DNA of 64,000 bases from NCBI GenBank assembly GCA_947503525.1, contig CANNEA010000001.1:868001-932000 (forward strand). The letters are read 5' to 3'. Source of the DNA: an uncultured Carboxylicivirga sp. (GTDB lineage Bacteria; Bacteroidota; Bacteroidia; Bacteroidales; Marinilabiliaceae). The notes below the pieces were generated by a model that worked only from the letters and a program-made list of their open reading frames with translations, was not told the origin of the DNA and searched no databases. The position numbers were made by a program, and so were the translations under genes. Each line of letters starts with the position of its first letter. Position 1 is the stretch's first letter. Of the stretch, positions 1 to 64,000 are shown one piece after another.

Positions 1-905
1 AATCCTTCTACAATGTAGGATTTGGTTCCCTGTGAACCAGGAATAATTCCCATTTCACCCAAACGGGCTCTTGTGGCACCTTTTCTGTGCACTAACACAT
101 TTTCGTTATAATGGTTTTCCCAGGCGGCATAGTTGTGGGCAATATTAATTAGCTCATCAAACTCTATCTTGCCTTTAAACACTTCCATAAAAGCATGCTG
201 TACACGTTCCATCATTAATCGTCGGTTGGCAAAGGCAAAGTCAACACAGTAATTCATTTCATTGATATAAGCATGTGCTTCGTCAGTTTCAATAGGCAAG
301 AAGGCCAAATCATGAGAAGCTGGTACTGTTGAATGCCAACGTTCATTTAATTGCTTCGCCTTTTTATTATAAAAATCGGCTACCTGTTTGCCTAGGTTTC
401 GGCTACCCGAATGAATCATTACCCAAACATTACCATCCGAACCATGCTGGATTTCAATAAAATGGTTTCCTCCTCCTAATGAGCCAATTTGTTTTGTTGC
501 TTTTACATAGTGTCGTTCTACAATATGAGGCAGTTCGTCAACTTGTGGCATACACTTTTCATCCTGTGCCTCCTTATGCCAGTTAAATCCAACAGGAATC
601 GTTTTTCGGATACGCGACATGATTTGCTTTAAAGTATCCGAATCTGCATCCTCCAAATTGGTTCGCATGGCACACATTCCACAGCCAATATCCACACCAA
701 CGGCATTGGGAATAATCACACCTTTGGTGGCTAATACACCACCAATGGGCATTCCATATCCTGAATGAGCATCGGGCATTAGTGCCACATGCTTATGTAC
801 AAAAGGTAAGTTAGCTAAGTTTTTAGCCTGTGAAAGTGCATTTCCTTCAATGTCATCCAACCACATTTTAATGGGGCGGTTTTCTGATGATATAACTTGT
901 TTCAT
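1..905 (-). CDS. rtcB: RtcB-family RNA ligase, copy 1 (C-terminus outside window)
   Basis: RtcB joins RNA 2',3'-cyclic phosphate or 3'-phosphate ends to 5'-OH ends using GTP and Mn2+. About 301 residues are visible, from the ATG at 905 to the window edge. Family landmarks seen are the LMPDAHSGYGMPIGG block, VGVDIGCGM with the metal-binding Cys, GGGNHFIEI, and HNYAAWENH followed by VHRKGATRA. The guanylated His near the C-terminus lies outside the window. It is downstream of and co-directional with the slipin gene, separated by 58 bp that contain a 13-bp hairpin. The pairing of RtcB with a band-7/slipin protein and a divergent WYL regulator suggests an inducible RNA-repair unit. It differs clearly from the second RtcB at 4146, which has a longer N-terminus, so the two are not a recent duplication. 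Confidence 0.93.
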   Translation of the reverse strand, partial: MKQVISSENRPIKMWLDDIEGNALSQAKNLANLPFVHKHVALMPDAHSGYGMPIGGVLATKGVIIPNAVGVDIGCGMCAMRTNLEDADSDTLKQIMSRIRKTIPVGFNWHKEAQDEKCMPQVDELPHIVERHYVKATKQIGSLGGGNHFIEIQHGSDGNVWVMIHSGSRNLGKQVADFYNKKAKQLNERWHSTVPASHDLAFLPIETDEAHAYINEMNYCVDFAFANRRLMMERVQHAFMEVFKGKIEFDELINIAHNYAAWENHYNENVLVHRKGATRARLGEMGIIPGSQGTKSYIVEG

Positions 906-921
906 TTTCTTCTCGTTTATT

Positions 922-952
922 ATGTAGGATGCAATCAACTTGCATCCTACAT
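922..952 (-). promoter_or_regulatory. Perfect 13-bp hairpin between slipin and rtcB
   Basis: ATGTAGGATGCAA (922-934) and its exact complement (940-952) flank a 5-nt loop. No U-run follows on the minus strand, so it is not a typical intrinsic terminator. It lies in the 58-bp gap between the slipin stop and the rtcB start. It may be an mRNA processing or stability element that sets rtcB expression relative to slipin; the function is inferred. Confidence 0.6.
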
Positions 953-963
953 TCAATTATCAT

Positions 964-2064
964 TTAATTAGAAGGAGAAAAGATATCTTTCAACTGATCA
1001 ACAATCTGACCACCTCCTGATAAAGATATGTTGTTTATCTTATCAGCAATCTTCTCCACATATTCCATTTCTTTTAATTTGAACAACATTTTGTTGTCTT
1101 CCATCAACTTGGCAGTATTCAACAAACTTCGGGTTGAAGCCGTTTCTTCGCGCCTGGTGATGATATTGGCCTGAGCTTTCTTTTGTGCTATCAATACCTG
1201 GTTCATAATTTCGCGTACATCGCCCGGTAAAATAATGTCACGTACACCACCATCGATCATTTTCACACCAAAACCAACAGCCTTTTCCTTTACAGATGTC
1301 ATTACAAATATCGATACTTCTTCTTTCCGTTCAAGAATTTCATCTAAAGTTAAAGTACCAACATATTCTCGCAATGCTAACTGGATAGACACATACAATT
1401 GCTTGATGTAGTCTTGGTTATCAGTTAAAGCTTTGATGGCGTCAACCACCTTATAGCTTGCAAAGAAACTCATTCTTAAAGCGGCTTTATCCTTCGTTAA
1501 TAACTCCTGTCCGGATACTTCCATCTGCGCCTGTCGCATATCGGCTTTTTTAACAGCAATAGGTGTGTTGTTTTTCCAGAAGTAGTACATACCCGGACTT
1601 AACTCTTTTTCAAATTGGTCATTAATGAATAATAAACCTTTCTCGTACGATTCAACCCGGTAAACCCGTGTATAAGGATTCACTTCCTGATGAGACAATA
1701 TGGACTTATCTATTGTATCAATTCCATCAGTATTTGAAATATCAATTTTTTCAAAACTATAATTGGTTGGACCTTTCCAATAAGCATGTCTTCCAGCAGT
1801 TAGAATGCCATTGAATACGCCATTCTTATAATTCAAAACAATTTCATTAGCTGCGACCTCAATTACAGTTAGCATGTTTGCCAAAACTTCATCTTGTAAT
1901 AGGATGTTGAGTTCCATCGATAATGATAAGGGTTCAGACATATTACAGATACCTACTTTATCAGAATAGCGTACCCAGTATTTGCCTTCGCTTAATACTT
2001 TCAAGTAGTCGCCATTTCTAAACACTAAACCTACTTTGCCTTGATTTATTCGTACTCGTTTCAT
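964..2064 (-). CDS. Slipin / SPFH (band 7) domain protein
   Basis: This 366-residue protein has an SPFH/slipin core at about residues 130-310 (VESYEKGLLFINDQF, then YVGTLTLDEILERKEEV and GVKMIDGGVRDIILPGDV) and a helical tail with AQKKAQANIITRREETASTRSLLNTAKL, typical of slipin C-termini. SPFH proteins form oligomeric membrane-associated scaffolds. No N-terminal transmembrane anchor is visible here, so it may be cytosolic or peripheral. An extra N-terminal region (1-125) repeats the band-7-like beta pattern. It is the first protein gene of the minus-strand unit and lies just downstream of the tRNA-like RNA region. Slipin genes beside rtcB are a recurrent arrangement; the biochemical role there is unknown to me. 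Confidence 0.85.
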   Translation of the reverse strand: MKRVRINQGKVGLVFRNGDYLKVLSEGKYWVRYSDKVGICNMSEPLSLSMELNILLQDEVLANMLTVIEVAANEIVLNYKNGVFNGILTAGRHAYWKGPTNYSFEKIDISNTDGIDTIDKSILSHQEVNPYTRVYRVESYEKGLLFINDQFEKELSPGMYYFWKNNTPIAVKKADMRQAQMEVSGQELLTKDKAALRMSFFASYKVVDAIKALTDNQDYIKQLYVSIQLALREYVGTLTLDEILERKEEVSIFVMTSVKEKAVGFGVKMIDGGVRDIILPGDVREIMNQVLIAQKKAQANIITRREETASTRSLLNTAKLMEDNKMLFKLKEMEYVEKIADKINNISLSGGGQIVDQLKDIFSPSN

Positions 2065-2332
2065 TTTAAGGTATATTTAGTTTGTTATTATTCTTTTTAT
2101 AAATGAAAGTAGTCTGACAGAGCCATCCTTGGTAACGGGAAGAAGAGATTAGAAACTTCCGAATAATTAGTTCGTCTGTTGAAAGTGTATAATTGTATTA
2201 ACCTACTTATCAGCAGAGAAAGTAATTAACATTAGTAATTCAAGCATCTTATTCACAGGTTGACCAAGAATTGTCGTACCCCAAAGGAGTTCGACTGGCT
2301 ATTAGTCATTCTACTTTCAAGTAACTGTATTT

Positions 2333-2380
2333 CAGAGGTAGTTAACCTCAGTTTCAGGATTCGAACCTGTTCGCCATAGG
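2333..2380 (-). ncRNA. Second T-arm-like element, degenerate tRNA-like module
   Basis: On the minus strand a T-arm-like hairpin (CAGG, TTCGAAT, CCTG; 2369-2355) is followed by another hairpin (GAGGT, TAACT, ACCTC; 2349-2335, extendable by one mismatch and a C-G pair). This is the same T-arm then closed acceptor order as the core at 2398-2468. The D-arm and anticodon-stem partners are poor: CTAT 2379-2376 can pair only with ATAG 2302-2299. It could be a degenerate copy, part of the same transcript, or chance. Confidence 0.35.
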
Positions 2381-2397
2381 GCTTAACCCGCGTTGGT

Positions 2398-2468
2398 GAT
2401 GTTGCTATACCCAATTTAGCTACTCTGGTTATTGGCCAGAAGGAGGACTCGAACCTCCAACCCACATC
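2398..2468 (-). ncRNA. Circularly permuted tRNA-like RNA (possible Y RNA)
   Basis: Read 5' to 3' on the minus strand: anticodon-type stem strand GATGT (2468-2464); 5-nt variable region GGGTT; T-arm GGAGG-TTCGAGT-CCTCC (2458-2442); acceptor-type strand TTCTGG (2441-2436); 7-nt loop CCAATAA; acceptor partner CCAGAG (2428-2423, one G-U); linker TA; D-arm GCTA-AATTGGGTA-TAGC (2420-2404); A; stem partner ACATC (2402-2398). Positions T8, A14, A15-T48, G18G19, A21, R26 and the T-loop all match tRNA rules. However, the acceptor stem is closed by a loop and the ends leave through the anticodon stem, so it cannot be an ordinary tRNA. Bacterial Y RNAs of the YrlA type carry a tRNA-like module and are encoded beside rtc genes in Salmonella; the match to that family is inference. 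Outer pairing (GGCTT 2518-2514 with AAGCC 2384-2380) may extend it. Confidence 0.7.
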
Positions 2469-2638
2469 GTGGTATGAATCAGTTGAAAAGCAAGCAGGAT
2501 ATTGAACTTAACCAAGCCAATACTATGAAGCTATACAGAAACTTACATCTCGTCTTGCAGGCCGACTTCATCATTTCTTTATCTCCTTGTTTGGAGAAAT
2601 ATTTTAATCACTGAAAGTGAATCATCTTCAAAGAACGT

Positions 2639-2657
2639 TTTTGTCACATTGACAAAA
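2639..2657. promoter_or_regulatory. Palindrome TTTTGTCA-CAT-TGACAAAA, candidate operator
   Basis: A perfect 8-bp inverted repeat with a 3-bp spacer lies 76 bp before the WYL start codon and upstream of the minus-strand RNA unit. A symmetric site in a divergent intergenic region is a natural operator for the adjacent regulator. The assignment to the WYL protein is inference. Confidence 0.5.
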
Positions 2658-2672
2658 CAAAGATTAGTAGGT

Positions 2673-2695
2673 ACTGCGCAGCCTTTTTGCGTAGT
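2673..2695. repeat. Inverted repeat ACTGCGCA / TGCGTAGT
   Basis: The arms (2673-2680 and 2688-2695) match at 7 of 8 positions across a 7-nt spacer, with a T-rich run after it on the plus strand. It sits 38 bp before the WYL start. It could be a second operator half or a 5'UTR hairpin of the WYL mRNA. Confidence 0.4.
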
Positions 2696-2733
2696 TGATA
2701 TTTTTTTTCTATTTTTCTGTAAAAAAGTGAATT

Positions 2734-3750
2734 ATGCCTGCTAATAGAAATGCACTCATCCGCTATACTACGATAGATAAATGTTTGCGAAACCGATATC
2801 GACAGTGGACCTTAGAGGATTTAATTGATGCTTGTTCAGATGCTCTGTATGAATTTGAAGGCATTGATAAGGGAGTGAGCAAACGGACTGTTCAGATGGA
2901 TATTCAAATGATGCGTAGTGAAAAGTTAGGCTATAACGCACCTATTACCGTTAAGGAAAAAAAGTACTATATCTATGATGATCTGGATTATTCAATTACT
3001 CAACTACCATTATCCGAACAGGACCTTAATAAACTGGGAGACGCTGTTGAAATTTTGAAGCAATTTCAGGGCTTTAGTCATTTTAAAGAGATGACCGGCC
3101 TGATACAGAAATTAGAGAATAAAATTCATACCGAGCATTCGCAATCGAGGCCTGTCATTCATATTGAACGAAACGAGAACTTAAAAGGTATGGAGCATCT
3201 CAATGGATTATATCAAGTCGTTCTGAAGAAACAGGTTGTTAAAGTCGAGTACCAATCTTTTAAAGCTAAACGTGCCAATCGAATTTATTTCAATCCCTAT
3301 TTACTTAAGGAATTCAATAACCGCTGGTTTCTTATTGGAAAACAGAAGAAAGGAGATATGATAATGAACCTGGCTTTAGATCGTATTCATTCTTTTGAAG
3401 TGATGAAAGATATCCCATTTAAGGATGATGCATCGTTTGATCCTTATACCTATTATAAGAATATTATAGGGGTAACGGTCAATTCTGGTCTGTATCCGCG
3501 CATTATCAAAATATTTGTGAACAATTACCATAAACCTTATGTGCTAACAAAACCATTACACTGGACACAAAGAGTTGTAGAGGAAAATGATAAAGGAGTT
3601 ATAATAACGATTAGAGTATTGCCAAATTTTGAGTTGGAGCGCGTTTTGTTAGGTTTTGGACCGGCTATTGAGGTTATATCGCCAGCGTCGTTAAGGAATA
3701 AGATTGGAGAATTATTAAATGAAGCCTCAATCTTATATAAGGATGTGTAG
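2734..3750 (+). CDS. WYL-domain transcriptional regulator
   Basis: This 338-residue protein has an N-terminal winged-helix-like region (about 1-75, with WTLEDLIDACSDAL and KRTVQMDIQMMRSEKLGY) and a WYL domain centred on FNNRWFLIGKQ (Trp about residue 198) and LALDRI, with a C-terminal WCX-like extension. WYL regulators sense ligands, including nucleic acids in some families, and control DNA-damage, phage-defence or RNA-repair genes. It is divergent from the tRNA-like RNA, slipin and rtcB, and upstream of and co-directional with the rtcB2-prfH operon, so it could control either or both. In Bacteroidota a WYL protein next to rtcB is common, as I recall. The 389-bp gap to the next start argues for a separate promoter for rtcB2. 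Confidence 0.88.
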   Translation: MPANRNALIRYTTIDKCLRNRYRQWTLEDLIDACSDALYEFEGIDKGVSKRTVQMDIQMMRSEKLGYNAPITVKEKKYYIYDDLDYSITQLPLSEQDLNKLGDAVEILKQFQGFSHFKEMTGLIQKLENKIHTEHSQSRPVIHIERNENLKGMEHLNGLYQVVLKKQVVKVEYQSFKAKRANRIYFNPYLLKEFNNRWFLIGKQKKGDMIMNLALDRIHSFEVMKDIPFKDDASFDPYTYYKNIIGVTVNSGLYPRIIKIFVNNYHKPYVLTKPLHWTQRVVEENDKGVIITIRVLPNFELERVLLGFGPAIEVISPASLRNKIGELLNEASILYKDV

Positions 3751-3924
3751 AGATAGTTTTAGCTCTTAAATGGCCATCTTAATGTTAGGAATTTAATTAT
3801 TTATCAATCTTATTCGGAATTTTAAACATTTCTGTTTTATATTTACGCCGCATTTCACCCCATGTATAACTCAAAAAGAAGGGGAAATTGTTATGTTGGA
3901 GCTTAGATCACATATCCGCAAATA

Positions 3925-4150
3925 GATCAGAATGGTTAGTTTAGAACTAATCACACTTCTTGTTTTCTGATCGTCTGAATAAGACCTATTTCTTATTCTA
4001 AAATCACATTTTATTTATTTCATCTGACTGCAGAATTAATATTAGATTGTCGTGCATTATTGTGTTGTTAAATCAATGGAGGTTTCACAATGCAAGCATG
4101 TTGACTATCTCTGATATAATATAGTCAGATATTAACTCATTGCAAATGAG
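3925..4150 (+). promoter_or_regulatory. Hairpin-rich leader of the rtcB2-prfH operon
   Basis: The 395 bp before rtcB2 contain several strong hairpins. GATCAGAA (3925-3932) pairs with TTCTGATC (3965-3972) and encloses an 8-bp hairpin 3934-3952. GAATAAG (3977-3983) pairs with CTTATTC (3992-3998). ATTGTG (4059-4064) pairs with CACAAT (4086-4091). GACTAT (4103-4108) with ATAGTC (4121-4126) competes with a bulged TATCT-C-TGA (4106-4114) against TCAGATA (4125-4131). Finally CTCATT-GCA-AATGAG (4136-4150) buries the ATG at 4146. The first 170 bp (3751-3924) hold nothing I recognise. The density and the mutually exclusive pairs suggest RNA-based control. Confidence 0.5.
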
Positions 4151-5549
4151 CAAGTCTAAGATAAAAGGCAAAGACCTAAAAAAAATAAATTATAAATCAG
4201 ATAGAGCTAAAAGTCTGGCAATAAATATTATTAACAGCGACTATAAGCACCTGTCTAAACAAAATAAATTAGAAATTCTTGAAGCTGTTCTTTTGAATCC
4301 TAAAGACTATTTAGAGCATCCTTCTTTATCGAAAATTGCAGAAGAACTAATTGGAAAAGTTAAAACGGATAGAGGAACCATTTATCATTTTGATTGTGAA
4401 GAAAAGCCATTTGCCATTTACGGTAAAAAGCATATTACGCAAGACACAATCAGGCAAATGGAAACGGCAATGCAACTACCAGTTTCGCAATATGGAGCCT
4501 TAATGCCAGATGCACATGTTGGTTATGGTTTGCCTATTGGAGGTGTGTTGGCAACTAAAAATGCTGTACTGCCTTATGGGGTTGGACTGGATATTGGTTG
4601 CAGAATGTCATTAAGCATCTATGATGTTCCATCTGAATACATAAAGCGGAACAGTTATCAGATTAAGACTGCTTTAAAAGAGCAGACGTACTTTGGTATT
4701 GGTAAAATAGAAAAACACAATTTAGATCATGAAGTACTCGAAAGAAACGAGTTTAATGAAATTGACATTCTTAAACAGTTAAAATGCAAAGCTCAAAACC
4801 AATTGGGTAGCTCTGGTTCGGGCAATCACTTTGTTGAGTTCGGAATTATTGAGTTAACCAATAATAATGTGTTTAAGCTTAAAGAAGGACAGTATGTTGG
4901 GCTTTTGTCGCATTCGGGTTCAAGGGGATTGGGAGCAGCTATTGCCGGTCATTATACCAAGTTAGCTATGCAAGAGTGTATGTTGCCAGCTGGAGCTAAG
5001 CATTTGGCATGGATTGACTTACATAGTGAAGCCGGACAAGAATATTGGGCAGCCATGAATTTGGCCGGAGATTATGCTAAAGCATGTCACGATGTGATTC
5101 ACTATCGACTATCCAAAGCATTAGGCATTAAACCGGTGGTAAACATTGAGAACCATCATAATTTTGCCTGGAAAGAATGCATTAATGATGAGGAGTTAAT
5201 TGTACATCGAAAGGGAGCAACTCCTGCTGCTGAAGGCCAGATGGGTATAATACCAGCGGATATGATGAATCCTGGTTATATAGTTTCCGGTACAGGTAAT
5301 GATATGGCACTTAATTCAGCATCGCATGGTGCAGGTAGGCGCTTAAGCCGAAAAAGAGCCAAGGATAGCTTTACAGGTAGTGAACTCAAAAAGCTACTTA
5401 AGCAGAATAAGATTACACTAATAGGAGGTGGTACAGAAGAAGCACCGATGGCCTATAAAAATCTGGAGGAAGTTATGGCATCACAGAATGAACTTATAAA
5501 TATTGAGGGTAAATTTTATCCTCAGATAGTAAGAATGGATAAACAATAA
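4146..5549 (+). CDS. rtcB: RtcB-family RNA ligase, copy 2 (RtcB2, PrfH-linked)
   Basis: This 467-residue RtcB is of the type found with PrfH. An N-terminal extension of about 115 residues precedes the catalytic core LMPDAHVGYGLPIGG. Key residues visible are C152 in GLDIGCRM, the GSSGSGNHFVEFG and SHSGSRGLG blocks, ENHHNFAW, and SASHGAGRR whose H394 corresponds to the guanylated histidine. In E. coli, RtcB2 and PrfH together rescue ribosomes whose 16S decoding centre has been cut: PrfH releases the stalled peptide and RtcB2 religates the rRNA. The PrfH gene follows after 4 bp, strongly supporting that role. A TTG two codons upstream (4140) is in frame, but ATG 4146 is the better start and lies in a small hairpin. 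Confidence 0.93.
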   Translation: MSKSKIKGKDLKKINYKSDRAKSLAINIINSDYKHLSKQNKLEILEAVLLNPKDYLEHPSLSKIAEELIGKVKTDRGTIYHFDCEEKPFAIYGKKHITQDTIRQMETAMQLPVSQYGALMPDAHVGYGLPIGGVLATKNAVLPYGVGLDIGCRMSLSIYDVPSEYIKRNSYQIKTALKEQTYFGIGKIEKHNLDHEVLERNEFNEIDILKQLKCKAQNQLGSSGSGNHFVEFGIIELTNNNVFKLKEGQYVGLLSHSGSRGLGAAIAGHYTKLAMQECMLPAGAKHLAWIDLHSEAGQEYWAAMNLAGDYAKACHDVIHYRLSKALGIKPVVNIENHHNFAWKECINDEELIVHRKGATPAAEGQMGIIPADMMNPGYIVSGTGNDMALNSASHGAGRRLSRKRAKDSFTGSELKKLLKQNKITLIGGGTEEAPMAYKNLEEVMASQNELINIEGKFYPQIVRMDKQ

Positions 5550-5553
5550 AATA

Positions 5554-6252
5554 ATGGAAACAATAATACTACAAATAACATCAGGAAGAGGCCCGGCAGA
5601 ATGTTGCTGGGTGGTAGCTCGTGTTCTTAAATACATTATTGACGAAGTAAAGCGCACTGATATTAACTACAGCATAATGCACAGAGAAAAAGGAATTGAG
5701 AATGGAACGCTATACTCTGCCAGCATACATCTGAAAGGTAAAAATGCTGATTGCTTCGCAAAGCAGTGGATTGGGACGATTCAATGGGTAGGGCAAAGCC
5801 AGTTTAGAAAACATCATAAACGTAAGAACTGGTTTGTCGCTATCAATGAGATAAACATTAAGAACAATACTTTTAATGTCAGAGATAAAGATTTTAGCTA
5901 CCAGGCTATTCGTTCAGGCGGACCGGGAGGTCAGCATGTGAATAAGGTCAGCACAGCTATCAGAGCAAAGCATAATCCAAGTGGACTAAATGTAATGGTT
6001 TCTGAAAGTCGATCACAGCTTCAGAATAAAAAGCTGGCTAAAATCCGACTTCTTGAAATGATAAAGCTTGAGGAGATCAACGTACATAAAAGTAAACTGC
6101 AAGCCGAATGGAAGAATCATTCCGAAATACAAAGAGGTAATCCAGTTAGAACTTTCTATGGCAGTGATTTTAAAGTCCGCAAGGATGAAACAAATTATAA
6201 ACAGAAACGACGCTCCCTGAAGCATAACCTTAAAAGGGAGCTACTTGAATAA
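5554..6252 (+). CDS. prfH: Peptide chain release factor H (PrfH)
   Basis: This 232-residue class I release factor homologue is much shorter than RF1/RF2. The peptidyl-tRNA hydrolysis motif GGQ is at residues 125-127 within SGGPGGQHVNKVSTAIRAKH, followed by SESRSQLQNKKLA and a basic tail. The N-terminal part (LQITSGRGPAECCWVVARVL) is characteristic of PrfH and lacks the codon-recognition domain of RF1/RF2. It sits 4 bp after rtcB2 and 9 bp before a TPR gene, so the three are probably one operon. Function as a release factor for ribosomes with a damaged decoding centre is taken from the E. coli PrfH/RtcB2 work and applied here by homology. Confidence 0.92.
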   Translation: METIILQITSGRGPAECCWVVARVLKYIIDEVKRTDINYSIMHREKGIENGTLYSASIHLKGKNADCFAKQWIGTIQWVGQSQFRKHHKRKNWFVAINEINIKNNTFNVRDKDFSYQAIRSGGPGGQHVNKVSTAIRAKHNPSGLNVMVSESRSQLQNKKLAKIRLLEMIKLEEINVHKSKLQAEWKNHSEIQRGNPVRTFYGSDFKVRKDETNYKQKRRSLKHNLKRELLE

Positions 6253-6261
6253 ACAATAATT

Positions 6262-6804
6262 ATGAGCACATTAGCAGACCAATACTATATTAAAGCGCTT
6301 GATCAATATCCTTACAGTCTTGAAGAAGCAATTGAAAACTTAGGCTATGCTTTAAGCCAGAATAATGAACATGCCGGCGCTAATTATTTAATGGGTAAGT
6401 TACATCAGGAACAAATGAATGATTTTGCAAAGGCTGAACAATTCTATTTAAAGGCACTGGCCGGTAATCCTGACGATTTGAATGTTTGTATGGCATACAT
6501 ACTTCTGCTTATTATCGTTAAGGAATACGACAAGGCAAAGAACTTAATTACTTATGCAAACAAGCTAAAAGGTGTTGACTTATCAAAAACCTTTAGTTAT
6601 CAAGCATTGATTTGTGAATCCCAGCAAGATTATGAAAAGGCTCTTGCTTTGTTTAAAGAGGCCAGGTTAGAGGCATTTAACGAAGAGAGTATGAGTCATC
6701 TAAACAACGAGATTAAAAGGGTGAAGATGAAACGGAAGTATGTTGAGAAGTCAAATAATCAAAAAAAGAAGGACAGAATGGAAATAAGAACTCCTAATAA
6801 TTAA
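6262..6804 (+). CDS. Small TPR-repeat protein in the rtcB2-prfH operon
   Basis: This 180-residue protein has at least three tetratricopeptide-like helix pairs (about 15-50, 50-85 and 115-150; for example NYLMGKLHQEQMNDFAKAEQFYLKALAGNPDD) and a lysine-rich tail. There is no signal peptide or membrane segment, so it is cytosolic. The start is 9 bp after prfH, which implies co-transcription and possibly a helper role for PrfH or RtcB2, such as binding ribosomes. I know of no established TPR subunit in this system, so this link is inference. It could also be an unrelated passenger. The stop at 6804 is followed by a gene remnant on the opposite strand. Confidence 0.75.
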   Translation: MSTLADQYYIKALDQYPYSLEEAIENLGYALSQNNEHAGANYLMGKLHQEQMNDFAKAEQFYLKALAGNPDDLNVCMAYILLLIIVKEYDKAKNLITYANKLKGVDLSKTFSYQALICESQQDYEKALALFKEARLEAFNEESMSHLNNEIKRVKMKRKYVEKSNNQKKKDRMEIRTPNN

Positions 6805-6813
6805 GATATGCTA

Positions 6814-7317
6814 TTATTCCGAACAAAATATAGAGGTGTTCCCAGTTAAGTTTTTACTTAAACATAGAACAAGATAAGTTTTCCCTACTTGGTAATAACT
6901 CCAGCCAAAATCAATATATCCCAACTGATTAGTCACTAGTTTAGTACCATTAATGATGGTCTCTGGCATATTAGCATGGTGATGCCCATAAATCCAATAG
7001 TCAACATCCCAATCATATATCAATGAATATTGTTCAGAAACAAAGGCAGAGTTAATATCTGAATTGCGATAACACTCTGGGTTACATATTTGCGTGCGTA
7101 TATGATTCGTTACAACTACTTTCTTTTGTGCATTGGAGGCAGGAATGGCTTCTTTAAGAAACGACACACTATCCTCATGTAGCTGATTGAATATTTTATA
7201 ATTCAACCTATTGCCTCGATACTTTATCTGGTGAAAATCGCCAACTACATGCTCAACATAAAGCGACTTTGAGTCGAGGATGTGAGACCACAATGGCGTA
7301 AAAAAACAGGTCAACAT
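6814..7317 (-). pseudogene. Remnant of a calcineurin-like metallophosphoesterase
   Basis: The 167-residue open frame keeps only the C-terminal part of the fold: VVTNHIRTQ (the usual H motif after strand 5) and DYWIYGHHHANMPETIINGTKLVTNQLGY (the GHxH motif). The N-terminal DxH, GDxxD and GNHE metal motifs are absent, and no in-frame continuation is visible upstream in 7318-7418. It is therefore most likely a 5'-truncated gene. It faces the rtcB2 operon tail to tail with 9 bp between stops. Confidence 0.7.
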
Positions 7318-7418
7318 CTTTAATTAATACTACATAATTACATTAAGTTGGTGGCTAGTGAATATATATATAATTACACAATTATTCATATATTAGAGGA
7401 TCGTAAAGATCTAACCAA

Positions 7419-10400
7419 ATGATACACAAATATCCAAGATGGACACTGCTTGTCCTTACCTTTTTTGTCACTTCAATATGTCTAAAATCACAGGAGCAAA
7501 CATTTAAGTGGAGAACATCTTACAATGACTACAAGTATTCGGCCGTTTTTTATATGGCTGACATGAAATTCGACAGCGATGGCAATAAGTTCGTATTGGG
7601 AAGTAAAATACAAGGTGTTGAGGATTATAATATGGTACTTGTTGGATACGATTTGGCAGGTGATACGATCTTAAATTGCTTGTATAAAGATCCTAATTTG
7701 CCGCAAACGCGTGATTTTGGGAGAAAGTTACATTTCGATTCCAATGGAAATTTAATTGTAATCGGATCATCACAAGGTGATTTATATTATAGTTCAACAG
7801 TTATATTAAAGTATGATCGATCAGGTGCGCTTCTTTGGGAATATCGCTATTACAATGCTGAGGGTTTCGAACATCATGTAATGGAATCATACATTGATGA
7901 TTCAGATAATCTACAATTATTGATTTATAACAACAGCCTTGAACATTATCATCTTATGAGTATTTCACCTGATGGTCAGGGTTCTTCACCCTTGAACATT
8001 AGTTTGGCTGACGATATCTTCTTCAGAATTAAATTCGATATCAAAAACAATTTTATTCTACGGTATTCTTCCGCAGAGATACAGAAATACAATCTCCAGG
8101 GTGAAGAAATTTGGGCGAATAGGGGGCTTTTTGAGAAAGAAATATTGGTATCTGATTGCTTCACTGATGCCAATGGTGATCACATTTTAGCAGGTATTAA
8201 GAATATCCCCAATACCAATAACTATTTGTATAAAATAGTAAAATACTCAGCTTCAGGCGAGTTTATGTGGGAATCAGAACGGGTTAGCACGGCCAGAGAG
8301 TTATCTTTCAGACACTTTTTAACAACAAGTGAAGGGGATTTAGTTGCGGTGTATCAAGAACGCATGGAGAACTTTGACGGGCGCATTCATTTTATCCGTT
8401 TTAATAGCTCTGGTGACTTTATAAATGAATTCGACCTGACATGTAGTTGGGGCAAGTGGAAAGAAATTGATAAGCTCATTTTGACTCAAAACGACCAATT
8501 CTTTTATGCTGCTAGGAATTGTGAGCAAAAGCCTTCTTATAGTTACGGAGAGCAACGAATAGAAGCAGGTCTCGTCAATCTTGTTGGAACCACAGTATGG
8601 AGCAAGGAGTTGGTGCCTCCTGTCGACACAAGTTTTGTCTCCGTCTATCTAGAAGAGAGTCAGCAGGATTATCTTGAGCTTGTGTTAAGACAGGAAATAT
8701 ACCGGGAAGGTGAAGTGTTTTCACCCAAAGACAAAGAATTAGTCCACCTGCGCTTTGATGTTGCAGGTAATCAAACTTTTCAGCAAACACATCGCGGTGA
8801 GGGGTTTTCAAATTTAGAGCCCAAGAAATTAATTAAAGGAGATAATCACATTTTTGTATTTGCTGAAACAGATGTAGCTGGAGTTCGAAAAGAATTTGTA
8901 GTGATGAAGTACGATACGGATGGCAACCTTTTAATCGCGAACCATCATACCGATGACCACATGAAGAATTGTGAAATAAAATCCGTTAGCAGCACAAAGG
9001 ATGGAGGCCTTAAAGTGATTTATAGGCATAGTGTAGCGAATGAGAACGGTGTTTATGAACAAAAATTCAGGGCCCTCACATTTAATTCAGAATGCCTTGC
9101 TATATCTACTAAAGATATTAACATTAACACTTATGATCAGGGTTTCGTAAGTTTCCCTGACGGTAGCTACGGGGTACGCTACGATTCTATGGATAAAATG
9201 CTCTTTAAGTTCTTTACAAACGATGATGTATCAACATGGGAGAAAAATTTATCGGACGACTCCTTCCTAAAAGATGCTGAGCTTGTTGGAGTGGATGAGA
9301 ATGATGACGTGTATTTCTATTCAGGACAAGTTTTAGCTAAAGTGGATAAAGATGGTAAGAAACTGTGGGAGTGTAATATCCCTGTTGATGAAATAAGGAT
9401 ACAAAGTGTTAAAACATGGGCAGATGGTAAGACTTTGTTTTGGTTTGATGAAAAAGTAGGCTATCACTTTACAAAAATCGGCGTTTGTAAAATTAGTGTG
9501 GATGGTATTTTAGAATGGTATACGGGGACAACTACCCTTCAATATGCATTGGATGCTGTTCCCTTAAAAGATGGCGGTGCTGCTGTATTAGGACACCTAA
9601 GTGAAGACGTATATACTCGTTTCGACGACATCCCTTCACTAGTGAAATTTGATGCCAGTGGTACAGAAAAAGAAAAACGCGTTGATTTCACACAATATCT
9701 ATACGACCTACCATTCAATTCCGGATATTGCATCAAACAAGCCACTGCGGGTGAGGAATTCTTCTTATCCGCAGGCAATACAATCATGAAATTTGACGGT
9801 TCCGCAAATTATGTAGGTAATGTCAAGCATAATACGGCCAATGTAAATGTGAGCTCATTCAAAGTTGGAGATATTTTATTATTTGAGGATGACCTTATAA
9901 TATCCACCAGTTTAAAAGGTAAGCAGGTTGATTATACAAGCTGGAGTGTTATTGATAACTACTGCTATTCCTCACAAGAAATGAATAACTTAAATAACCA
10001 GTCACCTGAATTTGTGGTTGACTCAACAGCCATCGGTGATCTGTCAATCAATCCGATTGCAATTGATCAGGATGGTGATGATATTATCTATTCGTCAGTT
10101 GGTGAAGATGCCAAGCGTTTTGATATATATCCCCGTACCGGACATACCCGCGATATAGGTTTTGATCGTGGAGCACATCCGGTGGCGATCAGAGCAACAG
10201 ACCCTTATGGCGCCTATGCGGATCTGAAATACACTTATAAGAAAGGTCCGGATACAGCGCCTTATTTTTGTTCTGGTCCTCTCATTAATTGCAGGGGCGG
10301 GAGTAAATATAATTATGAAATTTGCGTAAGTGATGATGAAAATGATCAAATTACATTTACCATTGCAAATGAAGTGCCTGACTGGATATTTATAGATGAT

Positions 10401-11348
10401 TCAAGTGGCATCCTAACAGGCAATCCTCCAGTTTCTGATATTGGAAAGAGCTTCCCGGTGGTGCTATTGGCCCACGAGGAACTGTTCAATCATTCCATTT
10501 ACCAGGAATTTGATTTATATGTCGGTGCTGAAAATGTCGGACCGGAGTTTATATCCACACCTGTCATTGACGCTGAAATAAACAAGCAATACCGTTATCA
10601 ATATGAAGCGATGGACCCGGAAAACGACGTTCTGGAATATGAAATCATTCAGAAACCTTATTGGATGAATTGGGATGAGAAGGAATTGTTGTTGTATGGA
10701 ACCCCTGAAATGAGCCATTATAATTACAGCAATTACGTCGAGATTTTGGTGAGAGATAGCTATGGAGCTACAATCACACAATCTTATAGTATTAACTTAT
10801 CTAACCTATCTAACAAACCACCCAAGTTTATCGAAGATCCAATAGTACAAGCCTATGAAGGTATGATCTATAATTATCCATTAAAGTTAGAAGATGAAAG
10901 TCCTATTAATTTGCACTATTCGCTTATTGAAGCACCAGATTTTTTACAATTAAACTATCACAATGAATTATATGGAGTTCCAAGAGATCGCGATATTGGC
11001 AATCATTCAGTGCGCATTCAAGTAACTGATGAATTTGGTTTGAATTCTATTCAGAATTATACATTGAAGGTAAGTGAAGTGCCAATTGAAACTACCAATA
11101 TTAGCATTCAATTTACTATAGATAAAGAGTTGCTAATGGTCTACGTTAGTAGAAACACAGAAACAAGCGATGGTTTAATTCAAATCCTGAATGAATCGAA
11201 TGAAGAAATATTCAAACAGACAAATCTTCAATGGGTTGATAATGTATTGAATCTACCCGTTGATATTTCATCCTGGACACCTGACTCTTACTATGTGAAA
11301 TACTCAGATTCGCTAAAATCATCCATTAAAAGCTTCATTATTGACTAA
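7419..11348 (+). CDS. Large secreted repeat protein with Ig/cadherin-like domains
   Basis: This 1309-residue protein has a signal peptide (residues 1 to about 24, hydrophobic TLLVLTFFVTSICL then KSQ). Residues 40-830 are beta-rich and carry repeated units with FDSDGN, KYDRSGALLWE, KYSASGEFMWE and KVDKDGKKLWE, which look like a SBBP or PQQ-like beta-propeller of the kind seen in Bacteroidota surface proteins. Residues about 850-1200 contain several putative Ig (He_PIG/dystroglycan-like) repeats, for example ITFTIANEVPDWIFIDDSSG and KYRYQYEAMDPENDVLEYEI. The last 80 residues resemble a T9SS sorting domain but lack a clear consensus. The next gene starts 16 bp downstream and shares the propeller design, suggesting an operon of two cell-surface or exported proteins. 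Ligand and function are unknown. Confidence 0.8.
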   Translation: MIHKYPRWTLLVLTFFVTSICLKSQEQTFKWRTSYNDYKYSAVFYMADMKFDSDGNKFVLGSKIQGVEDYNMVLVGYDLAGDTILNCLYKDPNLPQTRDFGRKLHFDSNGNLIVIGSSQGDLYYSSTVILKYDRSGALLWEYRYYNAEGFEHHVMESYIDDSDNLQLLIYNNSLEHYHLMSISPDGQGSSPLNISLADDIFFRIKFDIKNNFILRYSSAEIQKYNLQGEEIWANRGLFEKEILVSDCFTDANGDHILAGIKNIPNTNNYLYKIVKYSASGEFMWESERVSTARELSFRHFLTTSEGDLVAVYQERMENFDGRIHFIRFNSSGDFINEFDLTCSWGKWKEIDKLILTQNDQFFYAARNCEQKPSYSYGEQRIEAGLVNLVGTTVWSKELVPPVDTSFVSVYLEESQQDYLELVLRQEIYREGEVFSPKDKELVHLRFDVAGNQTFQQTHRGEGFSNLEPKKLIKGDNHIFVFAETDVAGVRKEFVVMKYDTDGNLLIANHHTDDHMKNCEIKSVSSTKDGGLKVIYRHSVANENGVYEQKFRALTFNSECLAISTKDININTYDQGFVSFPDGSYGVRYDSMDKMLFKFFTNDDVSTWEKNLSDDSFLKDAELVGVDENDDVYFYSGQVLAKVDKDGKKLWECNIPVDEIRIQSVKTWADGKTLFWFDEKVGYHFTKIGVCKISVDGILEWYTGTTTLQYALDAVPLKDGGAAVLGHLSEDVYTRFDDIPSLVKFDASGTEKEKRVDFTQYLYDLPFNSGYCIKQATAGEEFFLSAGNTIMKFDGSANYVGNVKHNTANVNVSSFKVGDILLFEDDLIISTSLKGKQVDYTSWSVIDNYCYSSQEMNNLNNQSPEFVVDSTAIGDLSINPIAIDQDGDDIIYSSVGEDAKRFDIYPRTGHTRDIGFDRGAHPVAIRATDPYGAYADLKYTYKKGPDTAPYFCSGPLINCRGGSKYNYEICVSDDENDQITFTIANEVPDWIFIDDSSGILTGNPPVSDIGKSFPVVLLAHEELFNHSIYQEFDLYVGAENVGPEFISTPVIDAEINKQYRYQYEAMDPENDVLEYEIIQKPYWMNWDEKELLLYGTPEMSHYNYSNYVEILVRDSYGATITQSYSINLSNLSNKPPKFIEDPIVQAYEGMIYNYPLKLEDESPINLHYSLIEAPDFLQLNYHNELYGVPRDRDIGNHSVRIQVTDEFGLNSIQNYTLKVSEVPIETTNISIQFTIDKELLMVYVSRNTETSDGLIQILNESNEEIFKQTNLQWVDNVLNLPVDISSWTPDSYYVKYSDSLKSSIKSFIID

Positions 11349-11364
11349 ACATTACAATGTAAAG

Positions 11365-13659
11365 ATGAGATTAATAATATATATATACTTGACTTTGATT
11401 AGTGCTGTGAATTTCTGTGATGCTCAGACCTTTGAATGGGCATTTAGTGCAGGTGCTCATAGCGATGACTACAATACAGCTGTTAAATTGGATAGTGATG
11501 GAAATGTGTATTCAGCTGGTGTAATAACCGGGGGCATGATGGGTGAGCAAAAAGTCTATGATTGGGCCATACACCTAACTAAGTTTTCTCCTGATGGACA
11601 GATTCTATGGACAAAGCTTATTCCCCGTAATCATGATATGTATGTAAGGGATCTTTATATAGATGAGTCAGATCACATTTATTTGTTAGGGAGTGGGCCG
11701 CGAGAGCTGGTCTATGACAATAAACGTTTGAATAATAACGATTCTGCGGATAGTTTTATATTAAAAGTAGATAGTGACGGTACATTATTGGATTACGGAC
11801 TTTATGAGTTCAGGATTCATAAATTTAAGGTGATAGATGGTATGGTTTATTTCACCGCCTGGACGTTGGATGCCAAAATATACAAAGAGTTAAGCCATGG
11901 GGCAAAAAAGGAAATTAAGGGAAGTTTCTTTGCAAAAATGGCATTGGGAGAAAGCCCGATATTGCTTTTTGAATGCGAGAATGTGGTTGACTTCCAGCTT
12001 TTTGATACAGATTATAACGGAAATTTTGTCTTTGTGGCTTCTGTTAGTAACGAAGCTGTAAGTTTTGGAAATCAACACTTCCACCTTCCAAATACAACTT
12101 CGGTAGTCTTTAAATATGATACAGATGGACAAGTTGCTATACTAGCGGACTATTATTCGAAATATGAAAAAGGAGCCACTGATATAGTTATTGATCATCA
12201 GCATAATATCTATGTAGCCCATAGAACTGGATCAGATTTACAAATTGAGGATAGAACTATTACGGATGTTTCTGGGTGTACCATTCTTAAATTCGATGAG
12301 ACAGGTAAGCTGCTATTCAATAAGCCCTATACAGGGATCGATGTATCATGTTACTTAGCTGTTGACCAAGATAATTCTTTAATGGTTGGTTCAAAACGAG
12401 AGAATATGCCTTACATTGACTTCTATCCTGCTGAACCTTTGCGCAATCCAAGTGGGCATTTATTAATCACTAAATTTAGTTCAGAGGGACATGTGCAATG
12501 GATAAAAGGCAATGGTGGACGTATCAATGATTTGATCTGTGACAATACGGGTCGGATATATGTTGTTGGGTATTATAATGATTCTCAGTTAAATTACGAT
12601 GGACATTGGGTTTATAATAACAGTGGTAACAGTGACGCAGACTTATTTCTTGTCTGTGTGTCAGACCCGGTTGCGATACATTGTCCACCAGCAGAACCCC
12701 TTCTTGTTGCTGATAGATTAAATTATTGCGAAGGGGATTCAGTTACCATCAAACTAGAGCGTTCTTTTGGTTATGATTTTAACTGGATGAGAGGTGATGA
12801 GTTACTAAATAAAAACGACAGTGTAATTTATACTAGCGAAGAAGGCACTTATTCTCTGATAATTAATGGTAATGAGAAATGCCCTTACCAATCAAAAGAA
12901 ATAACTATTAAACAGCATAGCCTTCCAGATGTACTGATACACTCTTCCGATAGTACTATTTTGTGTAACAATGACACCTTAGTTTTATCCACCTTTAAGG
13001 AAACCGATTATAATTTCAAATGGTTATTGGATAATCAAAATCTTGAGGAGGCAACAGATTCATTTACGGTGGCACGGATTGAAGGCAAATATGTGGTAGA
13101 GGTAACTAATGAATTTTGTTTTGCAAAAGACAGCATTGAACTCAAGCATTTTATGAGGCCAAGTATCTCCATTCCTGATGATACGATAAAATTCTCCAAC
13201 CAAGGGGTTAACCTCTTTGTTCATACTGAGGGCAACGGCAACGGCAATTGGTATTATAATCATGATTTAGAAGAATTCTCCAGAGCCTTATCATTTTTTA
13301 CAAATTCTGTAGGCAATTATTTGTTTATTGAGGAAAATACTTGTGGAATTGACGTTGACAATGTGTATTTACACAACGAACATGTTGGCATTAATGACGA
13401 GTGGGTAAATGCACTTTCTGTTCGCATATCTCCAAATCCGTGTACGGATTTTATAAACTGTGAAATTGAGGGTTTTTCAGGGAAGGAGCTTCGCATCCAA
13501 CTTTTTGATTTAAACGGACGTCTTATTTTGCAACAAGAGCATCCAAACCTCTCTTTAGTATCCATTCGGATTGACACCAACGAAATGCTTTCAGGTGAAT
13601 ACATTGTCATCATTTCCAATGAAAAGCATAAGGTGGCAAAGAAGATTGTGGTTTTGTAA
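11365..13659 (+). CDS. Secreted beta-propeller protein with T9SS sorting domain
   Basis: This 764-residue protein starts at ATG 11365; an in-frame TTG at 11341 overlaps the previous gene but would bury the signal peptide. The signal peptide ends CDA|Q at about residue 20. Residues 20-430 contain SBBP-like repeats (KLDSDGNVYSAG, KFSPDGQILWTKL, KFSSEGHVQWIKG). Residues 440-640 look like two Ig/PKD-like modules with paired cysteines (YCEGDSVTIKL, CNNDTLVLST). The C-terminal 80 residues are a typical type A T9SS sorting domain: SVRISPNPCTDFI, LRIQLFDLNGRLI, LSGEYIVIIS and KKIVVL. It is therefore predicted to cross the outer membrane by type IX secretion. It is paired with the larger upstream gene and has no recognised enzymatic motif. 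Confidence 0.85.
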   Translation: MRLIIYIYLTLISAVNFCDAQTFEWAFSAGAHSDDYNTAVKLDSDGNVYSAGVITGGMMGEQKVYDWAIHLTKFSPDGQILWTKLIPRNHDMYVRDLYIDESDHIYLLGSGPRELVYDNKRLNNNDSADSFILKVDSDGTLLDYGLYEFRIHKFKVIDGMVYFTAWTLDAKIYKELSHGAKKEIKGSFFAKMALGESPILLFECENVVDFQLFDTDYNGNFVFVASVSNEAVSFGNQHFHLPNTTSVVFKYDTDGQVAILADYYSKYEKGATDIVIDHQHNIYVAHRTGSDLQIEDRTITDVSGCTILKFDETGKLLFNKPYTGIDVSCYLAVDQDNSLMVGSKRENMPYIDFYPAEPLRNPSGHLLITKFSSEGHVQWIKGNGGRINDLICDNTGRIYVVGYYNDSQLNYDGHWVYNNSGNSDADLFLVCVSDPVAIHCPPAEPLLVADRLNYCEGDSVTIKLERSFGYDFNWMRGDELLNKNDSVIYTSEEGTYSLIINGNEKCPYQSKEITIKQHSLPDVLIHSSDSTILCNNDTLVLSTFKETDYNFKWLLDNQNLEEATDSFTVARIEGKYVVEVTNEFCFAKDSIELKHFMRPSISIPDDTIKFSNQGVNLFVHTEGNGNGNWYYNHDLEEFSRALSFFTNSVGNYLFIEENTCGIDVDNVYLHNEHVGINDEWVNALSVRISPNPCTDFINCEIEGFSGKELRIQLFDLNGRLILQQEHPNLSLVSIRIDTNEMLSGEYIVIISNEKHKVAKKIVVL

Positions 13660-13837
13660 ACTTATATAGCTCTCTTTGAAGATAACTGCACAATATAGAT
13701 CTAAATCAGAACAATACTGAACACGCATAAGGGAAAAATTAGATTTCGACTTAACTTATTTACTAAAGTAGTCATTATGATGTGACAGTTGAAATAGAAT
13801 TGCTATTTTTGAAGTGACATAATAAGAAAATAACATT

Positions 13838-13983
13838 GCGTTACTGACGCTTCTCCACAGAAAAACGACCAATTTAACTGAGCAGGAGAAGTCAGGAAGT
13901 GAACGCATCCTATATGGGTGTGTTCCTTTCGCTGTAGTAGTTTGCTCGGGTGCTTGGTCGTACCTTCTGTGGCTATATATAGC
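13838..13983. repeat. Long imperfect dyad (about 120 bp)
   Basis: A nested set of complementary arms spans the 353-bp gap before the next gene: CCACAGAA (13855-13862) with TTCTGTGG (13965-13972), CGACCAA (13866-13872) with TTGGTCG (13954-13960), GAGCA (13880-13884) with TGCTC (13943-13947), and GAACGCATCC (13901-13910) with GGGTGTGTTC (13916-13925, two wobble pairs). It is flanked by GCGT/ACGC (13838-13850) and by the 12-bp palindrome GCTATATATAGC (13972-13983). It may be a miniature mobile element, a recombination site or a structured RNA. The rest of 13660-14012 shows nothing. Confidence 0.6.
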
Positions 13984-14012
13984 AAAGGACATGCCCACCT
14001 TTTTTTGTGGGT

Positions 14013-15131
14013 ATGTATGAAAAAGGCATACCTATGGAAGAGTACAAAACCATTACACCATCAAGAATTTCCGGATACTTATCCGGTCTTATTGATAATC
14101 AAGTAAATGAAGTTTTAACCTTATACCATCAAAATAAGGTCAAAATTTCGGATATCATCCAACGTTTCAATCTTGAAGAAATCTACATTGGCGATTTTTG
14201 TAAACATCTTCCTGCTAAAGTTTGCAAAAAATATGTTTGTCCTGATTGCCTGGTTTACTCATGGGAAAGGCCTAAAGGACGAGGAAAGTATTCCATCCCT
14301 TTTTGCCCTGAGTGCCAAACGGTCATGTATAATGAATATGATGCTGCAACTATTCATTCAGAACGGGCCATTAAAGAAGCTCAAATAAAGAAACTCGATT
14401 TACAGCCAATCAATTGCCGGGGCGATACTCTTCCATTTCAGATTATTACTAAAGAACGATTCTCCAATTTGGATTTTGAATCAAAGGTGTTCATAGGAGC
14501 CATAGCTTCAAATTGTGTATCTGCTAAGATAGGTTCGGTTCAAGGCTGGCAGGTAAAGAAAGCCAAGTTCTATCCAATTAAAGATTTGCAGAATGAAATA
14601 ATGTATCGATTGAACTTTATAAATGAGGATGTTGATCAGGTACATATTGAGATAGAAAAAGAACTGGTAAATGCCCTTCAGAATCCAGCAAATCTAATTG
14701 AGAGCACAATTGAGGAGCGATTCAATTTGTGGAAAAAGATTGCGCATGCTGAAGTTTGCGAAATTTTTAGAAAAGAAATGCAGGAAAGTAGGTTTTATGC
14801 ACATATCGATGAAGATACTGACCAGGTTCTATTCTCCTTACTTGAAGATTATTCCGTAGCCCAAATATGTAATGTTATATGGCGATCTGTAAGAAAGGCT
14901 GCAAATGAATATGCAAAAACGGATAATCGCAGTTATGCAGCAAGTTCGGTATTGAAACATTGCCTGAATCACGTTGCCTATAAGGAAAATAAGAAAGAAT
15001 TAATCACAGACTATGGCCGACCACTTTATTGTCGACAATCAAAAGTTTCACAATACTACTTTGATTCTTTTTTGAAGATAGGACACGCTGGCTTTAACAA
15101 ATCTCCTTCACCGAACTACCTGGTTGCTTAA
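14013..15131 (+). CDS. Unknown protein with a zinc-ribbon-like CxxC pair
   Basis: I do not recognise this 372-residue protein. Residues 76-101 hold two CxxC knuckles (CPDC and CPEC, 18 residues apart), typical of a zinc ribbon. The rest is predicted mixed alpha/beta without signal peptide or membrane segment. Near residues 285-300 and 345-360 there are conserved-looking stretches (NVIWRSVRKAANEYA, DYGRPLYCRQSKVSQYYFDSF). Starts at GTG 14007, ATG 14013 or ATG 14034 are all in frame; 14013 is chosen and 14034 is equally plausible. It follows a 120-bp DNA dyad and stands alone, with 39 bp to a secreted-protein gene. A zinc ribbon suggests nucleic-acid or protein binding but proves neither. Confidence 0.65.
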   Translation: MYEKGIPMEEYKTITPSRISGYLSGLIDNQVNEVLTLYHQNKVKISDIIQRFNLEEIYIGDFCKHLPAKVCKKYVCPDCLVYSWERPKGRGKYSIPFCPECQTVMYNEYDAATIHSERAIKEAQIKKLDLQPINCRGDTLPFQIITKERFSNLDFESKVFIGAIASNCVSAKIGSVQGWQVKKAKFYPIKDLQNEIMYRLNFINEDVDQVHIEIEKELVNALQNPANLIESTIEERFNLWKKIAHAEVCEIFRKEMQESRFYAHIDEDTDQVLFSLLEDYSVAQICNVIWRSVRKAANEYAKTDNRSYAASSVLKHCLNHVAYKENKKELITDYGRPLYCRQSKVSQYYFDSFLKIGHAGFNKSPSPNYLVA

Positions 15132-15170
15132 ACAACTATAAATCGCACAAAAAATCTTAATAAATTATCA

Positions 15171-16241
15171 ATGAAAAATTCAATCAGATTAACACACATC
15201 GTATTCCTACTATTTAAAGTAGTAACTGCGAATGCACAAAAGTTTGAAAAGACCAACAAACCATTTACTACAAACAATGGCAAAACATATCATGTAGGTG
15301 ATACAGTAATACTTTGCTCTCCGGCAGATTATGGCAACAAGTTCCATTATTACTATTTCGATAAGAAATTAACACCACAAAGAGCTTATTATACCACCGA
15401 AGTAATCAATAAAGGGCAAAAGGTTGATAATCGTTTTTCAGCTCATATAATAAAGCAATTTAGGGTTTATGAGAATGGACAGACTATCGCAGTTACTAAT
15501 AAGACGTATGGATATGGCATAGGTTTAAACGGCGGACTTGCAACAGGAGAAGTAGCTTGTTCCGACTATCTGGATTATTGGGCTGATACAACTCGCTTTT
15601 TCCTTAAAGAACGTGCCTTTATTGGGGCTGTTAAAACCTTAGGTGAAGTAAACAAGAACACTACTAAGGAGTATGCATATCGATTTGATCGGAAGAATTA
15701 CAAAGTTAACTTCCAGGATGAGTTTTCCTTTCAATCCTATTTGTCTGAGGCAAAAAAGGATCTTACCGATAAAGTATCTGAGTTTGATAGTGAGAAGTTG
15801 TATGTATTGCCTGTTAGGATGGAATTTGGCAGTTATGATTTTGATACAAACTCTTTTCCGATTGATTGGAAGGGAAATATGAAAGCCCTCTTGGTTGATT
15901 ATACCGAAGGTTTAATTGTAAAAGATGTCAATAGTGAAGGTATTGACTTAATGGATTTAAACGTGTTTCTTGAAAATACTAGTGAGTTCACCAGTTTTCC
16001 GTTAAACCCAACCAAAGCAAAAATCTTAGTTAATTATCGAAAATCATCAACCGGAAAAGTTAACCGTGATGTTTATGCAGGAGTATGGTTCAAGATAAAA
16101 GAATTGGCCAGCGATGAGTTTTATACCCAATACAATGTTACTGACAGAACAAAGAAGTTCTTAATATGTGAGGTTAAACGCATTGATTTATTTGAAGATG
16201 ATTCCTGCTTATATCATTATTTGAGCACAGTTAAGAAATAA
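15171..16241 (+). CDS. Secreted protein of unknown function
   Basis: The 356-residue protein has a signal peptide (VFLLFKVVTANA|Q, cleavage after about residue 22) and a mature part without transmembrane segments or recognised catalytic motif. It begins with a short beta-rich unit (NNGKTYHVGDTVILCSPADYG) of the kind seen in Bacteroidota periplasmic proteins and is rich in aromatic residues. It ends with a strong intrinsic terminator 37 bp downstream, which marks the end of this transcript. Operon membership with the preceding unknown gene is possible because only 39 bp separate them. Confidence 0.65.
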   Translation: MKNSIRLTHIVFLLFKVVTANAQKFEKTNKPFTTNNGKTYHVGDTVILCSPADYGNKFHYYYFDKKLTPQRAYYTTEVINKGQKVDNRFSAHIIKQFRVYENGQTIAVTNKTYGYGIGLNGGLATGEVACSDYLDYWADTTRFFLKERAFIGAVKTLGEVNKNTTKEYAYRFDRKNYKVNFQDEFSFQSYLSEAKKDLTDKVSEFDSEKLYVLPVRMEFGSYDFDTNSFPIDWKGNMKALLVDYTEGLIVKDVNSEGIDLMDLNVFLENTSEFTSFPLNPTKAKILVNYRKSSTGKVNRDVYAGVWFKIKELASDEFYTQYNVTDRTKKFLICEVKRIDLFEDDSCLYHYLSTVKK

Positions 16242-16278
16242 TAATATTTGGAGGCTATGCCTTCAACTTTTTGGTTAT

Positions 16279-16300
16279 GGGAGGCAACGGCCTCCCTTTT
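16279..16300 (+). terminator. Intrinsic terminator after the secreted-protein gene
   Basis: GGGAGGC (16279-16285), loop AACG and GCCTCCC (16290-16296) form a perfect 7-bp GC-rich stem followed by TTTTATT. It ends the 15171-16241 transcript and insulates the antitoxin-like gene that follows. Confidence 0.85.
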
Positions 16301-16326
16301 ATTATTCTTAATTTTAGCTATTTGCC

Positions 16327-16794
16327 ATGAAAAAGAAAAAGTATAAGCTTGATGAACTTCTGGAAGGAATTACCGATGAAAACCTTCATAAAGAAATTTT
16401 CACAGGCGAGGATGTTGGTCATGAATGGCCGAAAGATGATGCAGGCGTTCCCTCAAAAGAAGAATACGAGAAAGCTTGTGAGTGCTTGGAGCAGGTCATC
16501 AACCTTGTCGATAATTATACTCCTGAGGATGATCCAAACTTCAGGGAACTTATTAGGGTTTCGGATATAATTCATGCTTATGAAGAAGTGCATTATCCAA
16601 TCCCTGAACTTACTTTAAATTACAGAGGTTATACTGGAACTGTTGATTGGAATGATAATGATGGTTTATACTATGGTCTTGTTGAAGGAATTGAGCCGGA
16701 TATAGTATCATATGAAGGTAAAACACTGAAAAAACTGGATAAGGACTTTAAAGAAGCCTTGAACCTTTATCTTAAGAGTATAGAACAGAAGTAG
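16327..16794 (+). CDS. Mosaic antitoxin: MazE-tail, HigA-type and HicB modules
   Basis: This 155-residue protein reads as three antitoxin pieces joined end to end. Residues 6-35 (YKLDELLEGITDENLHKEIF, then GEDVGHEWP) match the toxin-neutralising tail of MazE-type antitoxins. Residues 42-93 (SKEEYEKACECLEQVINLVD, then LIRVSDIIHAYEEVHYPIP) match the N-terminal half of COG5499/HigA-type antitoxins. Residues 97-152 (NYRGYTGTVDWNDNDGLYYG, then ISYEG-like VSYEGKTLKKL) match the HicB partial RNase-H fold. The DNA-binding parts of all three families (AbrB fold, HTH, RHH) are missing. No toxin gene is adjacent. A free-standing neutraliser of several toxin types is one reading; a decayed fusion is another. 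Module assignments are by recognition only. Confidence 0.7.
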   Translation: MKKKKYKLDELLEGITDENLHKEIFTGEDVGHEWPKDDAGVPSKEEYEKACECLEQVINLVDNYTPEDDPNFRELIRVSDIIHAYEEVHYPIPELTLNYRGYTGTVDWNDNDGLYYGLVEGIEPDIVSYEGKTLKKLDKDFKEALNLYLKSIEQK

Positions 16795-16826
16795 TCAAGT
16801 TGTTTCATTCTTGAATTAATAGGGTT

Positions 16827-17036
16827 ATGAATAAAGGATTTGAAATTGACTGCACTAAAAATGTAGATGGGATTCATGACTATACAATCATCAAGCGGTG
16901 GTTTGATTACAATTGGTATTATTGCCCATACTGCAGAGTACTGTTTGATGAAAACAGAAATGTAGTCCAAATATCTTCAGCCCCGAAAGAAATTATAGAA
17001 GTAATCAATAGAATTGATAAGCATCAAACAAAATAA
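16827..17036 (+). CDS. Small unknown protein with CPYC motif
   Basis: A 69-residue protein, 32 bp after the mosaic antitoxin gene. It contains DYNWYYCPYCRVLFDENRNV, a single CxxC pair in an aromatic context, and no signal peptide. The frame stays open after the TAA stop for another 83 codons that encode a CGCKWC module, so the original gene may have been longer and split by a nonsense change. Function is unknown. Confidence 0.45.
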   Translation: MNKGFEIDCTKNVDGIHDYTIIKRWFDYNWYYCPYCRVLFDENRNVVQISSAPKEIIEVINRIDKHQTK

Positions 17037-17288
17037 TATGAGAACGCAGAAGACAGAGACTACGCCAGGAAGCGCAAGAAACTGTGGGACGCATTTGATT
17101 GGAAATATGCTTCAACAAATGCTCTTAGTAAAAATCACTCACTGAGATGCGGTTGCAAATGGTGCGCAATGGAACGGTACCATAAATGGTTTAGAAATAA
17201 ACGCAATCGTATTGATGCCAGAGAAGCCCTTTCAAATGTGAATGACTTGCGAATTTATGAGGTAGATACAGAAGTTAAGAAGGTTTAG
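17037..17288 (+). pseudogene. CGCKWC module copy 1, no start codon
   Basis: This 83-codon open frame begins directly after the in-frame TAA of the preceding gene. It encodes a basic domain (KLWDAFDWKYASTNALSKNH, then CGCKWCAMERYHKWF) that is clearly homologous to the copy at 17765-17977. No ATG, GTG or TTG precedes the conserved part in frame. It is either the broken C-terminal half of the 16827 gene or a start-less remnant. Confidence 0.5.
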
Positions 17289-17375
17289 TTTTGATTTTTA
17301 AAGTATTTTGCAATTAAAAAAAGATAGACTGATGGTGCGCAAAATTAACCAGACTAAAATCCAATTGAGAACGAT

Positions 17376-17711
17376 ATGAAGAAACTTTTTCTTGATGATA
17401 TAAGAACAATTGATATGGTCTATGATAAGGCAATGGAATCGGAATTTGATATTGTAAGAACTTATGAAGATTTTGTTACCTATATCAAGAGAAATGGAAT
17501 ACCTGAATTAATCAGTTTTGATAATGATTTAGGTCTCGATAAAGATGGAGAGGTTGCGCCGGATGGCTATGCAGCTGCAAAGTGGTTGGTTTATGAATCG
17601 GGACTTGATTTAAAAAACTTGAAATTTAATGTTCATTCTGCTAATCCTGTTGCCTCAAAACAAATTGAAGGACTTTTGACGAATTATATAAAACATATTA
17701 ATGGATTATAG
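17376..17711 (+). CDS. Cyclic-phosphate-processing receiver (cREC) domain protein
   Basis: This 111-residue single-domain protein has the receiver-like pattern KLFLDDIRT, then PELISFDNDLGLD, then GYAAAKWLVYESG and FNVHSANPVASKQIEGLL. This set matches the family named cyclic-phosphate processing receiver domain, which comparative genomics predicts to act on cyclic phosphates at RNA ends in RNA-repair settings. Acidic residues at 7-8 and in FDND, plus the HSANP histidine, form the likely site. Its occurrence in a window with two RtcB ligases, which join cyclic-phosphate ends, fits that prediction, though it is 11 kb from the nearest one. It lies between the two CGCKWC remnants. The activity is predicted, not demonstrated as far as I know. 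Confidence 0.75.
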   Translation: MKKLFLDDIRTIDMVYDKAMESEFDIVRTYEDFVTYIKRNGIPELISFDNDLGLDKDGEVAPDGYAAAKWLVYESGLDLKNLKFNVHSANPVASKQIEGLLTNYIKHINGL

Positions 17712-17764
17712 GATGTGTCCAATAATATCTACTTCATCAAATCATCATAGAATCAAGACAATAA

Positions 17765-17977
17765 ATACGATATCAGCCTAAAAAGCAGCAGAAAATTTGG
17801 GATTCGTATCAATGGAAGTATGCAAGCGTAAATACCTTAAGCAAAAATCATTCTTTAAAATGCGGATGCAAATGGTGCATCCTGGCCACCTATCATAAAC
17901 GCTTTGCAAATAAGCAGAAACGGCTCAATGCCAGAACAGCCCTTTCTTGGTCTGATATGGAAAAAGTTATGAAGTGA
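17765..17977 (+). pseudogene. CGCKWC module copy 2, no start codon
   Basis: A 70-codon open frame follows an in-frame TAA at 17762 and reads KKQQKIWDSYQWKYASVNTL, then CGCKWCILATYHKRF and LNARTALSW. It aligns with copy 1 over about 60 residues at roughly half identity. No usable start codon precedes the conserved region. Both copies keep the CxCxxC cysteines, which suggests past selection. Confidence 0.5.
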
Positions 17978-18453
17978 ATTGTGAGTTGAAACAGGTACTA
18001 TGGTTTTAAATCTACTTTTTTACATTCAAGTTACAGATCTGTTCTCTCTCAAAAATTTAGACTTCAAAATCAATTGACATAAGTATTGTACCAATCCGAG
18101 CAACACGATTACCTTTTGGTAATTACTACTATCGATTAAAGGCTATGTTTCCTTTACTGTAACAGATATGTCTCATTTATTTATTGTTACAATTGTCTTT
18201 TCTTATAAAAAAACTTTATTAGAAGAAATCAAAGAGTGATATTTTATTTACGTTATTAAACCTAATTAATTATCTTTTTTAATAAAAGACTTGACAATCT
18301 TAAAATCTCTTTTTAGCTTGCTTTACTTAAAGTACCAAATGATTCGGTAATTTATTTTTAATCAGTTATAAACGTTTGAATAATTAAAAACATTTTTAAT
18401 GCTGAATTACAAGTAATTAACTATGTCAACATATCAATTGTAGATAGTAATTA
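17978..18453. other. AT-rich intergenic stretch, no gene seen
   Basis: These 476 bp are markedly AT-rich with many short T and A runs and no plausible coding frame. The last 35 bp before the GTT box at 18454 hold a weak dyad (ACTAT/ATAGT). That could be the left recombination site of the cassette array, but I cannot show it. Confidence 0.5.
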
Positions 18454-19169
18454 GTTGCCACGCATTTGGCAAATCGCTTAATCAATGATAGAATAATAAG
18501 CCTGGATAGGGTCTTGTGGCGACACCGCCTCAGGCCGATGGCGTTAAGAATTGGATGGACCGAAGCGTTAAAAAAGCAAAGCTGTTTGAGGAACGTTAGG
18601 CCTGAGGAACGAAGGTCTATAAGGACGAGTTCTTTGCTTTTAGTGAAGGGCAATTCAATTTAGCCTAATCGGGATGCAGCGGAGATTTTTTGTTTACTTT
18701 TTTATGGTTGAAAAAAGTAAATGCCTGTCCGGCAAGAGGACACGAAATACGACCAGTATTGAAAAAGGGTTGAAACAAACGGACAAAGCAAAACCAATTG
18801 AATAAAAACACAGTTAATAAGCAAGCAAGGAATAAACAGGGTCAGGAACAATTTGTACAAGTATGGTGAAAACCCTTTTTCAAGTTCGGCTATTTTGGGG
18901 ACAAAATCCAGTGCTATCAATCCGGTTGGGCAGGCCGGCATACAAGGACCAAAAAATCAACCCTAACGCAAGCAATAAAAACGCGTGGCAACAATAGCTA
19001 TAAAGCATTAGGGAGTCGTTTAAGACTTGACTGGCAGCTTATGGAATACCAGCGCCAAAGCGCTGATTTCGATTTAACAATGAAGAAATTTAAACCTAAA
19101 TACATCGTTTGGCTTGGTGCAATGAGGAGGTTCTCTAACCCTACCCTCCCTACCGCTTCATAGCCGGAC
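18454..19169. other. Cassette A, apparently without a protein gene
   Basis: Bounded by the complementary boxes GTTGCCACGC and GCGTGGCAAC. The interior is more GC-rich than its surroundings and contains an inverted repeat CCTCAGGCC (18528-18536) / GGCCTGAGG (18599-18607). The open frames inside (18466-18663 plus, 18702-18941 minus) lack protein-like composition and I do not support them. It may be an ORF-less cassette or carry an unrecognised RNA. Confidence 0.45.
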
Positions 19170-19176
19170 GTTGGCA
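18983..19176. repeat. attC-like site A
   Basis: From the AAC box (GCGTGGCAAC, 18983-18992) to the GTTGGCA box (19170-19176). Internal arms are GCTATAAAGC (18997-19006) with GCTTCATAGC (19155-19164, 9/10) and TAGGGAG (19009-19015) with CTCCCTA (19146-19152, 7/7). A hairpin CAGCGC-CAAA-GCGCTG lies in the middle (19050-19065). At about 190 bp it is longer than common attC sites. Confidence 0.6.
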
Positions 19177-19327
19177 ACTATTACCCAACATGCTGAGAAT
19201 TCAAATATCTATTGCAACCGTCAATTAAGGGTTTATTAATTGATTAAAAAAAGATAAATTATAAAGCTGAAATTATTCAGAAAGTGCAAAAAAGATAAGT
19301 AGTATTAAACCTAAAACCATTCAGACC

Positions 19328-21235
19328 ATGATTTATTTTTTATTTGCTATATCGTTGTTATTATACATTGGTTTAAGATTAACTAAAGCTTACTTTGACT
19401 ATCTTGAGATTGAATATGTCTCAAAGGAAAAGATAGTAAAACCTATATTTACCTTTTCAAAGGTGTTGAAAGCGTTATCACATAGTTCGCTTGGCATAAA
19501 AGATATTAATTGGAAACTAAACCATAAAAGAGAACATAAGTGGGTATTTGGAATAATTAAAGGACTATGTCAATTTTTTGCTGTTTTTACAATAACTTCA
19601 TTTATTTTCAGTGTTTTACAATTTTGGATTGATACAACCACAGATATTGAATTGGCAAAGGCAACAATCCTACAAATTGAACAAACACAGCATAAGATTA
19701 AGGCAGCAATAAATATTTTTAAATTCGGAGATAGTATTAAAATACTGGTCATATTCCTTTTGATTATGTGCGCATCATTTTTCCCGTTATTTGAAAGGTT
19801 TAAGCTTAAAGATAAATTTGTGAAATTTAATAAAGGTGTAAAATTGATACTGCTATTTTTTACGGTTTCAACTTCTTTTACATTTTTTGGTAATAGAATT
19901 ACATCAACTGAAAATGGCAGATTGGGTAAATTAGAATTTCATCGTTTACAAATAATCGAAAACAATAAATTATTGATAAACGAAGTCCGAAATAAAGTAA
20001 CAGAGATTGTAATTAATGAAATATTATCCAATGACGATATAAAAGAAGTTTTAGACAAAAAAGACGAAATACAGTCAAAAGTAGAATCAGTTACAGAAAG
20101 TGAAGAATACAAAGAATTTTCAGCGGTAGCACCAGAACAGTTAGTCAATAAATTAAAGGTCAATACTTTCAGAAACACTAACAATTTAAATTTCCAGAAA
20201 GACCTTTCGTACAACGTAAACAAGTATTATTCGACATCAAAAAGCGCTTCAAGAGCAAATGATAGCAATATATATGATACGTTTAAAAGTAAGAATAAAG
20301 AATGGTCAGAAAGTGGTCATTCAACCTCAAAAACACAATCTGCTAAAGAAAGGTTTAAAAGAGCTTCAAGCACTTCTAAAAGTAAATATTCTAAATACTA
20401 CAACAAGTACAAGGAACCTATTGATATTATATTGAAAAATGGATATGGAAAGACAGGAAAACAATGGATTAGTGGATTACTCGATTTTCTGAAAGATGAC
20501 ATCCCATTTTTAGATAATTTTATTGACCCAATAATTCATGAACCCATTGAAGATTTCATTACTCAAAAAACAGAATCCATTTTCAAAAAAGCTTTTATTG
20601 GCACAGAAGAGTCTATTAAACAAGATATTAAAACATGTGCAGATGAGTTTTCAAATACATTTACTAAACAAACTAGCAATAATTTAAAGTTAAAAGCATT
20701 AAAAGCAGAATTAACAATTGAAGCAAAAAGAATCAACAGTATTTCTAATAATACATTTGCTCAGATTAATAACTATAATAGAAAAGTTAATAATTATCTT
20801 GTTACTCTTAGTTCTAAAAGTCGGTGGGAAGGGATTCGCAAAGATTTCCGCAAGAGAATTAATTATAGCAATTTAGGTTTTGACAATAGTCAAATCGAAA
20901 CTTATAAATCAGTATTGGATGATTGGGAAAGCTATAAGAATAAGAATAAATTCAAGTGGTATAATAATAAAAACATAACTCTTGAAGAACAATTTTATAA
21001 CTATTCAAAATCGAATAGTAAATTAAAGGCATGTTGGGGTTTTATTTTGCAACAGCAAGATTGGGATGGTGCTGTATATTATTACTCATATATAGCTCCA
21101 GATGCTTCAGCAAGAGGTAATCCATATTATTTATTAAAATATTATTATAATAGTATTGGCAAGGGTAATCATCTAGAAAGTTTATATGACATAAAGACTG
21201 ATGAATGGGTAGGCATACAATGTCCACCACACTAA
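19328..21235 (+). CDS. Unknown membrane protein (cassette B)
   Basis: I do not recognise this 635-residue protein. Four hydrophobic segments lie in the first 190 residues (about 1-20, 80-100, 138-157, 170-188). They are followed by a long hydrophilic, lysine/serine/asparagine-rich part with coiled-coil-like stretches (190-290), a low-complexity Ser/Tyr/Lys segment (295-375) and an aromatic-rich C-terminus (540-635). Codon use is strongly AT-biased compared with the housekeeping genes, consistent with recent acquisition. It is the only gene of the second cassette and ends 16 bp before the attC-like site. Its architecture, a membrane anchor plus a large soluble part, is seen in some effectors, but no catalytic motif is apparent. 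Confidence 0.65.
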   Translation: MIYFLFAISLLLYIGLRLTKAYFDYLEIEYVSKEKIVKPIFTFSKVLKALSHSSLGIKDINWKLNHKREHKWVFGIIKGLCQFFAVFTITSFIFSVLQFWIDTTTDIELAKATILQIEQTQHKIKAAINIFKFGDSIKILVIFLLIMCASFFPLFERFKLKDKFVKFNKGVKLILLFFTVSTSFTFFGNRITSTENGRLGKLEFHRLQIIENNKLLINEVRNKVTEIVINEILSNDDIKEVLDKKDEIQSKVESVTESEEYKEFSAVAPEQLVNKLKVNTFRNTNNLNFQKDLSYNVNKYYSTSKSASRANDSNIYDTFKSKNKEWSESGHSTSKTQSAKERFKRASSTSKSKYSKYYNKYKEPIDIILKNGYGKTGKQWISGLLDFLKDDIPFLDNFIDPIIHEPIEDFITQKTESIFKKAFIGTEESIKQDIKTCADEFSNTFTKQTSNNLKLKALKAELTIEAKRINSISNNTFAQINNYNRKVNNYLVTLSSKSRWEGIRKDFRKRINYSNLGFDNSQIETYKSVLDDWESYKNKNKFKWYNNKNITLEEQFYNYSKSNSKLKACWGFILQQQDWDGAVYYYSYIAPDASARGNPYYLLKYYYNSIGKGNHLESLYDIKTDEWVGIQCPPH

Positions 21236-21251
21236 GTTAAGAAACAACTGC

Positions 21252-21387
21252 TGCCAACATTTTGCATAAGTAATGGCAGGGCAAGTGCTAAAAAATAAAG
21301 GTTTGTAGCCCGCTCAAACTGCATAGCGGTTTGACAGGGTATTACCCGCAATCTGCCACTACTCATACAATTTGCCGGTTGTGGGGA
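21252..21387. repeat. attC-like site B
   Basis: From TGCCAAC (21252-21258) to GTTGTGGGGA (21378-21387). The segment at 21262-21279 and the one at 21353-21370 are complementary at 15 of 18 positions. A central hairpin is TCAAAC...GTTTGA within the GCCCGCTCAAACT motif. It is closely related in sequence to site D at 25381-25517, sharing TTTTG-ATAAGTAAT and the same centre. Confidence 0.65.
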
Positions 21388-21507
21388 ATTAATTAATGAC
21401 TGGGATATTGATTAAGCGTAGTTAGAAAATTATGAATATAATCAAAAGATAAATTGTTGAAATTCAGCAATTTTATTTTATATTATTTAGAATAAAAATG
21501 TAATAAA

Positions 21508-21906
21508 ATGATAAACACGTCTAAACAATCTTTTTCCAATCTAATTGATAAAATTATTGTAAATGAATTCAGCGAGTATAATGATATTTATTTATTCGAA
21601 AAGGACGATTTGCTAACCGGATTGTTCAATGGTAATGATACTAAAGAAGATCCCGAACTCGGAGTTAATCAATTTGGCGTTGGTGAGACACTTGAATACG
21701 TAAGTACTATCTCAGCCACATTTTTAACCTTGCTGAAAATAGTAGGTTGGTTCAAGGATAGAAATCAAAAGAATGATGAAATCCAAAAATCAATTACCAT
21801 ACTTTGGAAAGACAATATGATAAAAGAGGGCCTATCGGAAGAAAAAGCTGAGAGAATAAGTCAAAATTATCAGAAAGAGTTAAAAAATATTCTACAAAAG
21901 AACTAA
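21508..21906 (+). CDS. Small putative membrane protein paired with the M48 peptidase
   Basis: A 132-residue protein of unknown family. One hydrophobic helix at about 68-90 (STISATFLTLLKIVGWF) separates an acidic N-terminal part from a charged helical tail (EIQKSITILWKDNMIKEGLS, then EKAERISQNYQKEL). The peptidase gene follows 3 bp after its stop, so the two are almost certainly co-translated. Possible roles are peptidase anchor, inhibitor or substrate; the sequence does not decide. It lies in cassette C between boxes 21378 and 23046. Confidence 0.6.
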   Translation: MINTSKQSFSNLIDKIIVNEFSEYNDIYLFEKDDLLTGLFNGNDTKEDPELGVNQFGVGETLEYVSTISATFLTLLKIVGWFKDRNQKNDEIQKSITILWKDNMIKEGLSEEKAERISQNYQKELKNILQKN

Positions 21907-21909
21907 GTC

Positions 21910-23040
21910 ATGGTTTCTAAAATACAGTATACGCTCTGGTTGCAAACAAAATATAGCAACCTTCCCGAGTTAAAATCGTTTAAAAAAGCTGTAGAGTCTG
22001 AATTTGAAGAAATTAAATCATTTTTTAGCAACAATCATTCAGAGACTTCAAGACTAGCCTATTTTAAAGAATTAAGACATTATTATTTAGAACTTGCCAA
22101 TAAAAAAAGCAGCCAAGAAGATAAAATTAAGAAGAATGGACTCATTACAGCCATGATTATATTCATAATTATTTTATTCTACTTTTCATTTATGAGAGGT
22201 TCTGACCCTAGTATCGGTTTTATATTTTTCTTTGGAATGTTAGCTTGGATAGCAGTTGTTTATTGGTTTTTAAGAGTGAAAAATAAGAGAAGTACAATTG
22301 CAGCTACTAATAAAGGATATGAATTAATCAAAAAGGCACGTAACAATGGAGTTTTCAGACCCCTAAAAGAAAATGAGTTTCCTGAGATAATAGAGGAAAT
22401 ACTATTGTTAGCCTCTAAAATGAATATTAAAGTAGATAAATCTAATTTATACTTCGACCCAAGAGTAAAATCTTCACCTGCTATTTCAGAGCTACAATCT
22501 ACAGGAAAAAAAGAAATCCTAGTTACACTAACAAGAAACAGTATCTTGATGTATAAGAAAAACCTCGCTGCATTTAAGGCTATTTACACCCATGAATTTG
22601 GTCATATTCTTCAAATGGACACTAAACTTTGGATATCTAAGCTAATACCTTTAGAGGTCTATATTCCAATGATAAAATCCGAAGTGGGCATTGAAGCAAA
22701 CGAAGATTATGAATTGGATTATTCAATATTAGATCAAGATTATGATATAGATGACGCCATAGGTCAAATAGACATCCCTGGTTTGTCATTATTACTCAGA
22801 CCTTATATAAAAAAGAGGCAAATTGAGGGCCAAAAAAATATTCAAACAGGACGTAGGCATGAGTCTGAATTTCTTGCTGATCTGTGTTCTGTAGCTTATA
22901 CTGAATCTCTCGAAATTATGAATGTATTAATGGATTCTTTTAATCAAGAAGTTAATGACCAGAATCATCCTACAACAGAATTAAGAATTGTCTCGTTAAA
23001 GTATCAGCTGCTTTGTGCGCATTATAGGTTTGAAAAATAA
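21910..23040 (+). CDS. M48-type membrane zinc metallopeptidase (cassette C)
   Basis: This 376-residue protein has two transmembrane segments (about 75-94 and 99-119) followed by a peptidase domain with THEFGHILQ (HExxH, H228-E229-H232) and SEFLADLCS (the ExxAD motif with third zinc ligand E320 and D324). This is the signature of M48 (HtpX/Ste24-like) peptidases. The N-terminal 70 residues are helical. It is expected to cut membrane or misfolded proteins at the inner face of the cytoplasmic membrane. It is encoded in one cassette with the small membrane protein immediately upstream. The cassette location and AT-rich codon use suggest horizontal acquisition, and a conflict or stress role is possible but unproven. 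Confidence 0.8.
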   Translation: MVSKIQYTLWLQTKYSNLPELKSFKKAVESEFEEIKSFFSNNHSETSRLAYFKELRHYYLELANKKSSQEDKIKKNGLITAMIIFIIILFYFSFMRGSDPSIGFIFFFGMLAWIAVVYWFLRVKNKRSTIAATNKGYELIKKARNNGVFRPLKENEFPEIIEEILLLASKMNIKVDKSNLYFDPRVKSSPAISELQSTGKKEILVTLTRNSILMYKKNLAAFKAIYTHEFGHILQMDTKLWISKLIPLEVYIPMIKSEVGIEANEDYELDYSILDQDYDIDDAIGQIDIPGLSLLLRPYIKKRQIEGQKNIQTGRRHESEFLADLCSVAYTESLEIMNVLMDSFNQEVNDQNHPTTELRIVSLKYQLLCAHYRFEK

Positions 23041-23045
23041 AGAAC

Positions 23046-23106
23046 TCCCCACAACAATTAAGCGTTCTGCCTGGTTGAAAACCATAGGCTGAACGCCGTG
23101 TTGCCG
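23046..23106. repeat. attC-like site C (61 bp, most integron-like)
   Basis: TCCCCACAAC (23046-23055), spacer AATTA, AGCGTTC (23061-23067), a loop with GCCTGGTT pairing to AACC-AT-AGGC, GAACGC (23091-23096), then GTTGCCG (23100-23106). The order R''-L''-loop-L'-R', with a bulged stem and a total of 61 bp, resembles short integron attC sites, including the AAC-AATT start. Confidence 0.65.
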
Positions 23107-23297
23107 ACAACCGGCCAATAATCTCTGACTATGGGGATTGATATAAGTGGAGTTGGTTGTTAACGATGATGTAATGCAGCCATTGTTGTTTTTTTTACCT
23201 ATTAAGTGATCTCATTGAGTAGTAATTTCAAATATTTTAGATGGAAGAATGTCTTTTAATTTGAATAAGGGCATAGCTTCCCAATCGCCTTCCGACG

Positions 23298-24410
23298 TTA
23301 GTTTGGTGTGAGGTAAGCTAACATTTCAAAAGGAGGCGTGCCACGGGCATCAAAGGTAATAAGTGTAATTAGCTGACCTTTGCCACAAGTATAGCATACC
23401 CGGTGTTTTAACGGTGGACGCTCTATAATGGAAGCTTTTCCGATTTGTGATTCCACCAGTTGACGTACCTTCTGTTTTACTGATGAGGCCAGGATGCCGT
23501 AATGGCGTATGCGCACAAAACCTTTGGGTAGGATGTGCAGAGTAAAACGCCGGATAAACTCCTGATGAGAAAGAGTCAATAAGTACTTTTTCCCTCCTTG
23601 GCGATAATCTTTAGCGGTAAAACTGATGGTCTGGTGTTCAATGGACTTAATGCGATGATTACTAATGGCTATTTTGTGAGTATAGCGTCCCAGGTATTCA
23701 ATTACCTGTTGAGGGCCATAAAACGGTTGTTTACAATAGACTACCCAGTCTTGGAGCATCAATTTTTTGGCAAGCTCCTGCTTGACTTGAGTGTGTTGTC
23801 TTAAGCCTTCCATAAAACGGGCTCTAAAGACTTTACTCAGTGCTTTAACCGGAAACAGGTTTTTACTATTGCCTTTGCTTGCTTTCCACTTATTGGCCAT
23901 TGTCAGGCCTCCTCCGGGAATGATACAGTGCAAATGAGGATGAAGGCTGAGATTTTGTCCCCAGGTATGCAGAACAGCTACCATTCCTGTTTTAACGCCG
24001 AGAAAGTGATGGTTAGCCGCAAAGGACTGAAGCACACTCCAGGCTGTTTTTAACAATTGGGTGTAGAGCACTTCTGGTTGATGTAAGGCCAGGGTATTGA
24101 GTTCTGAAGGCAGGGTAAACACCACATGAAAATAGGACGTATTGAGTAAGTCAGCTTCGCGTTTTTGGATCCATTCAAGGCGTTTATGTCCCTGACATTT
24201 TGGACAATGACGATTACGGCAGGAGTTATAGCTCAGGAGCAGAGCCCGGCACTCGGGATTATCACAACGATCGATATGCCCACCCAGCTGTGCTGTACGA
24301 CAAGCTGCCAAAGCATATAAGGTGCGCGCCTGCCAGCTATTGGCAGTCAGGTGTTCAATCTGGTCGTATTTTAACTGTAAAACATCGGCCACTTCATGAC
24401 GAGGTTTCAT
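23298..24410 (-). CDS. IS91-family HUH transposase
   Basis: The 370-residue protein begins with a cysteine-rich zinc-binding region ([20 protein letters not shown], then CPKCQ), continues with the metal-binding HUH block in [16 protein letters not shown] and the catalytic-tyrosine region [18 protein letters not shown], and ends with a C-terminal CxxC (VCYTCGKGQ). IS91 transposases nick one strand and move by rolling-circle replication. Length and motifs look intact, so the transposase may be active. The start ATG 24410 overlaps the stop of the integrase gene. Its GC content is higher than that of the surrounding cassettes, which marks it as a separate arrival. Confidence 0.92.
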
Positions 24411-25316
24411 GACTGAGGCTTTTTATACAGTTTATCAAGGGGAGAAAAGCCCCGGTATTTATCCAGTTGTGCCACATGCAGGTAAACCATGGTCGTTTTA
24501 ATTTCGACATGCCCCAGGAGATCTTTCAGCGTCATAATATCCAGACCTATTTCCAGCAGGTGGGTGGCATAAGAGTGACGCAGCACATGTGAAGTCACCC
24601 GTTTTTGGATGCCGGCTTTTTTTAGCCGCTTCACGAAGAGCCCATTGCACACCTGTTTCGGAGAAGCGTTGTAAGCGACCATTGTCGCCACGGCCATTAA
24701 AAAGCCAGTGGTAAGGTTTTTCGGTATGCAGGTATTTACGCAGGCCTCTTACCAATAACCACCCCAAGGGTACATAACGGTCTTTACGGCCTTTGCCTTC
24801 TAGAACGTGAAGCATGCCTCGATCCAGATCGACATCTTTTACCAGGAGGTTGAGTAGTTCAAAGCGACGAAGACCGCAACCATACAACAGTGAGATTAGG
24901 AGTTTGTGCTTGAGTAAAGGCGCGGCTTGTATCAGGCATTTTACCTCCTGATGACTCAGCACGACGGGAAGTTTCTTCGGTAACTTTAAGCGTGGCAGAA
25001 ATACACGCTTAGAAGGCATACCCAAAAGTTTATAAGCCAGTCGCAGGCCATAGACTGTATGCTTAAAGTACGAGGACGAAGGCGTCCGGCTTTGAGATTT
25101 GAGGTACTGCAGGTAATCCAGCACCTGATCCTCCTCCATTTCGGTGGGACAACAGTTCAGGTGTAGAGCCATGGTGGCCAGGCAACGTCCATAATTTTGT
25201 AGCGTACTAAGGCTCTTGCCACTTAATTCAATGTGGCGTTTCAATTTAAGGTAGAGTTCCTTAAATTTAGGTAATGAAGAACAGGCTTCATCAATTCTGG
25301 TAAAGCTTTTTTTCAT
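24407..25316 (-). pseudogene. IS91-linked tyrosine recombinase, frameshifted
   Basis: The N-terminal frame (from ATG 25316) encodes a SAM-like core-binding domain and the first part of the catalytic domain (GCGLRRFELLNLLVKDVDLD with the first Arg). The remaining catalytic residues [15 protein letters not shown] and [15 protein letters not shown] are in another frame ending at 24407. The switch lies at a run of seven A on the coding strand (24617-24623): frame one reads REAAKK then SRHP, and the correct continuation is AGIQKR. Restoring the frame needs one base fewer, so an extra A in the run is the simplest cause. It may be a real mutation or a sequencing error. Confidence 0.8.
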
Positions 25317-25338
25317 AATTAAATATTATAAGACAAAT

Positions 25339-25373
25339 AAAGGTAGCGGAGACAACGGACTTTAGCTACCTTT
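25339..25373. repeat. 9-bp inverted repeat beside the IS91 element
   Basis: AAAGGTAGC (25339-25347) and GCTACCTTT (25365-25373) are exact complements with a 17-nt loop. It lies 22 bp upstream of the IS integrase start and just before the AAC box at 25381. It could be part of the IS terminus, a protective terminator against read-through into the IS, or a leftover of the cassette. Confidence 0.5.
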
Positions 25374-25380
25374 AGGTTTA

Positions 25381-25517
25381 GTGCAACAATTTTGTATAAG
25401 TAATTGCATGTGATATGGTAAATATCGTAGTTTATCGCCCGCTCAAACTACATAGCGGTTTGACAGCAAAGGATCACGAAACCTACCACTACTCAAACAA
25501 TTTACCGGTTGAGTGCC
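25381..25517. repeat. attC-like site D
   Basis: From GTGCAAC (25381-25387) to GTTGAGTGCC (25508-25517). It shares with site B the ACA-TTTTG-ATAAGTAAT start, the centre GCCCGCTCAAACT-CATAGCGGTTTGACAG and the end CCACTACTC-ACAATTT-CCGGTTG, so the two are diverged copies about 4.1 kb apart. No matching AAC box for GTTGAGTGCC was found to the right, so the array appears to end here. Confidence 0.65.
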
Positions 25518-25707
25518 AGCAAATGCAATTGATGTTTAAATATGGCTACGCCTCGGATTTTTTGTACATCTAAATACAATGAGCACTATCTACAGTTCGT
25601 ACTGATTATCTAAAAATACTATAAAGTGTACTCTCGTAACATCATGTAATCAAGTTGGTTATCTTGGTTGAGTACGAAAGTACAGAATATTAGTCTTAAA
25701 AAGTGTA

Positions 25708-26904
25708 CTACTGGTCCAATATTCTCATTGCATCGATTAAGTAATGCTTATTGGGCTTGGTATACAGTTCTGTTGTTTTAATATCAGTATGCCCAAGCAT
25801 TTTACTGACATATTTTAGCGCCACCCCTTTGTGTAAGGTGTTTGTTGCAAAAGAGTGCCTGGCACAATGAAAACTAATGTTATTGGCTTTGTCAATTTTA
25901 CATTTTGCTATTGATTTTCTAAGGGTTTTATTGGTTTTTTGATTGGAAATAACTCTAAATATTGGTTGGTTAGTTTTAAGTTCATATTGTGGTAAATATG
26001 ATAATGCTTTCTTAGTTAGAGGTATTACTACATCAACTTTAGTTTTATGCATTTGTTTCTCGACTGTTTTCCAATCATCAACACCACCATCTTCATTTGA
26101 AAGAATTGAATTGGATATAATGTGTTTAGGGGTTAATAGTTTAACATCCATAAATCGTAATCCGGTATAACAGCTAAATAAGAAATACTGAAGAACATTC
26201 TTTTCTCCTTTGGGTATTTTAGAAGAATTATAATATTTTTCAAGTAACTTTACTTCATATAGAGTTAAATACTCTCTTTTACCAGATGCCTTTTTTAGCT
26301 TAATCTTTTTAAAAACATTGGTATCTAATAAGTCATTTCTAATAGCATCATTCAAGACAGCTTTAATAAATCCAAGGGACTTTGTTATTGTATTTGTTTT
26401 GTTTCCAAGTGTAGTATGCATGTAGTTTTTGTAACCTTGAATAAAATCTAGATTATTCACTTCAGATAGCTTTAATGTTTTGATATTTTTATAGTTATCA
26501 AGCTTTGTCAATTGACTTTTGTAAGTTCGCTTAGTATTTGCAGATATATCATCATGCTTATCAATGTATAAGTTTGCAAATGCAAAGAAGCTATCCTTCG
26601 AGAAATTGCCACGAAACTTATTTGTGAACTCAGTGAAAGTCGGTGGTTTATTGAATCTGGTAAAATCATTAATAATTTTCTTAGCTTTTGTAATTGCATC
26701 AGCTAATTTTAAATTATCGATTGAGCTATCTTGGGCTGAAGAGCGAATTCTTTTCTTTTTTTCAAGCCAGTTGTCTTCCAAACAATAAATTCCCAATGAA
26801 AAGTGTTTAGACTGTCGATTAATTGTGACTCTCAAATAAATTGGGTGTGAACCATCTGTTCTAGAATATGACTTTCGTAGAATTAGTTTTGTGCTTGCAT
26901 TCAT
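25708..26904 (-). CDS. Tyrosine integrase next to tmRNA
   Basis: A 398-residue site-specific recombinase of the Bacteroidota mobile-element type. It has an arm-binding N-terminus (LRKSYSRTDGSHPIYLRVTI), a SAM-like core-binding domain (about 100-200) and a catalytic domain with CYTGLRFMD (Arg), FHCARHSFATN (H-x-x-R) and MLGHTDIKTTELYTK (His and nucleophile Tyr). The ATG at 26904 is preferred over a TTG 24 bp upstream. The gene begins about 145 bp from the 3' end of tmRNA, a frequent integration target, so it probably marks one end of a genomic island. It shows nothing specific to integron integrases, so it is not an obvious source of the adjacent cassette array. Confidence 0.88.
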   Translation of the reverse strand: MNASTKLILRKSYSRTDGSHPIYLRVTINRQSKHFSLGIYCLEDNWLEKKKRIRSSAQDSSIDNLKLADAITKAKKIINDFTRFNKPPTFTEFTNKFRGNFSKDSFFAFANLYIDKHDDISANTKRTYKSQLTKLDNYKNIKTLKLSEVNNLDFIQGYKNYMHTTLGNKTNTITKSLGFIKAVLNDAIRNDLLDTNVFKKIKLKKASGKREYLTLYEVKLLEKYYNSSKIPKGEKNVLQYFLFSCYTGLRFMDVKLLTPKHIISNSILSNEDGGVDDWKTVEKQMHKTKVDVVIPLTKKALSYLPQYELKTNQPIFRVISNQKTNKTLRKSIAKCKIDKANNISFHCARHSFATNTLHKGVALKYVSKMLGHTDIKTTELYTKPNKHYLIDAMRILDQ

Positions 26905-27050
26905 TTTATTTCCATTTTTGTACAACAATTGTCAAACAAATCTGGAAATAAAGTGATATTTAATGATTCAATAGATTGGAAAGAATCTTTCTAAATAGCT
27001 GAAAGTGAAAACTTTTGAAACTTTTGATTTCAATTATTTTCACTTTCTAG

Positions 27051-27448
27051 TGGAGCTGCAGGGAATCGAACCCTGGTCCAGACAAGGAAGCTCAATGCTT
27101 TCTACATGCTTAGCTTCGACTTAGTTTTCGAGTAATAGCTGGATCAAAGCCACCGACTATTACCTTATCCTCTTTATTTCGGAAAAAGCCCAAGGTTTAC
27201 CTTTTCCTAGTTTCGATTTTGCTAGCATCTCTGGTACGAACCGCCTCAAAACGATAGCATCCGTGAGATGTCTTGTTTCAACACCTAGTGAAGAAATTAA
27301 GCTAATCTACTATAATTCGATTAAGCTGCAAGAGCGTAATTATTTTCGCCAATTAAAAAGTTTGAGATCCGGGTTTTACGAGTCAGCATCACGACACTCG
27401 ACATGCTTACATATCACTTTGCCAAGCTGTCAAATCCACGTCAGCCCC
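27051..27448 (-). ncRNA. ssrA: tmRNA
   Basis: On the minus strand the RNA starts GGGGCTGA (27448) and ends with T-arm GGGTTCGATTCCC and acceptor CAGCTCC plus A (27051), which pairs with the 5' GGGGCTG. The internal tag frame (27350-27321) reads GENNYALAA and stop, the tag known from Porphyromonas-type Bacteroidota. tmRNA with SmpB rescues ribosomes stalled on broken mRNA and marks the peptide for degradation. The genome has CTA rather than CCA after position 73, so CCA would need to be added enzymatically; integration at this end may have altered it. The neighbouring integrase lies just beyond the 3' end. Confidence 0.95.
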
Positions 27449-27495
27449 AAGTGTAAAATGTGGCGCAAATATAGTAAAAATGCTGTAAAATGTGG

Positions 27496-28146
27496 CTATA
27501 GATGCTTAAGTGTTGAGATTGTTGCTTTCGGATCGCTTGATTTAAAAACGTAACTTCCTGCAACCAAAACATCTGCTCCTGCATCAATTAATGATTTGGC
27601 ATTAGTATTATCTACTCCTCCATCAACCTCAATTAAAGCTCTGCTGTTCTTTTTTAAGGCTAATTCTTTTAGTTGAGCTATTTTATTGTAAGTATTCTCA
27701 ATAAACTTTTGGCCTCCAAATCCAGGATTAACTGACATTAATAGTACCAAATCAAGATCGGCTATCACATCTTCCAATAGAGCAACGGGAGTATGAGGGT
27801 TTAAGGTGACCCCAGCTTTCATATCTGCTTTATGAATGGACTGAATAGTTCTGTGCAGATGATTACAAGCTTCGTAATGCACATTAAAAATGTTGGCTCC
27901 GGCATTTTTGAAGGCATCAATATAGCGATCAGGATCAACTATCATCAAGTGCACATCCATCGGTTTTTGAGTAATAGATTTAATGGATTCAAGTACAGGT
28001 ATACCAAATGAAATATTTGGAACAAATACACCGTCCATAATATCCAGATGAAGCCAGTCGGCTTCACTGTTGTTAATCATCTCAATTTCAGATTTTAGAT
28101 TGCTGAAGTCAGCAGCAAGCAATGATGGAGCAATTAAATGTTTCAT
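27496..28146 (-). CDS. rpe: Ribulose-phosphate 3-epimerase
   Basis: The enzyme interconverts ribulose 5-phosphate and xylulose 5-phosphate in the pentose phosphate pathway. The 216-residue protein is of normal length and shows the TIM-barrel signatures IAPSLLAADFSNLKSEI, WLHLDIMDGVFVPNISFG (metal-binding and catalytic Asp), MSVNPGFGGQKF and LIEVDGGVDNTN. It is cytosolic. It is downstream of and co-directional with rpoD, with 120 bp between, and ends 48 bp from tmRNA, forming the intact core side of the island border. Confidence 0.97.
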   Translation of the reverse strand: MKHLIAPSLLAADFSNLKSEIEMINNSEADWLHLDIMDGVFVPNISFGIPVLESIKSITQKPMDVHLMIVDPDRYIDAFKNAGANIFNVHYEACNHLHRTIQSIHKADMKAGVTLNPHTPVALLEDVIADLDLVLLMSVNPGFGGQKFIENTYNKIAQLKELALKKNSRALIEVDGGVDNTNAKSLIDAGADVLVAGSYVFKSSDPKATISTLKHL

Positions 28147-28266
28147 GAACGTGATTTGTTATTAATTGCTCACAAAAGTACAATACTATCCCATATCAAA
28201 AAAATGACTTTTGTGATTAATATGGATTCAAAATGTAATTAATTCAATCTAAACTAGCAATGTGCA

Positions 28267-29130
28267 TTATCCCAGGAAGGAACGCAGGATTTTACTGCGG
28301 TAGGTATTCTTAAGCCTTTTAATGGCCTTTTCTTTAATCTGTCTTACTCTCTCACGGGTAAGATTAAAAAGTTTTCCGATTTCTTCAAGTGAATATGGAG
28401 GTTCCCCATTCAATCCATAATACAATTTGATGATATCAGATTCTCTGGTTGATAAAGTAGATAAGGAGCGTTCGATCTCTTTTCTTAATGAATCATCCAA
28501 AAGCTGTGTGTCAGGACTAATAAAGTCAGACGTTAGTAGTACGTCATACAATGTATTATCTTCATCCTTCTTTAATGGCGCATCCATTGAAATGTGTCGG
28601 GATGAAACCTTTAGTGCTTCTTTAACTTCTTTTGGAGCAATTTGCAGAACGGTTGCAATTTCATTGGCCGTTGGCTCGCGTTGAAAATCCTGTTCTAATC
28701 TTGCAAAGGTGTTATTAACCTTGTTAATAGAACCAATTTTGTTTAACGGCAGGCGCACAATACGCGCTTGTTCTGCAAGAGCTTGCAAAATAGATTGGCG
28801 AATCCACCAGACGGCATAACTGATAAATTTAAATCCTCTGGTTTCGTCGAAGCGTTGTGCTGCTTTGATCAATCCCAAATTACCTTCATTTATCAGGTCA
28901 GGAAGGCTTAGGCCCTGATTTTGGTATTGTTTAGATACCGAGACTACGAAACGAAGATTTGCATTAATTAATTGCTCAAGAGCTTTATTATCTCCTTGCC
29001 GGATTTGTTTGGCGAGGCTAACTTCTTCATCGGCGCTAATAAGTCTTACCTTACCGATTTCGTGCAGATACTTATCCAACGAAGGCGTCTCACGATTGGT
29101 GACCTGCTTTGTGATTTTTAGTTGTCTCAT
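28267..29130 (-). CDS. rpoD: Primary RNA polymerase sigma factor (RpoD type)
   Basis: The 287-residue sigma-70 is of the short form typical of Bacteroidota primary sigma factors, without the region 1.1 of E. coli RpoD. Region 1.2 ([20 protein letters not shown]), region 2 ([20 protein letters not shown], then [20 protein letters not shown] with [14 protein letters not shown]), region 3 and region 4 ([19 protein letters not shown]) are all present. It directs transcription from promoters of the TTTG/TANNTTTG kind. It is divergent from rho across a 302-bp intergenic region. Confidence 0.97.
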
Positions 29131-29291
29131 AATACTAACGGAGGTTGTGTATGTTAAATGGTTATACTTAAGGCTAACATGTTTGCTTTCATTTTGTTCG
29201 TGAGTTACTTTAAAGTTGCAGAAAAAAAAAGTAAGATCAAAAACATTTAGAATTAAATTATTTTTTAATGAGGCCTTTGTTGGGGTATTAT

Positions 29292-29322
29292 TTTGATCGA
29301 AGATAAAGTTTACCTACATTTG
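29292..29322 (+). promoter_or_regulatory. Predicted Bacteroidota promoter of rho
   Basis: TTTG (29292-29295), a 19-bp spacer and TACATTTG (29315-29322) match the Bacteroidota housekeeping consensus TTTG-N19-20-TANNTTTG. Transcription would begin near 29329, giving a leader of about 100 nt before the rho ATG. The rest of 29131-29432 holds the divergent rpoD promoter region without a clear consensus. Confidence 0.75.
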
Positions 29323-29432
29323 CACTGTTAGTAAAGTTGATGCCTGTCAGGTATTCAATTCTTGAATAAACTTTTCATTTATACTGAAAACAATATTTTC
29401 TAAGGATTTCCCTTAATAGTGTTCTATAAATT

Positions 29433-31214
29433 ATGTATGATATTTTAGAGCTTAATAAAAAGCTACTTACTGAGTTGCGACAAGTCGCAAAAGAGCTCAA
29501 TGTTAAACGCGTTGAGTCATTTAAAAAACAAGATCTGATTTATAAGATCCTTGATGAGCAAGCCATTCAGGTGACTGAAAGCAAGAAAGCTCCAAAGAAA
29601 GAAAAACCAGCCGATAAAAAACCACGAAGTAAACGTCCTCGCGCTCCTCGCACGGAAAGTGGTCCGGTAGCATCTTCGGTATCTTCAAAGGTTGCTGAAG
29701 CAGCTAGTTCGATGTCGAAAGAAGAGCCTGTGAAAGAGGTGAAGGAACCTGTTAAGGAAGAGCTTAAAAAGGAAGAGCCTAAAAAGCGTCCTGTTGCTAA
29801 AAAGGTGATTGAGCGTAAAGAAGAGAAAGCTGCACCTATTACCGAAAAGGTAGAAGAAAAGCCGGTTGAGGAAAAAGAGACAACTGAAAAGGCTGCTGCC
29901 CCAGTAGCTCCAGCTCCATCTCCAACAGCTCCAGTTAAAGAGTTTAAGCGCAGAGATGACCGTCGTGATAATCGCGACAATAGAGGTGATCGCCAATCAC
30001 GTGATAATAGAAACCAGGACGATCAAGGTGGACGCAGACAAGGTGATAAGAACCGTCGTACGTTTGATCGTAAAGAAGATAAGCAATACGAATTTGAAGG
30101 GATTATTTCAGCTTCAGGGGTATTGGAAATTATGCCTGATGGATATGGTTTTCTTCGTTCATCAGACTATAACTACTTAAATTCACCGGATGATATATAT
30201 GTATCTCAATCTCAAATCAAATTATTTGGTTTGAAAACAGGAGATACTGTTCTTGGTGCAATACGTCCTCCGAAGGAAGGAGAAAAATATTTCCCATTAA
30301 TTAAAGTGGAGCAAATAAACGGACGTTCTCCTGCTATTGTGCGCGACAGAGTTCAATTTGATCATTTAACACCAATATTCCCTAACGAGAAATTTAATCT
30401 TACAGGAGGTTCAAGACCAAGCCTGTCAGCCAGGGTTGTTGATATGTTTGCTCCAATCGGAAAAGGACAGCGTGGTTTAATTGTTGCTCAGCCAAAGACA
30501 GGTAAAACTGTTCTTTTAAAAGATATTGCTAATGCTATTGCAGCTAATCATCCTGAAGTTTATATGATCATCCTTTTGATTGATGAACGTCCTGAGGAGG
30601 TTACTGATATGGCACGTAGTGTAAATGCTGAGGTTGTGTCATCAACTTTTGATGAACCGGCTGAACGGCATGTAAAAGTGGCCAATATTGTTTTGGAAAA
30701 AGCAAAACGTATGGTAGAATGTGGTCATGATGTAGTTGTATTATTAGACTCGATTACCCGTTTGGCCAGAGCTTATAACACTGTTTCGCCGGCATCCGGT
30801 AAAGTTCTTTCTGGTGGTGTTGATGCCAATGCATTGCATCGTCCAAAGCGATTCTTTGGTGCGGCTCGTAATATTGAGGGAGGAGGATCCTTATCAATTA
30901 TTGCTACAGCATTGACCGAAACTGGTTCTAAAATGGATGAAGTCATCTTCGAAGAATTTAAAGGTACAGGTAATATGGAACTTCAGTTGGATCGTCGCTT
31001 ATCAAACAAGCGTATATTCCCTTCTGTCGATGTCAATCTATCCAGTACGCGTCGTGAAGATCTGTTGTTAGATCCTGAATTCTTGAATCGCATATGGATA
31101 TTAAGAAATTACTTATCAGATATGACTCCGGTGGAGGCAATGCAGTTTATGCATGACCGTGTTTCAAAAACGAAAACGAATGAAGAGTTCCTGATTTCGA
31201 TGAATGACAATTAG
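29433..31214 (+). CDS. rho: Transcription termination factor Rho
   Basis: The 593-residue Rho hexameric RNA helicase is about 170 residues longer than E. coli Rho because of an insert (about 45-215) after the Rho_N helices. The insert is rich first in K/E/P/A and then in R/D/N/G ([20 protein letters not shown]). Such disordered inserts are common in Bacteroidota and may bind RNA or phase-separate. The core is complete: RNA-binding domain ([15 protein letters not shown]), Walker A PKTGKT (354-359), [12 protein letters not shown], Walker [16 protein letters not shown] and the R-loop [10 protein letters not shown] strong terminator follows 20 bp after the stop. Confidence 0.97.
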
Positions 31215-31234
31215 ATAAGTTAAAATACCATAAC

Positions 31235-31267
31235 AAAAAGCCATTTGTGTAAAGCAAATGGCTTTTT
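31235..31267 (+). terminator. Intrinsic terminator after rho
   Basis: A perfect 13-bp stem (31235-31247 with 31255-31267, core AGCCATTTG) around loop TGTAAAG ends in a U-run on the plus strand. The A-run on the other side would let it work in both directions. Confidence 0.9.
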
Positions 31268-31367
31268 TATTTTTAATAATTTTAAATAGCAGTATATTTT
31301 TCAAATTGTAATGTTGAGATTGCACTTTTTACATAAATGGTTTTAGATTTGTGTAACAATTTTGACA

Positions 31368-32540
31368 ATGCAATCATTCTTTCAAACACATAAGTATTTA
31401 CTCAAGCATCTTGAGGCGCCGGTCAGACGTGAGTTATTAAACCAAATTGACTGGAGCCATCGACTAATTGGGATTAAAGGTGCCAGGGGTGTAGGAAAGA
31501 CTACTTTTCTTCTGGATTACGCTAAGTGGGCTTTTGGATTGGATAAGAGCTGTTTGTATGTCAATTTGAATAACCTCTATTTCACAGGAAGAACAATTAC
31601 CTCGTTTGCTGACGAATTCAGAAAAAAGGGAGGCAAGACACTTATTCTTGATCAGGTTTATAAATATCCGCATTGGTCCGAAGAGTTAAGGTATTGTTAC
31701 GATAACTTTACTGATCTAAAGATTATTTTTAGTGGTTCCGCTGTAATGCGCTTGCAAGGCGAAAAGTCGGATTTAAAAGGATGTGTTAAGGTTTATAATC
31801 TGGAAGGTTTTTCTTTTCGCGAGAATTTAAATTTAGCGGCAGGAACTAATTTTAAACCTGTGTCTTTGGATGATATCATTACTAATCATGTCGAAATTTG
31901 TAAAGAAATTACAAGTAAGGTACGTCCGCTTGCATATTTCTCAAATTATCTTGAGCATGGTTATTACCCTTTCTTTCTGGAGAAAAGAAACTATTCGGAG
32001 AACGTATTAAAGAATATTAATCTCATTTTGGAGATAGATATTAGTTATCTTGAGCAAATAGAATTGAAGTATTTGCCCAAATTACGTAAATTGCTGTATT
32101 CGATTGCAAAGGTTGCTCCATTTCAGCCAAATGTGAGCCGTTTAAGTCAGGATATTGAGACATCCAGAGCAACTGTAATGAATTATTTGAATTATCTGAA
32201 GAATGGGCGTTTGATCAGTCTGCTTTTTGAAGATAGTGAGGTGGCTAAAAAACCATCGATGGTATATCTCCAAAATTCAAACCTATTACACGCTGTAATG
32301 CATGGCGAAGTGGATCAAATCAATATGAATCGCACATTCTTTTTTAATCAGGTGGCCTATTCAAATAAAGTAGATTTAAGTGAGGGTGCTGATTTTAAGG
32401 TGAATAACGATTTAGATTTCACCATAGGAGGTGAAAAACATGAAGGGCTGAAAAGTGAAAATTCATTTTTTGCACATGATATGCTTGAGGTTGGATCAGA
32501 ACAAGAGATTCCCTTATGGCTTTTCGGATTTTTGTATTAG
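31368..32540 (+). CDS. ATP-binding protein, AAA with DUF4143-like C-terminus
   Basis: The 390-residue P-loop ATPase belongs to the family of stand-alone AAA proteins often annotated ATP-binding protein/DUF4143. Walker A GARGVGKTT begins at residue 38, a Walker B-like KTLILDQVYKYP near 88 has Asp followed by Gln, and sensor-type LKIIFSGSAV follows. A winged-helix part is near 250 (VSRLSQDIETSRATVMNYLN). The last 60 residues contain the nuclease-like region of this family in shortened form. An in-frame TTG at 31362 gives two extra residues; the ATG at 31368 is preferred. It stands alone between rho and nifJ. Substrate and role are unknown. Confidence 0.8.
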   Translation: MQSFFQTHKYLLKHLEAPVRRELLNQIDWSHRLIGIKGARGVGKTTFLLDYAKWAFGLDKSCLYVNLNNLYFTGRTITSFADEFRKKGGKTLILDQVYKYPHWSEELRYCYDNFTDLKIIFSGSAVMRLQGEKSDLKGCVKVYNLEGFSFRENLNLAAGTNFKPVSLDDIITNHVEICKEITSKVRPLAYFSNYLEHGYYPFFLEKRNYSENVLKNINLILEIDISYLEQIELKYLPKLRKLLYSIAKVAPFQPNVSRLSQDIETSRATVMNYLNYLKNGRLISLLFEDSEVAKKPSMVYLQNSNLLHAVMHGEVDQINMNRTFFFNQVAYSNKVDLSEGADFKVNNDLDFTIGGEKHEGLKSENSFFAHDMLEVGSEQEIPLWLFGFLY

Positions 32541-32598
32541 AACTAATTCTTAGAATTAAAATAGAAATATAACCAATTAATTATTAGGAGTATATAAA

Positions 32599-35500
32599 AT
32601 GGCTAAAGAAAAAAAGTTTATTACCTGTGACGGTAATCATGCCGCTGCTCACATTGCATACATGTTCAGTGAGGTAGCTGCCATTTACCCGATTACGCCA
32701 TCTTCCAATATGGCAGAAAATGTAGACGAATGGGCTGCAGCTGGAAGGAAGAATATTTTTGGCGAGACTGTTAAAGTTGAAGAAATGCAGTCAGAGGCTG
32801 GTGCTGCCGGAGCTGTTCACGGTTCATTGCAAGCTGGTGCTTTAACATCTACATTTACGGCTTCTCAGGGATTATTACTGATGATTCCTAACATGTACAA
32901 AATTGCCGGTGAATTATTACCATGTGTATTCCACGTGAGTGCACGTAGTTTAGCTGCGCAGGCATTGTCTATTTTTGGCGATCACTCAGATGTAATGTCG
33001 ACTCGTCAATCAGGATTTGCTATGTTGGCAACAGGAAGTGTTCAGGAAGTGATGGATCTTGCAGGTGTGGCTCACTTGACGTCTATCAAAACCCGTGTAC
33101 CTTTCTTACATTTCTTCGATGGATTCCGTACTTCTCACGAGATTCAAAAAGTAGAAGTTATGGATCAGGAAGATCTTGCTGGTTTAGTTGATCAGAAAGC
33201 ACTTCAGAGTTTCCGTGACAATTCATTAAATCCAGAGCACCCGGTAACACGTGGTACTGCTCAAAACCCGGATGTATATTTCCAGGCTCGTGAAGCTGCA
33301 AATCCATTCTATGCTGCTGTACCTGATATGGTAGCTGAGTATATGGATGAAGTGAGTAAGATTACAGGTCGTAAGTACCGTCCGTTTGATTACTATGGAG
33401 CTGAAGATGCTGAGAACATCATCGTAGCAATGGGATCGATCACTGATACAATTAAAGAAGTGATTGATGACTTGACTTCAAAGGGTGAAAAAGTTGGTTT
33501 GATTGCGGTACACTTGTATCGTCCATTCTCAGCTAAATATTTCTTCGAAGCATTCCCTGAGTCAGTTAAGAGAATTGCTGTTCTTGACCGAACTAAGGAG
33601 CCAGGAGCTAACGGAGATCCTTTATATCTTGATATCCGTGATTTATTCTACGGAAAAGAAAATGCGCCTATCGTTGTTGGTGGTCGCTATGGTTTATCAT
33701 CTAAGGATACTACACCGGCAATGATGTTGAGTGTATTCGAGAACCTTAAGATGAAAGAGCCAAAGAATCAGTTTACAGTAGGTATTGTTGATGATGTTAC
33801 ATTCACATCACTACCATTGTTACCTGAATTCTCATTAGGTGATGAAAGTACTTTCGAAGGTAAATTTTACGGATTAGGTTCTGATGGTACTGTCGGTGCT
33901 AACAAGAACTCGATTAAAATTATTGGTGATAACACCAACAAGTATGCTCAGGCATATTTTGCATATGATTCAAAGAAATCAGGTGGTATTACAATTTCTC
34001 ACCTTCGTTTTGGTGATACTCCAATTCGCTCGCCTTATTTGGTAAACACTCCGGATTTTGTTGCTTGTCACGTTCCTGCATATCTTCAAATGTATGATAT
34101 GTTGAAAGGGCTTAAAGACGGTGGAACATTCTTATTGAACTGTTCATGGTCAGAAGCTGAATTAGAGCAGAACATCCCAGCATATGTGAAGCGATATATT
34201 GCTGATCACAAAATTAAGTTCTACACTATTGATGCAACGCATTTGGCTAAAGAAATTGGTTTGGGTAACCGTACCAATACTATCATGCAGTCAGCGTTCT
34301 TTAAAATTGCTGAGGTAATTCCTTATGCTGAAGCTGTAGATCATATGAAAAAGGCAATTGTTAAGACTTTCGGAATGAAGGGCGAAGGCATTGTTAATAT
34401 GAACTTTGAAGCTGTTGATAAAGGTGGTGATGTAAATGAAATTACAATTCCTGCATCTTGGGCTAAAGAAGGAGCTGAAGTTGTTTTTCCATCAAACGAG
34501 AAAGCACCTCAGTTTATTAAAGACTTTGTATTCCCTGTAAATGCTCAAAAAGGTGATGATCTTCCTGTGAGTATTTTCAATGGTCGTCAGGATGGTACGC
34601 TTCCGGCAGGTACAACTGCTTACGAGAAGCGTGGTATTGCTGTTGATGTACCGGAATGGCAAGTTGACAATTGTATCCAGTGTAACCAGTGTTCTTATGT
34701 ATGTCCTCATGCAGCTATTCGTCCTTATTTATTAGATGAGAAAGAATTAGCAAATGCTCCTGAAGGAACAGCAACTAAGAAAGCTAATGGTAAAGGATTT
34801 GACGGATTGCAATACCGTATCCAGGTAAGTGCATTGGATTGTACGGGTTGTGGTAACTGTGCTGACGTTTGTCCATCTAAGGTTAAGTCGCTTGAAATGA
34901 AGCCTCTTGAGACTCAGATGGTTGAAAAAGAGCGTTGGGACTACATGGTTGAAGAAGTATCTATCAAAGATACAGTGATGAAGAAGGACATGAATGTGAA
35001 GGCTTCACAGTTCGCTCAACCATTATTCGAATTCTCTGGTGCTTGTGCCGGTTGTGGTGAAACTCCATATATTAAATTAATTACACAGTTATTTGGTGAC
35101 CGTATGATGGTGGCTAATGCAACTGGTTGTTCTTCAATTTATGGTGGTTCTGCTCCTGCAACTCCTTATTGTGCAAATAGCGAAGGTAAAGGTCCAGCTT
35201 GGGCTAACTCATTATTTGAAGACAATGCTGAGTTTGGTTTAGGTATGGCTACTGGTGCTAATAAACTTCGTGAGCGTGTTGAGAATTTTATCACAAGTTC
35301 AATTAACGAAGTGAATGCTGAAACAAAAGCTGCATTTGAAAAGTGGATTGAAACTAAAGATAATGGTAATGAGAACACTCCTGCCAGTAAAGCAGTTATA
35401 GCCGCTCTTGCCAATGAGAAGCATGCTGTTGCAAAAGAACTTCTGGCTCTTAAAGATTATATCTCTAAGAAGTCGTTCTGGATCTTTGGTGGTGACGGAT

Positions 35501-36138
35501 GGGCTTATGATATCGGTTATGGTGGTTTGGATCACGTAATTGCTTCAGGTCAGGATGTTAATATCTTGGTAATGGATACTGAGGTATATTCTAACACTGG
35601 TGGACAGTCATCTAAGTCAACTCCGGTTGGAGCTGTTGCTAAGTTTGCTGCCTCTGGTAAGCGTATCCGTAAAAAGGATCTTGGTCTAATGGCTACTACT
35701 TATGGTTATGTTTATGTTGCTCAAGTATCTATGGGTGCAAATCAGGCTCAGTACTTCAAGGCGCTTAAAGAAGCAGAAGCATATCCTGGACCATCATTAA
35801 TCATTGCTTATTCTCCTTGTATTGCTCACGGTTTAAAAACTGGTATGGGTACTACTCAGGCAGAAGGAAAGAACGCTGTTGAGTCAGGTTACTGGCACTT
35901 ATATCGTTATAACCCAATGTTGGAAGAAGAAGGTAAGAATCCATTTACATTGGACTCTAAGCCTCCACAGTGGGATAAATTCCAAAGCTTCTTGATGAAT
36001 GAGGTGCGTTATACAGCATTAGCTAAGTCATTCCCTGAAGATGCAAAAGTATTATTTGCTGAATCAGAGAAGAATGCTAAATGGCGTTATAGCTCATACA
36101 AGCGTTTGTCAGAATTAGAATATGAAGTAATCGACTAA
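32599..36138 (+). CDS. nifJ: Pyruvate:ferredoxin (flavodoxin) oxidoreductase
   Basis: The single-chain 1179-residue enzyme oxidises pyruvate to acetyl-CoA and CO2 and passes electrons to ferredoxin or flavodoxin, using thiamine diphosphate and three 4Fe-4S clusters. Domains run in the usual order: N-terminal pyrimidine-binding domain (AIYPITPSSNMAE), domain II, gamma-type domain (DGTVGANKNSIKI), the ferredoxin-like insert with CIQCNQCSYVCP (from C692) and CTGCGNCADVCP (from C748), the proximal-cluster CAGCGET (from C816) and the thiamine-binding GGDGWAYDIGYGG with SNTGGQSS. It is full length and supports anaerobic pyruvate metabolism together with pyruvate phosphate dikinase downstream. Confidence 0.97.
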   Translation: MAKEKKFITCDGNHAAAHIAYMFSEVAAIYPITPSSNMAENVDEWAAAGRKNIFGETVKVEEMQSEAGAAGAVHGSLQAGALTSTFTASQGLLLMIPNMYKIAGELLPCVFHVSARSLAAQALSIFGDHSDVMSTRQSGFAMLATGSVQEVMDLAGVAHLTSIKTRVPFLHFFDGFRTSHEIQKVEVMDQEDLAGLVDQKALQSFRDNSLNPEHPVTRGTAQNPDVYFQAREAANPFYAAVPDMVAEYMDEVSKITGRKYRPFDYYGAEDAENIIVAMGSITDTIKEVIDDLTSKGEKVGLIAVHLYRPFSAKYFFEAFPESVKRIAVLDRTKEPGANGDPLYLDIRDLFYGKENAPIVVGGRYGLSSKDTTPAMMLSVFENLKMKEPKNQFTVGIVDDVTFTSLPLLPEFSLGDESTFEGKFYGLGSDGTVGANKNSIKIIGDNTNKYAQAYFAYDSKKSGGITISHLRFGDTPIRSPYLVNTPDFVACHVPAYLQMYDMLKGLKDGGTFLLNCSWSEAELEQNIPAYVKRYIADHKIKFYTIDATHLAKEIGLGNRTNTIMQSAFFKIAEVIPYAEAVDHMKKAIVKTFGMKGEGIVNMNFEAVDKGGDVNEITIPASWAKEGAEVVFPSNEKAPQFIKDFVFPVNAQKGDDLPVSIFNGRQDGTLPAGTTAYEKRGIAVDVPEWQVDNCIQCNQCSYVCPHAAIRPYLLDEKELANAPEGTATKKANGKGFDGLQYRIQVSALDCTGCGNCADVCPSKVKSLEMKPLETQMVEKERWDYMVEEVSIKDTVMKKDMNVKASQFAQPLFEFSGACAGCGETPYIKLITQLFGDRMMVANATGCSSIYGGSAPATPYCANSEGKGPAWANSLFEDNAEFGLGMATGANKLRERVENFITSSINEVNAETKAAFEKWIETKDNGNENTPASKAVIAALANEKHAVAKELLALKDYISKKSFWIFGGDGWAYDIGYGGLDHVIASGQDVNILVMDTEVYSNTGGQSSKSTPVGAVAKFAASGKRIRKKDLGLMATTYGYVYVAQVSMGANQAQYFKALKEAEAYPGPSLIIAYSPCIAHGLKTGMGTTQAEGKNAVESGYWHLYRYNPMLEEEGKNPFTLDSKPPQWDKFQSFLMNEVRYTALAKSFPEDAKVLFAESEKNAKWRYSSYKRLSELEYEVID

Positions 36139-36158
36139 GAACTTCACATTATAAAGCT

Positions 36159-36190
36159 AAAAGCCGTTCCAATTTTGGAACGGCTTTTTT
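36159..36190 (+). terminator. Intrinsic terminator after nifJ
   Basis: AAAAGCCGTTCC (36159-36170) and its complement (36177-36188) enclose loop AATTTT and are followed by T residues. It lies 21 bp after the nifJ stop. Confidence 0.9.
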
Positions 36191-36237
36191 CATATGATTA
36201 TATTTTCTTTCATTTGGCATATGGAACTCGCCAATTT

Positions 36238-36282
36238 TGTCATCCTCCTGTGTGAGAGGCAATGCTCATGGCTCGTTTCATA
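36238..36282. repeat. Left copy of an inverted repeat flanking the AraC-type gene
   Basis: TGTCATCCTCCT (36238-36249) and GCTCGTTTCATA (36271-36282) recur as reverse complements on the other side of the regulator gene at 37579-37624. The words resemble the dispersed TGTCATCCTGA...CTCGTTTCA repeat seen in many Bacteroidota genomes; that recollection is not verified here. Confidence 0.5.
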
Positions 36283-36369
36283 TTATTTAATGTAGTGTTA
36301 AGATTTCTGATTTAGGTTTAGTTCTAATTTTATTATATTGATCAGATATTATAGAATGACTTTTAAATT

Positions 36370-37443
36370 ATGCTTATAAAACTGGCTGATATACTTATTT
36401 TTTCAACGCTAATATTTACAGCATTCCTGCTTATTGTTAATCCTATTAAAGCGAACATAAAGGCTAACCGTTGGTTTGGTCTGTTTTTATTAATGTGGGC
36501 TAGTTACTGGATGGATGAAATCATTTTTATTACCAGCGGAGTGAAAATTACTATTAACAAGAATATAATAGTTGGTTTTCTGCAGTTCTTTACGCCGATT
36601 GTGTTTTTTATTAGTGTGAATTTTTTTACATCTCCTGGTAATCGGTTTTCTTCCAGATCATTGCTTTGCCTGATCGTACCTATTGTTTATCTGGGGATAT
36701 TATTGATGGATTCAGATGCCTTGTATCCTTTGCAATTGGCATTGGTTTTAGTACATTCTATTTTTTATTCCACCTTCTCTTTGGTTAAAATTCGAAAGCA
36801 TCAAGGCAATATTCAACAATTTGCTTCATCAACCGACGATATAAATCTTAACTGGCTTGAATACATTATATATGCAACGATATTCCTATCCATTCTGGTT
36901 ACTGTTTTTAATATGGTGTTTTTTGAACTGCCATTAAATGTATATATCAACGCTATTGTGCTTGTAGTTGTGTATTTTATAGGTTATAATGCACTTAAAC
37001 AAAATGAAATATTTCCAAAGGATAAAGTAATTGATGAGGAGGTGAACTCAGATAAAGATGAAGAGGAGCCAAAGCGACAATTAATATCTGAACAAAAGCT
37101 TGATATCATTAAAAAGGATCTCGATAATTTGATGATGGAAAAGGAAAGGTATTTAGATAGCGACCTAAATCTTATAGGCCTGGCAAAAGATTTAAATATT
37201 ACATCACACCAGTTATCCTATGTTATTAATAAAGGTTATAGCGAAAATTTTTTTCAGTTTGTGAATAAGTATCGTGTGGAAAAAGCAAAAAGGATGCTTG
37301 CAGACGATTCTAAAAATAATTTATCCATTTTGGGTTTGGCCTTTGAGTCAGGATTTAGTTCGAAAACGTCTTTTAATACCACTTTTAAGAAAATGACCGG
37401 TCAAACACCAACAGAGTTTAAAAAAGTGAGTTCGGGTTTATAA
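36370..37443 (+). CDS. AraC-family regulator with membrane-embedded N-terminus
   Basis: The 357-residue protein has about seven hydrophobic segments in residues 1-215 (ILIFSTLIFTAFLLIVNPI, FLQFFTPIVFFISVNFF and so on), an acidic linker (DEEVNSDKDEEEPKRQ) and a C-terminal AraC-type double helix-turn-helix (255-355, with YLDSDLNLIGLAKDLNITSH and ILGLAFESGFSSKTSFNTTF, then KKMTGQTPTEFK). Such regulators are thought to sense a signal in the membrane and bind DNA directly. The TonB-receptor gene 224 bp downstream is its likely target. Inverted repeats flank the gene on both sides. Confidence 0.9.
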   Translation: MLIKLADILIFSTLIFTAFLLIVNPIKANIKANRWFGLFLLMWASYWMDEIIFITSGVKITINKNIIVGFLQFFTPIVFFISVNFFTSPGNRFSSRSLLCLIVPIVYLGILLMDSDALYPLQLALVLVHSIFYSTFSLVKIRKHQGNIQQFASSTDDINLNWLEYIIYATIFLSILVTVFNMVFFELPLNVYINAIVLVVVYFIGYNALKQNEIFPKDKVIDEEVNSDKDEEEPKRQLISEQKLDIIKKDLDNLMMEKERYLDSDLNLIGLAKDLNITSHQLSYVINKGYSENFFQFVNKYRVEKAKRMLADDSKNNLSILGLAFESGFSSKTSFNTTFKKMTGQTPTEFKKVSSGL

Positions 37444-37578
37444 AGTCATACTATTAGATTTCGTAAAGTTCAGTAAATCAGTGCTTAGAAATTTGGTTCG
37501 TTTTTATAACAAAGAACAATTAAGAGGTCGGACTCTTCTATTTTTGTGTCATAATGTTTAATAACTGAAAAGGTACAT

Positions 37579-37624
37579 TATGAAACGAGCTTCGATAAAA
37601 ATTTCCTTATTTAGGAGAATGACA
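37579..37624. repeat. Right copy of the inverted repeat flanking the AraC-type gene
   Basis: TATGAAACGAGC (37579-37590) is the exact reverse complement of 36271-36282. AGGAGAATGACA (37613-37624) matches the reverse complement of 36238-36249 at 11 of 12 positions. Order and spacing are roughly mirrored. Confidence 0.5.
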
Positions 37625-37666
37625 TCAACGGCAAGTTTCATCTGACTATTAAAAAAATCTAAACAG

Positions 37667-40009
37667 ATGAAATTAAAGATAAAACTATCAATCTGCTTTT
37701 TCTTCATGGCGGCTTTAGGCGCATGGTCTCAAAAACCTGTGCAAACAATCAAAGGCCGTGTGCTGGACGCCGATTCTGAAATAAGCCTTCCCGGGGTTAA
37801 TGTCGTAATACTGGATACAGATCCTCAATTAGGGACTATAAGTGATATGGACGGCTACTTCTTTATAGAAGAAGTTCCGGTTGGCAGATACACTATCCAG
37901 GTGAGTTTTTTAGGTTATGAGCCTGCTGTTTTTTCTGAAATACTTGTTGGGTCGGGTAAAGAAGTTGTGCTAAATGTAAGTTTAAAAGAAACCTTTCAGA
38001 AGCTTAGTGAGGTTGTTGTTACTCCAGAGCAACGAAAAGATAAAGCGCAAAATAACATGGCTACTTTATCTGCCCGCTCCTTTACAGTTGAAGAGGCTGG
38101 CCGTTTTGCAGGAGGATGGAATGATCCATCTCGCTTGGCCGGTTCTTTTGCCGGAGTTTCTATGGCTGAAGGAGTGAACGATAATGCAATTGTGGTTCGA
38201 GGTAATTCGCCTAAGGGCTTGTTGTGGAGATTGGAAGGTGTTGAAATTCCGGCACCTAATCACTTAAATGGCGTTAATAATGGTGGAGGTATTGAAACTG
38301 TTTTTAGTGTCAACATGCTTGATAATTCTGATTTTTTCACGGGTGCTTTTCCTGCCGAATATGGCAATGCGATGTCAGGTGTTTTTGATATGAAATTACG
38401 AAAAGGAAATAATGCCAAACGTGAGTCAGCCATTCAAATAGGAAGCCAGGGCATTGATATCGGATCAGAAGGACCATTTAAGAAAGGAGGCGATGCTTCA
38501 TATTTATTTAACTATCGCTATTCTACAATGGGATTAGTTGGACAACTTGCAGACTTGGACGTTGGTTTACCTACCTATCAGGATTTAAGCTTTAAAATGC
38601 ATTTACCAACAGACGGAGCTGGTACTTTTTCTATTTGGGGAATTGGAGGTTTCAGTAGCGTTGCCTATGATCCGGATAGCAACCCGGATAATTGGGAAAC
38701 TTCATGGGATAACAATAAATACGATACAGGAAGTAAAATAGCTGCAGGTGGTTTAAACCACAGAATTAACCTGAATGTCAAGTCCTATTTATTTTCTTCA
38801 GCAGTTTATACTTATGATGGGTTTACGAATGAAAGTGTGCAGATACAACGAAATGGTGAACAGATTCCAATAGCAGATCATAACGAAGAAAACTACCGCA
38901 TGGTTTTAAGTTCATATCTAAACCATAAATTCGGAAATCGCCATACCAATCGAACCGGAGTCAACTATACCAATTTGAGTTTTGATTTGGATATACAAGG
39001 AAATCCCGATCCTGGTGTTGAGGATGAATTAATACGAATCGCGGATCAGAAAGGCAATTCATATCAGCTTCAGGTTTATTCGCAAAGTAAGGTGCGTATC
39101 AAACCTACTTTTGATCTTAATATCGGAATTAATTTATCTTATTTTGGATTGAATAATGAGTTCTTACCTGAGCCAAGAGTGGGGATGACCTGGCGTTTTA
39201 TTCCTAAGCATTCGTTTAGCCTGGCTTATGGTAAGCATAGTCGCCTTGAACCTCTGCGTTTTTATCTGGCGCAAAATACCAATGGAGAATATCTAAATCC
39301 CGATCTAAAAGTTACCAAGGCTGATCATTTTGTTTTTTCATATGATTGGCGAATCTCTGATAATGTAAGCTTAAAGTTAGAACCTTATTATCAACGCTTG
39401 TATGATGTTCCGGTCTTACCTAACAGCTCAGAATCATTAATCAATTACCAGTGGGATATGTACTTTGATCAAGCCCTTAATAATGAAGGTACAGGAAGTA
39501 ATATTGGTTTGGATGTAACCATTGAGCGGTATATGAAACAAGGGTATTATTATATGATGACCGCATCGTTCTTCGATTCGAAATATAAGGGTGGAGATGG
39601 AATAGAACGTAATACCTCATACAACCGTAATATGGTGATTAATCTTCTTGGAGGAAAAGAATGGAAGGTTCGTGAAAATAATTTGTTTAGCATCAATGCA
39701 AAGTTGGCCTATATGGGAGGTAATCGCTTCACACCTCCTGATCAAGAGTTATCTCAAGAATCAGAAATGGTTGTATTAGATGAAAGCAGAGCTTTCGAGT
39801 GGCAAGAAGAAAACAAACTTTTTGTTGATCTGGCATTTAATTACCGTATCAATCGAAAATCAGTTTCTCATATACTAATACTTCAAGGTAAAAATATTTT
39901 AATGACTGAAGAAATGTTTGGCTGGGCATATGACTTTGAACAACAAAAAGCTGTTCCTCATGGGATGACCATGATTTATCCATTTTTTAGTTATCGCTTA
40001 GAGTTTTAA
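37667..40009 (+). CDS. TonB-dependent outer-membrane receptor
   Basis: The 780-residue protein has a signal peptide (about 1-21, ending AWSQ), an N-terminal carboxypeptidase-regulatory-like beta-sandwich (KGRVLDADSEISLPGVNVVI to LGYEPAVFSEI), a plug (about 130-240, LAGSFAGVSMAEGVNDNAIV and RGNSPKGLLWRLEGVEI) and an outer-membrane barrel ending in an aromatic residue (FSYRLEF). It imports an unknown ligand driven by TonB. No SusD-type lipoprotein gene follows, so it is not a classical polysaccharide-utilisation pair. The preceding AraC-type regulator probably controls it. Confidence 0.92.
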   Translation: MKLKIKLSICFFFMAALGAWSQKPVQTIKGRVLDADSEISLPGVNVVILDTDPQLGTISDMDGYFFIEEVPVGRYTIQVSFLGYEPAVFSEILVGSGKEVVLNVSLKETFQKLSEVVVTPEQRKDKAQNNMATLSARSFTVEEAGRFAGGWNDPSRLAGSFAGVSMAEGVNDNAIVVRGNSPKGLLWRLEGVEIPAPNHLNGVNNGGGIETVFSVNMLDNSDFFTGAFPAEYGNAMSGVFDMKLRKGNNAKRESAIQIGSQGIDIGSEGPFKKGGDASYLFNYRYSTMGLVGQLADLDVGLPTYQDLSFKMHLPTDGAGTFSIWGIGGFSSVAYDPDSNPDNWETSWDNNKYDTGSKIAAGGLNHRINLNVKSYLFSSAVYTYDGFTNESVQIQRNGEQIPIADHNEENYRMVLSSYLNHKFGNRHTNRTGVNYTNLSFDLDIQGNPDPGVEDELIRIADQKGNSYQLQVYSQSKVRIKPTFDLNIGINLSYFGLNNEFLPEPRVGMTWRFIPKHSFSLAYGKHSRLEPLRFYLAQNTNGEYLNPDLKVTKADHFVFSYDWRISDNVSLKLEPYYQRLYDVPVLPNSSESLINYQWDMYFDQALNNEGTGSNIGLDVTIERYMKQGYYYMMTASFFDSKYKGGDGIERNTSYNRNMVINLLGGKEWKVRENNLFSINAKLAYMGGNRFTPPDQELSQESEMVVLDESRAFEWQEENKLFVDLAFNYRINRKSVSHILILQGKNILMTEEMFGWAYDFEQQKAVPHGMTMIYPFFSYRLEF

Positions 40010-40217
40010 GCACAGCTTATTTCCGTAAAAAATAATAATGTACTGAATTGCTATTATATTGGAAGATTTAAGGAATAATCATTCTTTATCTATTGATTTA
40101 AACACAATCTTTTACGATCTTGAAGGTTAATGCTTCTTGATGATCAAAACCATTTGCTTATGCAATTTGTTTATTATATCAAGAATTCTAAAAGAACCCT
40201 TTAATATCACCTTTATT

Positions 40218-41228
40218 ATGGATTTAAGAACGAAGTACATGGGGATTGAGTTAAAAAATCCCATCATTATTGGAGCCAGTAATTTGGTTTTGGACCTGGA
40301 TATGGCCAAAAAACTTGAAGAGGCTGGTGCAGCTGCGATTGTCTATAAATCGCTTTTTGAAGAACAATTGCATTTAGAAGCTGGAGAATTGGAAGATGAA
40401 TTGCACGAATATGATGAGCGAAATGCTGAAATGACCTCATTGTTCCCCCATGTCGAGCATTCAGGACCACGTGCTCATTTGATAGCACTTAAAAAATTGA
40501 AAGAATCAGTATCTATACCTGTTTTTGCAAGTTTAAATTGTTTATATGATGTCAGCTGGGTTGACTATGCAAAAAACCTTGAGCAAACAGGGGTGGATGG
40601 AATAGAGCTTAACTTTTACTCAACTATTTCGGATGTCGATAAATCTTCAAGTCAGGTTGAAGACGAACGCATTGAAATATTAAAGAAGGTAAAGAGTGCT
40701 GTTAAGATTCCTGTTAGCGTTAAACTAAGCCCTTTCTATACCAATATGATGAATGTTGTTTATCGAATGGATAAAAATGGCGCTGATGGATTCGTTCTGT
40801 TCAATCGTTTATTCCAGCCGGATATTGATATTGATGCTGTGGATTTAAAAGTACCTTACAATTTAAGTCATAAAGGAGATAACCGATTAGCATTACGTTT
40901 TGCAGGTTTAATGGCGGGTAATGTCAATGGTAGTATCTGTAGTAATACAGGTGTGATGGATGGTGATGACGTTATTAGCATGTTATTGGCTGGTGCTGAT
41001 ACAGTACAGGTTGTAAGTACCATCTACAAGAATGGTGTAATTCAAATTAATCGAATGATCGAAGAATTATCATCATGGATGAAGAAAAAAGGATTTGAAT
41101 CGATAAGTGATTTTAAAGGTAAATTGTCAAAGAAAAACGTGACTGATCCTCATGCTTATAAACGAGCTCAGTATGTTGACTACCTGATGAAGTCGAGAGA
41201 ATACCTTAAAAAGTATCCCGTGAATTAG
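40218..41228 (+). CDS. Dihydroorotate-dehydrogenase-like protein
   Basis: The 336-residue flavin TIM-barrel protein resembles class 1 dihydroorotate dehydrogenase and dihydropyrimidine dehydrogenase: MDLRTKYMGIELKNPIIIGA, then IPVFASLNC, VDGIELNFYS, IPVSVKLSPFYTNM, a C-terminal phosphate-binding SNTGVMDGDDVISMLLAGAD and VQVVSTIYKNG. The usual catalytic Cys/Ser loop of DHODs is not obvious (SLNCLYDVSWVDYA may supply the Cys), so its substrate is uncertain. The start is ATG 40218; 27 upstream in-frame codons lack protein character. A strong terminator follows. Confidence 0.85.
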   Translation: MDLRTKYMGIELKNPIIIGASNLVLDLDMAKKLEEAGAAAIVYKSLFEEQLHLEAGELEDELHEYDERNAEMTSLFPHVEHSGPRAHLIALKKLKESVSIPVFASLNCLYDVSWVDYAKNLEQTGVDGIELNFYSTISDVDKSSSQVEDERIEILKKVKSAVKIPVSVKLSPFYTNMMNVVYRMDKNGADGFVLFNRLFQPDIDIDAVDLKVPYNLSHKGDNRLALRFAGLMAGNVNGSICSNTGVMDGDDVISMLLAGADTVQVVSTIYKNGVIQINRMIEELSSWMKKKGFESISDFKGKLSKKNVTDPHAYKRAQYVDYLMKSREYLKKYPVN

Positions 41229-41255
41229 AATTTTATATATCATTAAATATAGATG

Positions 41256-41287
41256 AAAGTGTCAGTTAATCAACTGACACTTTTTTT
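41256..41287 (+). terminator. Intrinsic terminator
   Basis: AAAGTGTCAGTT (41256-41267), loop AATC and its perfect complement (41272-41283) run into a T-tract. It ends the dihydroorotate-dehydrogenase-like transcript. Confidence 0.92.
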
Positions 41288-41481
41288 ATATCCTACTTTT
41301 AATGCATTTGATTAACTCTGAATTCTACGTGTTTTATTATTTATTAACTCTTTTCGCACATTTATTTAAGTGGTGATTTTCCCAAATTTTTTGTTTATTT
41401 GTAAGGCTTTTGAAAAAATGCTACAATAAATATTGAATTCGAATAAACTACATTTTTATATAAATTCATAACAATCTAAGT

Positions 41482-44196
41482 ATGAGTGATAAACGCGTTT
41501 ACACCTTTGGTAACGGACAAGCCGAAGGTAAAGCTGATATGAAAAATCTACTAGGTGGTAAAGGTGCCAATCTAGCAGAAATGAACCTAATTGGAGTGCC
41601 AGTTCCAGCTGGTTTTACCATTACAACAGAGGTATGTACAGAGTACAACTTAAAAGGTAAAGAAGCTGTAGTTGAATTAATGAAAGCTGAAGTAGAAGCT
41701 GGTGTAGCTGCTACTGAAAAAGTGATGAATGCTAAATTTGGTTCTACAGGTGAGGCTTTCCCATTGTTATTATCTGTTCGTTCTGGTGCTCGTGCGTCGA
41801 TGCCTGGTATGATGAATACCGTTCTTAACTTAGGTATGAATGACGATGCTGTAAAAATCATCGCTGAAAAATCAGGTAACGAAAAATTTGCATATGACTC
41901 ATACCGTCGTTTCATCCATATGTATGGTGATGTGGTAATGGGTGTTGAAGCCGAAGAAGGTGAGCATAACCCATTTGAGGTTGTATTAGATGAATTAAAA
42001 GAAGCAAAAGGATATAAAGTAGATACTGAATTAACAGTTGAAGACCTAAAGGCTTTAGTTGAAGGATATAAAGCTGTTGTTCGCGAACATGCAGGTGTTG
42101 ATTTTCCAACTAATCCATGGGATCAGCTTTGGGGTGCTGTATGTGCCGTATTTGATTCATGGAATACTGAGCGTGCTATTCTTTACCGTCGCATGGAGCA
42201 AATTCCTGACGAGTGGGGAACAGCTGTAAATGTTCAGGCTATGGTATATGGTAATATGGGTGAGACTTCTGCTACTGGAGTTTGTTTCTCTCGTGATGCT
42301 GCTACCGGTGAAGATCAATTCAATGGTGAGTACTTAATCAATGCTCAAGGTGAAGACGTTGTGGCAGGTGTACGTACGCCACTTGAAATTACAAAAATTG
42401 GGTCTAAGCGTTGGGCTGAGCGTAACGGTACTTCGGAAGAAGATCGTAAAGCAAACTTCCTTTCTATGGAAGAAGCAATGCCTGAGCTATATGCTGAACT
42501 TGATGCTGTACAGCAAAAATTAGAAGATCACTATAGTGATATGCAAGACATGGAGTTCACCGTTCAAGATGGTAAACTTTGGATGCTACAAACACGTGCT
42601 GGTAAGCGTACTGGTGCAGCTATGGTGAAAATGGCTGTAGATATGTTAGCTGAAGGTATGATCGACGAAAAAACAGCTATTCTTCGTCAGGAAGCTAACA
42701 AACTGGATGAATTATTACACCCGGTTTTCGATACTGCTGCTATTGCATCAGCAAAAGAGCTTTCTAAAGGTTTGCCTGCTTCTCCGGGTGCTGCAACTGG
42801 TCAAATCGTATTTTCTGCTGAGGCTGCCGAAGAATGGGCTGCTGAAGGTAAGAAAGTGATCTTGGTTCGTCGCGAAACTTCTCCTGAAGATTTAAAAGGA
42901 ATGTACGCTGCTGAAGGTATTTTAACTGAACGTGGTGGTATGACTTCTCACGCGGCTGTAGTAGCTCGTGGTATGGGTAAATGTTGTATCTCTTCTGCTG
43001 CCGGTGTATTGGTTTCTGGTAAATCAATGACTATTAATGGAGTTGAGTATAAGGAAGGTGAGTTTATCTCGTTGAATGGTACTACAGGTATTGTATACGA
43101 AGGTAAAGTAGCTACAATTACTCCTACTTTAGATGGTGACTTTGGTAAGGTAATGGAATTGGCTGAGAAGAATACACGTATGTATGTACGTACGAATGCT
43201 GATACGCCTGCTGATGCTCAAACTGCTCGTGAATTTGGTGCTAAAGGTATTGGTCTTACTCGTACTGAGCACATGTTCTTCGAAGGTGACCGTATCTGGA
43301 AAATGCGTGAGATGATTCTTGCTGAAGATGTTGAAGGTCGTAAGGAAGCATTAGCTAAATTATTGCCTATCCAGCGTGAAGATTTCTATGGTATTCTTAA
43401 GGCTATGGACGGATTTGGCGTTACTATTCGTCTACTGGATCCACCATTGCACGAGTTTACTCCAAATGATGACGCTTCTCAAAAAGAAATGGCTGACAGA
43501 ACAGGTATCCCTGTTGAAGTTATTAAAACTAAAGTTGAAGGCTTACACGAATTCAACCCAATGTTAGGTCACCGTGGTTGTCGTTTAGGTAACACATATC
43601 CTGAAATTACCGAGATGCAAGCTCGTGCTATTATCGAAGCTGCTTGTGATCTTAAGAAAGAAGGATTAGATCCTAAGCCTGAGATTATGGTTCCATTAAT
43701 TGGTACAATCAAAGAATTTATGATGCAAGAGGAAATTATCCGTCGTATTGCAACTGAAGTTCAGACTGAAAAAGGAGTTGAGGTTGATTACATGGTAGGT
43801 ACTATGATTGAGATCCCACGTGCAGCATTAACAGCTAACGAAATTGCTGAGCACGCTGAGTTCTTCTCGTTCGGTACTAATGACCTTACTCAGATGGCAT
43901 TCGGATACTCTCGTGATGATGCGGGTAAATTCTTACCTATCTACATCGAGAAGGGTATCTTGAAGCAAGATCCATTCCAGGCTTTAGATCAAACAGGTGT
44001 TGGTCAATTGGTTGAAATGGGTTGCCAGAAAGGTCGTTCAGCACGTCCTGACTTGAAGTTAGGTATCTGTGGTGAGCACGGTGGTGAACCTTCATCAGTT
44101 GAGTTCTGTCACAGAACTGGTTTAGACTATGTTTCTTGTTCACCTTTCCGTGTGCCTATCGCACGTTTAGCTGCTGCACAAGCAAACCTTCGTTAA
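41482..44196 (+). CDS. ppdK: Pyruvate, phosphate dikinase
   Basis: The 904-residue enzyme reversibly converts pyruvate, ATP and phosphate to phosphoenolpyruvate, AMP and diphosphate. An N-terminal ATP-grasp domain (LGGKGANLAEMNLIGVPVPAGF, split here as LGGKGANLAE and VPVPAGFTIT; LLSVRSGARASMPGMMNTVL) leads to the swivelling phosphohistidine domain GGMTSHAAVVARGMG with H490. The C-terminal PEP/pyruvate barrel has the active-site GICGEHGGEP with C863 and the metal-binding EIPRAAL. Full length compared with the family. Together with nifJ it suits anaerobic PEP-pyruvate interconversion. A strong terminator follows 24 bp after the stop. Confidence 0.97.
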   Translation: MSDKRVYTFGNGQAEGKADMKNLLGGKGANLAEMNLIGVPVPAGFTITTEVCTEYNLKGKEAVVELMKAEVEAGVAATEKVMNAKFGSTGEAFPLLLSVRSGARASMPGMMNTVLNLGMNDDAVKIIAEKSGNEKFAYDSYRRFIHMYGDVVMGVEAEEGEHNPFEVVLDELKEAKGYKVDTELTVEDLKALVEGYKAVVREHAGVDFPTNPWDQLWGAVCAVFDSWNTERAILYRRMEQIPDEWGTAVNVQAMVYGNMGETSATGVCFSRDAATGEDQFNGEYLINAQGEDVVAGVRTPLEITKIGSKRWAERNGTSEEDRKANFLSMEEAMPELYAELDAVQQKLEDHYSDMQDMEFTVQDGKLWMLQTRAGKRTGAAMVKMAVDMLAEGMIDEKTAILRQEANKLDELLHPVFDTAAIASAKELSKGLPASPGAATGQIVFSAEAAEEWAAEGKKVILVRRETSPEDLKGMYAAEGILTERGGMTSHAAVVARGMGKCCISSAAGVLVSGKSMTINGVEYKEGEFISLNGTTGIVYEGKVATITPTLDGDFGKVMELAEKNTRMYVRTNADTPADAQTAREFGAKGIGLTRTEHMFFEGDRIWKMREMILAEDVEGRKEALAKLLPIQREDFYGILKAMDGFGVTIRLLDPPLHEFTPNDDASQKEMADRTGIPVEVIKTKVEGLHEFNPMLGHRGCRLGNTYPEITEMQARAIIEAACDLKKEGLDPKPEIMVPLIGTIKEFMMQEEIIRRIATEVQTEKGVEVDYMVGTMIEIPRAALTANEIAEHAEFFSFGTNDLTQMAFGYSRDDAGKFLPIYIEKGILKQDPFQALDQTGVGQLVEMGCQKGRSARPDLKLGICGEHGGEPSSVEFCHRTGLDYVSCSPFRVPIARLAAAQANLR

Positions 44197-44220
44197 TCAT
44201 TCAACGAAATACTATATTTA

Positions 44221-44254
44221 GAAAGGCCGCTCAACTGAGCGGCCTTTCGTTTTT
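44221..44254 (+). terminator. Intrinsic terminator after ppdK
   Basis: GAAAGGCCGCTC (44221-44232), loop AACT and the perfect complement (44237-44248) are followed by GTTTTT. Confidence 0.92.
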
Positions 44255-44305
44255 ATATAATAAATGTTTATTGTTATTAGTTCAAACTAAACGTTTGATC
44301 TTTAT

Positions 44306-44473
44306 TTAGTCAACATGAATATTGTATTCACTATTGTATGTTTCTTTTAACCACTGAATTAATTGAGATTGTTCTCTTGAATTCAACCATTTAAACGATT
44401 TTTTTAATTCTTTTCTAAAGAGTTCTCTGTTATCGCTCAAACTAGTTAATACTTTTATTTGATGTTCAAACAT
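44306..44473 (-). CDS. Small unknown protein, 55 residues
   Basis: A short minus-strand frame from ATG 44473 encodes a charged, largely helical peptide (MFEHQIKVLTSLSDNREL to YNIHVD) with protein-like composition (KELKKSFKWLNSREQSQLIQ). It lies alone in the 628-bp gap between ppdK and ruvX. An A-rich stretch precedes the start, as often in this phylum. The remaining gap (44474-44824) shows no further gene. Confidence 0.45.
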   Translation of the reverse strand: MFEHQIKVLTSLSDNRELFRKELKKSFKWLNSREQSQLIQWLKETYNSEYNIHVD

Positions 44474-44824
44474 GTTCTTTTGTTTTTAATGGTTCGATAA
44501 TTAGTTTTAATTCAACTGCCGGGTTTTACCCAAACTTTTCCTTTGAGTCGCAGTATTGGACATTATACAAAACTTAATTTTTCCTCCTTGTTTGTTTTTA
44601 TTCAATTAGTACTGGAATTATCCGATTTTAAACAAAAACTTAGGTTGTGATTAAGGTAAAGATAAGGTTTGCGCTTACTTTGTAATAAGGCCTTAACAAG
44701 AAAATGGAATTTTTATATTCCGTTAATATTCCTCCCACATAGATGAATAATGTTTAACATCAGTTATTGCTGCTCCTGTAATTAATAAGAAGTAAAATCT
44801 AAATCCTATCTTTGCAAAAAAAGA

Positions 44825-45241
44825 GTGGGACGAATTTTAGCAATTGATTACGGAAGAAAAAAAAGTGGGATAGCGGTGACAGATCCTATGCAGTTAATTG
44901 CAAATGGCTTAACTACAGTAGCTACTCACGAGCTTTTTGATTTCTTGGTAAAATACTTTCAGGAAGAAGAGGTGGAGGGAATAGTAATTGGTCACCCTAC
45001 TCAGAACTCGGGAGAGGAATCGGAATCAATGAAGTACATTAAGCCCTTCGTTAATCGACTAAAAAACAAATTTCCTGATCTACCTGTTACTTGGGTAGAT
45101 GAGCGCTTTACTTCAAAAATTGCCTTTCAGGCCATGATAGATGGAGGTCTGAAGAAAAAAGCACGACGCGATAAGGCCATGATTGATAAAGTAAGCGCTA
45201 CAATTATTTTGCAAACTTATATGGAGCAAAACAGATTATGA
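44825..45241 (+). CDS. ruvX: Putative pre-16S rRNA nuclease / Holliday resolvase, RuvX (YqgF) family
   Basis: The 138-residue RNase-H-fold protein shows [43 protein letters not shown] and [20 protein letters not shown] with the conserved acidic residues. The family trims the 5' end of 16S rRNA and was first proposed as a Holliday junction resolvase. The only sensible start is GTG 44825. A TATCTTTG (-7 type) element at 44807-44814 would put the transcript start only a few bases before it, so the mRNA may be nearly leaderless. It overlaps def by 4 bp (ATGA). Confidence 0.93.
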
Positions 45242-45792
45242 TTTATCCAGTTGTTGTTTATGGGCATCCGGTGCTGAGAAAAGTAGCTAAAGATATAGAT
45301 TCTGATTACGAAAAATTAGACGAACTAATTGAGAGTATGTGGGAAACCATGTATAAGGCGGATGGAATTGGGCTGGCTGCTCCTCAAATAGGGAAACCTA
45401 TTCGATTATTTGTGATTGATGGAGATGCTCTAAAGGAGGAGTTTCCTGAATTATCAGGCTTGAAAAAGGTGTTTATAAATGCGCAGATTAAGTTGCTCGA
45501 AAGCAAGGAGGAATTCTTGTCGGAAGGCTGTTTGAGTTTGCCCACGATTCGTGAAGACGTTAAGCGGCCTTCCAAAATTAGAATATCATATCAAGATGAA
45601 AACTTTGATGCTGTTGAAGAGGAATACGACGGTTTTGCTGCAAGAGTAATTCAACATGAATATGACCACATCGAAGGCAAACTATTTGTCGATTATCTTA
45701 GTCCCTTAAAGAAAAGGTTATTAAAAAGTAAGTTGAATAAAATTGCCAAGGGGGAAGTCAATATTGGCTATCGTTTTCAGACCGCAAAATAG
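45238..45792 (+). CDS. def: Peptide deformylase
   Basis: The 184-residue metalloenzyme removes the formyl group from N-terminal methionine of new proteins. All three signature motifs are present: [17 protein letters not shown] (metal-ligand Cys) and QHEYDHIEG (HExxH). It is cytosolic and of normal length. The start overlaps the ruvX stop, so the two are translationally coupled, a common order in Bacteroidota. Confidence 0.97.
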
Positions 45793-45947
45793 ATTAATAT
45801 CCATTGTTGTATTGATTATAAAATATTATACCTGACATGATGACTCTTTAATAAGTAAAAACAATAGTTTCGTAAAAAAATAGATGAGCATGAATTAATT
45901 ATCTTTATTTTTAATTTACTTAAACTTTACATACATCTATTTCTCTA

Positions 45948-46709
45948 ATGAAACCAATTCTTCTACTATTACTAGGTTTTAGTTTTTTCTCCTGTGTTCA
46001 ACAAAAAGAAATGGTTTATCTGCAGGATTTATCTCAGGAAGATTCAATAGTTAATTATTCTAATTCCAGGAAGAAAGTTGTTATTAAAGCTTTTGATCAA
46101 CTTTATATTCAAGTTTCCAGCTTTGATGATGGCCAATTAAATTTTATGAGTAACGATGCTAACCGATACGGTGGTGGACGTTCTGAAGCGGATTTAGCAA
46201 TGGTAGCCTATACTGTTGATTCAAATGGATTCATCGAATTACCGATAATCGGGAAGTTTGAATTGCTTGGACTAAATTCAGATGAAGCTGCGGATAAAAT
46301 TAGAGAAGAGCTCGAATTATATCTTAATGCGCCAACAGTTAAATTATCGTTTGTAAATAAGAATATTACCGTATTAGGTAGTGTTGAAAAACCTGGTCGT
46401 TACTTTTATGCCAGTGAGCATTTAAATATACTACAAGCTTTAGGAATGGCAGGAGATATTTCAGTTTATGGAAACAGAAAATATGCTGTTGTAATAAGGG
46501 AGAAGGGTGATGTTGTTAGTAAAAATAGGGTGGACTTAACAACTATTGATTTATTAGGTGATGATTCTTTTTATTTACAACCCAATGATGTAGTGTATGT
46601 TGAGCCTTTAGAGAAAAGAAAATGGGGGATTGAGACATTTCCATGGGCCTTGATTCTATCAAGCATCACAACCTTTATTTTAGTGGCTAATTACATAAAG
46701 AATAATTAA
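45948..46709 (+). CDS. Polysaccharide export lipoprotein (Wza-like)
   Basis: The 253-residue protein has a lipoprotein signal (LLLLLGFSFFSC, lipid-anchored Cys at about 16), a Poly_export domain (DQLYIQVSSFDDGQLNFM to YLNAPTVKLSF), an SLBB domain (ITVLGSVEKPGRYFYASEHL) and a C-terminal membrane helix (WALILSSITTFILVANYI). It forms the outer-membrane or periplasmic channel part of a Wzy-dependent exporter together with the tyrosine kinase whose gene starts at its stop codon. It opens the polysaccharide locus; 155 bp upstream contain no other gene. Confidence 0.92.
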   Translation: MKPILLLLLGFSFFSCVQQKEMVYLQDLSQEDSIVNYSNSRKKVVIKAFDQLYIQVSSFDDGQLNFMSNDANRYGGGRSEADLAMVAYTVDSNGFIELPIIGKFELLGLNSDEAADKIREELELYLNAPTVKLSFVNKNITVLGSVEKPGRYFYASEHLNILQALGMAGDISVYGNRKYAVVIREKGDVVSKNRVDLTTIDLLGDDSFYLQPNDVVYVEPLEKRKWGIETFPWALILSSITTFILVANYIKNN

Positions 46710-49087
46710 TGGACTCAAAGTCTTTAAGTAAACAAAGCGATCAATATTTAGACATCCGAAAGGTAATTGGTGTCATTCGAAAAAAATGGCATTATTTTGT
46801 AATTGCTCAAGCTTTATTTTTAGTTTTTGCGTTTGTATTAGGAAAAATCATATCACCTACATACGAAATTTCTTCCAGTATCTATATTAAGGAAAGCGGA
46901 GCTTTTGAAAGTCAGAAAGCTATGGAGTTTTTACAGAGTTTCCAGTTGTTTGATCAAAAGCGAGCTTTTCAAAATGAAATGCTTGTTTTACAGTCAACTC
47001 CTTTGCTTGCTGAAACGGTTGAACAGTTGGATTTGGAAATAAAATATTATCGTCGTGATGGCTTTCTCAACACAGAAGTATATAATACATCGCCATTTGT
47101 TGTGTTGTATGATTCAAGTCATGTTCAGGTGGCAGATGTAGCATTTAATCTTGAATTTAAAGAAGATGGACAATTTAGTCTAACAGCCTATGATAGTGAT
47201 GTTAAACTTCTGGATTACAGTAGTGGAAAAGTAACCAAGACTAATCAAAACATCTCTATTGATGGCACTTATTTTCAATCGGATTTAGTTGAACATCAAT
47301 TGTGCAAATTTAGAGTCTTCCTGAAAGATCCAACAGAGTTACCAGATCTTGTTGACCAAAGCTATAGTTTTGAATTTAAAGATAAGGCGGAGGTTGTTTC
47401 TGAAATTCAGGAAAAGCTTAAGGTGACTCCGGAAAATCCAGAAGTAAGTGTTGTTGAAATTCAATTGGTTGATAATTCAGCTGGAAAAGCAATTGATTTT
47501 GTAAGTACACTAACGGATATTTATTTAAACAAGAATTTAGATCGAAAAAATCATTTTGCTCAAAATACAATTTCCTATATTAATCAGCAGTTGGAAGAGA
47601 TTTCTGACTCATTGAGTGTAGCGGAAAGTAGGTTAGAACGCTTTAGGGCCGGGAATCAGGTTATTGATATATCAAGCAAAGCCGGTCGTATTTTTGAGCG
47701 TCTGCAGCAATTAGAGGTCGAAAAATCTACTGTTGACAGGCAATATCAATATTATAAATATTTGGATGAGTTTTTTGAAGAAAACGATGATTTGGCAGAT
47801 TTGGTAGTACCGTCTTCGATGGGAATAAGTGATCAAACTTTAAATGAATTGATGAGAGATTTAATTATTCTGGTCAATCAACGTAATGAGTTAATTGGTA
47901 AGAGACAGGAAAAGAGTCCATACCTTAGTAACTTAGAAGTGCAAATTGAAAGTTTAAAGCGACCGATAGTGGAGAATATCAATTTTTCTATTTCCACTCT
48001 TGAACGTACTTTGGACGATCTTTCTGTGAAGATTGATGAAATGAAAGGGAGGGTAGAGGCCTTGCCAAAGACAGAACGTCAGTTGGTTGGGTTTGAGCGT
48101 AAGTTTCAATTAAACGATGCCATTTACACCTTTTTATTACAGCGTAGAGCCGAAGCGCAGATCGCGAAAGCGTCTAATTTGCCTGAACATGAAATTGTTG
48201 AACCAGCAAGATTACTTAGACAGGTTTATCCGAATAATAAAATTAATTATTCGCTTGCAATAATTTTGGGTTTAATTCTTCCTTCAATATTAATTGTAAT
48301 TATTCAATTTTTTGATGACCGAATTAAAGGTGAAGAATCTTTACTTTCATACAGCGATACTCCTTTTTTGGGGACTATTATTAAAAATTCTGAAGGTGTA
48401 GAAGATGTGGTAGCAAAGATGCCAAATGTTGCTATAACCGAAACATTTCGCACGATTCGCACGAATTTATTTTTCTTTCTTAAAGGAGAGTCACATAAAT
48501 CCATTTTAGTTACGTCTTCCATTTCTGGAGAAGGTAAAAGCTTTATATCCTTAAATATGGCATTGTCTTTAGCACAATTGGACAAGAAAGTGGTTATAGT
48601 AGGATATGACCTAAGAAAGAGTAATCAATTTGACGGTTTGGTTAAAAACAATCAAATTGGATTAACGTCTTATTATATAAAAAACTTTAGGCTTGAAGAG
48701 ATTATTCAACCAACATCATATAAAAACATTGATGTTATAGCTCCCGGAATGGTACCTCCTAATCCAATGGAATTAATTAGTAGTGATTTAACTGCTGAGG
48801 TGTTTAAGGTATTGCGTAAGATGTATGACTATATTATTATTGACTCCTCTCCTGTCGGTGTTGTTAGTGATGCCTATTTATTGATGGAACATTCAGATGT
48901 TAATTTATTTGTGGTACGCGAAAATTTCAGTAAACAGAAGGTTATTGAGTCTGTAATGTCCGATCTTAAGTCAAAAGAAGTGCCTAAATTAGGTATGATA
49001 CTAAATGCAAGTCGAATGGAAGGGAAAAAGTATCGCTACGAGTATTACGATAAGTATAACTCTGCCAGAACAAGTCTCAATTCATAA
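46709..49087 (+). CDS. Wzc-like polysaccharide co-polymerase and tyrosine kinase
   Basis: The 792-residue protein has two transmembrane helices (about 28-48 and 515-535) flanking a large periplasmic Wzz/GNVR region with coiled coil, followed by a cytoplasmic BY-kinase domain. It has Walker A ISGEGKS (about 605-611), Walker A' VVIVGYDLRK, Walker B YDYIIIDSSPVG and a C-terminal tyrosine cluster (KYRYEYYDKYN) for autophosphorylation. It controls chain length and export of the polysaccharide with the Wza-like lipoprotein. The start overlaps that gene by one base. Confidence 0.93.
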   Translation: MDSKSLSKQSDQYLDIRKVIGVIRKKWHYFVIAQALFLVFAFVLGKIISPTYEISSSIYIKESGAFESQKAMEFLQSFQLFDQKRAFQNEMLVLQSTPLLAETVEQLDLEIKYYRRDGFLNTEVYNTSPFVVLYDSSHVQVADVAFNLEFKEDGQFSLTAYDSDVKLLDYSSGKVTKTNQNISIDGTYFQSDLVEHQLCKFRVFLKDPTELPDLVDQSYSFEFKDKAEVVSEIQEKLKVTPENPEVSVVEIQLVDNSAGKAIDFVSTLTDIYLNKNLDRKNHFAQNTISYINQQLEEISDSLSVAESRLERFRAGNQVIDISSKAGRIFERLQQLEVEKSTVDRQYQYYKYLDEFFEENDDLADLVVPSSMGISDQTLNELMRDLIILVNQRNELIGKRQEKSPYLSNLEVQIESLKRPIVENINFSISTLERTLDDLSVKIDEMKGRVEALPKTERQLVGFERKFQLNDAIYTFLLQRRAEAQIAKASNLPEHEIVEPARLLRQVYPNNKINYSLAIILGLILPSILIVIIQFFDDRIKGEESLLSYSDTPFLGTIIKNSEGVEDVVAKMPNVAITETFRTIRTNLFFFLKGESHKSILVTSSISGEGKSFISLNMALSLAQLDKKVVIVGYDLRKSNQFDGLVKNNQIGLTSYYIKNFRLEEIIQPTSYKNIDVIAPGMVPPNPMELISSDLTAEVFKVLRKMYDYIIIDSSPVGVVSDAYLLMEHSDVNLFVVRENFSKQKVIESVMSDLKSKEVPKLGMILNASRMEGKKYRYEYYDKYNSARTSLNS

Positions 49088-49094
49088 GAGAGTC

Positions 49095-50321
49095 ATGAAA
49101 ATACTACACCTCTCAGGAAAGGATTTTTACGGAGCCGGAAGAGCTACATTTCGCTTACATAAGGCTTTACAGAGCTCAGGTGTGGATTCAACTATGTGGG
49201 TTGGGCAAAAGCAATCGGATGATGATTCTGTTATAAATATTCAAAAAGGAAATTGGTTAAATTTTATCCGAAAAGTTAATGTTAAATTAGAGAAACTATG
49301 GATTGGTAAATTCACTGGAACTATATTTTCTTCAGGTCGTCATGCAATGTCTTTGGCTAAAAAGATCAATCGATTTAAAGCTGACATAATTCATATCCAT
49401 TGGATCAATCGAGGGTTTATTTCTATTAATGACATTACATCATTTAATGGTCCAATAATATTCACCATGCATGATATGTGGTATTTTACAGGTGGTTGTC
49501 ATGTTACAGGTAATTGTTCAAAGTTTATATCTCATTGTTGTTCTTGTTCGCAATTAGTTTTAACAAAACATAATGATGTTGCCAAACAAGTGTTTATGTT
49601 AAAGGAGCATGTTTATAATAATTCTAATCCATTATTTATAGCTCCAAGTAACTGGATGTATAATATGGCAAAGTCCAGTGCCTTATTGCAAAAGAAAAGA
49701 ATTGACCATGTTCCAAATACTATTGATGTTGAGTTATTTAAGAAACGCACTAAAATTCGTAAGCCATTAGAAATAAGCGATAGTAAAAAGCTTGTGCTTT
49801 TTGGAGCTATTGATGCAACATCTGATGCAAATAAAGGTTTCGCTTTTTTAGATTGTGCTATTCGACAATTAGATAAAAGTAAGTACGAATTAATAGTGGT
49901 TGGTGGTAAAAGTACGGATGTTTATGATAATAATTTGCCCAAAGTCCATAATGTTGGTTATGTGGCTGATGAATATCAAATGGTTGAATATTTATCAGTT
50001 GCTGACGTGGTAGTAGTGCCTTCAAAGCAAGAGAATTTTTCTAATATGATACTGGAAGCTATGGCTTGTTCTACTCCGGTTGTTGCATTTGATATAGGTG
50101 GGAATTCTGATTTAATACGACATAAGCAAAATGGGTATTTAGCGGAGGCCTTTGATAGTAAAGATTTAGCTAATGGAATTGATTGGGTAAGTTCTGATTC
50201 TGAAAGAAATTTGGAATTATCCAACAATGCTAGGGAGTATGTTGTGAATAATTTTAATATGCGGATAATTGCAGAGAAACATATCGCTCTATACAAAATA
50301 TTAATTGGAAAAATGCATTGA
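49095..50321 (+). CDS. Glycosyltransferase, GT4-like
   Basis: The 408-residue GT-B enzyme begins MKILHLSGKDFYGAGRATFR (glycine-rich N-terminal loop). HIHWINRGFIS and FTMHDMWYFTGGCHVTGNC are typical of a GT4 subgroup in Bacteroidota capsule loci. The C-terminal nucleotide-sugar site is VVPSKQENFSNMILEAMACSTPVVAFDIGGN with the E-x7-E motif, here given in two parts: KQENFSNMILEAM and PVVAFDIGGN. The open frame extends upstream to 49005, but that part overlaps the kinase; ATG 49095 is chosen. It probably adds one sugar to the lipid-linked repeat unit in the cytoplasm. Confidence 0.88.
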   Translation: MKILHLSGKDFYGAGRATFRLHKALQSSGVDSTMWVGQKQSDDDSVINIQKGNWLNFIRKVNVKLEKLWIGKFTGTIFSSGRHAMSLAKKINRFKADIIHIHWINRGFISINDITSFNGPIIFTMHDMWYFTGGCHVTGNCSKFISHCCSCSQLVLTKHNDVAKQVFMLKEHVYNNSNPLFIAPSNWMYNMAKSSALLQKKRIDHVPNTIDVELFKKRTKIRKPLEISDSKKLVLFGAIDATSDANKGFAFLDCAIRQLDKSKYELIVVGGKSTDVYDNNLPKVHNVGYVADEYQMVEYLSVADVVVVPSKQENFSNMILEAMACSTPVVAFDIGGNSDLIRHKQNGYLAEAFDSKDLANGIDWVSSDSERNLELSNNAREYVVNNFNMRIIAEKHIALYKILIGKMH

Positions 50322-51544
50322 TTAATAAATCAAAAATAGCGGATTACATAATGGTTTACCTTTTGGTGGCCTTTTCAGGAGTACCTTTTTTTTATAGGGC
50401 ACGAATTGAAGTAATGATTATTGCTCTATTGTTTCCTGCCTTTATTTTTATGCACCGTCGACGTAAGATTGATAAATTTATCATTTACTATATTTTTGTG
50501 GTTATTTTAATCCAGGTAGGGCAAACTTTAAAATTTTATCAATATCCAATTTCAACCTATATTGGCTTACATATACGCGTGTTATTTGCTTATTTGACAA
50601 TCAGGGCTGTTGGTCAAAGAATTATGATTTCATATATTCATGTTATCGTCTTCTCCGTGATAAGTAGTTTGATATTTTATATTCCATCATATTTTAATGG
50701 TTTTGAAAGCTTTCTTCGAATAAATATTGCTCCATGGTTTGTGCATCCTTTTTTAAAAAGCAGTTCCTATCAATATACGGATAATGTCCTATTTTATACT
50801 ATCAATCCAATAGGAGAAGGTTTAGTGAAATTATTACGGAATTCTGGTCCGTTTTGGGAGCCTGGAGCTTTTGCTGGATTTCTAATTGTTGCCTTGTTAT
50901 TTAATATTATACGAACTGGAAAAATTGCAGGCAAGATAAATCTGGTTTTGTTCTTGGGTATGATTAGTGCCTTTTCAACATCAGGTTTAATAGCTATGGC
51001 TTTTGTTTGGATTTCTTATTACTTAGTTCAACAAAGTAGATTAAAGCGAATAGTATTAGTTCCATTGTTCTTGTGTGGGATAGTTTACCTATTTGTTTCA
51101 GTTGAATTTTTAGGAGATAAGATAATTCGTAAACTTTCATTTACGGATAAGACCTACAATACACGATTTAAGAGTGCTCAAATAGACTTATATGATTTCT
51201 CACAAAGCCCTTTAGTAGGTCTAGGTCGCTCTGAGCAAACCCGATTTGGTGGAGAAACAGACAAGCGAAAAATACACCGTAATAATGGTGTTACAAATTT
51301 TCTGGCAACATATGGAGCCGTCATTTTTTTATTGTATTTTATATTAATATATCGTGGCTTTAAGTCTTTATGTTGGTCTTATGAATTTAATCGGCTGTTT
51401 AGTTTATTTGCATTAGGTGCTATCTTATTAATTGGATTTTCTGAGGTTTTTTTTACTCGTGTGTTTTTTATTGCATTAACGATGTTGCCGGCTATCTATA
51501 GTCGTAATTACAATGATTTTAATGTTGAGGAGGAAGAGGAATGA
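50318..51544 (+). CDS. O-antigen/capsule polymerase (Wzy-like)
   Basis: The 408-residue integral membrane protein has about 10 to 12 hydrophobic segments and a large periplasmic loop with RNSGPFWEPGAFAGF, the motif of the Wzy_C/O-antigen ligase family, near residues 170-190. It would polymerise flipped repeat units at the periplasmic face. The start may be TTG 50318, overlapping the previous stop as TTGA, or ATG 50351. Overlaps with both neighbours show that it is in the operon. Confidence 0.85.
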   Translation: MINKSKIADYIMVYLLVAFSGVPFFYRARIEVMIIALLFPAFIFMHRRRKIDKFIIYYIFVVILIQVGQTLKFYQYPISTYIGLHIRVLFAYLTIRAVGQRIMISYIHVIVFSVISSLIFYIPSYFNGFESFLRINIAPWFVHPFLKSSSYQYTDNVLFYTINPIGEGLVKLLRNSGPFWEPGAFAGFLIVALLFNIIRTGKIAGKINLVLFLGMISAFSTSGLIAMAFVWISYYLVQQSRLKRIVLVPLFLCGIVYLFVSVEFLGDKIIRKLSFTDKTYNTRFKSAQIDLYDFSQSPLVGLGRSEQTRFGGETDKRKIHRNNGVTNFLATYGAVIFLLYFILIYRGFKSLCWSYEFNRLFSLFALGAILLIGFSEVFFTRVFFIALTMLPAIYSRNYNDFNVEEEEE

Positions 51545-52416
51545 AAGTTTTTGTTGTAATGGCCGTGCATAATCGAAAACAATATACCTTGCAGTGCTTA
51601 TCTCTTTTGGGTAGACAAAATTTTAATGGTTTTCAGATTATTTTGATTGATGACGGGTCAACTGATGGCACGTCATCAGATGTGAGATTGTTTTATCCAC
51701 AGGTAATAGTTATTAAAGGTTCAGGTGATTGGTGGTGGACCCGATCAATGAATGAGGGTTTTAAGTACGCCGTTGATAAAGGAGCTGACATTATCATAAG
51801 CATGAATAATGATACTTTTTTTGATGATAAACTGATTGAAAGCTTAATAAGTATAAACCAGCAATATCCGTATAGTATTATTGGCTGTTTAAATACAGTG
51901 AAAAAGAAGAATGAGTATTTATTTTTTTCAGGTGTAAAAAAAATGATTTGGTGGAAAGCTAAAGAGATCAAGTATCATAAGCCGTTTCAGTTATTGCGCG
52001 ACGAACTCAAAGGTATTTATCCAACATTTTGTCTTAATGGGAGAGGAACCCTAATACCTGCAAGTATTTTTAATACAATTGGATTTTTTGATGAAAAGCG
52101 TTTTCCGCAATATGCATCTGATTATGATTTTTGTTTGCGGGCTAATAAAGACAGTATACCGGTATATATTTCTTGGGATATTAGAGTACGGTCGGTAATT
52201 GAAACCACCGGGCCAGGTAGAAGTTTTATTTCACAAACATGGATGGAGTATTTTAAATCAGTTTCAAATCGATATTCATCTAATAGTATTAGAATGATTT
52301 GGAACTACTATTCGAAACACGGAGGTATGGCTATGATTAGCGGATTTATTATTCATTATCTTCGAATGTTTTATTCTTTTTATCGAAAACGAAACAGCTT
52401 GGAGGATTTAAAATGA
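51541..52416 (+). CDS. Glycosyltransferase family 2
   Basis: The 291-residue GT-A enzyme has VFVVMAVHNRKQYTLQCL, IILIDDGSTDGTSSDV and the metal-binding region ADIIISMNNDTFFDD (DXD-like NND), then GRGTLIPASIFNTIGFFDE and YASDYDFCLRA. It resembles rhamnosyl- or related transferases of capsule loci; the sugar cannot be read from the sequence. It overlaps both neighbouring genes by 4 bp. Confidence 0.9.
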   Translation: MKVFVVMAVHNRKQYTLQCLSLLGRQNFNGFQIILIDDGSTDGTSSDVRLFYPQVIVIKGSGDWWWTRSMNEGFKYAVDKGADIIISMNNDTFFDDKLIESLISINQQYPYSIIGCLNTVKKKNEYLFFSGVKKMIWWKAKEIKYHKPFQLLRDELKGIYPTFCLNGRGTLIPASIFNTIGFFDEKRFPQYASDYDFCLRANKDSIPVYISWDIRVRSVIETTGPGRSFISQTWMEYFKSVSNRYSSNSIRMIWNYYSKHGGMAMISGFIIHYLRMFYSFYRKRNSLEDLK

Positions 52417-53381
52417 AGCTTTCATTTATTATTATTGGCCAAAATGAAGGACAAAGACTTCAAAAGTGTTTAAATAGCGTATTTAATACCATTCGAAAGT
52501 TCGATCTTCAGGCCGAAGTAATATACGTTGATTCTCGATCAATTGACGATAGTGTTACTGTTGCTAAAACATTCAAAGCCTGTAGAGTTATGCTTATAAC
52601 TGGAAGATGTAATCCCGCAATAGCTCGTAATATTGGTGCTAAAGAGGCAATTGGCAAGGGAATGATATTTCTTGATGCGGATATGGAACTTATTTCAGAT
52701 TTTATTCCGGAAATCATAGATACAAACTTGAACTTAAAATATGAGTTTGTTTCCGGAAATTTTATGAATTACTATTATTCGCCATCAGGACAATTATTGA
52801 ATAAGGACTATTACAGAAAAATATATTGCAAAGAAGATACTTATCAGGCTACAACGGGTGGCTTATTTGCTATTGATAATAAGTTATGGCAGAAATTCGG
52901 AGGCATGAATCCTGTTTTTAGAAAAGGACAAGATCTTGAATTGGGTTATCGTTTAGCTAATAGTGGACATATGCTGCTGCGTAAAAAAGAACTTATGGCC
53001 ATCCATCATACGATTAGTTATAAAAACCTCAATCGACTATGGCAAGGGTTTTTTAATGGGGCAAATATATTACCTAGAGCCATACTTTATCGAAGTCATT
53101 TATCTAATAAGTTTGTTTTAAAGCGTATCTTAAGTAGTGATCCAACTCTTTTGATTTTAGCCTTAAATTTAATACTTACACTAATTATGAGTGATTTAAA
53201 ATGGATGAGTATCTATGTTACAATATTACCGATGGCACTTTTTTTGAGTTTAAATAAAAATATAAATAAGGATTTTATCCTCAGATTATTAATTCATTTC
53301 TTAAAGGATTTACAGAATTTATTGGCATTCTTTTTATATTTTCCTTCCACGAAAATTGATTATGAATATAAAAAGGTTTAA
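52413..53381 (+). CDS. Glycosyltransferase family 2 with C-terminal membrane segment
   Basis: The 322-residue enzyme starts SFIIIGQNEGQRLQKCLNSV and shows EVIYVDSRSIDDSVTVA, ARNIGAKEAIGKGMIFLDAD with the DXD motif DAD, and FRKGQDLELGYRLA. Hydrophobic stretches at about 245-290 suggest membrane association. It would transfer a sugar onto the lipid carrier intermediate. It overlaps the preceding gene by 4 bp and the next by 20 bp. Confidence 0.9.
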   Translation: MKLSFIIIGQNEGQRLQKCLNSVFNTIRKFDLQAEVIYVDSRSIDDSVTVAKTFKACRVMLITGRCNPAIARNIGAKEAIGKGMIFLDADMELISDFIPEIIDTNLNLKYEFVSGNFMNYYYSPSGQLLNKDYYRKIYCKEDTYQATTGGLFAIDNKLWQKFGGMNPVFRKGQDLELGYRLANSGHMLLRKKELMAIHHTISYKNLNRLWQGFFNGANILPRAILYRSHLSNKFVLKRILSSDPTLLILALNLILTLIMSDLKWMSIYVTILPMALFLSLNKNINKDFILRLLIHFLKDLQNLLAFFLYFPSTKIDYEYKKV

Positions 53382-54390
53382 AAAAGCAGTAAAGAAGATA
53401 ATCCTAAAATGTGTTCGCATATTTCCTTTATTAATGCTTCGCAGGATTGCCGGCCAACCATTGGTAATAGTCAATTATCATAGTATTGAAGCATGGGATC
53501 CTGATTCTCGTATACGAAAAAATACCTACCGAAGTGAAAAGTTATTTATTGAAGATTTAAAGTTTTTTAAAAATAGCTTTAATGTGATTGGGATGGCTGA
53601 GTTCTTATACTTTCATCGCATGAATAACGCATTACCTAAAAATACACTATTGATAACAATAGATGATGGCTTAAAGGTTGTTTACGATAGAATGTATCCA
53701 TTGCTTAAAAAGGAAGGATTAACAGCTGCAGTCTTTATTAATCCAGCATTTATTGATAATAAGGATCTTCATTATATTCGCAAGCGTAATATCATTCTGG
53801 ATTATTTGGACAAGAATCTGATAGATTTTAATTCAGACGTTTTAGATATTATTTCGGATTTTGGATTAAATAGATTTGAGTCCTACCAATCCATTCAAAA
53901 CATTAACTATAATAAGAGAGAGTTATTAAATCATTTGGCAAATGCATGGCAAATTGATTATGTGGCCTATTTAAATAAACAGTCACCATATTTGTCAAGT
54001 GATGAGATAATGGAAATGATTCAATCGGGTTTTACATTTGGAGCTCATAGTATGGACCATGCACCCTTTAATCAGATTACTGATAAAGAGCAAATAAGAC
54101 AAATTAGGGAAAGTATGAAACAAGTTGTTGAAAATTGGCATTTGGACTATAGAATATTTGCTTTTCCATCAAATGATAAGAATATAAGGTTAAGCGTTAT
54201 GGAGAAGGGAGTCGAATTTTATGAGGCTTCATTTGGGGTTCAAGGTTTACGCCTCGATCAGGCCCCAAATCATTTTCATCGTGTTGAAATTGAATCATCA
54301 TCAGCAATAGCCTCTACAGCAATTAAATACGAATATTGCAAGCTTATAATGTATAAGCTCCTGGCTAAGTTAACTCTAACACGGAAATAA
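53362..54390 (+). CDS. Polysaccharide deacetylase (NodB-like)
   Basis: The 342-residue protein has a NodB-type catalytic domain: VIVNYHSIE, LLITIDDGLKVVYDRMYPLL (catalytic and metal-binding Asp pair) and FTFGAHSMDHAPFNQI (HSxxH zinc motif). It would remove an N-acetyl group from a sugar of the repeat unit or polymer. There is no clear signal peptide, but a short hydrophobic stretch near the N-terminus (FPLLMLRRIAGQPLVIV) might associate it with the membrane. The start is ATG 53362; the in-frame TTG at 53356 is less likely. Confidence 0.88.
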   Translation: MNIKRFKKAVKKIILKCVRIFPLLMLRRIAGQPLVIVNYHSIEAWDPDSRIRKNTYRSEKLFIEDLKFFKNSFNVIGMAEFLYFHRMNNALPKNTLLITIDDGLKVVYDRMYPLLKKEGLTAAVFINPAFIDNKDLHYIRKRNIILDYLDKNLIDFNSDVLDIISDFGLNRFESYQSIQNINYNKRELLNHLANAWQIDYVAYLNKQSPYLSSDEIMEMIQSGFTFGAHSMDHAPFNQITDKEQIRQIRESMKQVVENWHLDYRIFAFPSNDKNIRLSVMEKGVEFYEASFGVQGLRLDQAPNHFHRVEIESSSAIASTAIKYEYCKLIMYKLLAKLTLTRK

Positions 54391-54391
54391 A

Positions 54392-55945
54392 ATGATGACG
54401 AAAACAAAGCAGCTTTTACTGGAAAACACGATGTGGGTATACGTAGCAAAAATTGTTACACAAGCCATCGGTTTGCTTGCATCTGTTTTGGTTCTTCGTC
54501 AACTTGAAGTAGATGTATATGGTACATATGTTTTTCTTTTTGGTTTATTTGTAGGCTTTCAGTTGCTGATCATTAGTCCGTTGAAACAAGTTTTGTTGCG
54601 GTTTATACCTGAATTACGACCAAAAATATCTGGGCAGAATATGTTGGTTTTGTTGCTTCAAATTATGCTTTTAGCTTTAACTATGGTTGTCACATTGACT
54701 ATATTCTTTTTTTTAAACAGAGATTACATTGCAACTTTATTCAATATTGAAAGTTTTGATGACTACCTCATACCATTTCTGATTTTTATCATAACATATT
54801 CGATTAAATTACTATTGGAAGTTTTAATGACGACATTTCTCCTTCATAGAAAGATAGCTATATTGAACATATGGATTGTTACTATTAGAGCTACGTTGTA
54901 TATCATACTCTTGCAATCACTTACTGTTAATTATTTACTTTTAATCGAAGGAGTAGTTTCGGTTCTATATAGTATACCTGCATTATTAAGCGTATACGTA
55001 GGGATTAAGAGATCTACTGAAATAGTTAATAATAAACTACCTTTATATAAAAAGCGAATACGGAAGTTTTGGATTTATTCTTTTTTTACTGAAGTGGGGG
55101 CCGGGTTAATTGGGCGCACAAGTGACTATTATATTATTGCGGCTTTCTCGAATCCATATTTTATGGGTTTATATGGATTTGCTATTAAGATTTATGAAAT
55201 ATTTTATAAATTGGTTCCAATTCGCGAAATGGAATCAGTACTTAAACCATTGTTTTTTGCTCGGTATGCGAGTGCATCCAGTGATGAAGAATTAAATCAA
55301 TTTTTTAATTTTACACTCAAAGCTTTGGTGCCATTGTTTATATTTCCATTTCTGTTTTTTACGGTTTTTGGAAAGGTTTTAATTATAGAAGTGTTTGGTG
55401 TAAAGTATATTGAGTCATATTGGACTGCCGTAATTTTGCTTCTAGGCATTATTGTCAATGGATTTTTTTATCCTTTACTTATGATAATACAACTTCGGGA
55501 AAAGTTACAATTACTGTTGTATTCTAACATCATTGTAATTTTAAGCCTAATTGCGGGTATAATAATGATGAAACATTATGGAATTATAGGTGTAGCAATA
55601 GCATCAGTTTTAGGAGAGTTCATTAAGCATGTATTTATTTTTTTTATGTTTAACTCATTCTGCAAACTTTCATACTCATGGAAAATGCTGAAGTCATATC
55701 TTGGAATTATAGCGTTCGTATTAGTTGTATATATGCCTTTTCAGTTCTTGTATTCAAATTTGATTTTAGCAAGTGTTGCAATGATTTTATTCTTTATATC
55801 TTATTTACTTTACTTAATCAATTTTCATCCTTTAGACCATGAGGAGCTTAAACAATTAAACGACCTGCTTTTATCAAGTAAAAAGTTGAAGCCGTTATTA
55901 TCAGTGGTTTCGCAAAAAGTCGGTAAATTAAGATTTATTAAATAG
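54392..55945 (+). CDS. Polysaccharide flippase (Wzx-like)
   Basis: The 517-residue protein has about 12 to 14 transmembrane helices and belongs to the MATE/MVF superfamily of polysaccharide transporters (WVYVAKIVTQAIGLLASVLV at the start; FYKLVPIREMESVLKPLFFA in the middle). It would flip undecaprenyl-linked repeat units to the periplasm for the Wzy-like polymerase. One base separates it from the deacetylase stop. Confidence 0.9.
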   Translation: MMTKTKQLLLENTMWVYVAKIVTQAIGLLASVLVLRQLEVDVYGTYVFLFGLFVGFQLLIISPLKQVLLRFIPELRPKISGQNMLVLLLQIMLLALTMVVTLTIFFFLNRDYIATLFNIESFDDYLIPFLIFIITYSIKLLLEVLMTTFLLHRKIAILNIWIVTIRATLYIILLQSLTVNYLLLIEGVVSVLYSIPALLSVYVGIKRSTEIVNNKLPLYKKRIRKFWIYSFFTEVGAGLIGRTSDYYIIAAFSNPYFMGLYGFAIKIYEIFYKLVPIREMESVLKPLFFARYASASSDEELNQFFNFTLKALVPLFIFPFLFFTVFGKVLIIEVFGVKYIESYWTAVILLLGIIVNGFFYPLLMIIQLREKLQLLLYSNIIVILSLIAGIIMMKHYGIIGVAIASVLGEFIKHVFIFFMFNSFCKLSYSWKMLKSYLGIIAFVLVVYMPFQFLYSNLILASVAMILFFISYLLYLINFHPLDHEELKQLNDLLLSSKKLKPLLSVVSQKVGKLRFIK

Positions 55946-55947
55946 AA

Positions 55948-57045
55948 ATGGATTCTGGAAATATGCCACATATTGCTGTATTTGGATTAAAGGGTTTTCC
56001 TGCAATTGGCGGTACGGCGTCAGTAGGTGAGAACCTGGTGAAAGAATTAAATAAAAAATTCCATTTTACGATTTATGCGACATCTTCTCATTGTAAAGAA
56101 CGACAACCATATTCTAATGTTAGGATGTTTATAATTAAAAAATTCCTACCACATAAACTCAATGTATTTTACTTTAATCTTGTTGGCGCTTTACACGCCT
56201 TGTTATTTGCAAAGTATAATTTAGTACATACTCATCAAATTGATACAGGATTTATTGTGCCTATACTTCGCCTTCGTTATAAGGTAGTTTCTACGCACCA
56301 TGGTAAGACGTATGACATGGATAAATGGGGCTATATATTAAAACGCTTTTTTCGAATTTCTGAATGGCTAATGATCAAGACTGCCAATTGGATAACGTTT
56401 GTTTCTGATAAGGAGAAATCTGATGCGGAATGTAAATTTAGGCAATCTAATTTCACTACCATTTATAATGGGATTAACCTTGATCAAAAAGTTAATAATC
56501 ATAGATGTGAAGACAATTATATAATGTTTGCGGCTGGACGTATAATTCCACTTAAGGGGTGCCATATTTTGTTAGAAGCATTGAAAAAGTCATCATATAA
56601 GGGAAAGTTGGTAATAGCCGGTGACTTGGAACAAATCCCATCATATGGAAAAAAAATCAGAAAATATGCAACTGGTTTAAACGTAGAATTTGTTGGGATG
56701 TTATTCGATAAGGCTGATTTATTGGGTTATGTGAAAAATGCTTCATTTTTTATTTTTCCGTCTTATACGGAAGCAATGTCGCTGATGCTTTTAGAAGCAG
56801 CATTGGTTAAGACACCTATAATTTGTAGTGATATTGAAGCTAATAAAGCCATTTTTGGGGAAGGTGAAGTAGAGTTTTTTAAGGTTGGAAATGTGGATGA
56901 TCTTGCTGATAGAATTAATGTGAATTTGAAAGATTCGGACGCGTGCAAATTAAAATCAGATCGAGCTTATTTGAAACTTCTTATGAAGTACCAATGGAGA
57001 CAACTTGCTAGTCAATATGAAGAGTTGTATTTGTTTAATATCTAA
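55948..57045 (+). CDS. Glycosyltransferase family 4
   Basis: The 365-residue GT-B enzyme has HIAVFGLKGFPAIGGTASVG at the N-terminus, KVVSTHHGKTYDMDKWG, IYNGINLDQKV and the C-terminal site PSYTEAMSLMLLEAALVKTP with the E-x7-E motif. The pattern KGFPAIGGT with THHGKTYDM is shared with rhamnosyl/galactosyltransferases of capsule loci. It ends the first, tightly packed part of the locus; 258 bp without a gene follow. Confidence 0.9.
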   Translation: MDSGNMPHIAVFGLKGFPAIGGTASVGENLVKELNKKFHFTIYATSSHCKERQPYSNVRMFIIKKFLPHKLNVFYFNLVGALHALLFAKYNLVHTHQIDTGFIVPILRLRYKVVSTHHGKTYDMDKWGYILKRFFRISEWLMIKTANWITFVSDKEKSDAECKFRQSNFTTIYNGINLDQKVNNHRCEDNYIMFAAGRIIPLKGCHILLEALKKSSYKGKLVIAGDLEQIPSYGKKIRKYATGLNVEFVGMLFDKADLLGYVKNASFFIFPSYTEAMSLMLLEAALVKTPIICSDIEANKAIFGEGEVEFFKVGNVDDLADRINVNLKDSDACKLKSDRAYLKLLMKYQWRQLASQYEELYLFNI

Positions 57046-57303
57046 ATGCATAATTTGAGCATTGCATACATATAACGCTTTAATGTTAATCTTTATCAAA
57101 GAAATTGCCAATTTTAGCTACTGATATTGATCTTTCGTCAAAGGTAATATTTGAAAAACCTCTTAAAAGATCTCATAAAGTAACTAATATACAGTTTGAT
57201 AGGTGCGATTTTTATGACTGACAGCATATTCTAATATTAGTTGAATTTAAAAATAAACTATCTTAAATTTGCGTATATAATTAAAATCTAAAAACAACTA
57301 AAT

Positions 57304-58119
57304 ATGAGAAAGATATTATCAATGATGGCAGTTGCAACGCTATTAGTGTTTACTGCCTGTGAAAAGAATGAACCAGAGGCTATAGAAGAACCAGCTAACA
57401 TTCCTGGGATGGGAAATGCGGAAGGAGATTTACAAGTTGATGCATATGAAATGCCTGATGACATTGAAATAATAGGATCGATTCAAGGAGTACTCCCTGA
57501 TGATCTTGGGAGTGTTAATGCTCTGGATGGTCTTAAAGCTACCACTGGATATGCATGTTATGGAAGTGGAAGAGATGTGAAAGTGCAAATTACTATGAAA
57601 AATACATCTCAAACAAAAAATAGAACGGTTTTCTTACCAAGGGGTCTTGTGTTTAAAGTTAATAAGACAGGCTATCAGCATGCAATGTTAATGCAATGGA
57701 CATGGGTATGTATTAAGGCTAACTCTTCTAGAACTTTTGTTCTGAATCTGTATTGTATTAATAGTGGCTTAAAAGGTTCTGATTCTAGTGCTGAGTTTTC
57801 TATTCTAGGTATTACTAATTCAGAAGTAATGTGGAAACTTCTAAGAATGATTGGCTGGCGCAAAATTAATCTAGAGCATTATCAACAAGTCAATGCCGCA
57901 GCATTACTTAAGTCAGATGATGAAATATCATATGATAATATTGTCACTAATGTTCAAGAAGCTGTATGGGAATTAACAAATGGATCAGGATTATCGGAGG
58001 AAAGTATTGATTATATTGAAGGTATTCCTTTTCTTGAAGAAGGTACTTATCCAGCTGATTTAGATGATAAAACAGTAGAACCTCCATACTATTTTGATGA
58101 ATATACCCCTGTTGACTAA
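57304..58119 (+). CDS. Lipoprotein of unknown function
   Basis: The 271-residue protein has a lipoprotein signal peptide (MAVATLLVFTAC, Cys at about 19), an acidic spacer and a central domain with four cysteines (TGYACYGSGRDVKVQITMKN, WTWVCIKANSSR, LNLYCINSGLKG). The middle has the look of a secreted beta domain also found in other Bacteroidota lipoproteins. It is flanked by polysaccharide genes but has its own terminator, so it may be a later insertion in the locus. Confidence 0.7.
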   Translation: MRKILSMMAVATLLVFTACEKNEPEAIEEPANIPGMGNAEGDLQVDAYEMPDDIEIIGSIQGVLPDDLGSVNALDGLKATTGYACYGSGRDVKVQITMKNTSQTKNRTVFLPRGLVFKVNKTGYQHAMLMQWTWVCIKANSSRTFVLNLYCINSGLKGSDSSAEFSILGITNSEVMWKLLRMIGWRKINLEHYQQVNAAALLKSDDEISYDNIVTNVQEAVWELTNGSGLSEESIDYIEGIPFLEEGTYPADLDDKTVEPPYYFDEYTPVD

Positions 58120-58140
58120 TTAATTGGTATAATACTATAT

Positions 58141-58176
58141 AAAAGCAGGCTTCAACTTTGAAGTCTGCTTTTTTTT
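58141..58176 (+). terminator. Intrinsic terminator after the lipoprotein gene
   Basis: AAAAGCAGGCTTCAA (58141-58155) pairs with 58158-58172 with one G-U, followed by T residues. The closing loop must open to at least four bases in the RNA. Confidence 0.88.
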
Positions 58177-58263
58177 GATTAAAATGCTATTATGTTTGAC
58201 AGGTAATCCTTATTTATTTTCTAGGAATGGATACATTTGTTTTGAAAACAACTGAAAATAACT

Positions 58264-59250
58264 ATGAAAAGAAATGATTTAATTTTAGTTTCTCTGCTAT
58301 TGATCTTATTCGGAATAGGAGTTAATGCGCAAACCGGTTTGACTTGTGAAGATCCGATAATAGCATTCGCAGGATCAAATGAATTCACAGGTACCCAGAA
58401 TACAGAACAATGGTTTAACTATACTGCCAGCTCAACTGGAAAAATAACAATTACTAATTGTTTGCTCACATCAGAAAATACTAAAATTTCTATTTATTCA
58501 GGTGGATTTTGTGTGCCACTTATTTTAAAGGCAGAAAATGATGATCATTGTGATGCTCAGTCTATGGTTACATTTATTGGAACAGAAGGATTTGATTACT
58601 TTGTGGTCTGGGAAAATCTATCCTCATCGAATTCATTTGATTGGACTATTGTTGAGTCGGAGTGGAGTGATAGTGAATCATGCGATAAACCAGTACTTGC
58701 TAATCAGGGAAATGCTAACATTGCCAACCATACAGGTGCTACCGATCAATGGTTTGCCTTTGTGGCGCCTGAAGATGGAAAGATAATTGTATCAACTTGC
58801 GGGATAACATCTGAAAATACCAGTGTAAGAATTTTTGATAGCTGCAGTGGAATACAATTAAGTGGGAATGATGATTTTTGTGATGAGCAATCTGAAGTAG
58901 AATTTAGTTGCATTAAGGATGTAAAATACCTTATTCAATGGGAATCAACTCATACATCTGTTTCTTATAATTGGGCCTTAACTTATAATGAAATTCCGAC
59001 GAACATAAAGAGTTTAAATGAAAAAATAGGAATGGAGCTTAACCTTGATCTCAAGGTGATTAGCTTGTCCTTGCCTACAAATTCATTTTCTGAGATTAAA
59101 GTTCTAAATATTAGCGGTGCTCTTGTTCAGCAATTCGAAACGAATGAATCAAAATTTGAACTAAATTGCCAGGGTCTTCCTAAAGGGATATATGTCCTTT
59201 CCATTAAATCCAATTATGGAGTATGGAATTCAAAATTTCTTCTTAAATAA
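58264..59250 (+). CDS. Secreted tandem-domain protein with T9SS sorting domain
   Basis: The 328-residue protein has a signal peptide (LVSLLLILFGIGVNAQ), two homologous beta domains of about 105 residues (WFNYTASSTGKITITNCLLT with NDDHCDAQ; WFAFVAPEDGKIIVSTCGIT with NDDFCDEQ) and a C-terminal T9SS type A domain (SEIKVLNISGALVQQF to GIYVLSIKS, FLLK). The domains have two conserved cysteines each. It should be exported through type IX secretion and attached at the surface. It sits between the two polysaccharide gene blocks and has no recognised activity. Confidence 0.82.
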   Translation: MKRNDLILVSLLLILFGIGVNAQTGLTCEDPIIAFAGSNEFTGTQNTEQWFNYTASSTGKITITNCLLTSENTKISIYSGGFCVPLILKAENDDHCDAQSMVTFIGTEGFDYFVVWENLSSSNSFDWTIVESEWSDSESCDKPVLANQGNANIANHTGATDQWFAFVAPEDGKIIVSTCGITSENTSVRIFDSCSGIQLSGNDDFCDEQSEVEFSCIKDVKYLIQWESTHTSVSYNWALTYNEIPTNIKSLNEKIGMELNLDLKVISLSLPTNSFSEIKVLNISGALVQQFETNESKFELNCQGLPKGIYVLSIKSNYGVWNSKFLLK

Positions 59251-59273
59251 ATCGTAATATTAAAAGATAATAG

Positions 59274-59299
59274 TGACCTATAATGAAAATTATAGGTCA
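59274..59299 (+). terminator. Hairpin after the T9SS gene, probable terminator
   Basis: TGACCTATAAT (59274-59284), loop GAAA and the perfect complement (59289-59299) lie 24 bp after the stop. The stem is AT-rich and the T-run after it is weak, so it may be a stability hairpin instead. Confidence 0.6.
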
Positions 59300-59647
59300 T
59301 TATTGATTATTGATGGTTTTGATAGTTGAAATGATTTTAATTTAATACTATTATTTATTATTTAGTTACGGTTTTATTAGTCCGATTCATTGCCTTGAAT
59401 CGATTAAATGAATGATGATGTTTGTCAGCATTAACTTAGCATTTGGCAAAAAAAAAGACCTTTTTGTCACAATTAAATAATAGGTTGCTAAACTAATGCT
59501 ACTTTAGAACAAAGAAACTTATTTTATTCATAATGTCTGTCTAAATATTTAGGTGCATTTTATGATGTGATTGAGGAGGCGAAGCTGTATCTGTACGTGA
59601 TATTTAGTTAGCGTTGGTCATAAAAAATGGTTAATTATTCTACTCAT
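59300..59647. other. Intergenic stretch, no gene seen
   Basis: These 348 bp before wecB are AT-rich with no plausible coding frame. Short palindromic words occur but no strong hairpin. The promoter of the second polysaccharide block should lie here. Confidence 0.5.
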
Positions 59648-60769
59648 ATGAAAAAAGTACTGATTGTATTTGGAACCAGGCCGGAAGCCATTAAAATGGC
59701 ACCTGTGGTTAAAGCATTTAAGGCATCAAACGATTCTTTTGAAATGAAGGTCTGTGTTACAGCTCAGCATAGAGAAATGTTAGATCAGGTATTAGATTTA
59801 TTTAATATACAGCCTGATTATGATTTGAACCTTATGAGACCCGGTCAAAACCTTTATTCTTTAACAGCAGATATTGTTACAGGAATGAAGCCAGTTTTAG
59901 AGGAGTTTAGTCCAGATTACGTTCTTGTACATGGTGACACGACTACATCAACTGCAACAGCCTTGGCTGCTTTTTATAGTGGAGCGAAAGTTGGGCATGT
60001 TGAAGCTGGTTTAAGAACCTATAATAAATTAGCTCCATTTCCGGAAGAAATAAACAGACAATTGACGGGGCGTTTGGCTGATTATCATTTTGCGCCTACT
60101 ACACAATCAAGGGATAATTTGATATCCGAAGGGGTTAAAACAGAAAATATAATTGTGACAGGTAATACGGTTATAGATGCACTTTTCGAAAGTATAAGCA
60201 TAGTCGATAGTTTTGAGAAGCATAACGGACTAGATAATCTTAAAAGCCAACTTGATAATAACCGTGACATAGTTCTTGTTACTGGGCATCGTCGCGAAAA
60301 TTTTGGACAGGGATTTATCGATATTTGTAAATCATTAAAGACCATTGCTGAGGGGTTTGATGGTGATATTGTATATCCGGTCCATTTGAATCCGAATGTG
60401 CAAAAGCCGGTATTTGAATTATTGAAAGATGTATCGAATATTAAGCTTATAAATCCACAACCATATGAATGTTTTGTTTGGCTCATGAATCGAGCTAAAA
60501 TTATTATTACCGATAGTGGTGGAGTTCAGGAAGAAGCCCCAAGTTTGGGTAAACCAGTTTTGGTAATGCGTGATACAACAGAAAGGCCTGAAGCAGTGGA
60601 AGCTGGCACTGTACTTCTTGTTGGAACAGACAAAGAGCGTATAGCTATACAGGCAAAAAGACTTCTGAATGATAAGGAAGCTTATGCAAGTATGAGTAAA
60701 TTACATAATCCTTATGGTGACGGCAAAGCAGCTAAGCGAATTGTCGACTATTTAAGAGCGATGAATTAA
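59648..60769 (+). CDS. wecB: UDP-N-acetylglucosamine 2-epimerase (non-hydrolysing)
   Basis: The 373-residue enzyme makes UDP-ManNAc from UDP-GlcNAc. Motifs seen are [72 protein letters not shown] and [20 protein letters not shown]. Length matches E. coli WecB. ATG 59648 is chosen over an in-frame ATG seven codons upstream. It is followed by the dehydrogenase that would oxidise UDP-ManNAc, so the two supply UDP-ManNAcA for the polysaccharide. Confidence 0.95.
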
Positions 60770-60805
60770 ACAGTATTCTTTTAAATATATTGTCAAACTT
60801 GAATT

Positions 60806-62020
60806 ATGAATAAAAATATTAGTGTATCTACTATCGGGTTAGGATACATAGGTTTACCAACAAGTGCTTTGGTAGCATCGGGAGGCATTAAGGTAAATGG
60901 CATGGATGTTAACACCTTTGTTGTTGAAACTATTAATAAAGGAAAGGTTCATATTGTAGAACCTGATTTAAACAAATATGTAAAAGAGGCGGTTGAAAAA
61001 GGATTACTAAGTGCAGATACCGAAGTAAAAGAAGCTGATGTCTATTTAATAGTGGTTCCTACCCCATTTAAAGGGAATCATGAACCAGATATTTCGTTTG
61101 TTGAATCAGCAACACGTAATGTAATTCCTTTATTGAAAGAAGGTGATCTATTTATAATAGAGTCTACTTCACCAATAGGAACAACGGAAAAAATGCGTGA
61201 TTTGATTTATACAAGTCGTCCTGAACTAAAAAATAGAATCTATCTTGCGTATTGTCCAGAAAGAGTTTTACCTGGAAATGTTATGTATGAATTGGTGCAA
61301 AATGATAGAGTTATTGGAGGAATTGACAGTTTATCTACCACAAAAGCGATTGAGTTTTATAAGTTGTTTGTACAAGGACAACTTCACGCAACAAATGCGC
61401 GCACGGCAGAGATGTGTAAATTAACTGAGAATGCTAGTCGAGATGTTCAAATTGCCTTCGCCAATGAATTATCCTTAATATGTGACAAGGCTAATATTAA
61501 TGTTTGGGAATTGATTGAACTGGCTAATAAACATCCACGTGTGAATATACTGCAGCCAGGATGTGGTGTTGGAGGTCATTGTATTGCTGTAGACCCTTAC
61601 TTTATTGTATCGGATTATCCGAGAGAGTCTCAGATGATTGGTAAAGCTAGAGAAACCAACAATTACAAAGCTTTTTGGGTAGCTGAAAAAATTCAAAATG
61701 CAATGCTTAATTTTAAGTTGAAAAATGGACGTTCAGCTGCGCTTGCAATAATGGGATTGGCATTTAAACCAAATATTGATGATTTGCGTGAATCTCCTGC
61801 AAAGTATATAGCTCAAAAAGTGCTTCAAAGTACAAATGATGAACAAGTATTTTTTGTTGAGCCAAACATTGAAGATCATCAAATTTTTAAAATATCACCA
61901 TATAAAGAAGCTTACGACAAATGCGATATTGCTGTCTTCCTAGTAGCACATAATGAATTTAAAGATTTAGCTCAAGTTGAAGGCAAGACCATAATGGATT
62001 TCTGTGGGGTTTTTAAATAA
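60806..62020 (+). CDS. wecC: UDP-N-acetyl-D-mannosamine dehydrogenase
   Basis: The 404-residue NAD-dependent four-electron dehydrogenase has TIGLGYIGLPTSALVASGG (Rossmann loop), VVPTPFKGNHEPDISFV, IESTSPIGTTEKM, CKLTENASRDVQIAFANEL, the catalytic-Cys motif GCGVGGHCIAVDP and GLAFKPNIDDLRESPA. It oxidises UDP-ManNAc to UDP-ManNAcA. It follows wecB by 36 bp and precedes the ketoisomerase-like pair by 7 bp. Confidence 0.94.
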   Translation: MNKNISVSTIGLGYIGLPTSALVASGGIKVNGMDVNTFVVETINKGKVHIVEPDLNKYVKEAVEKGLLSADTEVKEADVYLIVVPTPFKGNHEPDISFVESATRNVIPLLKEGDLFIIESTSPIGTTEKMRDLIYTSRPELKNRIYLAYCPERVLPGNVMYELVQNDRVIGGIDSLSTTKAIEFYKLFVQGQLHATNARTAEMCKLTENASRDVQIAFANELSLICDKANINVWELIELANKHPRVNILQPGCGVGGHCIAVDPYFIVSDYPRESQMIGKARETNNYKAFWVAEKIQNAMLNFKLKNGRSAALAIMGLAFKPNIDDLRESPAKYIAQKVLQSTNDEQVFFVEPNIEDHQIFKISPYKEAYDKCDIAVFLVAHNEFKDLAQVEGKTIMDFCGVFK

Positions 62021-62027
62021 GCATAAT

Positions 62028-62429
62028 ATGGAACCAAAAATAATCCAACTTCCAAAGCATCTTGATGCGAGGGGAAACCTTTCATTTATTGAAGAGGAAA
62101 GTCACTTGCCGTTTAAAATTAAAAGAGTTTACTGGATTTATGATGTTCCGGGAGGAGAAATTCGTGGTGGACATGCATTTAAAGAAACAGAAGAATTAAT
62201 TGTAGCACTTTCTGGAAGTTTTGATGTTATTCTTCACAATGGTAAAAAGGAGTTTAAGATTTCTTTAAATAGATCCTATAATGGTGTGTTAATTCCTAAG
62301 TTGATGTGGAGACAATTAGAGAATTTCTCAACTAATTCCCTTGCGGTAATAGTTGCTTCAACCGAATATGATGAGCAGGATTATATCCGTGATTTTGATA
62401 TATTTAAAAAAAATAAGTCCCTATGTTAA
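62028..62429 (+). CDS. Sugar 3,4-ketoisomerase-like cupin (FdtA/WxcM family), copy 1
   Basis: The 133-residue single-domain cupin is related to FdtA/QdtA, which isomerise dTDP-4-keto-6-deoxyglucose to the 3-keto sugar. Visible are LDARGNLSFIEEESHLPFKI, the region VPGGEIRGGHAFKETEELIV and LSGSFDVILHNG. The family motif is RGxHAHK; here the second His is Phe (HAFK), so activity may be altered or lost, or the substrate different. An in-frame GTG at 62004 exists, but ATG 62028 fits the family start. It overlaps copy 2 by 7 bp. Confidence 0.85.
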   Translation: MEPKIIQLPKHLDARGNLSFIEEESHLPFKIKRVYWIYDVPGGEIRGGHAFKETEELIVALSGSFDVILHNGKKEFKISLNRSYNGVLIPKLMWRQLENFSTNSLAVIVASTEYDEQDYIRDFDIFKKNKSLC

Positions 62430-62848
62430 GTTATGTTTCCGACATTCATAATTGTAATGTGGTTGAATTATCAAAAATTCATAATCGTGCAGGTAATATG
62501 ACCATTATTCAAAATGGAGAGCATTTACCATTTGATGTCAAACGGTTATATTATTTGTATGATGTCCCTGGTGGCTCTGAACGTGGAGGACATGCGCATA
62601 GAGGTTTATATCAGCTAATTGTTGCTGCCAGTGGTAGTTTTGACGTGGTTATTAATGATGGAAAGCAGAAAAAGATTATTCAATTAAATAGACCGAATTT
62701 TGGTTTAATGGTTATTCCAGGTATCTGGAGGGAGATCGTTAACTTTTCCTCTGGTGCGATATGTTTTGTATTGGCATCAGAAAAGTATAGTGAAGATGAT
62801 TATATACGAGAATACTCAGAATTTGAGAAATGGAAATCATTAAAGTAG
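62423..62848 (+). CDS. Sugar 3,4-ketoisomerase-like cupin (FdtA/WxcM family), copy 2
   Basis: A 141-residue paralogue of the preceding gene with both motif histidines kept (GGSERGGHAHRGLYQLIVAA), followed by SGSFDVVINDG and FVLASEKYSEDDYIREY. With the aminotransferase at 63771 it would yield a 3-amino-3,6-dideoxy sugar nucleotide. Tandem copies may form a hetero-oligomer or act on different keto sugars. It overlaps the next gene by 19 bp. Confidence 0.88.
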   Translation: MLSYVSDIHNCNVVELSKIHNRAGNMTIIQNGEHLPFDVKRLYYLYDVPGGSERGGHAHRGLYQLIVAASGSFDVVINDGKQKKIIQLNRPNFGLMVIPGIWREIVNFSSGAICFVLASEKYSEDDYIREYSEFEKWKSLK

Positions 62849-63768
62849 GAAAAAAAGAATTTGAGAGTGAAGTTGTAAAACCCTTACATGTTTTTCACTC
62901 GGTATCATTTAATGAGTTGAATAGCGACAAGTGCAATAAATTGCATTATCTGTTATTCAAAGAAAGTAAGTTCAAACTTGCAATAGTAATAGGTATAACA
63001 GATAACGTGGCATTCTCACCATTTTCAGCCCCTTTTGGAGGTTTCGTACCAATCGCCAATAATACAAAACTTACAACTATTGATAGTGCAATTATAGCTT
63101 TAGTTGATTGGTTAAAAAATGAGGGGTGTGAGCGTTTAGAAATAGTACTTCCACCCGAAATATACAATTCAGGATTTATTGCTAAACAAGTTAATTGTTT
63201 GTACCGTAATGGATTTGATAATACTACGATTGATCTTAACTATTCTTTTAATACCTCTAAGTTTAGTGAGACTTATTTAGATGAGCTTCCTAGAAATGCA
63301 AGAAAAAACCTCAGATTAGGTTTAAAATCAGATTTACAATTTGTTAAGTGCAAGGGGGAAGATGAATATCAACTGGCTTATAATGTAATTGCTAAGAATA
63401 GGGAGGAACGTGGGTTTCCATTGCGTATGATGTGGAATCAAGTTCATAAAACAATTGAAGTAGTTAGGTCAGACTTCTTTTTACTGAAACACTCAAATGG
63501 TTATCCAATTGCTTCAGCAATTGTTTTTTATGTTACACCAAAAATTGTACAGGTTATTTATTGGGGTGATCTAGGAGAGTATTCTAATCTAAAAACAATG
63601 AATGTGCTTTCATATCGTGTGTTTGAGTATTATAAAAATACAAATATTCAGATTGTTGATGTTGGACCATCATCAGAAGATTCCATTCCTAATCATGGAT
63701 TAGCAGAATTTAAGGAGGGTATTGGCTGCAGTGTTAGTACGAAATTTAAATTTGCAATTAATTTATAG
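62830..63768 (+). CDS. FemAB/GNAT-like acyltransferase
   Basis: The 312-residue protein has the double-GNAT look of FemAB-type and related N-acyltransferases of polysaccharide loci: VFHSVSFNEL, AFSPFSAPFGGFVPI, LPRNARKNLRLGLKS and the C-terminal ASAIVFYVTPKIVQVIYWGD and VDVGPSSEDSIPNHGLAEFK. It probably acylates the amino group of the sugar made by the neighbouring aminotransferase, or adds an amino acid to it; the donor is unknown. There is no signal peptide. Confidence 0.75.
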   Translation: MEIIKVGKKEFESEVVKPLHVFHSVSFNELNSDKCNKLHYLLFKESKFKLAIVIGITDNVAFSPFSAPFGGFVPIANNTKLTTIDSAIIALVDWLKNEGCERLEIVLPPEIYNSGFIAKQVNCLYRNGFDNTTIDLNYSFNTSKFSETYLDELPRNARKNLRLGLKSDLQFVKCKGEDEYQLAYNVIAKNREERGFPLRMMWNQVHKTIEVVRSDFFLLKHSNGYPIASAIVFYVTPKIVQVIYWGDLGEYSNLKTMNVLSYRVFEYYKNTNIQIVDVGPSSEDSIPNHGLAEFKEGIGCSVSTKFKFAINL

Positions 63769-63770
63769 AT

Positions 63771-64000
63771 ATGTTCATTATTGAACCCGATCCTTTTCTC
63801 TTACCAACTTATCGAATTAGTCCTTTCAAAACATCTGATATTACTGCCAATTGTTTAATGGCAGATTCTGACGGTTTTAATGATTATTTAAATAATCGAT
63901 TTAAAGGAAAGCAATATTGGTATACTTTGAATGGTAGAGAAGCAATAGGCTTGGCTTTAGATGAATATGATCTGGCTAAAGATGATGTAGTCACAATTTT
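63771..64000 (+). CDS. DegT/DnrJ/EryC1-type aminotransferase (N-terminus only)
   Basis: The frame from ATG 63771 runs off the window after 76 codons. It reads MFIIEPDPFLLPTYRISPFK and later WYTLNGREAIGLALDEYDLA, followed by KDDVVTI, resembling the start of PLP-dependent sugar aminotransferases. The PLP lysine lies outside the window. The position after the ketoisomerase pair fits a FdtB-like role. The family call rests on a short segment and on context. Confidence 0.6.
   Translation, partial: MFIIEPDPFLLPTYRISPFKTSDITANCLMADSDGFNDYLNNRFKGKQYWYTLNGREAIGLALDEYDLAKDDVVTI

Follow-up and report, generated by a model that had tools for sequence, protein, structure and literature searches.

A circularly permuted tRNA-like module in the structured leader RNA of a Bacteroidota slipin-rtcB operon

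The window, i.e., the whole 64,000-nt stretch of an uncultured Carboxylicivirga sp. contig analyzed here, carries at one end a slipin gene followed by rtcB and, divergent from them, a WYL-WCX regulator, behind which come another rtcB and genes for a PrfH-like release factor and a TPR protein. The slipin gene is preceded by a long structured leader, and the features of this region are as follows.

3..956, minus strand: rtcB copy 1, downstream of slipin and running off the window (PF01139, E 2.3e-90)
964..2064, minus strand: slipin/SPFH (Band_7) protein, 366 aa (PF01145, E 1.5e-26)
2115..2650, minus strand: structured leader RNA of the slipin-rtcB operon, based on a ten-leader alignment and a split test, its 5' end assumed to lie just past the promoter
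2335..2370, minus strand: module 2, degenerate in this genome, with T-arm ACAGG-TTCGAAT-CCTGA and hairpin GAGG-TTAACTA-CCTC
2398..2468, minus strand: module 1, permuted tRNA-like, from its sequence, a scanner, covariation and a forward-order test in relatives
2528..2544, minus strand: 5' hairpin AAGTTTCTGTATAGCTT; a similar loop sits on a different stem in other Bacteroidota leaders
2658..2666, minus strand: promoter-like sequence TAATCTTTG, likened to TAnnTTTG, which we take to be the Bacteroidota promoter consensus
2672..2697, no strand: inverted repeat CTACGCA-N7-TGCGCAG in the WYL-leader interval, a possible operator
2734..3750, plus strand: WYL-WCX regulator, divergent from the leader (PF13280, PF25583)
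4140..5549, plus strand: rtcB copy 2 (domain match)
5554..6252, plus strand: PrfH-like release factor with an RF-1 domain, the name PrfH resting on the RtcB context (compare excerpts of PMC6514570)
6262..6804, plus strand: TPR protein (domain match)

Kin loci were found under names such as Carboxylicivirga, Marinilabiliaceae, Plebeiobacterium, Labilibacter, Sphingobacterium and Saprospiraceae. Among 21 of them (L035 repeats L023), a WYL relative is present in 18 and an RtcB relative in 16; the five without the latter (L012, L013, L015, L019 and L020) were covered for 5-6 kb past slipin, and several kb separate slipin from the WYL relative in L012 and L013. For 19 shorter loci (L056-L074), a WYL relative was seen in 3 and an RtcB relative in 7, the other 12 being covered for only ~1.5 kb or less past slipin. 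A search of phage records for slipin gave no match. Shared control of slipin, rtcB and a tRNA operon, by a different regulator, is described for Anabaena TrcR in excerpts of PMC10272220.

The initial annotation had described a tRNA fold with its 3' half ahead of its 5' half at positions 2398-2468, and all the arms that it named are present there on the minus strand. They form a complete circularly permuted tRNA-like module, with T-arm, closed acceptor hairpin and D-arm held within an anticodon-type stem, 334-404 nt upstream of slipin. Along the strand the order is anticodon-type strand, V region, T-arm, acceptor strand, loop CCAATAA, acceptor strand, D-arm and anticodon-type strand.

2464-2468 with 2398-2402, minus strand: anticodon-type outer stem GATGT/ACATC
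2459-2463, minus strand: V region GGGTT, 5 nt
2442-2458, minus strand: T-arm GGAGG-TTCGAGT-CCTCC
2423-2441, minus strand: acceptor hairpin TTCTGG-CCAATAA-CCAGAG, loop 2429-2435, outermost pair U.G
2421-2422, minus strand: TA (tRNA positions 8-9)
2404-2420, minus strand: D-arm GCTA-AATTGGGTA-TAGC, bearing A14, A15, GG and A21
2403, minus strand: position 26

Within this fold, A15 is able to pair with T48. A scanner for the permuted order scored module 1 at 20 and three other matches in the 64-kb window (both strands) at 15, 15 and 16; on six loci of the same genome with tRNA genes it returned one weak match (score 13), and on 4400 dinucleotide-block-shuffled leaders 103 matches of any score, from which we conclude that module 1 is not a chance occurrence. 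A conserved protein frame over the same bases, the competing reading raised by the initial annotation, is absent from module 1 of ten Bacteroidales leaders: no stop-free frame is common to all of them on either strand, and the coding reading was rejected on this ground.

For comparison, we used 40 distinct Bacteroidota slipin leaders, i.e., that of the window plus 16, 4 and 19 from three relative searches. The first search returned 18 loci, two of which (L022 and L025) had no usable leader; the second also returned six further loci with leaders identical to those of the first, and in addition L024 and L033 are the same at 595 of 600 positions; the third found slipin at E 1e-40 in 20 of 395 Bacteroidota genomes, the window's own included. 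At least one complete permuted module is present in 38 of the 40 leaders, 36 by the scanner and two, L010 and L028, by eye in alignment A1, the scanner having missed or mis-parsed them. The exceptions are L019, with a T-arm only, and L061, with no proper D-arm. Per leader, the number of complete modules ranges from none to 3, with up to 4 T-arms (L058, L059).

These modules covary as the permuted fold predicts, and the compensatory changes in homologous loci that the initial annotation had proposed as a check are present. In alignment A1 (21 modules), 94.8% of cells pair and 18 of 21 pairs show two-sided changes, with 42-56% of cells paired in slid controls; in alignment A2 (54 modules from 34 loci), the corresponding values are 95.6%, 15 of 16 pairs and 35-50%. 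Since the A2 modules were selected by T, acceptor and D pairing, the 15-48 pair and the outer stem are the only tests free of selection. The tertiary 15-48 pair is kept as C-G or U-A in 53 of the 54 modules vs 51% expected from composition, with a tail probability of 8e-15 if modules were independent, a figure that overstates because they are related. With 31 modules of A2 treated as first and 23 as non-first, the outer stem forms 4 or 5 of its 5 pairs in 26 of the 31 first modules; of the five below, L036 and L074 form all five pairs if the V region is taken as 4 nt. A2 holds 54 of 55 scanner candidates, L061 being left out for a D-arm that is not tRNA-like. T-like TTCAATT matches (L023, L034, L035) and modules of low score or with a loop >10 nt (e.g., the first of L056 and the second of L015 and L020) had been dropped before the counts, and identical modules (L017 first, L018 and L021) merged.

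Tandem permuted modules contain a D-arm and then a T-arm in tRNA order, and the same sequences could instead be two tandem tRNA genes of the ordinary kind, in remnant or disguised form, whose neighboring halves merely look permuted. We compared both orders on 17 adjacent module pairs: folded in forward tRNA order, they form the D1-V2 tertiary pair in 8 of 17 cases and pair 49 of 102 acceptor cells, whereas the permuted order of the same modules gives 33 of 34 tertiary pairs and 97 of 102 acceptor cells. Tandem ordinary tRNAs were thus rejected as the present fold, and the permuted order proposed in the initial annotation is confirmed by covariation and by this forward-order test. The Rfam tRNA model does reach or exceed its gathering score across neighboring modules of several leaders (29.4-32.0 bits in L012, L013, L014 and L016; 43.5 in L063, 40.0 in L058 and 39.8 in L064, more than the YrlA matches of these last three), which we attribute to the succession of D-arm and T-arm; these scores stand against the permuted fold, and it is the pairing test that decides for it. 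Also in favor of tandem tRNAs, ordinary tRNA genes lie near some loci, tandem tRNA pairs of the window's own genome score no lower than the window with the Rfam YrlA model, and a normal-order pair from Photobacterium matches R1, a covariance model built from slipin leaders only, at 36.6 bits. However, in the window's own genome R1 gives the window 66.1 bits and the next best place, a tandem tRNA pair, 50.4, and ARAGORN reports no tRNA at the window site. Overall, we regard a remnant or disguised tRNA pair as highly improbable; the modules may have originated from tandem tRNAs.

The acceptor loop, counted past six pairs, measures 3-7 nt in 45 of 54 modules and is of GNRA type in some Sphingobacterium modules. 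Circularly permuted tRNA genes (PMC3978253) likewise place the 3' half before the 5' half, but the loci of that paper are described as tRNA genes, whereas here the acceptor strands are joined by these short loops. A module with joined acceptor ends cannot be CCA-tailed or charged, and no mature tRNA would be expected from the slipin-leader modules.

Later modules often bear an anticodon arm of their own. A 5-bp stem with a 7-nt loop carrying U33 and R37 follows 16 of the 54 modules vs 1.05% in shuffles, 15 of these 16 being among the 23 non-first modules, and the anticodon-like triplets vary from locus to locus. We found no such arm in the window; module 2 (2335..2370) has no clear D-arm or anticodon arm, and its hairpin covaries (alignment A3, columns 338-352). 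Such arms speak for a decoy or damage sensor, in which the unchargeable modules, above all the later anticodon-armed ones, would bait tRNA-cutting toxins; a cut would sever the leader from the slipin mRNA, RtcB would re-seal it, and damage and repair would be read in cis. Consistent with this, excerpts of PMC7790460 propose that the tRNA-like domain of YrlA may be a competitive inhibitor of an anticodon nuclease; the same excerpts report no YrlA fragments, which argues that YrlA is not cut by that nuclease. The missing arm in the window also weighs against a decoy or sensor, as do closed acceptor ends that lack the 3' end many tRNA enzymes need, and we consider it unlikely.

Module 1 sits inside a much longer paired RNA. 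The initial annotation was right to place the module at 2398-2468, but the feature as a whole is far larger and spans about 2115-2650. The leader is ~500 nt long, with predicted base pairs covering about 2115-2618, and RNAalifold on ten Bacteroidales leaders (555-nt alignment) yields 121 pairs, 51 of them with two-sided changes. A fairer measure than this pair count is the split test: a structure derived from four leaders pairs 87.6% of cells in six held-out ones, against 37-45% in slid controls, and 86.3% against 36-44% once module 1 is removed. Among the predicted elements are long-range helices, together with a hairpin around GUUUCUGUAUAGC; the loop of this hairpin is seen again in other groups.

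No terminator-like site was found on the minus strand in 1900-2760, and the leader therefore probably runs into slipin and rtcB. The initial annotation had let the RNA ends leave through the anticodon stem and suggested a circular RNA; the longer paired leader and the missing terminator-like site make it probable that this stem does not hold the RNA ends, and a circular RNA with free ends was rejected on both grounds. A leader that acts purely in cis, controlling slipin and rtcB (e.g., via tRNA-handling proteins) with no role in trans, would fit its place directly before slipin, the missing terminator-like site and predicted pairs that stop only about 50 nt short of the slipin start codon. It fits less well with a module number that varies between leaders (none to 3 complete, up to 4 T-arms) and with Y RNAs of the same module, which are reported to act in trans in excerpts of PMC8394870; we rate a purely cis role as unlikely. 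In L009 and L011, an ATG or GTG followed by AAACGAAC and a stop is found ~90 nt upstream of the slipin start, which looks as though it had been duplicated or moved.

Upstream of the leader, the inverted repeat at 2672..2697 is a candidate operator, possibly, and also scores as terminator-like on the plus strand. The dyad CTRCGCA-N7-TGCGYAG or a looser form occurs in 31 of the 40 distinct leaders vs 41 of 4000 shuffled leaders, for a pattern that was drawn from the window and leader sequences themselves and later loosened.

The permuted order itself is already known from YrlA, and the initial annotation, which took it as a surprise, was anticipated by published work that overlays Y RNA on tRNA through a circular permutation (PMC11472068, in excerpt). 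Its assignment to a YrlA-type topology is borne out: the Rfam YrlA model (RF02553) matches module 1 in the same arm order, at 35.7 bits (E 4.6e-6 in 701 nt), below the gathering score of 69 and over model positions 23-86 of 114 only. Tandem tRNA-Asn and tRNA-Asp pairs of the same genome match this model slightly better (38.2 and 37.8 bits), so that the Rfam match alone proves little and the comparative data decide; at E 10, the model finds matches in 13 of 14 control genomes. Among other slipin loci, 13 of 15 scanned match at 29.8-42.2 bits, and six leaders (L057, L058, L064, L072, L073 and L074) match positions 1-114, weakly. Scores above gathering were seen for L107, from a TROVE genome, and for L105 (1469-1597), from genome G699 with no TROVE match. 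L088, L095, L101, L102 and L103 miss the gathering score; as L095, L101 and L088 are Ro60-linked, this score is a weak criterion for YrlA membership.

Model R1 links the two sets of RNAs. In 395 Bacteroidota genomes, R1 and TROVE matches lie no more than about 2.6 kb apart in at least 20 of the 27 genomes with TROVE, as counted from coordinates among the matches listed, some of which were inspected. In L095, Pfam places TROVE-vWA_Ro60 upstream and RtcB downstream of the RNA. As R1 finds Ro60-linked Y RNAs, the modules of slipin leaders and those of Y RNAs appear to share a single structural type. Genome-wide, R1 is not specific: 304 of the 395 genomes match at E 1e-4, and of 14 non-slipin R1 loci examined, four (L100, L106, L108 and L109) are tandem tRNA genes.

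The leader could be a plain YrlA Y RNA whose Ro60 was missed or lies at a distance. Its module has the YrlA topology, and L105, with an above-gathering YrlA in a genome without a TROVE match, shows that Y RNAs can be present where no Ro60 is detected. However, the Ro60/TROVE gene (PF05731) that the initial annotation had suggested was not found in a search of the whole genome (one of 14 control genomes matched), and the YrlA match is partial and below gathering; plain YrlA identity was rejected on these grounds. In the 395 Bacteroidota genomes, slipin (20 genomes) and TROVE (27) overlap in one, which is about chance, so that slipin leaders do not follow Ro60, nor is there mutual exclusion beyond chance. 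We therefore give a plain Y RNA very little credence.

The slipin-leader RNA shares with YrlA a permuted T-acceptor-D module inside a stem and proximity to rtcB in some genomes (L095; excerpts of PMC7790460), and the slipin-derived model R1 also picks up Y RNAs. Unlike YrlA, it comes with slipin and with no Ro60 gene found here, and it is a large leader, often with several modules, some with their own anticodon arm. The Salmonella rsr-yrlBA-rtcBA operon similarly unites an RNA repair ligase and a tRNA-like RNA, but with RtcR and Ro60 (excerpts of PMC7790460) where the window locus has WYL and slipin.

Slipin leaders with tRNA-like RNAs extend beyond Bacteroidota. In 391 genomes of a Clostridia-titled group (the class of L025), nine carry a related slipin at E 1e-40, and in four of the nine leaders (L114, L115, L116 and L118) the first module is permuted and canonical, its acceptor loop being four bases long, and R1, built without these modules, scores them at 50.8-58.9 bits; the others are weaker, L117 having no T-arm, and a loose normal-order check also matched in L111 and L115. 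Proteobacterial leaders (L078, L079), from Burkholderia and Photobacterium, hold tRNA-like elements in normal order, so that permuted and normal forms both occur with slipin and permuted order is not essential to the association. In the Burkholderia element (L078 4590-4760), the anticodon stem is capped by GAAA, hence there is no usual anticodon loop. The E. coli and Citrobacter leaders have a T-arm and an acceptor-like hairpin only. In these enterobacteria, a nucleotidyltransferase gene follows slipin (L075 4998-6922; L076 2960-6913), and the Citrobacter slipin is divergent from rtcR.

Burroughs and Aravind reportedly noted, in 2016, a 'novel tRNA-like molecule' with SPFH/Band-7 modules. Their RNA reportedly resembles ours in its link to a Band-7 scaffold and to an RNA ligase, and the window locus has a tRNA-like RNA beside a Band-7 gene and RtcB; the Burkholderia and Photobacterium leaders here are in normal order. 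None of the search listings or paper excerpts covered names a tandem permuted array in a large leader, and a search for a Band-7-associated tRNA by name found none. As far as checked, the new elements are the Ro60-free setting, the tandem modules, the large leader and the later modules with an anticodon arm.

Taken together, module 1 is the first of the YrlA-type permuted modules in a large slipin-RtcB leader, divergent from WYL. The initial annotation had proposed a tRNA mimic serving the RtcB unit; the mimicry and the positional tie to slipin-RtcB stand, and service to that unit is what we infer from them. With confidence close to, but short of, an even chance, we favor the RNA as a Ro60-free counterpart of Y RNAs that docks tRNA-binding enzymes on an SPFH scaffold. 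In favor of this reading are the covariation and the 15-48 pair, the failure of forward order, the arm order shared with YrlA, the R1 matches near TROVE, the recurrent WYL and RtcB neighbors and the leader structure on held-out sequences; against it count the loci that show no RtcB relative, the distant WYL relatives of L012 and L013, the degenerate module 2 of this genome, the incomplete L019 and L061, the tRNA-model scores across neighboring modules and the normal order of proteobacterial leaders. The RNA would be made when RNA damage lifts WYL control, and its modules would present the T/D elbow and a closed acceptor stem. In excerpts of PMC8394870, the tRNA-like domain of YrlA binds PNPase and is modified by DusA and TruB; modules here might, by a purely conjectural binding, dock RtcB, tRNA-modifying enzymes and perhaps PNPase on the scaffold, and this docking would concentrate repair on damaged tRNA and ribosomes. 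A broader proposal, which we advance tentatively and with somewhat less than even confidence, is that a ~500-nt RNA of tandem permuted modules is the RNA half of a slipin-RtcB repair particle, found in Bacteroidota and some Clostridia-like bacteria and independent of Ro60.

This suggests that Y RNA-type tRNA mimicry is not bound to Ro60, with SPFH/slipin as a second scaffold family associated with the same swapped-order module, and a precise RNA is now available to seek in slipin-RtcB systems. As the mimic is unchargeable and its later modules are often anticodon-armed, the sensor, decoy and scaffold ideas are directly testable.

A few further RNAs were noted along the way. Just downstream of the Ro60-linked permuted Y RNA of L095, ARAGORN reports a tRNA-??? 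in normal order (1623-1709; also L096 1623-1709 and L097 1351-1437). A Flavo-1 RNA (RF01705) was matched near the Ro60-linked Y RNA of L088 (378-455, 72.8 bits) and in the slipin leader of L073 (2764-2837, 36 bits, below gathering). In the window itself, the only report of a gathering-score Rfam scan over the full length is a tmRNA gene at 27050-27448, with tag GENNYALAA.
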